Source: an uncultured Clostridia bacterium
GTDB taxonomy: Bacteria; Bacillota; Clostridia; TANB77; CAG-508
Length of the DNA: 38,672 nucleotides
Direction: 5' to 3'
NCBI GenBank assembly: GCA_947594845.1
Contig: CANQEI010000013.1
Span: forward strand, 1 to 38,672
Positions 1 through 38,672 of the stretch are shown in pieces. The first letter of the stretch is position 1; each line of letters begins with the position of its first letter. The notes beneath the pieces were generated by a model. It was not told the DNA's origin and ran no database searches. It worked only from the letters and a program-made list of their open reading frames with translations. The position numbers and the translations under genes were made by a program.

Positions 1-636
1 AATAAATCTAATACTTTAACTTATGGAATTAATAATGAAAAATTAGATTATAATGCTTATAATTTAAAATCATCATCCCAAGGATTATCTTTTACGATAA
101 ATAATGTTAATTTTCAAACTAAACTGATAGGAAGACACAATATTGTTAATATTACAGGGGCAATTGCAGTAGCAAATTATTTAGGAATACCTTTAGAGAG
201 ATTAGTTCCTCGTGTTAGAGAAATTAAAAATGTTGAACATAGATTACAATTAATTTCTAGAGGAAACATTAATATAATTGATGACGCTTATAATTCAAAT
301 CCTATAAGTTCTAAATCTGCAATAGATACACTATCAGAATTTGAGGGAAAGAAAATAATTGTTACTCCAGGATTAATAGAATTAGGGCAAGATGGAGAAA
401 AGTATAATTTTGAGTTTGGAGAATATATGTGCGATGTTTGTGATTATATATTTTTAGTAAATAGCACAATATCTAAATATGTTTTAAAAGGAATAAACTC
501 GAAAAAATATGATAAAGATAAAATTTTTATAGTAAATAGTCCTCAAGAGGCTGTTATGCAAATTACAAACTTGGGATTAAATGATAAAGTTACTGTTTTA
601 CTAGAGAATGATTTGCCAGATAATTATAATTTATAA
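1..636 (+). CDS. murF: MurF, UDP-MurNAc-tripeptide--D-Ala-D-Ala ligase (C-terminal part, cut by window start)
   Basis: The frame is open from base 1 to a TAA at 634-636, giving 211 residues without a start, so the gene begins outside the window. It carries Mur-ligase hallmarks: GRHNIVNITGAIAVA (central ATPase domain), EHRLQ, and IIDDAYNSNP, typical of MurF. MurF is cytoplasmic and adds D-Ala-D-Ala to the UDP-MurNAc-tripeptide, completing the peptidoglycan precursor. The last ~70 residues are the C-terminal ligand-binding domain. The next gene, 19 bases downstream, is ddl, which makes the D-Ala-D-Ala substrate, so pathway and context agree. An ATG at 427 lies inside the domain and is not the start. 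Confidence 0.93.
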   Translation, partial: NKSNTLTYGINNEKLDYNAYNLKSSSQGLSFTINNVNFQTKLIGRHNIVNITGAIAVANYLGIPLERLVPRVREIKNVEHRLQLISRGNINIIDDAYNSNPISSKSAIDTLSEFEGKKIIVTPGLIELGQDGEKYNFEFGEYMCDVCDYIFLVNSTISKYVLKGINSKKYDKDKIFIVNSPQEAVMQITNLGLNDKVTVLLENDLPDNYNL

Positions 637-655
637 GAAAGGATATGAATAAATT

Positions 656-1849
656 ATGAAAATTAAAGTTGGAGTATTTTTTGGTGGAAAAAGTGTTGAA
701 CATGAAGTTTCTATAATTACTGCTATTCAAGCAATTGAAAACATGGATAAGAACAAATATGATATTGTTCCTATATACATTACAAAAGACAATAAAATGT
801 ATTGCGGAGATTTAATAGAAGACATATCTAACTATAAAGATATTGATAATTTATTAAAAAATAGTATTCAAGTAGTACTTGCTCAAAAAGATAATAAAGT
901 TGCATTATTAAGATGTAATAAAAAAATTTATAAAAATGATGTATATGATTATATTGATATTGCATTTCCAATTGTGCATGGAACAAATGTTGAGGATGGA
1001 ACTTTACAGGGATTTTTAAAGATGTTTAATCTTCCATATGTTGGATGTGATGTTATTTCTTCTAGTGTTGGTATGGATAAATATGTATGTAAATGTGTTT
1101 TAAAGGATAATGATATTCCAATATTAGATTGCAAATGTATAAAAGCAAAAGACTATAATGAAGATTCAGAAAAAACTATAAAAGAAATTGAAGCTAAATT
1201 TTCTTATCCTGTAATAGTTAAACCAATAAATTTAGGTTCTAGCGTGGGAATTAAAATTGCTAAAAATTCAGAAGAATTAAGAGATGCAATAGAAAATGCA
1301 TTAACTTATTCAAGAAAGATACTTGTTGAAAGAGCAATTAAAAACTTAAAAGAAATCAATTGCTCAGTTGTAGGAGATTATGAATCTGCAAAAGCATCTG
1401 AATGTGAGGAACCAGTTAAAACAGATGAGATATTGAGCTATAAAGATAAATACATATCTGGAGGAAAAAAGACAGGTGCTATGAAATCTATGAATGCTTC
1501 AGTATTAAGACTTCCTGCAAATATAGGCAAAAAAGTTAAAGAAAGAATACAAGAATTAGCATTAGAGACTTTCGATATTTTAGGTTGTTCAGGTGTTATT
1601 CGTATAGATTTTATGATTGATAATGATACAAATGAAATATTTGTAAATGAGGTAAATACAATTCCTGGCTCATTATCATTCCATTTATGGAAAGCAACAG
1701 ATTTAAATTATACAAAGCTATTAGATGAATTAATAGACCTTGCTTTAAAAAGAAACAGAGAAGAACAAAATATAACATATTCTTTTGATAGCAATATACT
1801 ATCAGGCATATCTATGAAGAGCTTAAAAGGTGGCGCTAAATTAAAATAG
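656..1849 (+). CDS. ddl: D-alanine--D-alanine ligase
   Basis: A 397-residue ATP-grasp enzyme that joins two D-alanines in the cytoplasm for cell-wall synthesis. The N-terminal GGKSVEHEVS motif holds the family glutamate that contacts the first D-Ala. VIVKPINLGSSVGI is the ATP-grasp core, and FVNEVNTIPGS near residue 330 is the metal- and ligand-binding end. The omega-loop region keeps a tyrosine-type sequence (SYKDKYISGG), as in ordinary Ddl rather than the His-containing loop of VanA/VanB, so D-Ala-D-Ala rather than D-Ala-D-Lac is expected. It is somewhat longer than many Ddl enzymes. It follows murF by 19 bases with an AAAGGA site upstream, and probably shares its transcript. A hairpin plus T-rich stretch at 2023-2070 ends the unit. 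Confidence 0.95.
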   Translation: MKIKVGVFFGGKSVEHEVSIITAIQAIENMDKNKYDIVPIYITKDNKMYCGDLIEDISNYKDIDNLLKNSIQVVLAQKDNKVALLRCNKKIYKNDVYDYIDIAFPIVHGTNVEDGTLQGFLKMFNLPYVGCDVISSSVGMDKYVCKCVLKDNDIPILDCKCIKAKDYNEDSEKTIKEIEAKFSYPVIVKPINLGSSVGIKIAKNSEELRDAIENALTYSRKILVERAIKNLKEINCSVVGDYESAKASECEEPVKTDEILSYKDKYISGGKKTGAMKSMNASVLRLPANIGKKVKERIQELALETFDILGCSGVIRIDFMIDNDTNEIFVNEVNTIPGSLSFHLWKATDLNYTKLLDELIDLALKRNREEQNITYSFDSNILSGISMKSLKGGAKLK

Positions 1850-2022
1850 ATTTTAGTTGTGAGAAAATTAAATGATGAAAAATAATGTTGGCTAGATAAA
1901 AAATAGTCATAACAGAATATTATAACAACAATATTTTCTTATGATGAAAATGCAAAATCTGATAATAACAAAGGTTTCCTTCTAAAATCAAATTAGTAAA
2001 AATTATATATTTTCAAATATTT

Positions 2023-2070
2023 AAAAGATGAAATGTAAAGAATAATAGCAATTTCATCTTTTTTGATTTT
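2023..2070 (+). terminator. Rho-independent terminator after ddl
   Basis: AAAAGATGAAAT at 2023-2034 pairs fully with ATTTCATCTTTT at 2051-2062 (12 bp, 16-base loop), followed by a T-rich tail. It lies about 175 bases after the ddl stop. Confidence 0.6.
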
Positions 2071-2178
2071 ATAATAACAAATTAAAATTTAAAAATTTAG
2101 TATATACTTAAAAGGTTGCGATTTTAATGGAAAAATTTTGAATTTTATGATACAGTATGAACTAATAAAAGAAAAATT

Positions 2179-2206
2179 TAATTTGGTAACAGCTGTTACC
2201 AAATTA
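2179..2206. promoter_or_regulatory. Perfect 28-bp palindrome upstream of the DUF1016 gene, candidate operator or RNA hairpin
   Basis: The half-site TAATTTGGTAACAG is followed directly by its exact reverse complement, with no spacer. It ends 13 bases before the ATG at 2220, immediately 5' of the AGAAGG ribosome binding site. There is no T-run, so it is not a normal terminator. A symmetric repressor operator is the simplest reading. In RNA it could also form a hairpin next to the ribosome binding site. Confidence 0.5.
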
Positions 2207-2219
2207 GAAAGAAGGTAAA

Positions 2220-3272
2220 ATGGATAATAAAATAGATATTAATAAATATAAATCATTATTAGAAAATATTAAACAAGAAGTATTAAATGCACAATATAAA
2301 GCAATTTATGCAGTTAACAAAGAATTAATGTTTATGTATTGGCATATTGGAAAAATTATTTTAGAGAATACTCAATGGGGAAATAAATTTATAGATAATT
2401 TATCAATGGATTTAAAAATGGAGTTTCCTGAAATAAAAGGATTTTCAGTAAGAAATTTAAAGTATATGAGGAAGTTTGCAGAAGAATATCCAGATTTTGA
2501 ATTTGTGCAAGAGGTTCTTGCACAAATTACATGGTATCATAATATTATTTTAATGGATAAAATAGATGATATTGAAGAAAGAAAATGGTATATAAAAGAA
2601 ATTGTACAAAATGGTTGGTCTTCAAATATGTTAAAAATGCAAATTAATGGAAGGGTTTATGAGAGACAAGCCTTAGCAGAAAAAATAACAAATTTTGATT
2701 TGACATTACCTAGTGTACAAAGTGATTTAGCTACTCAAACTATGAAAGATCCATATTTATTTGATTTTATTTCTATAAAAGGAAAAGTTAAAGAATTACA
2801 GATAGAAAATGCAATGATAAATAAAATAAAAGATGTTTTAATAGAGTTAGGAAAAGGATTTGCATTTGTTGGAAGTGAGTATAAACTAGAGGTTGGAGGA
2901 AAAGAGTATTTTATAGATTTACTTTTTTATCATTTAAAATTAAAATGTTATATAGTAGTTGAATTGAAAGCAAGAGAGTTTGAGCCAACTGATGCAGGAC
3001 AACTTAATTTTTATTTATCGGCAGTAGATGATTTGGTAAAAGATAAAGATGATAATGCAACTATTGGATTATTACTATGTAAAGGAAAAGATAACTTTAC
3101 AGCAGAATATGCTTTAAAAGATATAAATAAGCCTATTGGAGTTAGCGAATATAAACTACTAGAAGATATGCCTGAATATTTACAATCTCAATTACCTAGA
3201 GCAGAAGATATTGAATTGCACATAAAAGATATTGAGGAATTTGAAAAAAATGAAGATGAAGAAAATAATTAA
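2220..3272 (+). CDS. DUF1016 / YhcG-family PDDEXK nuclease
   Basis: A 350-residue protein with the two-part DUF1016 architecture. The N-terminal half has YWHIGKIILE and GFSVRNLKYMRKFAEEYP. The C-terminal PDDEXK nuclease fold shows D233 in the strand YFIDLLFYH and E248-x-K250 in VVELKAREFEPTDAGQLNFY, matching the D...ExK active site. Family members such as E. coli YhcG are predicted nucleases, often near restriction-modification or other mobile defence genes, but their role is unsettled. No methylase or specificity subunit is adjacent here. The gene is monocistronic, with an AGAAGG site 5' of the ATG, a perfect palindrome just upstream and a terminator at 3358-3400. The family call is strong; a defence role is inference. 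Confidence 0.9.
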   Translation: MDNKIDINKYKSLLENIKQEVLNAQYKAIYAVNKELMFMYWHIGKIILENTQWGNKFIDNLSMDLKMEFPEIKGFSVRNLKYMRKFAEEYPDFEFVQEVLAQITWYHNIILMDKIDDIEERKWYIKEIVQNGWSSNMLKMQINGRVYERQALAEKITNFDLTLPSVQSDLATQTMKDPYLFDFISIKGKVKELQIENAMINKIKDVLIELGKGFAFVGSEYKLEVGGKEYFIDLLFYHLKLKCYIVVELKAREFEPTDAGQLNFYLSAVDDLVKDKDDNATIGLLLCKGKDNFTAEYALKDINKPIGVSEYKLLEDMPEYLQSQLPRAEDIELHIKDIEEFEKNEDEENN

Positions 3273-3357
3273 TAGATAAAAATTTAAGTGATAAAGAAAA
3301 AGTGATATTTTCGCTTATAGTATTTTTAAGTCAAGAAAAACAAAACTCTTATTAATG

Positions 3358-3400
3358 CAACTACTGCACAGATGGAAATTTGTGTGGTAGTTGTATTTTA
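3358..3400 (+). terminator. Rho-independent terminator after the DUF1016 gene
   Basis: CAACTACTGCACA at 3358-3370 pairs with TGTGTGGTAGTTG at 3381-3393 (13 bp with two G-U pairs, 10-base loop), followed by TATTTTATAT. Confidence 0.7.
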
Positions 3401-3560
3401 TATATAAAAAAGTTATATAGGTTTTTAAAGATATTTAAGCAAATTAAAATGTAAAATTTAATATATTTAGCTTACTAGAAAATTTTAATTCAACATTTTT
3501 GTTGAAAAATGAGCAAAATCATGATATAAATAGTAAAAAGTAAAGTTAGGGATGTTGATA

Positions 3561-4913
3561 ATGTTAGATTTAAAAACTAGAAAACACGTAGTAGATTTAT
3601 TTAATAAAGGTGTTAAGCTTGAATTAATAGCAGATGAGTTTGGAACTTCAGTGGAAGAACTTGAAAAAAGTATAATTGAAAGTAGAAAAACAGTAACTGA
3701 TGAAAATTTTGAACGAGCATTAAAATCTTCTAAAAATAAATCCAATAGGCCTACATCTGTGAGTAAAATGAATATCATTAGAAACAGATATTTAAAAGCG
3801 ATGGAAGCTGATACTTCTGTAAAAGCAGCATTAAAACCAACAAATTTGCCTGAGCAAATGAAAGAAAGTGATGATGTTTTTAAAAGAGCTGTAGGTATTA
3901 TTTCAGATTATCAAAATTCACCAAAAGAAGAAAAAGGTAAAAAATATTTTGAATTTATTGAGTTATTGAAAACAGCTAAAGATTTACCTTTTACAATAGA
4001 GCAATCCCAAACATATTTAAAATTTTTAAATATGTGTGAATCATCAGATGTATATTTTTCTATTAAAGGAAAGAAAAAACAAACTTTACAAGATACTAAA
4101 AGATTTTTAATTTCTAAATTGTGTGATGCAGCTGAAAAAAGAGCAGAAGAAACAATGTCTACAGATGAATTAAAAAAGATATCAATAGCACTAACTTCGA
4201 ACTTAGAAAGATACAGCCCTGCAATCACATCTGCACAAAATAAAATTGATTCAAAAATTACTAAGATAGTAACTGAAAAGGCTATATATAAATTAAGATA
4301 TGATGTATCTGACGAAATTAAGAAAATAATAACTGATATTGCTGATGGAAATTTGGATGTTTCTGAAGCACAAAAAATAATTCAGCAAGAAGCAGAGAAA
4401 AAATATAGAAAATTACCTGAAAGTAATTTTAAAGGTTCGTTAGAACAGCAGAGAGAACAAGTTATTATGCAAATAAGAGCAATATTAACAGATAGACCAA
4501 AAGAATTTCCAATTAGATTACCCCAAAAAGCAATTGAACAATTAGATTTATTAACTGATAATATTAACCATAATCAAAGTGTTTCTACCGTTGTTAAGAA
4601 CTTGTATAATAGCGGAAGAATAGAGATAGCTAAACAGCTTGTGGATACTGAAATAAAAAGAAAAAATGATTACATGTTTTATAGAGGTTTAAAAAGAGAG
4701 ATTATATTTCATGAAGTTGGAGAAATGGTTTTGGATTATATTAATAATCCACATTCTATAGAAGAGGATAATACTTTTATTGATTTATTAGAACAAAGAT
4801 TAAGAGCTGAAAAAATTAGTTTAAGTTCTATTAGTATAGGTCAAAACGTAAATACAGGTAGAAAAATATCTTTAGCTGATATATGGTATGAAGTGCCTAA
4901 AAAATTTAAATAA
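3561..4913 (+). CDS. Uncharacterised helical protein with N-terminal HTH-like segment
   Basis: I do not recognise the family. I chose the ATG at 3561, which sits 9 bases after TTAGGG; an in-frame ATG at 3552 touches that motif and would leave no spacer. This gives 450 residues. The first ~35 residues (DLKTRKHVVDLF through IADEFGTSVEELEKSI) have the spacing of a sigma/transposase-type helix-turn-helix. The rest is highly charged, rich in K, E, I and L, and almost certainly alpha-helical, with no signal peptide, membrane segment or visible catalytic motif. It stands alone between terminators. A DNA-binding or scaffold role is only a guess from the N-terminus. Confidence 0.75.
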   Translation: MLDLKTRKHVVDLFNKGVKLELIADEFGTSVEELEKSIIESRKTVTDENFERALKSSKNKSNRPTSVSKMNIIRNRYLKAMEADTSVKAALKPTNLPEQMKESDDVFKRAVGIISDYQNSPKEEKGKKYFEFIELLKTAKDLPFTIEQSQTYLKFLNMCESSDVYFSIKGKKKQTLQDTKRFLISKLCDAAEKRAEETMSTDELKKISIALTSNLERYSPAITSAQNKIDSKITKIVTEKAIYKLRYDVSDEIKKIITDIADGNLDVSEAQKIIQQEAEKKYRKLPESNFKGSLEQQREQVIMQIRAILTDRPKEFPIRLPQKAIEQLDLLTDNINHNQSVSTVVKNLYNSGRIEIAKQLVDTEIKRKNDYMFYRGLKREIIFHEVGEMVLDYINNPHSIEEDNTFIDLLEQRLRAEKISLSSISIGQNVNTGRKISLADIWYEVPKKFK

Positions 4914-5096
4914 AAATTTTAAAAATTATTGAAAAAAAACTAGACATTGTCTAAATTTTATGTGATAATGAATTAGTAGAAATTATATATATGATAATAA
5001 ATATTTTATGAATACTTAAAAATGTAGTAGATATTTTAATGAATCATGAATAATATTTATTATTATGCTAATTAAAATATAAAAGGAGGAAGAAAT

Positions 5097-5348
5097 ATGG
5101 CAATTGGATCATTAGTAGTAGGTATTATATCTATACTTTGCTGGTTAGGATCATCACTTGTTGTTCCTGGAGTAATAGGTATTATATTAGGTATTATAGG
5201 TATTGTACTTGCTGTTATGGCAAAGAAACAAGCCGCTTCTGGAATGGCAACAGCAGGTCTTGTATTATCAATAATAGGCCTTATACTTAATGGTATAGGA
5301 TTAGTTGCTTGTGTTGGTTGCGTTGCATGTGCAACTGCAATGGCTTAA
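5097..5348 (+). CDS. DUF4190-type small membrane protein
   Basis: An 83-residue hydrophobic protein with two or three membrane segments (about residues 4-40 and 52-80), separated by the short basic loop AKKQAASGMATAG. Glycine/isoleucine-rich repeats (VIGIILGIIGIVLAVMA, then GLVLSIIGLILNGIGL) match the DUF4190 pattern seen in many Firmicutes membrane proteins. Function is unknown. The ATG has a strong AAAGGAGG site at about 8 bases. The cysteine-rich end (VACVGCVACA) is unusual and could bind metal or be modified, which is speculative. A terminator follows at 5371, so the gene appears to be its own unit. Confidence 0.8.
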   Translation: MAIGSLVVGIISILCWLGSSLVVPGVIGIILGIIGIVLAVMAKKQAASGMATAGLVLSIIGLILNGIGLVACVGCVACATAMA

Positions 5349-5370
5349 GAATAGGCTGAGAATAAGAGTT

Positions 5371-5408
5371 GCTGGTAAATAATAAAGGTTTACCAGCTTT
5401 CATTTTAT
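5371..5408 (+). terminator. Rho-independent terminator after the DUF4190 gene
   Basis: GCTGGTAAA at 5371-5379 pairs with TTTACCAGC at 5389-5397, followed by TTTCATTTTA. Confidence 0.7.
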
Positions 5409-5449
5409 ATAAGAAGAAATAATTTTAATATACATAAAGGAGAAAATAT

Positions 5450-6238
5450 ATGCTACCCTGGGTAAATATTCTTAGAAAACAAATTGGATTATATGGTGTA
5501 TGGATTGGTATTGGACTAATTATAGGCTCTTTAGTTGTAGTATTTTATTTTTCAAAATTTTACGAAATAAAAAGAGATGATGTAATATATTCAATTTTAT
5601 TTGGAGTTATTGGATTAATGATTGGTGCAAAACTTTTATCAATTATAACTTTAATTCCAAGAGCAATAGCAAAATTCCCTCAACTTGGATTAAAAGATAC
5701 CTTTATTGCATTGATCCAAAGTTCTGGATTTGTATTTTATGGGGGATTAATTGGAGGAATTTTAGGAATATATATATATTCAAAGATGTATAAAATTCCT
5801 TTTGATAAATTGCTTATGATTATAGTACCAGCAATACCTTTAGTTCATTCTTTTGGTAGAATAGGATGTTTATTTGCAGGCTGCTGTTATGGTATGGAAT
5901 ACAATGGCTTTGGAAGTATTACTTTTTCAAATACGCCTTTTGCACCAATAGGTATACCTTTATTTCCATCTCAAATAGTTGAAAGTATTTGCAATTTTAT
6001 AATTTTCTTGATAATTTTAATTACATATAAAAAATTTAATAATACTTATAAATCAATAGGATTATATTGTATTTCCTATAGTATAGTAAGGTTTACTTTA
6101 GAATTTTTTAGAGGAGATATAGTTCGAGGATTTATACTAAATATATCTACATCACAATGGATTAGTATAGTTTTATTTATAATAGGAATAAGTTTATTTA
6201 TATATGAATATAAAAGAAAAAAAGTCGAAAACACATAA
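5450..6238 (+). CDS. Lgt-like membrane protein (prolipoprotein diacylglyceryl transferase family paralogue)
   Basis: A 262-residue multi-pass membrane protein with about seven helices and the Lgt layout. FYGGLIGG lines up with the FHGGLIG motif, HSFGRIGCLFAGCCYG with the GRLGNFINGE signature, and YSIVRFTLEFFRGD with the C-terminal arginine motif. True Lgt transfers diacylglycerol from phosphatidylglycerol to the lipobox cysteine. Here the histidine of HGGLIG is tyrosine, and the asparagine- and glutamate-bearing part of the signature is replaced by a cysteine-rich GCLFAGCCYG, while both arginines remain. I therefore call it an Lgt-like paralogue that may use a different substrate or mechanism. 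RBS AAAGGAG precedes the ATG; the next gene starts 12 bases downstream, so they are co-transcribed. Confidence 0.85.
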   Translation: MLPWVNILRKQIGLYGVWIGIGLIIGSLVVVFYFSKFYEIKRDDVIYSILFGVIGLMIGAKLLSIITLIPRAIAKFPQLGLKDTFIALIQSSGFVFYGGLIGGILGIYIYSKMYKIPFDKLLMIIVPAIPLVHSFGRIGCLFAGCCYGMEYNGFGSITFSNTPFAPIGIPLFPSQIVESICNFIIFLIILITYKKFNNTYKSIGLYCISYSIVRFTLEFFRGDIVRGFILNISTSQWISIVLFIIGISLFIYEYKRKKVENT

Positions 6239-6250
6239 GAGGAGAAATTT

Positions 6251-8017
6251 ATGATAAATAATAATGATGAACGATACAGAAAACTTGAGCAAAATCTAGA
6301 TAAAATTTTTCAAAAAGAAAAGGCACAAAAAGAAGCAGAAAGAATAAGAAAAATTGAAGAAAGCCAAGTAAAAGAATTTGATAAGGATGAATTTATATAT
6401 GAGCTACAAGGTGAAATAAAAGTATTAGATGAACGAGAAAAAAAGATAGAGCAAATGAGTAGTTCTTCTGATGAGCCTACAGAGCCATTATATCCAGAAG
6501 AATTAGATAATTTTACTTTAGAAACTGTATATATTGCATTACTTTATGGTACGCCAAATGCTATATCTAAATATTATTTTGAAAAAGATTTATGTTTCTT
6601 TTCTAGTGCTATAATATTGAATCTTTATAAAAGTGTTATTTTTAAAGAAGGTGAGAAAAGTGCACCTCCACAGTTAAAGGAAGGCTTTAATTTCCCAAAA
6701 ACAATAGCAGAACTATATGATTTAAAATGTAAAATGAAAGATGCACCTTTATATAAAAAATACGATTTTGAAGTTATATATAGAGAACTTAAAAAACTTT
6801 TTATATTAAAACAAAATTATATAAAAGCACCTACTAAAAAAATACAAGATAAAATACTAGAAATAAAAAGTTATAATAGATATAAAGACATGACTGCAGA
6901 AGAAGTTGAAGATGCAATTAAGCAGATAAATGTTACTAATAGATTAAGCCAAACAGTACTAAATAAAAATATTGCTGAGTTTTGGCTAGATGAAAAAAAT
7001 GAATTAAGAGAAGGAATTCCAACTCCTTTCCCAATATTAACATCAGTATTTAAAGGATTTAGAAAAGGTGAAATAATGTCATATGCAATGCCATCTAATG
7101 CTGGTAAAAGTAGATTTACTGTTAATCTTGCATGTAGTATTGCATTTTTACACAAGAAAAAGGTTTTAGTTATTTCAAATGAAATGACAGAAGATAAAAT
7201 GAGACTTTGCTTATTAACTACAATTTTAAATAATCCAGAATTTCAAAAACTTCATGGTCAAATTATAAGAAAAAATGAAGGTGAATTATTGGAGTTTAAA
7301 TTTAAGGCAGATGACCCTGATAATGTAGAATTAGATGAACAAGGTTTCATTAAAAGACTGGAAAACGAAACACAAGAACAATTTGTTCAAAGATTACAAA
7401 AAATTTCAACTGAATTTAATAAAATAATTGAAGTTACAAAATGGGTTAATGAGCAAGTTGATAATTCTGTATATTTTGTTCATCTTAGCGAATATACTAA
7501 TAATGATTTACATGAAGTAATAGCTAATTATATGTATAAAGATGGAATTGAATATGTATTTTACGATACTTTAAAAACAGATGTTAATAATATTGGAATT
7601 GCAGAAGAATTAAAAAGAACTGCTACTTTACTTTCTGAGTTAACACAAAAATTTAATATTTTTATAGGTGCATCAATTCAGTTATTAGAAAATAGTACAT
7701 CACCTATTAATTTAACTATAAATGATTTATCAGTAAGTAAAAATGTAAAAGAAGTTTTTGATACTTTATCATTATTTAAGCAAATTCATAGAAAAAATTA
7801 TGCAGAATATGAGTATTCCTCAACAGATAGATTTCTAGATTGCAAAGATTTGGAAGATTATAGTGATCCTGATGAAAGATATTATGTTTGCGTTGTTGAT
7901 AAAAATAGGGCAGGTGCTAAGCCAAAACTATTATTTAGATTAAATCTAGCATATAATGAATGGCAAGAGTTAGGATATGTCAGAATAAAAGAAAAATTTG
8001 ATACAATTCAAGAATAA
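6251..8017 (+). CDS. DnaB/RecA-fold P-loop ATPase (DnaB helicase C-terminal-like)
   Basis: A 588-residue protein. Residues 1-70 form a charged helical segment and ~75-250 a helical domain I do not recognise. From ~255 there is a RecA-type core: Walker A region AMPSNAGKSRF (residues ~279-289), VLVISNEMTEDKMR (as DnaB FSLEMS), Walker B YVFYDT, a glutamine strand FIGASIQLL, and C-terminal DKNRAGAKPKLLFRLNLAY, corresponding to the DnaB basic element K/R-x-R-x-G. The first Walker A position is alanine instead of glycine. It is not in a replication cluster and lacks the normal DnaB N-terminal domain, so it is probably a phage- or element-type or specialised ATPase. It follows the Lgt-like gene by 12 bases, with GAGGAG as ribosome binding site. 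Confidence 0.82.
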   Translation: MINNNDERYRKLEQNLDKIFQKEKAQKEAERIRKIEESQVKEFDKDEFIYELQGEIKVLDEREKKIEQMSSSSDEPTEPLYPEELDNFTLETVYIALLYGTPNAISKYYFEKDLCFFSSAIILNLYKSVIFKEGEKSAPPQLKEGFNFPKTIAELYDLKCKMKDAPLYKKYDFEVIYRELKKLFILKQNYIKAPTKKIQDKILEIKSYNRYKDMTAEEVEDAIKQINVTNRLSQTVLNKNIAEFWLDEKNELREGIPTPFPILTSVFKGFRKGEIMSYAMPSNAGKSRFTVNLACSIAFLHKKKVLVISNEMTEDKMRLCLLTTILNNPEFQKLHGQIIRKNEGELLEFKFKADDPDNVELDEQGFIKRLENETQEQFVQRLQKISTEFNKIIEVTKWVNEQVDNSVYFVHLSEYTNNDLHEVIANYMYKDGIEYVFYDTLKTDVNNIGIAEELKRTATLLSELTQKFNIFIGASIQLLENSTSPINLTINDLSVSKNVKEVFDTLSLFKQIHRKNYAEYEYSSTDRFLDCKDLEDYSDPDERYYVCVVDKNRAGAKPKLLFRLNLAYNEWQELGYVRIKEKFDTIQE

Positions 8018-8025
8018 GTAACTTT

Positions 8026-8067
8026 TCTCCTTCTATTTATATATTATAAGTAGGAGGAGATTTTTTT
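8026..8067 (+). terminator. Terminator-like hairpin whose 3' arm contains the DUF305 ribosome binding site
   Basis: TCTCCTTCTA at 8026-8035 pairs with TAGGAGGAGA at 8051-8060 (10 bp, one G-U), followed by seven T at 8061-8067 and at once the ATG at 8068. It has full terminator form, yet the GGAGGAGA arm is also the only Shine-Dalgarno for the next gene. It may end the helicase transcript and limit or switch DUF305 expression. Confidence 0.65.
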
Positions 8068-8628
8068 ATGAGATATTATATTTCTATTGAAGCCAGAAAT
8101 TACTTAAATAATTTTTTTGAAATATTGCAACATATGGAAAAAAAGATGTTTGAACCTAGACCAACAGATAATCTAACAGTATATTTTATAAAATGTATGA
8201 TTCCACACCATCAAGCAGCTATTTATATGTGCGAAAATTTATTAGAACATACTAGATATGAGCCTTTAGAAAATATTGCTAGAAACATAATAGAAGTACA
8301 AACACATGGCATTGAACAAATGGAAGAAATTAGTAGGACTACAGCAAATTTTAAAAATTCAAAAGAAGACATAGACAAATATATAATGAAATATTTATCA
8401 ATAACTAAGAATATGATTTATCGTATGAGCAATAGCTTAAGATCAAATAATATAAATTTAGATTTTATTAGTGAAATGATTCCACATCATGAAGGTGCAA
8501 TTCAGATGTGCCAAAATCTATTAGAATATTGTATTGATCCTAGGTTGAAAGCAGTTGCTAAATCAATAATATTAGAACAAAGCAGAGGAGTAGAACAATT
8601 AAAAGAATTAAAAAATAAGTTAAAATAA
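8068..8628 (+). CDS. Duplicated DUF305 family protein (four-helix, ferritin-like)
   Basis: A 186-residue protein with two copies of the DUF305 signature: IKCMIPHHQAAIYMCENLL (about residues 46-64) and SEMIPHHEGAIQMCQNLL (about 134-151). Each is followed by a helix ending in an E-Q-x-x-x-[IV]-EQ pattern (VQTHGIEQMEEI and EQSRGVEQLKEL). The paired histidines with a nearby methionine and cysteine suggest metal binding, and DUF305 proteins elsewhere are linked to copper or metal handling. No signal peptide is seen, so it is probably cytoplasmic, whereas many relatives are exported. The start is fixed by GGAGGAGA seven bases upstream, which lies inside a terminator-like hairpin. A shared terminator separates it from convergent coaD. 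Confidence 0.88.
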   Translation: MRYYISIEARNYLNNFFEILQHMEKKMFEPRPTDNLTVYFIKCMIPHHQAAIYMCENLLEHTRYEPLENIARNIIEVQTHGIEQMEEISRTTANFKNSKEDIDKYIMKYLSITKNMIYRMSNSLRSNNINLDFISEMIPHHEGAIQMCQNLLEYCIDPRLKAVAKSIILEQSRGVEQLKELKNKLK

Positions 8629-8632
8629 AAAA

Positions 8633-8666
8633 GGTGCACCTCAATTTAGTAGAGGTGCATTTTTTT
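8633..8666. terminator. Bidirectional terminator between DUF305 and coaD
   Basis: TGCACCTC at 8635-8642 pairs with GAGGTGCA at 8652-8659, with A-rich and T-rich flanks on both sides. It lies between converging genes. Confidence 0.8.
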
Positions 8667-8679
8667 AATAATTTAAAAT

Positions 8680-9150
8680 TTAACTTTTTACCGCTTCTAT
8701 AATTTCTTCTGGAAGAAATTTTGATACATCAGCATTATTTTGTAATAAATCCATAATCATTGTAGAGTTGATTGGGCCAACTTCGCCAGCTCTTATATAT
8801 ATAGTATCTATATTTGATAATTCTTTATTAAAAGTTGCAAGTGTTTCTTCGAAATCGTAATCCATGCCATTTCTAATTCCTCTAATTAAAAAAGTTGAAT
8901 TATATTTCATTGCTGTTTCTACAGATAGATTATCATAAGATATTACTTCAACATTTGTTAGACCTTCTCTTTTTAAAACGCGTTTTATTGCTTCAAGCAT
9001 TTTTTCTGTATTAAATCTTCTTTCTTTAGTAGGGTTTATACCAATACCTATAATTACTTTATCAAATAATTGTGCTGAAATTTTAACAACATGTAAATGA
9101 CCTTTTGTAAACGGATCAAAACTTCCCGCATAAAAACCTATGTTTTCCAT
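8680..9150 (-). CDS. coaD: Phosphopantetheine adenylyltransferase
   Basis: A 156-residue nucleotidyltransferase of coenzyme A synthesis, converting 4'-phosphopantetheine and ATP to dephospho-CoA in the cytoplasm. The family nucleotide-binding motif is GSFDPFTKGHL near residue 9, with the HxGH-type histidine kept. NPTKERRF and RGIRNGMDYDFEETLA match the lysine and RG-R segments of CoaD, and INSTMI replaces the usual ISSTxVR with loss of the last arginine, a mild divergence. Length is normal (~160). The start ATG at 9150 has AAAGGAAGG upstream, overlapping the end of the recombinase gene 18 bases away, so the two are co-transcribed on the minus strand. Confidence 0.93.
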   Translation of the reverse strand: MENIGFYAGSFDPFTKGHLHVVKISAQLFDKVIIGIGINPTKERRFNTEKMLEAIKRVLKREGLTNVEVISYDNLSVETAMKYNSTFLIRGIRNGMDYDFEETLATFNKELSNIDTIYIRAGEVGPINSTMIMDLLQNNADVSKFLPEEIIEAVKS

Positions 9151-9168
9151 AAATATTACCTTCCTTTA

Positions 9169-10170
9169 TTAATTATTTGCAAGAGGATTATTCTCAACTG
9201 CATTTCTTATTTGTTCATTATCAACATGAGTATAGATTTCTGTTGTTGAAATACTTTCATGCCCTAATAGTTCTTGAAGAGCACGAATATCAACATTGCC
9301 ATATTTATACATTAATGTGGCTGCTGTATGTCTTAATTTATGTACAGAATATTTATTTGGGTCAATACCTGCGAATTGTAATTCTTGTTTTACTATATAT
9401 TGGACAGCTCTATTACTAATTCTTTTTCGTTGTTCACTTAGGAATAAAGCATCTTTTGAATTGAATTTTACACCTTCTTTTGGCCTATCATTCAAATATG
9501 CATTAATTGCTTTTATACATGCTTTGTTTAAGTATATTGTACGTTCTTTGTTGCCTTTACCTATAACATTAAGTTTATTTTCTGAAAAATCTATGTCTTT
9601 AATATTTATTCCAACAAGTTCAGATAAACGCATTCCACAATTTAAAAATAAAGTAATAATAGCAAAATTTCTACTAGAATTATCATGATTACCATGTGAA
9701 GATGGTAGAGGATTTTGGGATACTTTTAAAAGTTCTTGACTTTGTTCTAAACTTAGATATTTAGGTAGTCTTTTACCTAATTTAGGTGTTTCTAAATCAG
9801 TACTTGGATTATTAGGTATTTTTTTTGTTTTATTACAAAGATAATTAAAAAATACACGAATACTAGCTACTTTTCTGGCTAATGTTGCAGGCTTACTATG
9901 AAATGTATCTTTCATGTAACCAAGGAAAGCATGAATATCTTCTAATTTTATTTTTGAAATTGTGTCAAGAGTTAAATCATTTGTTTTAATATTTGAAAGT
10001 CCATATTCATCATCCATTTTATCCATTCCAAATTTATATTTTATAAATTTAAGAAAATGATTTATATCATAATTGTATTCTTTCATTGTATTTGGAGATT
10101 TATTCAATATTGTTGCAGAGTAATCTAAAAAATCATTTAAAAAATCTGGGTTATCATCACGATTAATCAT
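9169..10170 (-). CDS. Tyrosine site-specific recombinase (XerC/XerD-like)
   Basis: A 333-residue integrase-family recombinase that cuts and rejoins DNA through a tyrosine-phosphate intermediate. The N-terminal SAM-like core-binding domain covers residues ~1-115. The catalytic domain has the first arginine in NCGMRLSELVGI, the beta-hairpin lysine in NVIGKGNKERTIYL, HKLRHTAATLMYKYG with the H-x-x-R pair, and LLGHESISTTEIYTHV with the tyrosine nucleophile. The organisation fits chromosomal XerC/XerD. A GTG at 10179 is in frame, but it overlaps the AGAGGTG ribosome binding site, so I use the ATG at 10170, 8 bases after AGAGG. It precedes coaD in the same operon. No element ends or att-like repeats are seen nearby, supporting a housekeeping or dimer-resolution role over a mobile integrase. 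Confidence 0.9.
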   Translation of the reverse strand: MINRDDNPDFLNDFLDYSATILNKSPNTMKEYNYDINHFLKFIKYKFGMDKMDDEYGLSNIKTNDLTLDTISKIKLEDIHAFLGYMKDTFHSKPATLARKVASIRVFFNYLCNKTKKIPNNPSTDLETPKLGKRLPKYLSLEQSQELLKVSQNPLPSSHGNHDNSSRNFAIITLFLNCGMRLSELVGINIKDIDFSENKLNVIGKGNKERTIYLNKACIKAINAYLNDRPKEGVKFNSKDALFLSEQRKRISNRAVQYIVKQELQFAGIDPNKYSVHKLRHTAATLMYKYGNVDIRALQELLGHESISTTEIYTHVDNEQIRNAVENNPLANN

Positions 10171-10336
10171 AAGTTTCACCTCTTTTAAAAGAATTATAAT
10201 ATTAAATTATTGCTTTTTCAATTATTTATAATCTGATTATTTTAAATAATTTAAAAATATAATATAATATTAAAATAAGAAAAATATACGTATGAAAAAT
10301 GATTGCATAGAAAAGCATTTTATAAGGAGGAATATT

Positions 10337-11038
10337 TTGAGTTATATACAGTTTAAAGATGTTAATAAACAATATAAAATGGGCGAAGTTACAATTAATG
10401 CACTTAATAATACTAATTTTGAAATTGATAAAGGGGAACTAGTAGTTATAGTTGGACCTAGTGGTGCAGGTAAGACAACTACTCTTAATATTCTTGGAGG
10501 AATGGATATTGCAACTTCTGGTAGAGTAATTGTAGATGAAAAAGAAATAACAAAGTTAAATAATAAACAATTAATAAAATATAGAAGAAATGATATAGGA
10601 TTTGTTTTTCAATTTTACAATTTAGTTCAAAATTTAACAGCCAAAGAAAATGTTGAACTAGCAACACAAATATGCAGTAATGCTTTAGATGTAGATGAAA
10701 TACTTAAAAAGGTTGGATTACAAAAGAGAAAAGATAATTTTCCTTCTCAACTTTCAGGTGGTGAACAACAAAGAGTTGCAATTGCTAGAGCCATTGCCAA
10801 AAATCCTAAACTTTTATTATGTGATGAACCTACAGGAGCACTTGACTATAAAACAGGAAAAAGTATTTTAAAATTATTACAAGATATGGCAAGAGACGAA
10901 AAAATGACTGTATTAATTATTACACATAATACTGCAATAGCTCCAATGGCAGATAAAGTAATCCGCTTCAAAAATGGAACTGTAGAAAATGTTGAGATTA
11001 ATAAAACTCCTGTTTCTATTGATAATATTGAGTGGTAA
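10337..11038 (+). CDS. ABC transporter ATPase, LolD/MacB (FtsE-like) type
   Basis: A 233-residue ATPase with Walker [11 protein letters not shown]-loop [14 protein letters not shown], signature [15 protein letters not shown], Walker [13 protein letters not shown] and H-loop ITHN. The sequence is typical of ATPases that pair with FtsX/MacB-type permeases, such as the next gene. I start at the TTG at 10337, six bases after a perfect AAGGAGG at 10324-10330; the in-frame ATG at 10292 has no ribosome binding site and would put AAGGAGG inside the coding region. The permease follows 17 bases after the stop, with its own GAGAGG. The substrate is unknown. Confidence 0.92.
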
Positions 11039-11055
11039 ACTATGAGAGGAAATTT

Positions 11056-14000
11056 ATGAAAAAATCTTTATGGAAAAATAATTTTAAAGAAATATTAAAA
11101 ACCAGAAGAAGATTTATATCAATCTTAGTTATGGCTTTTTTAGGTGTGGGATTTTTTTCAGGATTAGTTGCCACAGGACCAGATATGCAGGAAAGTCTAG
11201 ATAGATATGCTGATAGTAGCCATTTATTTGATATTGAGATATTATCTACTTTAGGATTAACAGATGAAGATATTGAAAAAATAAAAAATGTTGAAGGTAT
11301 AGAGAATGCTGTAGGGGTTCAAACATTAGATTCTATAGCTATGGTAGATGAATCTGAAGAAGTTGTAAAGATTATTGAATATAATGAAAATTCTAATATG
11401 CCTGCACTTGTTGATGGAAGATTGCCAGAGAAATCAGATGAATGTCTGCTTGATAGAGCTTATACTATTTTTGATGAAACAACAAATTATATAGGAAAAA
11501 AAGTTATAATAGAAAATAATGAAGTCGATTCTGAGGATAATCCTATAATTACTCAGAAAGAATTTACGATAGTTGGTATCTGTAATTCACCACTATATAT
11601 TTCAAGTCAAAGAGGAAATACTACTGTTGGTAGTGGAAATATAGGCTTATATATTTATACAAAAGATGATGTACTAGATTTAGATTATTATACTAGTATT
11701 TATGCCACAGTTGACGGAGCTACACAGTTACTTACTAATTCAAATGAATATCTTAATAAAGTAAATTCTGCAATTGAAAATGTTGAAAAAATAAAAAATG
11801 AAAGAGAAGAAGCTAGATATAATGAATTAGTTGGAGAAGCGGAATCAAAATTGGATGACGCTCAAAAAGAATTTGATTCTAAAAAATCTGAAGTTGATGA
11901 GAAATTGTTAGATGCAGAACAACAGATTAATAATGGAAAAAATGAATTAGAAAAATCAGAAGAAAAAATAAAATCTTCTGAAAATGAACTAAGTAGAAAA
12001 GAAAAACAAGTAAATAAACAATTTGATGAAGCTCAAAAAATAATTGACAATGGAAGACAAGAGTTAGAAAATGGCAGACAACAATTACAAGCTTCTAAAG
12101 AAGAATTTGATTCAAAAAAATCTGAAGCAGAAGCTGGAATTGTTGAATTAGATAAAGGTATTCAGCAAGCAAAAGATACTTTAACTAATTTGCAAGCACA
12201 AAAAGAAGAATTAGTAAAAAATGGAGCAGATACATCAAGTATTGATGCAATAATAGATCAAACTCAAAATACAATTAATGATTTAATTAATAAAAAATCT
12301 TCTATAGAAAATGAAATTAACAATGCAGAATTACAAATAAACAATAGTGAAAATCAAATACTAAAATCTCAAACTGAATTAGATAATAATCAAAAAGCAT
12401 TGAATGATGAAAAAAATGAGGCTAATTCTCAATTTAAAAAAGCCAGAGAAGAAATAAAAAAAGGAAAAGAGCAAATAGAATCTGGAAAAATAGAATTAGA
12501 ACAAAAAGAACAAGAGTTCGAAGATGCTAAGGAAGAAGCAAACAGTGAAATTTCAAATGCTCAAAAAGAATTAGATGATGCTAAAGAAAAGATTAAACAA
12601 ATAGAAAAAGCAAAATGGTACATATTTGATAGAACAGATAATACTGGGTATACAAATATTTTAGATGCAATAAAAACAATATCAAATATTTCTAAAATGT
12701 TTCCTATTATTTTTTACTTAATAGCAATACTTATAAGTCTTACATCTATGACTAGAATGGTTGAAGAAGAAAGAGTGGAAATAGGAACATTAAAAGCATT
12801 AGGATATACTAATCTACAAATAGTTACTAAATATATAATTTATGCATTGCTAGCTTGTATGATAGGCGGAATTCTTGGAATGACAGTTGGATTTTATTTG
12901 ATACCAAATATTATTTGGAACATTTATTCATTATTATATGCATTGCCAAAATTCTATTCTGTATATAGATTTGATATAGGTTTCCTAGGACTAATAATTG
13001 CATTTATTTGCATAGGAGGAGCAACACTTATAGTTACTTCAAAAGAATTAAAAAGTATGCCTTCTGCATTGATGAGACCTAAAGCACCAAAGAATGGCAA
13101 GAAAATTTTATTAGAAAAGATACCTTTTATATGGAAAAAATTCAATTTTTCAAAAAAAATTACTGCTAGAAACATTTTTAGATATAAAAAGAGAGCTATT
13201 ATGACAATTATAGGAATTGCTGGTTGCACAGGTCTGATGCTTACAGGCTTTGGAATAAAAGATTCTGTAAAAGATATTCCTGAATCACAATTTGGAAAAG
13301 TTTTTAAATATGAAACAATGATTTCACTTTCTAATGTAGATTCGTTAGGACAAGTTAAAGAATTACTAAACTCTAATGATTTGGTAGAAAATTATTCAGA
13401 AATTTCGGCAACTGCTGGAAGCTTACAAAAAAATGATTCTAAGTATGATGTAGTAATTTTTGTTCCTGAAAATAATGATTCATTTTACCAGGTATGTTCA
13501 TTAAATAAAGTTGATAATAAAAATGATAAAATAAATCTTTCTGATGATGGAATTGTTATAACAGATAAAATTGCAGAATTATTAGACGTATCTGAGGGAG
13601 ATACTGTTACTTTAATAGATGCAAATAATATAGAGTATGAATTTAAAGTAGAAGCTATTGCAGAAAATTATGTTTCTCATTATGTTTATATGTCAAAGAA
13701 CTTGTATGAGCAAGAAATAAAGAGATTTGAAACTAATACAGTTTTAGCTAATACAAATAACATGAGTAAAGAAGAAAAAAATACTTTTTCAGAAGACCTA
13801 TTAAATATTGATGGAGTCGGAAGTGTGTCTATGATTTCTGATACTATTGATACAATAGATGATATGCTAAATTCTTTAAATTATGTTGTAATTATATTAA
13901 TTGTTGCATCAGCATTATTAGATTTTGTAGTTTTATACAATCTTGCTAATATTAACATAGGAGAAAGGCAAAGAGAGATTGCAACTTTGAAAGTGCTAGG

Positions 14001-14277
14001 TTTTTATGATAAAGAAGTTGACAATTACATAAATAAAGAAAATGTTATATTTACTGTTGTAGGTATATTATTAGGACTAGTTTTTGGATATTTTTTGACC
14101 GAAGCAATTGTTGTTACAGTTGAAATAGAATCTTTAAGATTTATTAGAAGAATATTGCCTATTAGTTATTTGTATGCAATTGCTATAACTGCATTATTTT
14201 CAATTGTAGTAAATTATATTATTCATTTTGTATTAAAGAAAATAGATATGATAGAAAGTTTAAAGAGTGTAGAATAA
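11056..14277 (+). CDS. FtsX/MacB-type ABC permease with a long extracytoplasmic coiled coil
   Basis: I start at the ATG at 11056, six bases after GAGAGG; an in-frame GTG at 11032 overlaps the end of the ATPase gene. The product has 1073 residues. A first membrane helix (about residues 16-38) is followed by an extracytoplasmic domain with a ~270-residue coiled coil (about 248-518), rich in K/E/Q/N/D/A with heptads (KSELEKSE-, DNGRQELENG-type repeats). Three helices follow (about 550-675), then a second basic repeat starting near KKITARNIFRYKKRA with a membrane helix, an outer domain, and three C-terminal helices. This duplicated FtsX layout suits mechanotransmission or surface-peptide response rather than simple transport. 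The stop TAA overlaps the next start (TAATG). Confidence 0.9.
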   Translation: MKKSLWKNNFKEILKTRRRFISILVMAFLGVGFFSGLVATGPDMQESLDRYADSSHLFDIEILSTLGLTDEDIEKIKNVEGIENAVGVQTLDSIAMVDESEEVVKIIEYNENSNMPALVDGRLPEKSDECLLDRAYTIFDETTNYIGKKVIIENNEVDSEDNPIITQKEFTIVGICNSPLYISSQRGNTTVGSGNIGLYIYTKDDVLDLDYYTSIYATVDGATQLLTNSNEYLNKVNSAIENVEKIKNEREEARYNELVGEAESKLDDAQKEFDSKKSEVDEKLLDAEQQINNGKNELEKSEEKIKSSENELSRKEKQVNKQFDEAQKIIDNGRQELENGRQQLQASKEEFDSKKSEAEAGIVELDKGIQQAKDTLTNLQAQKEELVKNGADTSSIDAIIDQTQNTINDLINKKSSIENEINNAELQINNSENQILKSQTELDNNQKALNDEKNEANSQFKKAREEIKKGKEQIESGKIELEQKEQEFEDAKEEANSEISNAQKELDDAKEKIKQIEKAKWYIFDRTDNTGYTNILDAIKTISNISKMFPIIFYLIAILISLTSMTRMVEEERVEIGTLKALGYTNLQIVTKYIIYALLACMIGGILGMTVGFYLIPNIIWNIYSLLYALPKFYSVYRFDIGFLGLIIAFICIGGATLIVTSKELKSMPSALMRPKAPKNGKKILLEKIPFIWKKFNFSKKITARNIFRYKKRAIMTIIGIAGCTGLMLTGFGIKDSVKDIPESQFGKVFKYETMISLSNVDSLGQVKELLNSNDLVENYSEISATAGSLQKNDSKYDVVIFVPENNDSFYQVCSLNKVDNKNDKINLSDDGIVITDKIAELLDVSEGDTVTLIDANNIEYEFKVEAIAENYVSHYVYMSKNLYEQEIKRFETNTVLANTNNMSKEEKNTFSEDLLNIDGVGSVSMISDTIDTIDDMLNSLNYVVIILIVASALLDFVVLYNLANINIGERQREIATLKVLGFYDKEVDNYINKENVIFTVVGILLGLVFGYFLTEAIVVTVEIESLRFIRRILPISYLYAIAITALFSIVVNYIIHFVLKKIDMIESLKSVE

Positions 14278-14957
14278 TGAAAATAATTATTGATTCTAGA
14301 ATGAGAAAACAAGAAAAAGAATATTTATCAAATTTTGGAGAGCTTATTGAAATATTTCCTCAAGAATCAGTTTATGAGGAAATATCTGCTCATCCTGATA
14401 TATTTTTTTGTAAATTAGATAATACCATTTTTAGAACTCCAAATTTAGATATGGATATTGGCATAGTTGGAAAAGAAGCGGTTGGATATAAGTATCCAGA
14501 AGATGTAAAGTACAATATTGGTCAAATAGGAAATTTTGTAATTCATAATTTTAAGTATACTGATAAAAAAATATTAGATTATATACATGAAAAAAATTTG
14601 GAAAAAATAAATGTAAAACAGGGTTATGCCAATTGTTCAATTAGCACTATTTCAAATAATGCTTGCATAACTTCTGATGATGGTATATATAAACAGATAA
14701 GAAATAGAAATATTGATTGTCTATATGTTAATTCTAATAATATATTTTTACTAAATAAGAATGGAATACCAACACAAATGGGAGGCTTTATCGGAGGGGC
14801 AACTTGTGTAATTGAGGATAAATTCATATTATTTGGTGATATAGATTATTTACAGCAAAAAGAGGAGCTTTTAGAATTTTTAAAAAAATATAATTTGCAG
14901 CTTGTATGTTTTAAAAATTTAAAAATATATGATTATGGCGGAATTCTAGTATATTAA
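14277..14957 (+). CDS. DUF6873-like protein (GME/amidinotransferase-like fold)
   Basis: A 226-residue cytoplasmic protein translationally coupled to the permease: its ATG shares a base with the preceding TAA. Segments KQGYANCSISTISNNACITSDDGIYK, quoted here only as its parts QGYANCSIS and ACITSDDGIY, then GGFIGGATCV and a terminal DYGGILVY, fit a family found in Clostridia that I believe is DUF6873, whose fold is related to guanidino-modifying enzymes. A cysteine in the NCS segment could be catalytic, but I see no full catalytic set. No signal peptide or membrane helix is present. Its position between an ABC system and an envelope muramidase suggests an envelope or regulatory link, which is inference. 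Confidence 0.68.
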   Translation: MKIIIDSRMRKQEKEYLSNFGELIEIFPQESVYEEISAHPDIFFCKLDNTIFRTPNLDMDIGIVGKEAVGYKYPEDVKYNIGQIGNFVIHNFKYTDKKILDYIHEKNLEKINVKQGYANCSISTISNNACITSDDGIYKQIRNRNIDCLYVNSNNIFLLNKNGIPTQMGGFIGGATCVIEDKFILFGDIDYLQQKEELLEFLKKYNLQLVCFKNLKIYDYGGILVY

Positions 14958-14995
14958 AATTAAAGAATAAATAGTTTAGTTTTAGGGGAATGAAT

Positions 14996-15298
14996 ATGGA
15001 AGAATTTTTAAAAAATTTGAATACGGTAAAAGAACATAACTATGTAGTAAAATTAAAGACTGAAAATAAGAAAAAAGATGCAAGAATTAAACAAATACAA
15101 GATGAATGCAAAAATATAGTAGTACAAGTTACGAAAGAATATAAAGCAGAACTAAACAAGAAAATAACTAATTTGGAAGAAGAAAATAAGAAATTAAAAA
15201 ATGAAAATAGCTTTTATAAATCTATTTTAGACAAGATTCCTAAATTTATATTACGCATATTTATAGGTAAAAAATCTTTATTAGATAAAGGAGAATAA
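14996..15298 (+). CDS. Small coiled-coil protein
   Basis: A 100-residue hydrophilic protein with a continuous coiled coil at about residues 15-80 (KTENKKKDARIKQIQDE, NLEEENKKLKNEN) and a basic, hydrophobic tail (IPKFILRIFIGKKS) that could be a short amphipathic membrane-contact helix. I use the ATG at 14996, 7 bases after AGGGG; the ATG at 14990 is one base from that motif. The next gene starts 1 base after the stop, so it is coupled to the GH25 muramidase gene. I do not recognise the family; a DivIC/FtsL-like or scaffold role is possible but unsupported. Confidence 0.75.
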   Translation: MEEFLKNLNTVKEHNYVVKLKTENKKKDARIKQIQDECKNIVVQVTKEYKAELNKKITNLEEENKKLKNENSFYKSILDKIPKFILRIFIGKKSLLDKGE

Positions 15299-15299
15299 T

Positions 15300-17423
15300 A
15301 TGAAGTTTACAAATGATGTAAGAGGAAAGATTGAAGATTTGCTAGAAAGAGGAATAATTAGTAGAAACAATACTCATGAGAGAGCTGAAGATCTTTTATT
15401 TAAATATGGAATAATTGCTCTTGTTTTAGCTACATCTGGATTATCATATGCAATGTTAAATTCAAGCAATAAAGATGAGGTAACTATTGCTAAGGTTATA
15501 GATTTACCTGAAGATGAATATAATGGAAAAATTCCAGTAGTACATTTAGATTCAAAAGGAAATGAAGAATATACAACTATGATTCCAGAGGGAGAAATGG
15601 TAGTTGCACTAAACGAAATAGATCCTCTTAGATTTGATAAAATGATACCTATTATAACTTCTGATGGAGAAGCAAGTGTTAGTACAAAATACTTAGAAGC
15701 TGTAACTACAATTCCAAATACATATTTAAAAAAATATAATGAAATATATGAGGTTTTTTCTCAAAAAGAAGTACAACTTAGAAAAGAGCCTCAATTAGAA
15801 GATGATGTTCAAGAAAATATTGGAGAAGGAGAATTTATATTAGGAGCATCTGAACCTATCTTTGTAGAAGACAATGAGGTTCCTTGGATTAAATGCTTAT
15901 ATGTTTCTGGAGACGGTACAATAGAAGAAGGATATGCAGATTTTGATTCATTACGAAAAGTTAGAAATGTTAAGAAAACAGCATATGAAAGAGCTGTTGA
16001 ATCAGTTTCTTCAAAATTGAAAAGAGTTGTAGATACTTCAAAAGATGGTGTTAATTTTTTAAGATTAAGAAATACTCCAGGAGTTGAAGAAGATAATATT
16101 ATTCTAACTATTCCTAATGGTTCTGTTGTTTCTTTAATTAATAGTAAAGAAGAACAAGGTAATTGGGTACAAGTTCAATATAATGATGGTTCTGGAAAAG
16201 TTATTAAGGGCTGGGTATCAAAAAATTATTTAATGCCATATACTGAAAAGGAGATGATGGTTAGCAAGAAGCTAAAAACATTTTTGAATTTAAGAGAAGA
16301 GCCTTCTATTAGTTCAGATGTAGTTGCTAAAATTCAAAAAGGAACAAAACTTAAAATTGCAGATGTAGATTTAGAACATACTAAAACTGCAGATAATATA
16401 ACTTGGGTAAAAGTAAGATTAAATGATAAGGTTGAAGGATATGTATCAAATGAATATTTAGTTGACATAGATGAAAAGGAAAAGGATAATAAAACGTTTT
16501 TTGATTTTGCTAGTAAATTCTTTTCAGGTAAAGCAGATGGTTCTGATAACATTGTGGAGAATATAAAGAAGAATCCTATGGTTAATAAAAGCGGTAATGT
16601 TATAGGAATTGATTCGAGAGATATTACGGGAGAGCAGTTGGAAGATTTGATAGAAGCGGGAATACCAAAATCTATAAATGGAGGTTCTATAAATACAGAA
16701 GATATATCTGGAAAAATTGGATTTGTATATATAAGACTTGGGGTTAGTGCTACGTCTTCAAAAGATCTAAAAATATTAGACAGTCAATTTGAAGAGACAA
16801 AACAGCAAATAGAAACATGTGAAAAATTAGGCATACCTTATGGATTATATTATTATTCTACGTCAATTGATGAAAAGGAAGCTAAACAAGAAGCTAGCCG
16901 TATAAAGAAATCATTTAACGAGGTTTTAGAAGGTGCACAATATAATGTTTTACCATTTGCGATTGATGTTGAATTATCAGACAATTTCCAAAATGATAGA
17001 CAATATGGAAATGATGTTACTAAAGCTAAAGCAACTTTAGCCAAAGAAATAAAGAATACTGTTGGAGAAAGTATTTTGTATGTTCAAGGAAGAACGTTTA
17101 TAGATGGTAGTAGTGAAAAAATTTTTGATTTAGAAAAATATTGTGATATGGTAGGAAAAGATGTTAAAGTTTGGTTCCCAATAGCAAGAAATTCTGATGG
17201 AAGTGAAAGTGGAATTGGAGTAGACTATATGAATACTGCAGATGAAAGAACAGGGGGAGTTATATTAAAACAAACAATATTAGATTGCTATTTAAATGAT
17301 AAAAAAGGAAACCTAATACCATCAGCTGTAGATATAGATTTTACTACTGAAGAAAAGTTTCTAGAATTACTTGATTATGCCGAAAAAGGAAAAAGCTCAA
17401 AAATTCTAGGTTTAGATAGATAG
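15300..17423 (+). CDS. Membrane-anchored GH25 muramidase with bacterial SH3 domains
   Basis: A 707-residue envelope protein. A cytoplasmic segment of about 36 residues precedes one membrane helix (about residues 36-55, GIIALVLATSGLSYAM) with no signal cleavage site. Outside it has three SH3-like repeats: a divergent one at ~148-225, then ~235-312 (with VNFLRLRNTPG) and ~320-385 (with FLNLREEPSISSD), typical wall-binding SH3_3 domains. The C-terminal domain, from IGIDSRDITG at ~436, is GH25-like, with D556-x-E558 in FAIDVE as the expected catalytic acids and GFVYIRLG and PYGLYYYS strands. It would hydrolyse or remodel peptidoglycan at the membrane face. Closely coupled to the coiled-coil gene upstream; GAGAATA is only a modest ribosome binding site. 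Confidence 0.88.
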   Translation: MKFTNDVRGKIEDLLERGIISRNNTHERAEDLLFKYGIIALVLATSGLSYAMLNSSNKDEVTIAKVIDLPEDEYNGKIPVVHLDSKGNEEYTTMIPEGEMVVALNEIDPLRFDKMIPIITSDGEASVSTKYLEAVTTIPNTYLKKYNEIYEVFSQKEVQLRKEPQLEDDVQENIGEGEFILGASEPIFVEDNEVPWIKCLYVSGDGTIEEGYADFDSLRKVRNVKKTAYERAVESVSSKLKRVVDTSKDGVNFLRLRNTPGVEEDNIILTIPNGSVVSLINSKEEQGNWVQVQYNDGSGKVIKGWVSKNYLMPYTEKEMMVSKKLKTFLNLREEPSISSDVVAKIQKGTKLKIADVDLEHTKTADNITWVKVRLNDKVEGYVSNEYLVDIDEKEKDNKTFFDFASKFFSGKADGSDNIVENIKKNPMVNKSGNVIGIDSRDITGEQLEDLIEAGIPKSINGGSINTEDISGKIGFVYIRLGVSATSSKDLKILDSQFEETKQQIETCEKLGIPYGLYYYSTSIDEKEAKQEASRIKKSFNEVLEGAQYNVLPFAIDVELSDNFQNDRQYGNDVTKAKATLAKEIKNTVGESILYVQGRTFIDGSSEKIFDLEKYCDMVGKDVKVWFPIARNSDGSESGIGVDYMNTADERTGGVILKQTILDCYLNDKKGNLIPSAVDIDFTTEEKFLELLDYAEKGKSSKILGLDR

Positions 17424-17509
17424 AGTATAAGCTTAGAAGCTAAAAAATAATACTTATAAGGTAATGATTGCTGTAATTTTGCAAATAAAACAAAGAATTA
17501 GGAGAAAAA

Positions 17510-18655
17510 ATGATAGTATCTAAACCGTATATTACCAAAAAAGACAATAAAATAAGGGTAAATGTTGATATAGAAAGTGACAATCCAATAAAAACGATTT
17601 GGTATGAATGTGACAGCAAATATGAAAAATATGTATGCACAGAAAAAAATGATGGATTTATTGTAACTTTATTATTGTATGCAATGCAGAAAAAAGAAGA
17701 TATTATATCTAAACAGGATATTTCAGAAAAATTGTATTATCAAATTACCAATTTTTTGATACCTACAGTTTCAAAACATATAGACATATATAATTCAATA
17801 AAAATTGAAGCTAATTTGAGTAACGAAGTTTTAGAAAGTAAAGGGCTAGTAGGAACAGGATTTTCAGGTGGAGCGGATTCTTTTTATACTGTTTTAAATA
17901 ATAAAGATAAGAAAACAGTAGATTATAATGTTAATTGCTTAACATATTTTAATGTTGGCGGAAATGGAAGCTATGGAGGCGAAAAAGCTAGAAAGTTATT
18001 TAAAGAAAGAGTAGAAAGAATAGAAAATTTTGCAAAAGAACATAATTGTGAATTCTTATATGTAGATTCTAATATTAATGAATTCTTGAATATGCCTCAT
18101 ATAGCAACACATTCTTTTAGACAAATGGCAGTTCCATTAATTTTTCAAAAAATGTTTAGAATATATTATTATTCCAGCGGATATTCTTTTAATGAATTTA
18201 CAATAAAAGAAAATGTTGCTCAATATGATTTACTAAATGTGCATTGTTTTTCTAACGAAAATGTCAATTTTTATTCAGTCGGAGGAGAGAATACAAGATT
18301 AGAGAAAATAAAAGTAATATCAAATTATGAAGAGACTTATAAAAATTTAAATGTATGTACTGTTAATGAAAAGAATTGTAGCAGATGTGAAAAATGTATC
18401 AGAACAATGCTAGCTCTATATTCTATTGATAAATTGGATTTATATAAAAAAGTTTTTGATGTGGAAGATTTTTATAAACATTTTAAGAAAAGATGTTCAA
18501 ACCTTATAGTATATAGAAAAAATAATGAGTATAAGGAGATAAAAAGAGAATTAAAAAAGAATCATAAGAAAATTCCTCTTATATCTATTTTTATAGGTTA
18601 TGCAAGAGTTTTAAAAAAATGGTTGAAAACAAACAAAAAAGCTAAAAGAAAATGA
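17510..18655 (+). CDS. QueC-like PP-loop ATP pyrophosphatase
   Basis: A 381-residue cytoplasmic protein. The PP-loop FSGGADSF (SGGxDS at residues 119-124) marks the N-type ATP pyrophosphatases, and the cluster C283-x6-C290-x2-C293-x2-C296 is laid out like the zinc site of QueC (7-cyano-7-deazaguanine synthase). Enzymes of this fold adenylate a carboxylate or amide, then transfer nitrogen or sulfur. It is much longer than QueC (~220) because of an N-terminal domain of about 110 residues (strand-rich) and a very basic tail of about 60 residues. No other queuosine genes (queD, queE, queF) are near, so I do not name it queC. Its surroundings are envelope and surface genes. RBS AGGAG lies 6 bases before the ATG. 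Confidence 0.82.
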   Translation: MIVSKPYITKKDNKIRVNVDIESDNPIKTIWYECDSKYEKYVCTEKNDGFIVTLLLYAMQKKEDIISKQDISEKLYYQITNFLIPTVSKHIDIYNSIKIEANLSNEVLESKGLVGTGFSGGADSFYTVLNNKDKKTVDYNVNCLTYFNVGGNGSYGGEKARKLFKERVERIENFAKEHNCEFLYVDSNINEFLNMPHIATHSFRQMAVPLIFQKMFRIYYYSSGYSFNEFTIKENVAQYDLLNVHCFSNENVNFYSVGGENTRLEKIKVISNYEETYKNLNVCTVNEKNCSRCEKCIRTMLALYSIDKLDLYKKVFDVEDFYKHFKKRCSNLIVYRKNNEYKEIKRELKKNHKKIPLISIFIGYARVLKKWLKTNKKAKRK

Positions 18656-18780
18656 GATAAAACATGTTTTAAACCCTAAAGAACTAATTATTAACAGATG
18701 CACTAAAAGTAGAAAATATTAAAATTTATGCAAATATCGAATAGAATTACATTTAGGAGGCTATTTGAAGAGCAATAAAT

Positions 18781-18809
18781 TTGAATATTTACGTAAAATG
18801 TTGTATAAT
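18781..18809 (+). promoter_or_regulatory. Sigma-A-like promoter for the high-G+C membrane protein gene
   Basis: TTGAAT at 18781-18786 and TATAAT at 18804-18809, 17-base spacing, about 40 bases before the ATG at 18849. The box elements are in AT-rich, native-looking sequence; the coding region is not. Confidence 0.6.
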
Positions 18810-18848
18810 TAATATACAATATTTTATTAAGAAAGTGAGGATGATAAC

Positions 18849-19106
18849 ATGTTAGAGACTTTGGGTTTGGTTGGTTTGGCTATCGTAGTCTTCCTTTTTG
18901 GAGTTGTGATCCTTTTCGGGATTTGCCTCTTGTGGAAGTTCATTCGGCCCATTCTCTGGATCCTTGGCGTTCTGGTCCTGATCATTCTTGTGCTGGGACT
19001 CATCTTCAACCCGCAGGGCTTCGCGACGTTTGGTTATTTTGGACTTGCCGCGATCTGCCTGCTGGCAGCATGGGCGATGTTCAAGATTATTAAGGCTCTG
19101 CTCTAG
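18849..19106 (+). CDS. Small three-helix membrane protein in a high-G+C island
   Basis: An 85-residue protein that is almost entirely hydrophobic, with three membrane helices (about 4-28, 33-52, 61-83) linked by short basic or polar loops (LWKFIRP, FNPQGFATFG). No known family comes to mind. By direct count 96 of 180 bases (53%) in 18901-19080 are G or C, while the neighbours are far more AT-rich; codons such as CTG, GCC, GCG and CGG are rare elsewhere here. It has its own promoter (18781-18809), an AGTGAGG site 8 bases before the ATG and its own terminator. It therefore looks like a horizontally acquired single-gene cassette. Alternative: selection on codon use, or a sequence chimera. Confidence 0.82.
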   Translation: MLETLGLVGLAIVVFLFGVVILFGICLLWKFIRPILWILGVLVLIILVLGLIFNPQGFATFGYFGLAAICLLAAWAMFKIIKALL

Positions 19107-19115
19107 GGTGGAAGT

Positions 19116-19154
19116 GGCGGTTGCATTGAAAGATATGCATCGCCCTTTTTTTTT
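19116..19154 (+). terminator. Rho-independent terminator after the high-G+C gene
   Basis: GGCG-GT-TGCA at 19116-19125 pairs with TGCA-T-CGCC at 19136-19144 with a small internal imbalance, followed by nine T (19146-19154). Its stem is also G+C-rich. Confidence 0.75.
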
Positions 19155-19189
19155 GCAAAAAATAAAAAAGACCTTTTTACTAGAATATA

Positions 19190-19218
19190 TTGATTTTTCC
19201 GCCTTTTTTTGATATAAT
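19190..19218 (+). promoter_or_regulatory. Sigma-A-like promoter for the dockerin/cohesin operon
   Basis: TTGATT at 19190-19195 and TATAAT at 19213-19218, 17-base spacing. The gene starts at 19263 after a strong GGGGGAGAG ribosome binding site. Confidence 0.65.
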
Positions 19219-19262
19219 TAGCAAGGATTGGTAAAAAATAAATTTATTGGGGGAGAGATTGT

Positions 19263-22200
19263 ATGAAATCAAAAAGAATTATTTCATTTATGGCAGTAAT
19301 AACACTTTTAGCATTACAATTTTCATGGATTACTTTTGTTATGCCAAAAGCTTCTTATGCTGCTGATCAACTTGAAACAACAAGTTACACAAACATTTCT
19401 ACAAAATACTTTTACAATCAATTAACAGATGATGCAAAAGTATTTTATCATGTAATGGAAGAAATGAATGCAAATGGCGATCTTAAAAAAGGGAATGCTT
19501 CAAGAGAAATAAAAGAAAATGAATTATCAGGATTACAACAAAAATTAGATGAATTTGCTAATGGTTCTCAAGATTTATTAAATTCAATGGGAGCTGCAAG
19601 AGATGCTTTTGTTGCTGACAATCCAAACATTTTCTATGTTGATTTTGATTATTTCACAATGAGAGTAAACCAAATACAAGGTGTAAAACATTTGTATGTT
19701 GGAACAGGTAGAAGTGATAATTATATCAATAAAGAATTTTTAAGACCAGACGGAAGTATTGATTCAGAAAAAATCGATACTGCAATTAATACAGTTGATA
19801 GTAAAATTAATGAAATTGTATTAAAGGCTAAAGCATTAGAAGGAAACTTACAAGCAGGTCAAGACTTAACAGAACAACAAGTAAAATTAGTTCATAATGA
19901 GGTTATAAAAGCTACTAAATATACATATGAACATCAAACACAACATCCATATACTATTAGAACAACATATGGTGTATTTGGATTAGAAGAAGGAAATGCT
20001 GTTTGTGCTGGTATGGCAAAATCTTTAAAAGTATGTTTAGATAGATTAAATATACCTTGCGTATTAGTTCAAGGTATTTATAGAGTTTCTGAAAATCAAC
20101 CAGAAGAGCATATGTGGGCATATGTTCAATTAAGTGATGACAAATGGTATGCTGTAGATCCTACTTTTGATAATACAGATGAACTAGATGATCAAGATGA
20201 AGAAATAATAGGTGCAAAATATTTCTTAGTTGGTGCAGATAGAATGTACAAACATGTTCCAACAGGAATTATGTCAGCATCTAACTTTGAATTTACATAT
20301 CCAGAATTAGAAGTTTCTAGTGGTAAATTTGATGTAATATTTGATGAAGGACCATTAAAAGTTGAATTAGATGATGAAAGTTATGATCAACAAACATCAG
20401 AATCAACTTCTATTTTAAGAATAAGTTATAATGGACATGGATGCCAAAAAGCTATTGAAGAAGATGGAAAATATATTCTTGTAAACTTTTATCAAGAAGG
20501 TAAAGATGGTGAAGTTAGAAGTTCAGGTTGGTCATATCCAAGACCTGATATTTATGAAAATTCAGGACAACATGATACAGAAAATTGGCTAGAAATGATG
20601 GTAGTGCATGTAAGTTATTTACAAGTTGCAGTAACTGATATTGCACCAGCTCCAAAGAAAAATACATCAGATTTAGAAGAAATAGTTAAACAAACAACAT
20701 ATCTTGGAACAGAAGAATCACTTATTTATAAAACAGATATATTATATAATCCAAACGGAATGTATGTTGCTCCACCTTATGTAGAAAGAGCAACACCAAG
20801 TGTAAGTAGTGTTCAATATATTGGAAAAACATATCCTGTTACTATAGAATATGATGATATATTAGTACCAGATGATAGTGGAGAAGCTCCATCAGTAAGT
20901 GTTATGATATATGAACCATTAACACAAACATATAGAGATGCTTCAGAAAAAATTTCTGTTGGCGATGAGTCACATCCTAGATTACAATATAAAATAACAG
21001 ACTTTAAGTTTGATGGAACAAATACATTTACATTTAACTTTACACCTAGCGAAATGTGGGCAGATGATACTGTATATTATATTTTCGATTTTAAAGGATT
21101 AGTTGGTAGTTATAGTAATAAAAAACCATTATCTACAATTTATCAATGTGCACATACATGTTCAGCATATGCATATACAGCACAAGGATTTAATTTAAAT
21201 GTTTATGGAAAACCAGTTTTAATGGATGACAATATTGATATGTCTCAAATGGGATTAGATGGTGTTAATGATGCACAAATGCAAGAATTAGCAGACATAT
21301 TAAAACATAGATTAACTCTTGTAACAACTAAAACAACAAAAGCTGAGACAAACGTTATGGAAGACCAATTAGAAGAATACCTTGGAGAAGAAGGTGAAAG
21401 CCGTGATGTTATGTCTACAGAAACATATAATATAAACCTTACTCTATGTAAACAACAACAAAAAAATCTAAAAGATGGTATGGGAGTTAGAGTAATGCTT
21501 GGATTCCCACAAGGATATGGACCAGATGATGCAGGTGTTACATTTAAAGCATATCATTATAAGAAAAATCCTCAAGGAGAAATTATCGGAGTTGAAGAAA
21601 TACCATGTACAATTACACCTTTAGGTCTAATTATTGAAGTATATAGCTTCAGCCCATTTACAATTGCAGCTGTAACAGAAACAGCATCTGATAAAGAAGC
21701 TGAAGAAAAATCTGTTGTTTTAAACTCAACAGAAGGAGGTAAAGTTTTAGACATTACTTCTGGAAGTGAAGAGAAAACTGCAGATACAATTAATACATTA
21801 AAAACTCAAGAAAAGAAACAATTTAAAATTGTTGCAGACCAAGGTTATGAAATTGATGAAATCATGGTTGGAGATGAATCAATAGATTTCTCTGATGATT
21901 TGAAAGAATATACTTTAGATGTTAATTACGAAGATTTAGGAGAAGAATCTACTAAAATAGTTAAAGTAGCTTTTGCTGCTGAAAGCGTTCATGAAGCAGA
22001 AAAAGAATTAGGAGCAGAAGTTGTTACACAACCAATAGTAAATATGCCATCATTAACATTAACAGCTAAAACTTATAAGGTAGAGCAAGAAACAAAATCA
22101 GAAACTACAACATTCCATAAAGGTGATAAATTAGAGGTTACTTTTGCAATATCAGAAGCTTCTAATTTGGGAGATGGAATTAACATTATAGGTGGAAGTT

Positions 22201-23006
22201 TTAACTATAATGATAAACTTTTAGAATTAGATACAGAAAACGGAGAAGTACTACAAGGACAATCTTCTGAGTGGAAATATACTTATGACACAACTAGCAA
22301 AATGTTTACTTCTGATACAATAAATAATGATTTATCTAAAAACTCAACTGATAGTATAATCACATTTAAATTTAAAGTAAAAGATGAAATAGATTTTTCT
22401 ACACAGGAAAGCATAGAAACATCAGTATCATTGAAAAATATTACTGCAGGAACAGGTAGACAAGGAGAAAATGGTACTGTTAAAATAGCTGATTGTAGTA
22501 AGGCAATTACTATTTCAAAAGTAGTTGAAGAAAAATTAGAACTTACAGAAGAAGCTGCAGGAAAACATGTTATATTAGATGAAGAATCAAATATTATTGA
22601 AGTACCACTTGGAATGACATATGATGAAGTGGACAAATTATTAAATTGTTCTCAAACTCCAAAATATCATTCTGCTACTGAAAATGCAGATAATTTAGAA
22701 AGTCGTACACTTACTCTTGTAACAGATACATCATCAGCAATAGCTACAGGAGATATAGTAACAGTTGGAACTAAAACATGGACATTTTCTGTAAAAGGAG
22801 ATGTTGATGGAGATGGAAAATTGACTGTAAATGATATAGGTGCAGCTAAAATGCATTATATTGGCAGAACAATTTTAACAGGTGTTTATTTACAAGCTAT
22901 TGAAAATGATAATGTAGAAGGAATTAGTGTAAACGATATAGGAAGATTGAAGTTAGTATATATTAATAAAATTGAAGATTTATATTCTGATTTAAATAAT
23001 GAATAG
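19263..23006 (+). CDS. Secreted transglutaminase-like protein with cohesin-like domain and C-terminal dockerin
   Basis: A 1247-residue exported protein. The signal peptide ends around residue 33 (...KASYA). A transglutaminase-like domain spans ~200-315 with C248 (NAVCAGMAK), H283 (EEHMWAYV) and D299 (YAVDPTF), the cysteine-protease triad order. Beta-rich segments of unknown type follow (~340-830), then a possible InlB-B-like repeat (~820-905) and a cohesin-like beta domain (~928-1086). Residues 1178-1247 form a dockerin: the first calcium loop is D1180-x-D1182-G-D1184...D1191 (DVDGDGKLTVND); the second, before the near-identical VNDIGRLKLVYI, is degenerate. It would act outside the cell on protein or peptidoglycan peptides, held by a cohesin. 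The next gene, 8 bases downstream, supplies exactly such a cohesin with a membrane anchor. Confidence 0.85.
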   Translation: MKSKRIISFMAVITLLALQFSWITFVMPKASYAADQLETTSYTNISTKYFYNQLTDDAKVFYHVMEEMNANGDLKKGNASREIKENELSGLQQKLDEFANGSQDLLNSMGAARDAFVADNPNIFYVDFDYFTMRVNQIQGVKHLYVGTGRSDNYINKEFLRPDGSIDSEKIDTAINTVDSKINEIVLKAKALEGNLQAGQDLTEQQVKLVHNEVIKATKYTYEHQTQHPYTIRTTYGVFGLEEGNAVCAGMAKSLKVCLDRLNIPCVLVQGIYRVSENQPEEHMWAYVQLSDDKWYAVDPTFDNTDELDDQDEEIIGAKYFLVGADRMYKHVPTGIMSASNFEFTYPELEVSSGKFDVIFDEGPLKVELDDESYDQQTSESTSILRISYNGHGCQKAIEEDGKYILVNFYQEGKDGEVRSSGWSYPRPDIYENSGQHDTENWLEMMVVHVSYLQVAVTDIAPAPKKNTSDLEEIVKQTTYLGTEESLIYKTDILYNPNGMYVAPPYVERATPSVSSVQYIGKTYPVTIEYDDILVPDDSGEAPSVSVMIYEPLTQTYRDASEKISVGDESHPRLQYKITDFKFDGTNTFTFNFTPSEMWADDTVYYIFDFKGLVGSYSNKKPLSTIYQCAHTCSAYAYTAQGFNLNVYGKPVLMDDNIDMSQMGLDGVNDAQMQELADILKHRLTLVTTKTTKAETNVMEDQLEEYLGEEGESRDVMSTETYNINLTLCKQQQKNLKDGMGVRVMLGFPQGYGPDDAGVTFKAYHYKKNPQGEIIGVEEIPCTITPLGLIIEVYSFSPFTIAAVTETASDKEAEEKSVVLNSTEGGKVLDITSGSEEKTADTINTLKTQEKKQFKIVADQGYEIDEIMVGDESIDFSDDLKEYTLDVNYEDLGEESTKIVKVAFAAESVHEAEKELGAEVVTQPIVNMPSLTLTAKTYKVEQETKSETTTFHKGDKLEVTFAISEASNLGDGINIIGGSFNYNDKLLELDTENGEVLQGQSSEWKYTYDTTSKMFTSDTINNDLSKNSTDSIITFKFKVKDEIDFSTQESIETSVSLKNITAGTGRQGENGTVKIADCSKAITISKVVEEKLELTEEAAGKHVILDEESNIIEVPLGMTYDEVDKLLNCSQTPKYHSATENADNLESRTLTLVTDTSSAIATGDIVTVGTKTWTFSVKGDVDGDGKLTVNDIGAAKMHYIGRTILTGVYLQAIENDNVEGISVNDIGRLKLVYINKIEDLYSDLNNE

Positions 23007-23014
23007 GAGATAAG

Positions 23015-23857
23015 ATGAAAAATAAAATTTTAACATTATTAGCTATTTTCATATTTCTAATTAGTATTATGAGTGTTAATTCTTTTGCTATTATTACTTC
23101 AGCTAATGCTAGCTTGTCTGTAGAAAAAAGCAGTTACAATCTTGATGAAGAAGATGAAGTAATAACAGTAACTTTAAGGTTAGATAATTTAAAATCTAAT
23201 AATGGAATTATTGCATATAGTGCTGTATTAGAATATGATAAAAATAAATTAACATATTTAGATTGCTCTGGTTCAGGTGCATGGCCAGCTCCTTCATATT
23301 CAGATGAAAATGGAAAACTAGTTGCAGATAGAGCAAATAATGATTTTTCAGCTGATGGAGAAGTTTTATGTACAATTCGTTTTAAACCAAAATCTGCTGG
23401 AGAAAATATTGTAATCAAATTATCAAATATTGAACTTTCAAGCGGTGAAATTGGAGGCGGAGGTTTAAAGCAAATTGATGATGCACAAGTTGCATTTAGC
23501 ATAAAGTCATCTACACAACCATCAGTACCTGGAGGTGAAGATGATCCTTCAAAGCCATCAAATTCACCTGACCCATCAAATCCAGGATCTGATGAGGATG
23601 ATAAAAAACCAGACAGTGACACCAATAATGACAATAATGGAAGCAACAAAGTACCAATAAATAGTAGTAAAAATGATAAATCTGATAATAATCCTAATAC
23701 ATCAAAATCTATAATACCAAAATTAGGAGTTAGTACATATATACTTATAACAATTGGAATAGTTTGTATTGTAGCTATAGTATTCTTTGCAAGAATGAAA
23801 TTATTGGACAGGAAAATAAAAAAAGAAGCTATTAAACATAGTAATGATAAAAAATAA
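23015..23857 (+). CDS. Membrane-anchored cohesin-domain surface protein
   Basis: A 280-residue protein with a signal peptide (~1-31), one cohesin-like beta-sandwich (~32-170, with VLEYDKNKLTYLDC and EVLCTIRFKPKSAGE as family-like strands), a flexible P/S/D/N-rich linker (~172-238) and a C-terminal membrane helix (~243-265) followed by a basic tail. The linker would span the wall and the helix fix it to the membrane, so it is a surface receptor with the cohesin outside. It begins 8 bases after the dockerin-bearing transglutaminase gene, with AGGAG as ribosome binding site, so the products are probably made together. Binding to the neighbour's dockerin is inference; a terminator follows at 23867. 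Confidence 0.85.
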   Translation: MKNKILTLLAIFIFLISIMSVNSFAIITSANASLSVEKSSYNLDEEDEVITVTLRLDNLKSNNGIIAYSAVLEYDKNKLTYLDCSGSGAWPAPSYSDENGKLVADRANNDFSADGEVLCTIRFKPKSAGENIVIKLSNIELSSGEIGGGGLKQIDDAQVAFSIKSSTQPSVPGGEDDPSKPSNSPDPSNPGSDEDDKKPDSDTNNDNNGSNKVPINSSKNDKSDNNPNTSKSIIPKLGVSTYILITIGIVCIVAIVFFARMKLLDRKIKKEAIKHSNDKK

Positions 23858-23866
23858 TTAATTACT

Positions 23867-23908
23867 TTAAGAGGTATATAAATAAAGTTATATACCTCTT
23901 AATTTTTT
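23867..23908 (+). terminator. Strong Rho-independent terminator after the cohesin gene
   Basis: TTAAGAGGTATATA at 23867-23880 pairs perfectly with TATATACCTCTTAA at 23889-23902 (14 bp, 8-base loop), followed by six T. Confidence 0.9.
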
Positions 23909-23957
23909 ACGTTTTAATTACAATTTGGATAAACGTATTACTTTATATAAAAAATGA

Positions 23958-23986
23958 TTGATAAATAAAAATTTATAATATATAAT
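23958..23986 (+). promoter_or_regulatory. Sigma-A-like promoter for the glycan membrane operon
   Basis: TTGATA at 23958-23963 and TATAAT at 23981-23986, 17-base spacing, 36 bases before the ATG at 24023. Confidence 0.75.
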
Positions 23987-24022
23987 GGCTTTTAGAAAAT
24001 AGGGGGAAAAGGAATTTTAGAC

Positions 24023-25336
24023 ATGGACGCAACCAAAATAAAAAATAAGTTAGTTGAATTTTTAAAACAACCATTTATTTACATTATAATAATTTGTACG
24101 ATTTTCCAATTTAAAATGTATAGTACAGTAAGAGAATCATTACAAGTTGAAGATAGTAAAACTTATATTGGATATGCATTAAATACAAGCATATTGCGTG
24201 GTGAAGTTGATGAAAATAGAACACCAGTATATCCATATTTTATTAAAATAGTAAAAAAACTTTGCGGAGAAGAAAATTTAGCTAATAATGTGGCAAATGC
24301 ACAAAAAATTTTATTTATAGCAATAGTAATATTATTTTATTTATGTGTTAATTCACTTACCAAAAATAAAATTATAATAAGTTTAGCAACTTTGATATTT
24401 GGAATATCACCATCAATTATTTTATGGAATGTAAGTATATTGACAGAGGCAATTTCAATAGCTGAAATGGTAATTTTGGCTTTATTAACAATTAGATACT
24501 TAAAAAAGCCATCATATATTTTATCTGGAAGCATTGGCATTATGATTCTGGCAATGATTATGACTAGACCAGCTTTTATATATATTTTACCAATATATTT
24601 ATTATTCTGGATTTTAAAATTTTTCTTTGATAAAGAGGAGAAAAGAAAAGTTATTGTTGGAATAGTTTCATGTATGATATGTATATGTGCTTTGCTTGGA
24701 TACTGTACATTAATGAATAACCAATATGGAAAGTTTTCTTTAACAAGAATTTCTAATTTGAATAATGTATTATCTGTTGTTAAAAGTGGTGCTTATAAGA
24801 AATCTAGCAATGAGCAAATGGTAAAAGTAATTGATGAAGAATATAGTCAAAATAAAAATATTTGGGAAATCAATGATGTTTTAAATGAAAAATTTACTGA
24901 AGAAGAACTAAAAGAATTAACTAAAACTACATTAAAAACTCCAGAACATTTGAAATTTCTGGTTAAAAAAACAATATATGTTGGAACACTAAATATAGGA
25001 ATAAATTATATTGATAGATCTGGTTTAGCAGAAGATGGTTCTTTTTATAAATTAAGTTATAAAAATATTGAAGAAGTAATACTACCAGTTAATTTTGCTA
25101 TATTATATGCTATATTGGCATGCAGTATAATTTATTTAATTTTTAATTTGTTTAAATCAAAGAAAATAGATTGGATTGTTGCATTTTTTACAATATTGAT
25201 TTCTGCAAATATATTAACATTAATTGTAGGTGCTCCAGAAGAGGAACAAAGATTATTTGCAGCGTCTATTCCGTTAGTAATTTTATACATAGCATATATA
25301 GCTGAAAAAATTATTGAAAAGAGAAAAAAAGAATGA
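24023..25336 (+). CDS. Polytopic membrane protein, GT-C glycosyltransferase-like
   Basis: A 437-residue membrane protein with about ten helices. Its first outer loop has VEDSKTYIGYA (an acidic residue followed by Y-x-x-Y-A) and then RTPVYPYF, resembling the loop of GT39/PMT-type GT-C transferases, where the acid is catalytic and the RxPxYP motif is common. Such enzymes use polyprenyl-phosphate sugars outside the membrane. The family is divergent, so substrate is unknown. It starts with a promoter at 23958-23986 and an AAGGAA site, and overlaps the GtrA gene by 4 bases (ATGA), so the two are co-transcribed and probably work together in surface glycan or lipid decoration. Confidence 0.75.
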   Translation: MDATKIKNKLVEFLKQPFIYIIIICTIFQFKMYSTVRESLQVEDSKTYIGYALNTSILRGEVDENRTPVYPYFIKIVKKLCGEENLANNVANAQKILFIAIVILFYLCVNSLTKNKIIISLATLIFGISPSIILWNVSILTEAISIAEMVILALLTIRYLKKPSYILSGSIGIMILAMIMTRPAFIYILPIYLLFWILKFFFDKEEKRKVIVGIVSCMICICALLGYCTLMNNQYGKFSLTRISNLNNVLSVVKSGAYKKSSNEQMVKVIDEEYSQNKNIWEINDVLNEKFTEEELKELTKTTLKTPEHLKFLVKKTIYVGTLNIGINYIDRSGLAEDGSFYKLSYKNIEEVILPVNFAILYAILACSIIYLIFNLFKSKKIDWIVAFFTILISANILTLIVGAPEEEQRLFAASIPLVILYIAYIAEKIIEKRKKE

Positions 25337-25779
25337 AGAAATGGTTATATAAATTATTTTTAGAAAAAACTGATGATACTAAATTACAATTTTTTAGATA
25401 TTTGTTTGTTGGTGGATTTGCAGCAGTTGTTAATATAGGTTCTTTATTTGTATTTACAGAATTTGTACATTTATATTATTTAATTGCAAATGTTTTAGGA
25501 TTTATATTAGGACTAATAACAAATTATTTATTAAGCAAATGGTTAGTATTTTCAAAGGAGAATACTCTTAATAAAGTTACAGAATTTGTGATTTATGCAA
25601 TTATTGGAATTATAGGATTAGGCCTAGATACAATTTTTGTATGGATATTTACGACTCTAGGTTTATATTATATGATAAGCAAAATTATATCAACAGGGTT
25701 AGTATTTATATGGAATTTTGTTGCAAGAAAACTAATCTATGTAGCAATAGATAAGAAAGGAAGTAAAAAGGAAAATTAA
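25333..25779 (+). CDS. GtrA-family membrane protein
   Basis: A 148-residue four-helix protein with the GtrA signature: [18 protein letters not shown] near the start, [18 protein letters not shown] in the middle and a final [12 protein letters not shown] helix. GtrA proteins are thought to carry polyprenyl-linked sugars across the membrane for glycosyltransferases. It overlaps the GT-C-like gene by 4 bases and ends 1 base before the flavoprotein gene, so a three-gene operon is clear. Length and topology are normal for the family. Confidence 0.9.
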
Positions 25780-25780
25780 A

Positions 25781-27355
25781 ATGGAAAAAAGAAAGAAAGT
25801 AATTATTATTGGTGCTGGACCAGCTGGGTTAACTGCAGCATATGAGTTTTTGGAAAAAAATGGAAAGAAATCATATGATGTTGTAATTTTAGAAGAAAGC
25901 CAGGATATAGGTGGAATTTCTAAAACTGTAAAATATAACGGAAATCGTATGGATATTGGTGGACATAGATTTTTCTCAAAAGATGATAGAGTAATGGAAT
26001 TTTGGTCAAAGTTAATGCCAGTTCAAGGTAAAAATTCTTTTGACGATGAAACTCTAGGCAGAGAAAAACCATTAGTAGAGGGTGGACCAAATCCTGAAGT
26101 TGATGACAATGTTATGCTAATAAGACAAAGAGTATCAAGAATTTATTATTTAAAGAAATTTTTTGATTATCCAATTAGCATGAAATTTGAAACATTTAAA
26201 AATATGGGATTTTTCCGTACAATGAAAGCTGGATTTAGTTATTTAAAATCAGTTTTTATAAAAAAGGAAGAAACATCATTAGAAAATTTTTATATTAATC
26301 GTTTTGGTAAAGTTTTATATAGTATGTTCTTTGAAAAATATACTGAAAAACTTTGGGGTAGACATCCAAGTGAAATATCAGCTGATTGGGGAGCACAACG
26401 TGTAAAAGGCATATCAATTAAAGTAGTATTAAAAGATATGTTCCATAAAGCATTTGGGAAAAAGAATAAAGAAAATACAGAGACATCATTAATAGAACAA
26501 TTTTGGTATCCTAAATATGGTCCTGGTCAACTATGGGAAACATTAGCAGATAAAGTAGTAGAGAATGGTGCTGTTCTTAAAAAGGGATATTGCGTTAAAA
26601 ATCTTAATTTTAAAAATGGAAAAATTGTGTCAGTAGATTGTGAAGTAAATGGAAAGCTTGAAACTCTTGAAGGAGACATCTTTATATCTTCAATGCCAAT
26701 GAATGATTTAGTAGCAGGCTTTAAAGGAATTGATGTTCCAAAGAGAATAAAGAATATTGCAAAAGGATTACCTTTCAGAGACTTTATAACAGTTGGTTTA
26801 CTAGTAGACAAGCTAAACTTGGAAAATAAAACAAATATAAAAACATTAGGAAATATAGTACCAGATTGCTGGATTTATGTACAAGAGCCAGAAGTAAAAA
26901 TGTGTCGTATACAAATATTTAATAACTGGTCTCCATATTTAGTAAAAGATGCAGAAAGCAAAGTTTGGATAGGGTTGGAATATACTTGTGATGAAGGCGA
27001 TAAATATTGGAATATGACAGATAAAGAATTTATAGATTTTGCAATCGATGAATTAGTATCAATGAATATTATTAGCAAAGATCAGGTAGAAGATTCACAT
27101 AGAGAAAGAATTAAAAAGGCTTATCCTGCTTATTTTGATACTTATAAAGACATAGACAAGTTAATTAAGTATGTAAATGGTATTGAAAATTTGTATTGTA
27201 TAGGTAGAAATGGACAACACCGTTATAATAATATGGATCATTCTATGGTAACAGCAATGGAAGCAGTTAAAAATATTCGTAATGGTGAAGTTTCAAAAGA
27301 TAATATATGGAATGTAAATACAGAAAAAGAATACCACGAGGAAAAGAAAGAATAA
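25781..27355 (+). CDS. UDP-galactopyranose-mutase-like FAD-dependent oxidoreductase
   Basis: A 524-residue flavoprotein. The Rossmann FAD motif [15 protein letters not shown] is at ~8-22, then [11 protein letters not shown] and [10 protein letters not shown] as in Glf-type (UDP-galactopyranose mutase) and related amine-oxidase-fold enzymes; the C-terminal FAD contact is [15 protein letters not shown]. No signal peptide is seen, so it acts in the cytoplasm, presumably on a nucleotide sugar or lipid-linked sugar. It is longer than true Glf (~370-400), so the substrate is uncertain; NAD(P)/FAD oxidoreductase is the safe name. It is the third gene of the GT-C/GtrA operon, with AGGAAG-type ribosome binding inside the preceding gene. 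Confidence 0.85.
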
Positions 27356-27387
27356 GATTTATATAAATATAGGAAGTAGAATTAAAT

Positions 27388-27648
27388 ATGGCAAATTTTA
27401 AAATTAAGTTAGAAATTCTTGAAAGTAGATGCAGAAGTGGTTATTGCAAAAAAGGTGATGTTTTTATTTTGGAAAATGACATATGCCCACCAATATGTGC
27501 TGAATTATGGAATTGCATATATCCATATGTATTTGCATTGCAAAATGGTGCAGTGTTAGATGATGGAGATGCAAAATCAAAATCATTTACTGCTAAATGC
27601 CCTGATGAAGAAAGAGTTATTATACGTGGCGAAGTCATAGAGAAATAA
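27388..27648 (+). CDS. TIGR04076 family protein
   Basis: An 86-residue protein with the TIGR04076 pattern: CKKGDVF near residue 20, CPPICAELWNCIYPYVFALQ with conserved cysteines and the W-x-x-IYPYV core, and a C-terminal CPDEERVIIRGEV. The cysteines suggest metal binding or redox use, but the family has no firm function. Ribosome binding site AGGAAG. It begins 32 bases after the flavoprotein gene and could be read from the same promoter. Cytoplasmic, no membrane segment. Confidence 0.85.
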   Translation: MANFKIKLEILESRCRSGYCKKGDVFILENDICPPICAELWNCIYPYVFALQNGAVLDDGDAKSKSFTAKCPDEERVIIRGEVIEK

Positions 27649-27735
27649 ATTATAGTATTCTAAATATAAGTAAAATAACAGCATTCGTACTAATGAGTGT
27701 TAATTATATAAAGAAGAAATAGAGGAAAAATAGGA

Positions 27736-27917
27736 ATGGAAAATTCAAATGATCAAGGAATAGACCCGGAAAGAAAAAAATTCATGGATGAAGTGAGAAG
27801 ATATATAGTCCAGACAATCCAGTTTTAGTTCCGATACAACACGTTACAGCAATATGTAGAACAACCTTTGGTTTGGACAAACCTAAGGAATCAAGAGATG
27901 ATTCAGATCAAAGATAA
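27736..27917 (+). pseudogene. Remnant of a HEPN-type gene: N-terminus joined to C-terminus
   Basis: An ATG with a GAGG-type upstream sequence starts a 30-residue peptide whose MENSN...PERKKFMDEVRRY matches the beginning of the large HEPN protein encoded at 28919-31411 (ENSN..AERQKFLDELSRY). It stops at 27826-27828. The +2 frame then stays open to TAA at 27915-27917, reading PIQHVTAICRTTFGL, which resembles the tail of that HEPN protein (TIQGLTALRELIGE). The middle (about 900 codons) is gone. I read this as a paralogue collapsed by internal deletion, in the opposite orientation to the intact copy. The match is by eye. Confidence 0.6.
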
Positions 27918-27932
27918 AGAAAGGATTTTATA

Positions 27933-28397
27933 ATGGAAGATATTGATTTTAGAAATTCTTGTCAAGAAGTATATCAAGTTTTATATAGTTTAAGATTAAA
28001 AGATTTTATAAAAATTCCTCAGGCAGTAATTGAATACATAGATTCATATCGTAATAAGGATTATGAGTATATTTTTGATACTCAAAATCAGCAATATTCT
28101 GAACTTACAGCTTCTATATTACTTGCGATTTATTATGATTATATAGCAGATGATAAAACTAAAAAATTGTTAGAAGATATTGTAGAACTTAAACAAAAAG
28201 AAATTTCTATAAAAGAAAATATGCAGGAGAAAAAAGAAGAGCCTGTGCCACAAGAGCCTCTACAGGATTCTTCTCCAATTAAAGAACAAGTTTCTCAACC
28301 AGTACAAGAAAATTATCCTGTTTTGTATAAAGAAAACTTTTTTACTAGAATTATTTCTAAGATTAAGGAGTTCTTTTCTATATTTACTAAAAAATAA
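27933..28397 (+). CDS. Small helical protein with C-terminal amphipathic helix (paralogue of 35113-35622)
   Basis: A 154-residue protein of unknown family. Residues ~1-95 form a helical domain; ~96-130 is a P/Q/E-rich linker (PVPQEPLQDSSPIKEQ); the end, NFFTRIISKIKEFFSIFTKK, is an amphipathic or membrane-surface helix. Domain order, the segment KIPQAVIEYID versus KIPKAFIENLN, and the FFxxIxxxxFF-type tail match the product at 35113-35622, so these are diverged paralogues. It follows the HEPN remnant by 15 bases with AAAGGA, so it was probably the partner cistron of that broken gene. A bidirectional terminator follows. Confidence 0.78.
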   Translation: MEDIDFRNSCQEVYQVLYSLRLKDFIKIPQAVIEYIDSYRNKDYEYIFDTQNQQYSELTASILLAIYYDYIADDKTKKLLEDIVELKQKEISIKENMQEKKEEPVPQEPLQDSSPIKEQVSQPVQENYPVLYKENFFTRIISKIKEFFSIFTKK

Positions 28398-28422
28398 AAA
28401 TTAAATATGATATTTTTATAAA

Positions 28423-28466
28423 AAAACTAGGAACGTTTGAGTTGTTGCCCAAACGTTCCTAGTTTT
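28423..28466. terminator. Strong bidirectional terminator
   Basis: AAAACTAGGAACGTTTG at 28423-28439 pairs perfectly with CAAACGTTCCTAGTTTT at 28450-28466 (17 bp, 10-base loop), with A/T tails on both strands, between two converging genes. Confidence 0.92.
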
Positions 28467-28488
28467 ACTTTTTATTAAAATAAAATTT

Positions 28489-28770
28489 TTATCTTGAATC
28501 ATCTGTAGGAGTTTTAAATTTAGAAAGGGTAGAATAATATTCTTTTATAACAGCTTTTATTATTTCAGTATAAGGATTTTCTGATTCAGATGAATTTTTT
28601 ATTAAATCATTTGCGTATTGTATTCTTTCTTCTAATGCTTCATACATAAGATCTTTTGGCTTGGATTCTGCTTGTGGAACTTTTTGACTTGGTGTTATGT
28701 TTAAAGTTGTTAGAGCATTATAGCACATAGTTTGTATTGCATTTGTAGTTATATTTTGTGTGGTAACCAT
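28489..28770 (-). CDS. Frame-displaced C-terminal part of the dual-HEPN protein
   Basis: A 93-residue open frame from an internal ATG at 28770, but the same frame is already open from 28935. Read from there it supplies LGNFDNPDSFKIELFDTS, then GYSFHATIQGLTALREL, exactly the beta/helix end expected for the HEPN domain that is cut off in the upstream gene after RNALAHNMVII. It has no good ribosome binding site at 28770, so I regard it as the tail of the gene at 28919-31411 moved to the +1 frame, not a separate gene. The end is a Lys/Pro/Asp-rich helical tail. Confidence 0.65.
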   Translation of the reverse strand: MVTTQNITTNAIQTMCYNALTTLNITPSQKVPQAESKPKDLMYEALEERIQYANDLIKNSSESENPYTEIIKAVIKEYYSTLSKFKTPTDDSR

Positions 28771-28918
28771 ATTTTCTATAACATTAGAAACTTCACCTAT
28801 AAGTTCTCTTAATGCAGTTAGCCCTTGAATCGTAGCATGAAAAGAATAACCATTGTCATTTTTATCATCGTCTGACGTATCAAAAAGCTCTATTTTAAAA
28901 GAATCTGGATTATCAAAA

Positions 28919-31411
28919 TTACCGAGGATGAATAATTACCATATTATGAGCAAGTGCATTACGTACGTGCCTAAAGAATTCTGAGTTGTCTTGATAAAAT
29001 TCAGTAGGGACAGAAGAATTTTTTGCTGCAGATTGAGCTTCTTTAAATTTGAATCTTATTATTAGGCCGTCTAGAATAGCAAGAGTTTTTGAATCTGAAA
29101 ATTCTTGACGTATTTCTTGACAAAGTTTGTCTTCTAAAGTTTCTACTGCTTTTTGAGCATTTACTTCTGATTTAGTTAGATCAGACTTTAATTTGTTTAC
29201 ATATGTTGATTTAAATCTGCTTTTTAGATTCTGTACTAATTGATCAAGAAATTCCTGTTCTTTTGGATTGTTACTTTCAAAAATTGAAATTTTATCAGAA
29301 CATAATATATCTTTATATATGTATGTAAAGATGTCAGATTGTTTATCTTTTTCATCAATAAAATCTTGGTCTTCTGGTATATTGTGTTTTTGTTTATATA
29401 TTTTTACTAATTCTTCAAGAGTGTCTTGATATTTTGTATTTAATTTTTGCCTTAAAGTTGTATTTTGACCAGAAGATTTGTTATTGCTTTTATAATCCAA
29501 AATAGAATTTATTGCTGATATGATTTGAGCTTCTTGACTTTTTTTCTTATAGCTGGATTTAGTATTTTTAAGAAAATCAACATATTGCTGAAATGATTCA
29601 ATTAAACTTTTATCGTCATTTATATTTAAGTTTATGGCTGATAATTTTTTGTGTAAAGTTATTCTCGGTCTGCCTATTTTTTCAAAGGTTTCAAATAAAT
29701 GAGAATAACCAAGATGGATTTGCGTTCCTAACATATCATCTTTAAAACCTTTTACATAACATTTGTAGTCTATATTGTCAGGAATTTTTACTTGAGTAAA
29801 ATTAAAAAATATATCATTATTATCTAACAAGTTTTTTAATGTTCCAATAGAGTATCCAATAAGAGCGGTAACATATTGGGCATATATTTTGCTTTTATAA
29901 TTTTTCATAAAATCAAGAGCTTCTGGGTTAAATTCTGAATTTTGATCAATATTTAATTTTAGATTTGTTCCAAATAAATTTTTATTTAAATAGTCGGCAT
30001 ATATAAGTGAAACGAATTTATCTGGATGCATGTGTTCCTGTAAAAAGGATTGTAAAAGAAATTTTTGAGATGCTGCATCCATATTATAAAAAGCGTTAGA
30101 TTCATTAAGTCCTTGCTTTTCAAATTGATTAGTTCTTCCAAGTATATGTTCTATTTGTAAATTTCCTAGATTTTCTATAGAAACAGTTTGCAAACATTCT
30201 TCAACAATAGCAGGATCAACTATTTCTAGTATATCTGCTGGTATATTACCAGTTTCTCTGATATAATTAGATACTTTTTTTATTTCTTCTGCACTAAGAC
30301 CAGCATCATATAGCTTAGATAAGTCCATTTTTAGGAATTCGCAGTTTTTCAAAAAATCTTCTAATTCTTTTGGATTTTTTATATTTTGAAAATTTTCAGG
30401 AAATAACATGTATGCATTTGGATTTCTATCGTAGAATGGTTCTTTAAAGCAAAATAGATTATATAATACATCAAAAAAGTCGTCGTATGATATTTCTGCA
30501 GATTTCATATATTTACTTCTAAGGATTATATTATTATTTACTGGGTCATATGAGAAAGTATGGTGCATTATACTGTTTCTTATTTGTTTAAGTTTGGCTT
30601 GAGGTGTTTCAGGGCTGTCTAATAATTGAACATTTTTAACTTTTTTTAAATAAAATTCTAGTATTTCATTTGGAATTGGCTCATCTAAATTTGCTTCATA
30701 AGAAGAGGCAATATGTGTTAGTATAAGTGAACGTAAAATTTCAAAATAGTTAGTGTTTATTTGTTCTTTTGTAATATTTGTTAGAAAATCTTTATAAGTA
30801 GTGTTTAATTTATATTGTGGCAAAGTAGAAATTGTAAAAAAATCTAAATAAGTAACTTTTTTCTGTTCAGAAGGGTAGAAGAAAGCGGGAGTAGTTATTG
30901 AATTTAGTTGATTGGTAGATTGAGTAAAATTATCTAATGCAGTTTCTATTGATTTTCTACTTTGAGGTTCTAATTTTTCTAGATTTGCTTTATATGCTTC
31001 TACATTTTTTTGCATGTTAGCTAATTCTCTAAAAAAAGTAGTTCTTGGGGAAATTAAATCTCCTGTATCTTGTTCTGTAGAATATAAATCTATAATTTTA
31101 AGTGGTGATAGTGAGCTTAAATTTTTTAAACTTTTTTTAAAATTTGCACTTTCCGGTGAAGAATCTCTGTCTAGGGCGTTAAAAAGAGCAGATGTAGTGT
31201 GTTCTACATGCTGTAATCCACTATATATTAATTTTGAATTTTCAACATTTAAAGACGCGTATAAATCGTTAAAAGAATTGAAGTTATTGCTTCTAATTAT
31301 TTCTAATATTACTTCAAATGATTTAATTATTTGGCTATATCTAGATAGTTCATCTAAAAATTTTTGACGTTCAGCGGAAATCTCATTTGAATTTTCATTA
31401 TTTTTTGGCAT
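28919..31411 (-). CDS. Large two-HEPN protein, C-terminus cut by a frameshift
   Basis: An 830-residue cytoplasmic, helical protein with two HEPN RNase-type motifs. R278-NSIM-H283 lies in a typical HEPN end (KQIRNSIMHHTFSYDP, then strand NIILRS and helix YDDFFDVLYNLF). R817-NALA-H822 (EFFRHVRNALAHN) is 8 residues before the stop. The second HEPN domain's remaining part lies in the +1 frame and brings the full product to about 970 residues. Most HEPN proteins with intact RX4H are metal-independent RNases used in toxin or defence systems. Layout (two motifs, one mid, one at the C-terminus) is like Cas13, but I see no other Cas13 resemblance and no CRISPR array. The start has AAAGGAAAT upstream; a plausible promoter is at 31447-31476. 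Confidence 0.82.
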   Translation of the reverse strand: MPKNNENSNEISAERQKFLDELSRYSQIIKSFEVILEIIRSNNFNSFNDLYASLNVENSKLIYSGLQHVEHTTSALFNALDRDSSPESANFKKSLKNLSSLSPLKIIDLYSTEQDTGDLISPRTTFFRELANMQKNVEAYKANLEKLEPQSRKSIETALDNFTQSTNQLNSITTPAFFYPSEQKKVTYLDFFTISTLPQYKLNTTYKDFLTNITKEQINTNYFEILRSLILTHIASSYEANLDEPIPNEILEFYLKKVKNVQLLDSPETPQAKLKQIRNSIMHHTFSYDPVNNNIILRSKYMKSAEISYDDFFDVLYNLFCFKEPFYDRNPNAYMLFPENFQNIKNPKELEDFLKNCEFLKMDLSKLYDAGLSAEEIKKVSNYIRETGNIPADILEIVDPAIVEECLQTVSIENLGNLQIEHILGRTNQFEKQGLNESNAFYNMDAASQKFLLQSFLQEHMHPDKFVSLIYADYLNKNLFGTNLKLNIDQNSEFNPEALDFMKNYKSKIYAQYVTALIGYSIGTLKNLLDNNDIFFNFTQVKIPDNIDYKCYVKGFKDDMLGTQIHLGYSHLFETFEKIGRPRITLHKKLSAINLNINDDKSLIESFQQYVDFLKNTKSSYKKKSQEAQIISAINSILDYKSNNKSSGQNTTLRQKLNTKYQDTLEELVKIYKQKHNIPEDQDFIDEKDKQSDIFTYIYKDILCSDKISIFESNNPKEQEFLDQLVQNLKSRFKSTYVNKLKSDLTKSEVNAQKAVETLEDKLCQEIRQEFSDSKTLAILDGLIIRFKFKEAQSAAKNSSVPTEFYQDNSEFFRHVRNALAHNMVIIHPR

Positions 31412-31446
31412 TTTTTCTATTTCCTTTACTTTAACTTCTTATAGTA

Positions 31447-31476
31447 AGTATATAGCAAAGGATAGCTGTACTTCAA
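31447..31476 (-). promoter_or_regulatory. Probable promoter for the dual-HEPN gene
   Basis: Read on the minus strand: TTGAAG (31476-31471) and TATACT (31452-31447), 18-base spacing, about 36 bases before the ATG at 31411. Confidence 0.45.
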
Positions 31477-31523
31477 GAAAGTAATATATTTGTAACTGAA
31501 ATGATAAATTGTTTTAAAAACTA

Positions 31524-31575
31524 AGAAAAAATAAATAAATTGAACAAAGACCAACTATTGAAGCTGGTCCTTGTT
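31524..31575 (-). terminator. Terminator of the G+C-richer minus-strand gene
   Basis: On the minus strand AACAAGGACCAGC (31575-31563) pairs with GTTGGTCTTTGTT (31555-31543) using two G-U pairs, followed by a T-rich tail. The wobbles form only in the minus transcript, which fixes the direction. Confidence 0.65.
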
Positions 31576-31610
31576 TGTTGTTTGTTTTGTGTGTGTCCGG
31601 GCGCAATCAC

Positions 31611-31892
31611 TTATTCGGTAATAAGTCTGTACACAGTGTCTGAGAACGTCGTAACTTCCCAGAAGCCATCTTTTTCTACCATTTTTACGATGCGGGACGA
31701 TTTTACTGTCTTCCTTACGTCTGTGTTCAAGTAAGGGTGCTGGGTTAATGGCTCTGCAGATACATACACAGGAATGATATTGATTGATTCTTTAACCTGT
31801 GTTGGATCCTGAAAAGGAAGGACAACTCGTGGATTATCGGAGTTGTAACCTAACATGAAATTGTAGTTCTCAGCATATACATATTTGCTCAT
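31611..31892 (-). CDS. Uncharacterised 93-residue protein in a second G+C-richer island
   Basis: I do not recognise this soluble protein. It is mixed alpha/beta in appearance, with strands such as IIPVYVSAE and FWEVTTFSDTVYRLI, and no signal or membrane segment. By direct count 99 of 240 bases (41%) in 31621-31860 are G or C, clearly above the neighbours. A consensus promoter (31960-31988), a GGAGG site 8 bases before the ATG at 31892, a structured leader and its own terminator (31524-31575) make it a self-contained unit. It lies just upstream of the dual-HEPN gene on the same strand but is separated by the terminator. Probably transferred; the role is unknown. Confidence 0.75.
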   Translation of the reverse strand: MSKYVYAENYNFMLGYNSDNPRVVLPFQDPTQVKESINIIPVYVSAEPLTQHPYLNTDVRKTVKSSRIVKMVEKDGFWEVTTFSDTVYRLITE

Positions 31893-31957
31893 ACCATGCG
31901 CCTCCGTGCGCGATGCCCGACATATGGGCGTGTGAAACTAAATTTTCAGTTACACAC
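31893..31957 (-). promoter_or_regulatory. Structured leader and inverted repeat at the transcription start
   Basis: GTGTGAAACT at 31930-31939 and AGTTACACAC at 31948-31957 form an inverted repeat with one mismatch over the expected start point, a candidate operator. Next to it are GCCC/GGGC (31915-31929) and GCGC...GCGC around the CGGAGG ribosome binding site (about 31898-31911), which could mask it. Confidence 0.45.
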
Positions 31958-31959
31958 CT

Positions 31960-31988
31960 ATTATATCACATTTTATGTAAATAAGCAA
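31960..31988 (-). promoter_or_regulatory. Sigma-A promoter for the G+C-richer minus-strand gene
   Basis: On the minus strand TTGCTT (31988-31983) and a perfect TATAAT (31965-31960), 17-base spacing. Confidence 0.7.
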
Positions 31989-32014
31989 CTTTTTTAGCTT
32001 TATAGGCGAATCTA

Positions 32015-32042
32015 TTGACTTATTTTATTTATATAATATAAA
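32015..32042 (+). promoter_or_regulatory. Probable promoter for the Nudix gene
   Basis: TTGACT at 32015-32020 and TATAAA at 32037-32042, 16-base spacing, divergent from the minus-strand promoter at 31960-31988. Confidence 0.55.
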
Positions 32043-32088
32043 ATGAAGTAGAAAATTTTATTATTAGAGTGGAATTAAGGAGAAGAAT

Positions 32089-32508
32089 ATGAGAAAGTTA
32101 AACTTAATTGTAGTTTTTAATGATAATTTGGAAAAAGTACTATTTTGCATAAGAGCAAAGGAACCATATAAAGGACTATATAATTTTGTTGGTGGCAAAG
32201 TAGAAAATGGTGAAACTAATGATGAAGCAGCATATAGAGAATTGTTTGAGGAAACAGGAATATCTAATAAAGATATAGAATTGGACCATTTTATGGATTT
32301 AAATTATTTTAAATATGAAAATAATTTACAAGTTTACTATGGTATTTTAGATCACGAAGTAAATTTGATAGAAGAAAAGAATAAGTTGGAATGGGTAACT
32401 ATAAGTGATAAGCTATTAGATAATTCAAAGTTCGCAGGAAATTATAATATACCTCACATAATAAGACAGATAAAATTGTATTTAGAAAATGGAAATGCTG
32501 TAAGTTAA
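32089..32508 (+). CDS. Nudix hydrolase
   Basis: A 139-residue Nudix-fold hydrolase. The full Nudix box Gx5Ex7REUxEExGU is present as GKVENGE-7-RELFEETGI at residues ~42-64, with the catalytic and metal-binding REUxEE glutamates intact. It resembles MutT/8-oxo-dGTP diphosphatase-type enzymes that remove pyrophosphate from nucleotides, but the substrate cannot be fixed from the box alone. Length is normal. Strong AAGGAG seven bases before the ATG; promoter at 32015-32042 and terminator at 32519-32559 make it monocistronic. Confidence 0.9.
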   Translation: MRKLNLIVVFNDNLEKVLFCIRAKEPYKGLYNFVGGKVENGETNDEAAYRELFEETGISNKDIELDHFMDLNYFKYENNLQVYYGILDHEVNLIEEKNKLEWVTISDKLLDNSKFAGNYNIPHIIRQIKLYLENGNAVS

Positions 32509-32518
32509 TATATAATTA

Positions 32519-32559
32519 AAAATGCTTTAAAATTAATTTAAAGCATTTTATTTTTTTTT
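32519..32559 (+). terminator. Rho-independent terminator after the Nudix gene
   Basis: AAAATGCTTTAAA at 32519-32531 pairs perfectly with TTTAAAGCATTTT at 32537-32549, followed by A and nine T. Confidence 0.85.
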
Positions 32560-32575
32560 CATAGTTTAAAAAATA

Positions 32576-32604
32576 TTGAAAAAATTCTTTAGATGTACGA
32601 TAAT
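32576..32604 (+). promoter_or_regulatory. Probable promoter for the metalloprotease cassette
   Basis: TTGAAA at 32576-32581 and GATAAT at 32599-32604, 17-base spacing, 34 bases before the ATG at 32639. Confidence 0.5.
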
Positions 32605-32638
32605 AAATAAAAGAATTTTTTATAAATAAGGAGAGAAT

Positions 32639-32827
32639 ATGACAAGAGAAGAAATTATTAAACAAGTAGATGAAAAAGTAAAAAAGGAATTAGACGGAAA
32701 AATAAGTCCTAATATGTTAGGGTATATACATATTTTTGAAAAAAGAAAAAAAGAAATTTTGAAAAACGAATATGGAATTGAATTTAAAACTTTAAGAGAA
32801 AGAGATACAGGACGTAGTATGGATTAG
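32639..32827 (+). CDS. Small charged protein heading the metalloprotease cassette
   Basis: A 62-residue, lysine/glutamate-rich protein with two likely helices (TREEIIKQVDEKVKKEL and YIHIFEKRKKEILKNEYG). It has no known motif, signal or membrane segment. A strong AAGGAG precedes the ATG by 7 bases, and the metalloprotease gene begins 10 bases after the stop with AGGAGG, so it opens a three- or four-gene operon. Its size suggests an antitoxin-like, chaperone or inhibitor partner, which is only inference from context. Confidence 0.72.
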   Translation: MTREEIIKQVDEKVKKELDGKISPNMLGYIHIFEKRKKEILKNEYGIEFKTLRERDTGRSMD

Positions 32828-32837
32828 GAGGAAAATA

Positions 32838-34220
32838 ATGAATTGTAAATCATACCAGGCAATTAAAGAATTATATGAATATATGGTTCAATTAAATAAA
32901 AAAGTTATTTCTCTTGATGATATAATGAAATGTTTTGATTGCCAAAGCCAAGATATAGATTCTATTATATCAAGTGAGGATATTTTATTTACAAAAGAAC
33001 TATTAGACTCTGATGATATGAGTGCTCTTATGGTTGATAGATTTAGAAAAGATTATGCTCAAATGACTCCTAAAGAGATTGCTGATAATATTGCTGAATT
33101 TATGAAAGAATGCGTATCTGATAAAGAGGTTTTTGAAGCTGTGCCTGATGCAAGTTATTATCTTAATTTGTTTGAAGATTGTGATTATCAATTTAAAAAT
33201 TTGTTAATTGAGTATACAGATAAGAAAACTTTGTATGAATACATAAATGGAAATGGAAAGTCAAAAGATTCAATAATTGAGTTTTTAGCTAGTAATGTTG
33301 ATATTAATTCTTTATTTGAAGTTGCAACCTCAATTACATCTGATTATGATAAAACTATGCTAATTTTAAAGGCTACTAATGATAGAACTATGGAAGCTAT
33401 TGAGGATGAGCTTATACCAACTGTTGAATTGATGCTTTTTCCACTAGTTAGTGACAAATTCTTTGAAATGCAAATTACTAAAGCATATTATTCAAATTAT
33501 CCTGGCTATCCTACACCAGAGAACATATTTACTGAAATTGAAGAATATCGTAGTCATTTAGAAAAAATAAATCAATTTAAAGATGATGAGAGTAAAGCAA
33601 AATATATTTCCAAAATAGAAAATAAGGATATGAAAGAGGCGCTTTTATCTAGAATTAAAGATAAAAAATGTAGGAATATGGTTATTCAAAGTTTCAATAA
33701 GCATGTTGATCCTAAAATGGCTAGCTTAGATAAATTTGCCCAAACAGCAATAAGAGAATTTTTTGAAGATACTTTAGGAGAAAATTTTACTGATGATAAA
33801 AGAGAAAGATTGGAGATTGTTCTAAGAAGAAGTGATGTATTGTTCCAAAGACTTGAAGATGAAAATTGCAATGGATTGGCTGATTATGTACTTAAGAAAA
33901 TTATGATTTCTAGTGAATATGAAATGGAACTAAGTGAATATTTGCAAACTATTATTCACGAATATTCACATTTACTTTCTAATATTAATTATCCTTGCAT
34001 AAGAAGTTTACCAAATTTTGAGATAGAAGAAGGAATGGCAGATTTATTTTCAGAATTGGTAATAAATAATTATTTAGAAAAGCATAAAGAAATAGAAATA
34101 GATGGAGAAGTAATTAAATATGATAATGAAATGTTTATATCGGAATCTGGGTATGATTTTGAAAATGCTTGGCCTAGAACCATGCTAGCTGGACTAGAAA
34201 AAATGGACAAGATTTATTAG
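32838..34220 (+). CDS. HEXXH zinc metalloprotease-like protein (N-terminal part, frameshifted)
   Basis: A 460-residue open frame with an intact gluzincin-type zinc site: H374-E375-Y-S-H378 in TIIHEYSHLL and E397/E398 in EIEEGMADLFSEL, about 20 residues later. The first ~300 residues are helical and unlike any family I know. It ends in GLEKMDKIY at a TAG (34218-34220), but the -1 frame continues at once with GQDLLAASEYLLGEK into the next open frame. The intact product would be about 750 residues. The break falls near a run of six A (34198-34203). No signal peptide, so it is probably cytoplasmic. RBS AGGAGG; 10 bases after the small gene. Confidence 0.78.
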   Translation: MNCKSYQAIKELYEYMVQLNKKVISLDDIMKCFDCQSQDIDSIISSEDILFTKELLDSDDMSALMVDRFRKDYAQMTPKEIADNIAEFMKECVSDKEVFEAVPDASYYLNLFEDCDYQFKNLLIEYTDKKTLYEYINGNGKSKDSIIEFLASNVDINSLFEVATSITSDYDKTMLILKATNDRTMEAIEDELIPTVELMLFPLVSDKFFEMQITKAYYSNYPGYPTPENIFTEIEEYRSHLEKINQFKDDESKAKYISKIENKDMKEALLSRIKDKKCRNMVIQSFNKHVDPKMASLDKFAQTAIREFFEDTLGENFTDDKRERLEIVLRRSDVLFQRLEDENCNGLADYVLKKIMISSEYEMELSEYLQTIIHEYSHLLSNINYPCIRSLPNFEIEEGMADLFSELVINNYLEKHKEIEIDGEVIKYDNEMFISESGYDFENAWPRTMLAGLEKMDKIY

Positions 34221-34258
34221 CTGCTTCTGAGTATTTACTTGGAGAAAAACATAAATTT

Positions 34259-35104
34259 ATGGAAATGATTTTAGGAAAAGACAAAGCAAATTCAAAAGGA
34301 AATTCCGGCTACCAGATGCCTGATATGGTAACAACTATGGACGAAATATATAGATCAGAAGCCTTAGATTTTTCTGAAATAGATTATAATTCAATTTATT
34401 ATAGTAGAAATCATATATTACCATTATTTATATTACAAAATAGGCTTAAGGATAAAATAGAATTAGTAGATGTTATAGAGCAAGGAAGTTCTTATTCTGC
34501 AAGCGAAGTAGCAAATCTTTATTTTGAGGGCAAGAAATTTTATGAAGTGCCTGTAATGGAGCTGCAAGAATTTATAGATTTGCTTCATGAACAAATTACT
34601 CCTCAAGAAGAATTCAACTTTGGCGACAGAAGCGTAATTACAGATATTTGCGAGTATGAAGATAATCAAGTGAAAAATTTGACTGATGAAGAAATAAGAG
34701 AGCATTCTTTTGAAGTATTGTGTGGAATTTATAGATTATTTCAGAATCGTTATGACATGGAGTCTACTGATTTCTTAGAGCATGCAGTTGATGTTGCTAT
34801 TAAAGAGGAAATAAGAAAAATACATAGTGGAGAGCAATCAAAAGAAGTAACTGAAATGAAGAGACAAGAGATTGTTTCTAGATATGAAGAATTTATTTTA
34901 TTTGAAAATGATAATATAATGCATTTTTTAAGCAACTATAATAAAGCATGTGACCAGACATTAATTATTCCAAGATTTTTATTAAAAAAAGATGGAATGA
35001 GAGACATGGCAAAAGATGTAGATGTAGCAATGAAAAAAGGAACAGCGGCTTCTATAATTTCAAAATTACAAAAACCACTAAAAAAAGATACTGAACAGAA
35101 ATAG
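34259..35104 (+). CDS. C-terminal part of the frameshifted metalloprotease
   Basis: A 281-residue open frame from an internal ATG; the same frame is open from 34178, reading through GQDLLAASEYLLGEKHKF before this ATG. No ribosome binding site precedes 34259. The natural reading is one gene with the 32838 frame, broken by loss of one base or rescued by -1 slippage. The fragment is helical and acidic with no recognised domain; it ends in a Lys-rich tail. The next gene starts 8 bases downstream with AGGAG, so the operon continues. Confidence 0.7.
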   Translation: MEMILGKDKANSKGNSGYQMPDMVTTMDEIYRSEALDFSEIDYNSIYYSRNHILPLFILQNRLKDKIELVDVIEQGSSYSASEVANLYFEGKKFYEVPVMELQEFIDLLHEQITPQEEFNFGDRSVITDICEYEDNQVKNLTDEEIREHSFEVLCGIYRLFQNRYDMESTDFLEHAVDVAIKEEIRKIHSGEQSKEVTEMKRQEIVSRYEEFILFENDNIMHFLSNYNKACDQTLIIPRFLLKKDGMRDMAKDVDVAMKKGTAASIISKLQKPLKKDTEQK

Positions 35105-35112
35105 GAGTAGAT

Positions 35113-35622
35113 ATGACTGATTTAGAAACAAAAGAGTATAAAAAGGCATATGTTGAACTAAATGAAATTATAAAATTAATGCCACCAGAGGAAAAGAAAA
35201 AAATTCCAAAGGCATTTATTGAAAACCTAAATAATGAAATGGATAAAAATTATACTTTTTTTATTGATAGTAATAAAAGTATTTATGAGCAGGATTATAA
35301 GGTAGAAACAAAAGCTTTACTTGTTGAGCTTTACGAAAGATACTTAGCGCTAGAAGATGAAAAAGAATTTTGGCGAGCATATGATAAATTATGTTTTGAT
35401 GCAATTCAAAAGAAGAACAGAGAAATTTATAATCCTGATAAAATATTTGAAAAAGCTGATTTTAATGATGATATTAAAGGTACAAAAGACGATTTAAACA
35501 TAAATGATGATAGCAATATTGAGGTAGATAAAGATTTTTTACCATTGGAAAATAAAAAGACAGATATATTTACTAAGTTTATACAAGTTTTAAAGAAATT
35601 TTTTCATATAACTAAAAATTGA
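35113..35622 (+). CDS. Small helical protein with C-terminal hydrophobic helix (paralogue of 27933-28397)
   Basis: A 169-residue protein. A helical domain (about 1-95) contains KKIPKAFIENLNNEMDKNY and a KALLVELYERYLA helix that align with the product of 27933-28397 (KIPQAVIEYIDSYRNKDY and ASILLAIYYDYIA). An acidic linker (~118-148) and the ending DIFTKFIQVLKKFFHITKN again mirror its tail. The family is unknown. It is coupled to the metalloprotease, starting 8 bases after its end, while the paralogue follows a HEPN remnant, so this looks like a reusable partner gene, possibly tethering effectors to membrane or another protein. Confidence 0.76.
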   Translation: MTDLETKEYKKAYVELNEIIKLMPPEEKKKIPKAFIENLNNEMDKNYTFFIDSNKSIYEQDYKVETKALLVELYERYLALEDEKEFWRAYDKLCFDAIQKKNREIYNPDKIFEKADFNDDIKGTKDDLNINDDSNIEVDKDFLPLENKKTDIFTKFIQVLKKFFHITKN

Positions 35623-35681
35623 TTTATTTAGCTGAAAAATTTTAAAGAGTTTATTATGTTATATTTTGGAAGTGTTAAATT

Positions 35682-36170
35682 ATGCAATATACAATTAGAG
35701 AAATAGAAGAAAAAGATGATAAAGAAATTGAAAATTTAATAAGGTCTTGTTTAATAGAATTTGGGGCAAATCACGAAGGAACAGCTTGGACTGATCCTAA
35801 TTTAGGCAGATTTTCAAAAATATACAATAAAGAAGGAAATAAGTATTGGGTTGCAATGGATGAAGATGACAAAATTATTGGCGGTGTTGGAATAGGTAAA
35901 TTAGATGGTGTAGAAGGTGTTTGCGAACTCCAAAAAATGTATTGATTGCCAGAAGCAAGAGGAACAGGAATATCACATCAATTAATAGAAATAGCTTTGA
36001 AATATGCTAAAAAGTTTTACAATAAATGTTATTTAGAAACATTAGAAAATATGGTAGCAGCACAAAAATTTTATGAAAAATATGGATTTGTAAGGATCTA
36101 TGAACCGTTAGTAAAAACAGAACATTTTGCTTGTGATGTAAGATATATACTTAATTTTTATGGAGATTAA
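35682..36170 (+). pseudogene. GNAT acetyltransferase interrupted by an in-frame TGA
   Basis: One continuous frame encodes a 162-residue GNAT N-acetyltransferase, except for TGA at 35943-35945 (codon 88). Before it is ELQKMY and after it LPEARGTGISHQLIEIAL, the family's acetyl-CoA-binding beta4/alpha3 region; here relatives commonly have YxLPEARG, often with cysteine (TGT/TGC) at the TGA position, so a single base change is the simplest cause. TGA acts as a normal stop in other genes here (for example 18653-18655). An ATG lies 7-8 bases after a weak GGAAG site. The substrate is unknown. Confidence 0.75.
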
Positions 36171-36172
36171 AA

Positions 36173-37303
36173 ATGAATAAGAAGAAATTAATTATAACAA
36201 GTTTTGTAGTTTTATTTTTAATATTAGGTGGAGTTTTCCTTTATAAATTTATTATAAATAATGACGATTTTGCACCATATATCAGTAAAGAATATAACGA
36301 AACATATGATCTAACTTCTGATATATATGATATATCAATAAAATATGAATTAACTCCAATAGCTCAAAAGTATGAAGAAGGAGTAAATTTAACTTATGTT
36401 CAATATGATATAGAAGAAAATAGCAAGACAGCTGAATTTCAATTTTATAAAGATGATTTTAATGGAAGAAATGAAGCCTGTATAGTTACTATATTTGTTA
36501 ACATAGACGAGAAAAAAATTACTAAAATAGAGTATGAAAAAGGAAATGGAAAAAGAGTATTAGGACATCCAAAAGAAATTGAACAATTTGAAAAGGTCTC
36601 AAATTATATAAATCCAAATGAAAATATTAAAATTACTGTAACAAATGAAGGAATAGCGTTGTATAAAGATGGCCAGAAAATGGAAACAACGGATTTTATA
36701 AAAAATATAACTAATGATTTAGATGGAAATTATGAATATGATGGAATAGTAACTGAAATAAATTCAGATAGTTTAATTTTCGAAGATAAAAGTACAAATA
36801 AAAAATATTTAATAGATAGGATTAGCAACTTTGATTATATAAACGGAAGAACAAATGAAAAAATAAATGTTAATGATATAGAAGTGGGAAATTATATAGA
36901 CACATATCCTTATAGTAAGTCAAAAGCCATTTGTATTTTAAGTAATATTAGTGGAGAAGAATTAAAAAAAGAATTAATAAAAAATTTATCATTAGAAAAA
37001 CCTTTAGATTTTAATACTAAGACGGTCATCTATGGAAAAGATATGAACATTATAAGTAAAGATAAGGCAATATTAACTTTGGCAATTAAAGAGTCAATCG
37101 AAAGCCAAAAGATTAATAGTGAAGAATTTGAAATAAAAGTTGAGCTTAACCCAAAAACTGTTATAGAATGCAAAGGTGGAGCTAGTAAAATAGAGCAGTT
37201 GGAACATGTATTGATCGATGTTATAAATGTACGACTTGATGAAAATACAATACATAATGAAATACCTGTAGCTACATGGTTTATGTCTAGCAATGGAAAT
37301 TAA
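36173..37303 (+). CDS. Membrane-anchored extracytoplasmic protein of unknown family
   Basis: A 376-residue protein with a single N-terminal membrane helix (about 5-28, IITSFVVLFLILGGVFLY) after a basic start, so the bulk is outside. The first outer domain (~35-140) is beta-rich; a small beta segment from ~183 (YDGIVTEINSDSLIFED) resembles an OB-like barrel; the C-terminal ~90 residues are mixed. I recognise no family. GGAG precedes the ATG by 7 bases; it begins 2 bases after the broken GNAT gene and is followed 39 bases later by another N-terminally anchored protein. Confidence 0.75.
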   Translation: MNKKKLIITSFVVLFLILGGVFLYKFIINNDDFAPYISKEYNETYDLTSDIYDISIKYELTPIAQKYEEGVNLTYVQYDIEENSKTAEFQFYKDDFNGRNEACIVTIFVNIDEKKITKIEYEKGNGKRVLGHPKEIEQFEKVSNYINPNENIKITVTNEGIALYKDGQKMETTDFIKNITNDLDGNYEYDGIVTEINSDSLIFEDKSTNKKYLIDRISNFDYINGRTNEKINVNDIEVGNYIDTYPYSKSKAICILSNISGEELKKELIKNLSLEKPLDFNTKTVIYGKDMNIISKDKAILTLAIKESIESQKINSEEFEIKVELNPKTVIECKGGASKIEQLEHVLIDVINVRLDENTIHNEIPVATWFMSSNGN

Positions 37304-37342
37304 ATTGTAAGACGATAAATAGTAATTTGCAGGAGGTGTGTT

Positions 37343-37885
37343 ATGAATAAAAAAATAATAGTTTTAATTGTTGCAATAATAGTAATTGCAGTAGTAGGTG
37401 TCTTTTTGATTATGAGTCCTAATAATAAAGATGAATCCGATAATAATTCAAGTATAAATACAATTGAAAATCAAAATAGTAATGAAATACAAGAAGAAAA
37501 TACAAATAATAATATAGGAGAGGAAACTCAAATGCCCAAATTAAATATTAAAGTAGGAAATAAAAATTTTAGTGCAACTTTATATGACAATGAAACAACA
37601 AGAGAATTTATCAATAATATGCCACTAACTATAAATATGAGCGAATTGAACGGAAATGAAAAATATTATTACATGGATAAATCTTTGAAGACAAATTCAG
37701 AGAATGTAAGAAATATAAAAAAAGGTGATTTAATGCTTTATGGCTCAGATTGTCTAGTTTTATTTTATAAAAGTTTTTCTACAAGTTATAGTTATACAAA
37801 ATTAGGTTATATAGATGATGTAAGTGATTTAGAACAAGCAGTAGGAAAAGAAAATATAAATGTAACATTTGAACTTCAAAATTAA
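37343..37885 (+). CDS. Membrane-anchored cyclophilin-like domain protein
   Basis: A 180-residue protein with an N-terminal membrane helix (about 4-24), a ~40-residue N/E/S-rich spacer and a C-terminal domain (~67-180) with the cyclophilin-like features of PF18050: NFSATLYDNETTREFINNMP near its start, then GDLMLYGSDCLVLFYKSF and YTKLGYIDD. Such domains share the cyclophilin barrel but usually lack peptidyl-prolyl isomerase activity; function is open. AGGAGG precedes the ATG. It is outside the membrane, next to another anchored envelope protein. Confidence 0.85.
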   Translation: MNKKIIVLIVAIIVIAVVGVFLIMSPNNKDESDNNSSINTIENQNSNEIQEENTNNNIGEETQMPKLNIKVGNKNFSATLYDNETTREFINNMPLTINMSELNGNEKYYYMDKSLKTNSENVRNIKKGDLMLYGSDCLVLFYKSFSTSYSYTKLGYIDDVSDLEQAVGKENINVTFELQN

Positions 37886-37962
37886 TAAGAAATTGAAGAA
37901 GCTATATTCTGATTATAAACATAGAAGGGAAGATAAAGACTAGGTTATCAAGGAGGTATAAT

Positions 37963-38672
37963 ATGCCCAAAAAAGAAAATAGAAGAAATGCAGAAAAAGT
38001 TATAGCTGATTATGCGAAGAAAGATATAAATCAATTATTTTTAGATTTTAATACAAGGAAAACAGGATTAAATCAAATTGAAGCAGATGAAAGATTAGAA
38101 GAATATGGAAAAAATATAATTGATATACAAAATAGTAATAATCTTTTTGAGAGACTAAAAGAAGCAATTATTAATCCTTTTAATATAGTTTTAATAGTAG
38201 TTGCAATTATTACATATATAACAGATGTGATAATTGCAGAAACACCATCTTATGCAACTTTTGTTATGCTAGTAATTATTGTAATTTTATCAGCAATAAT
38301 TTCCTTTATTCAAACAGAGAAATCCAATAATGCTGCAAAAAAATTACAAAAAATGATTACTAATAAAATAGATGTAATAAGAAATGATAACAATATCGAA
38401 ATAGATATAGAGGATGCAGTTCCTGGTGATATTGTAAAATTGGCTTCTGGAGATATGATACCAGGAGATGTACGTTTTTTTGAAACGAAAGACTTATTTA
38501 TAGACCAATCACAATTGACAGGAGAGTCTAATCCCATAGAGAAATTTTCATATACTAAAAATTATAATGACATTTCAGAGATAAATAATATAGGACTTAT
38601 GGGAAGTAATGTGGTAAGTGGAAGTGCAAAAGGAATTATATTAACTACTGGAAATCAAACATACTTTGGAAG
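37963..38672 (+). CDS. MgtA-like P-type ATPase (N-terminal part, cut by window end)
   Basis: The frame is open from an ATG with AGGAGG seven bases upstream to the window end (236 complete codons). It has the cation ATPase N-terminal domain (TGLNQIEADERLEEYGKN), two membrane helices (~75-115), and the A-domain with QSQLTGESNPIEK, the TGES motif of the actuator. NNIGLMGSNVVSGSAKGIIL then TTGNQTYFG is especially like MgtA-type Mg2+ importers rather than Ca2+ pumps. It would couple ATP hydrolysis to Mg2+ uptake at the plasma membrane. The phosphorylation site DKTGT lies beyond the window. No Mg2+ riboswitch is obvious in the 77-base gap before it. Confidence 0.88.
   Translation, partial: MPKKENRRNAEKVIADYAKKDINQLFLDFNTRKTGLNQIEADERLEEYGKNIIDIQNSNNLFERLKEAIINPFNIVLIVVAIITYITDVIIAETPSYATFVMLVIIVILSAIISFIQTEKSNNAAKKLQKMITNKIDVIRNDNNIEIDIEDAVPGDIVKLASGDMIPGDVRFFETKDLFIDQSQLTGESNPIEKFSYTKNYNDISEINNIGLMGSNVVSGSAKGIILTTGNQTYFG

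What the first reader, a model, noticed from the sequence alone, without database searches (positions are those of the whole stretch)
28489..31411. A ~970-residue protein with two HEPN RX4H motifs
R278-NSIM-H283 and R817-NALA-H822 sit in HEPN-like contexts (RN-x-x-x-H, then strand and acidic helix), one about a third in, one at the C-terminus. Two RX4H sites in one large protein is the arrangement of Cas13-type RNases, but the rest does not look like Cas13 and there is no array nearby. This may be a little-known family of large HEPN RNases, perhaps for phage defence or toxin action.
Basis: partly seen in the sequence, partly recalled or inferred. Interest (0 to 1): 0.7.

Follow-up and report, generated by a model that had tools for sequence, protein, structure and literature searches.

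The report
Orphan two-motif HEPN RNase, frame-broken
An uncultured gut bacterium carries a large, unclassified gene whose protein bears two copies of a signature of RNA-cutting enzymes, spaced much as in Cas13, but no relatives were found and the gene as assembled changes reading frame just after the second copy.

Summary
The minus-strand ORF 28919-31411 (830 aa) has exactly two R-x4-H motifs, R278-NSIM-H283 and R817-NALA-H822. It is not one 970-residue ORF: the coding frame changes within 28919-28938, just after the second motif, and 148 codons continue in another frame. RN-xxx-H is rare: 3 in 228,857 residues of 510 background ORFs, none with two. Two by chance is unlikely. Wider HEPN support is weak: HEPN2 aligns in register with an Abi_2 (AbiD/F) profile above all 60 shuffles, over 22 columns only; HEPN1 is not clearly above its shuffles, and the two regions do not resemble each other. 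No family library or PDB search gave a meaningful match. No relative turned up in the genome samples or collections searched. No CRISPR-like array lies in the contig, although the motif spacing (539) nearly equals UrCas13d's (535). The gene appears monocistronic, with no antitoxin-like partner. Best reading: a single-chain, two-HEPN conditional RNase, probably defensive, possibly dead as assembled. A by-product: a multicopy ~150-aa family downstream of very varied genes, many sharing a C-terminal tail.

The parts
28919..31411 (-). First-frame ORF, 830 aa, with both R-x4-H motifs
30563..30580 (-). R278-NSIM-H283 (RX4H 1)
   Evidence: coordinates by arithmetic from the ORF start
28946..28963 (-). 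R817-NALA-H822 (RX4H 2)
   Evidence: coordinates by arithmetic
28919..28938 (-). Stretch in which the coding frame changes, just after RX4H 2
   Evidence: frames; codon-score switch
28491..28935 (-). Second-frame continuation, 148 aa; its start would be the strand/helix region after RX4H 2
   Evidence: (third-position GC 0.128)
28418..28465 (.). Strong hairpin between the convergent ends of the HEPN gene and the 154-aa gene; likely bidirectional terminator (limits approximate)
   Evidence: MFE -27.5, z -9.2; not listed by the terminator scan
31543..31575 (-). Terminator-like hairpin that separates the upstream 93-aa ORF from the HEPN gene
31611..31892 (-). 93-aa ORF upstream on the same strand, GC 0.40 against 0.27 for the window; apparently its own transcription unit
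27933..28397 (+). 154-aa member of a multicopy family; convergent neighbour of the HEPN gene

Best explanation
A large cytosolic single-chain protein in which two HEPN half-sites, about 540 residues apart, pair within the molecule to make one metal-independent RNase site; the residues before and between them hold it inactive until a trigger (phage or stress ligand) is sensed, after which it cuts cellular or phage RNA, as in abortive infection. Shown: two RN-xxx-H motifs, the coding frame break, no operon partner on its strand, no array in the contig. Inferred: HEPN fold, intramolecular pairing, RNase activity, defence role, trigger. As assembled the first frame ends 8 residues after RX4H 2, so this copy is probably inactive, or the break is an assembly error.
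For: Exactly two R-x4-H, both with N after R; rarity of RN.{3}H in 510 background ORFs; polar residue after R is the HEPN norm (PMC3710099, section 6 read). HEPN2 motif aligns with RNxxAH of a 20-sequence Abi_2 profile, score 24.9, 0 of 60 shuffles as high (max 21.3); other pieces of the same protein score 11-15. Two RX4H in one chain is the layout of Cas13 intramolecular HEPN dimers and of further non-CRISPR protein clusters (PMC12165695, section 3 read). Near-orphan distribution is in keeping with conflict genes (inference). Monocistronic.
Against: No profile library hit: Pfam 0 families for the whole ORF and for HEPN1; Abi_2 for HEPN2 only at E 2.1. HEPN1 scores 19.05 against Abi_2 over 12 columns that do not include its RX4H, and 1 of 60 shuffles is as high. 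HEPN1 and HEPN2 do not align above shuffles (732 and 203 of 3000 as good). No structure. No relatives, so no conservation of either motif can be shown. No known defence gene adjoins it; the nearest PADLOC candidate that I scanned with a strong score is 25 kb away (2220-3272). The frame break argues against a working product.
Confidence: 0.45

Rival explanations
1. The motifs are chance matches in a large helical structural or scaffold protein that is not an RNase.
For: No HEPN family hit in Pfam, NCBIfam, PADLOC, PHROGs; HEPN1 not clearly above shuffles and the two regions not alike; R-x4-H alone would occur twice in 5% of shuffles.
Against: RN.{3}H twice: 0.02% of shuffles and 0 of 510 background ORFs; both have the hydrophobic/small residues seen in Abi_2 motifs RNICAH, RNAVAH, RNAAAH.
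Confidence: 0.22
2. It is one of this lineage's varied 'effector' genes that normally work with the ~150-aa partner family, perhaps exported or held in check by it, here with a rearranged neighbourhood.
For: Its 3' neighbour 27933-28397 is a family member that has lost a same-strand partner; upstream of that member 27736-27828 encodes MENSNDQGIDPERKKFMDEVRRY, similar to the HEPN N-terminus (score 61, 0 of 2000 shuffles, max 46; E 0.049).
Against: The score 61 is only fifth of 6137 fragments compared with the same protein, the four above it being unrelated 60-residue pieces. The C-terminal tail shared by 47 of 103 upstream genes is absent: the HEPN tail piece scores 0.4 bits, within shuffles. 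The HEPN gene points the other way and has no partner of its own. phmmer finds no similarity between it and the ORFs of the partner loci.
Confidence: 0.13
3. A very divergent Cas13, close in proportions to Cas13d, whose array lies elsewhere in the genome or was lost.
For: R278/R817 spacing 539 against R288/R823 (535) in UrCas13d (PMC6559982, passages); Cas13 subtypes can be undetectable to each other by HMM (PMC12165695); gut Clostridia host.
Against: No direct repeats of 20 nt or more within 120 bases anywhere in the contig, no tandem array near it; no PADLOC or NCBIfam Cas13 match, no PDB Cas13 chain at E 10. The rest of the genome was not searched for arrays or cas genes.
Confidence: 0.06
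4. Two HEPN domains that each pair with the same domain of a second molecule, or only one of them catalytic, so that the active form is a homodimer of large chains.
For: Most HEPN proteins homodimerise (PMC12165695 abstract section); HEPN2 is the better supported of the two.
Against: Both motifs keep R, N and H, which a dead half need not; no structure to decide.
Confidence: 0.12

Closest known systems
Cas13d (type VI-D), for example UrCas13d
   Same: One large chain with two R-x4-H sites at nearly the same places (R288, R823 against R278, R817; PMC6559982 passages); Clostridia of the gut.
   Different: No detectable sequence similarity; no array in 38.7 kb; 157 residues after R817 if the second frame is counted.
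Non-CRISPR proteins with an intramolecular HEPN dimer (twelve AlphaFold clusters, two of them Cas13an; PMC12165695, section 3)
   Same: Two HEPN sites in one chain without an array.
AbiD/AbiF (Pfam Abi_2), abortive-infection HEPN RNases
   Same: RNxxAH motif of HEPN2 aligns in register over 22 columns.
   Different: About 300 aa with one RX4H in most of the 20 fetched; Pfam E only 2.1; no Rfam match above threshold near the gene, abiF motif family included.
HEPN superfamily toxins of type II toxin-antitoxin pairs
   Same: RN-xxx-H motif.
   Different: Much larger; no antitoxin-like gene in the same transcription unit.

Membership tests
HEPN superfamily | R-x4-6-H with a polar residue after R | tested here: met
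   Twice; norm in PMC3710099 section 6
HEPN superfamily | Four-helix fold with the motif at the end of helix 3 | not testable with these tools
   Structure prediction switched off; the simple propensity plot was not informative
HEPN superfamily | Profile similarity to a HEPN family | tested here: inconclusive
   HEPN2 over Abi_2: 0 of 60 shuffles as high; HEPN1: 1 of 60 and not at its motif; no Pfam hit under E 2 that is a HEPN family
Cas13 / type VI CRISPR-Cas | CRISPR array beside the gene | tested here: not met
   No close direct repeats in the whole 38,672-base contig; rest of the genome not searched
Cas13 / type VI CRISPR-Cas | Sequence match to Cas13 profiles or solved chains | tested here: not met
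   (presence of Cas13 models in the libraries recalled, not checked)
Cas13 / type VI CRISPR-Cas | Two HEPN sites meeting in one composite site | not testable with these tools
   no model
AbiD/AbiF (Abi_2) | Pfam Abi_2 above its cut-off | tested here: not met
   HEPN2 piece E 2.1, 9.0 bits, cut-off 25.6
AbiD/AbiF (Abi_2) | Associated abiF RNA motif | tested here: not met
   No Rfam match at gathering score in the window; below it in 28300-32100 eight matches, none an abiF family
Type II toxin-antitoxin | Antitoxin gene in the same operon | tested here: not met
   Nearest same-strand ORF is behind a terminator-like hairpin
Lineage-specific effector set with ~150-aa partner | Conserved C-terminal tail | tested here: not met
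   HEPN tail piece 0.4 bits, within shuffles; note that 56 of 103 upstream genes also lack a match at E 0.01
Lineage-specific effector set with ~150-aa partner | Partner gene directly downstream on the same strand | tested here: not met
   The neighbouring member is convergent

The most novel reading that the evidence does not exclude
A CRISPR-less, Cas13d-proportioned single-chain RNase: an independent or pre-CRISPR fusion of two HEPN half-sites around a large helical recognition region, activated by something other than a crRNA, in a lineage of gut Clostridia.
Probability: 0.25. Interest if true: 0.7.

Novelty: new variant of a known kind. Interest (0 to 1): 0.4.

Why it matters
If both sites are HEPN and pair within the chain, it adds a large, array-free two-HEPN RNase outside the named families. 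Such proteins bear on how Cas13 arose from abortive-infection HEPN genes, and on what can trigger such an RNase when there is no guide. If it is a pseudogene or chance, it matters little. The stronger lead may be the neighbouring ~150-aa family with its varied upstream genes and shared C-terminal tail.

Tried and rejected
Relatives: family sample (195 genomes), genus (14), order (385), phylum (398) and class (391), samples overlapping; the second-frame piece in 190 family genomes; viral contigs with the whole ORF, HEPN1, HEPN2 and the second-frame piece; genome contigs; phages and plasmids. Hits outside the own gene had E 0.002 or worse. Of these I looked at L002-L014, L092-L100 except one strand each, then all of the rest that were given loci, L192 and L193 included, on both strands: none of the frames shown holds RN.{3}H and I take them for chance. 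alone had read only the plus strand of some loci; one search mended that.

Cas13: rejected as a membership for want of profile hits and array. Type II toxin-antitoxin: no operon partner. AbiF with RNA antitoxin: no Rfam hit. Effector of the 150-aa partner set: tail test negative and N-terminal likeness within the noise of a wider comparison. Duplication of one HEPN region into the other: no. The motif control with hhalign planned had only one segment and tells nothing. Secondary-structure propensities were not useful. L044-L050 as carriers of the same N-terminus: no.

Papers: PMC12165695 outline, section 3 and passages; PMC3710099 abstract, passages, sections 6 and 7; PMC6559982 and PMC12373285 passages; the rest only as search listings.

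Full report
What is there. Minus strand, 31411 down to 28919: one ORF of 830 aa. Its only R-x4-H motifs are RNSIMH at 278 and RNALAH at 817. Codon scores favour this frame down to about 29060 and another frame from about 28910 to 28491 (windows of 120 bases), so the coding sequence changes frame within 28919-28938, where both frames are open. The second piece is 148 aa with ordinary third-position GC (0.128).

Is it more than chance? R-x4-H twice would be seen in 5.2% of shuffles, so that alone is weak. With N after R it is 0.02%. In 510 ORFs of at least 250 aa from loci of related bacteria, RN.{3}H occurs 3 times in 228,857 residues and never twice in one ORF. From that rate the chance for one 830-aa protein is about 6 in 100,000 (my arithmetic; the window was chosen by a reader of many sequences, so the true figure is larger).

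Is it HEPN? No library says so: Pfam, NCBIfam, PADLOC, PHROGs, PDB sequences (best E values 0.94, 0.031, 0.18, 0.25, none a HEPN protein by name). A profile of 20 Abi_2 proteins fetched gives HEPN2 24.9 over 22 columns, motif on motif, with 0 of 60 shuffles as high; HEPN1 gives 19.05 over 12 columns after its motif, with 1 of 60 shuffles as high; three other pieces of the protein give 11 to 15. The HEPN1 stretch and its Abi_2 match both begin 30 residues after their R; I noticed this afterwards. HEPN1 and HEPN2 do not align to each other above shuffles, before or after the motif. The fold could not be predicted. I put the chance that both are true HEPN sites at about 0.7.

Surroundings. Upstream on the same strand lies a 93-aa ORF in a GC-rich patch (0.40) that ends in a terminator-like hairpin at 31575-31543. 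Downstream a perfect hairpin lies between the HEPN gene and the convergent 154-aa gene. So the HEPN gene appears to be transcribed alone and has no antitoxin-like partner. No tRNA, Rfam gene or close direct repeat was found in the contig. The window is the whole contig C13 of a 1.34-Mb, 39-contig genome.

Relatives. None. Beyond the gene itself, matches in the family, genus, order, phylum and class samples were at E 0.0018 or worse and hold no RN.{3}H in the frames shown (32, 109). The samples overlap and are parts of larger groups; metagenome contigs were not open to me. So conservation, the best test, is missing.

How it may work. If both sites are HEPN, the simplest reading is one composite active site made within the chain, as in Cas13 (PMC12165695), with the rest of the protein as sensor and lock. 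The spacing of the two R residues, 539, is close to the 535 of UrCas13d (PMC6559982 passages), but nothing else here points to Cas13. A defence role is inferred from what HEPN proteins of this size and isolation tend to do, not shown. The frame break removes what follows RX4H 2, so this copy as assembled would probably be inactive.

The neighbouring family. The 154-aa gene has 9 copies in this genome and matches in 12 of 14 genus genomes. I collected 46 hits in the fetched loci (the last two weak) and 75 more in 68 named loci of uncultured gut Clostridia (the two sets share some loci, such as L055 and L101). In the named set, 60 have a same-strand gene of at least 100 aa within 150 bases upstream, often overlapping by 7 bases. 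These upstream genes differ greatly: 8 of 103 have HExxH, one matches Fic, one GH10, one PHP, three mTERF among 36 scanned, the HEPN ORF included; others look to me like ADP-ribosyltransferase, caspase or transglutaminase types (recalled from sequence, no call). 47 of 103 match a C-terminal tail profile with consensus ..VVKNALNQGITTEDV..EGETKDD at E 0.01 (the profile was iterated on the same set, and the set includes repeated loci and some housekeeping neighbours). The HEPN protein lacks this tail. An N-terminal likeness between the HEPN protein and a remnant upstream of the 154-aa gene looked good alone but is only fifth of 6137 fragments.

Verdict. Real motifs, probable two-HEPN RNase, no family, no fold, probably broken. 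Interest 0.4; it would rise if intact relatives with both motifs conserved were found.

Noticed in passing
window 27933-28397 and 35113-35622; L051-L090; L101-L168: A multicopy ~150-aa family (consensus ..KIPxxxI..KREKYNPDxIF..KIxNKIKxxF) lies downstream of highly varied larger genes in uncultured gut Clostridia; 47 of 103 of those genes share a C-terminal tail. It looks like a common partner or chaperone for a varied effector set; no Pfam or PDB match of weight.
   Followed up: partly
window 31611-31892: 93-aa ORF in a GC-rich patch (0.40 against 0.27); a relative with 52% identity and two stops in G145 (L016), weaker matches in two further genomes of 195.
   Followed up: partly
window 27736-27828: Short ORF MENSNDQGIDPERKKFMDEVRRY.. 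before the 154-aa gene, similar to the HEPN protein's N-terminus but not significant in a wide comparison; possibly the stump of a lost upstream gene.
   Followed up: yes
window 2220-3272: 350-aa protein matching PADLOC PDC-S02 (E 4e-142), a candidate defence family.
   Followed up: no
window 32838-34220: 460-aa protein with HEYSH, in a run with 34259-35104 and the 150-aa family member 35113-35622; no Pfam family over its cut-off.
   Followed up: no
window 19263-23006: 1247-aa protein with a partial match to MAG6410-family transglutaminase-related lipoprotein.
   Followed up: no
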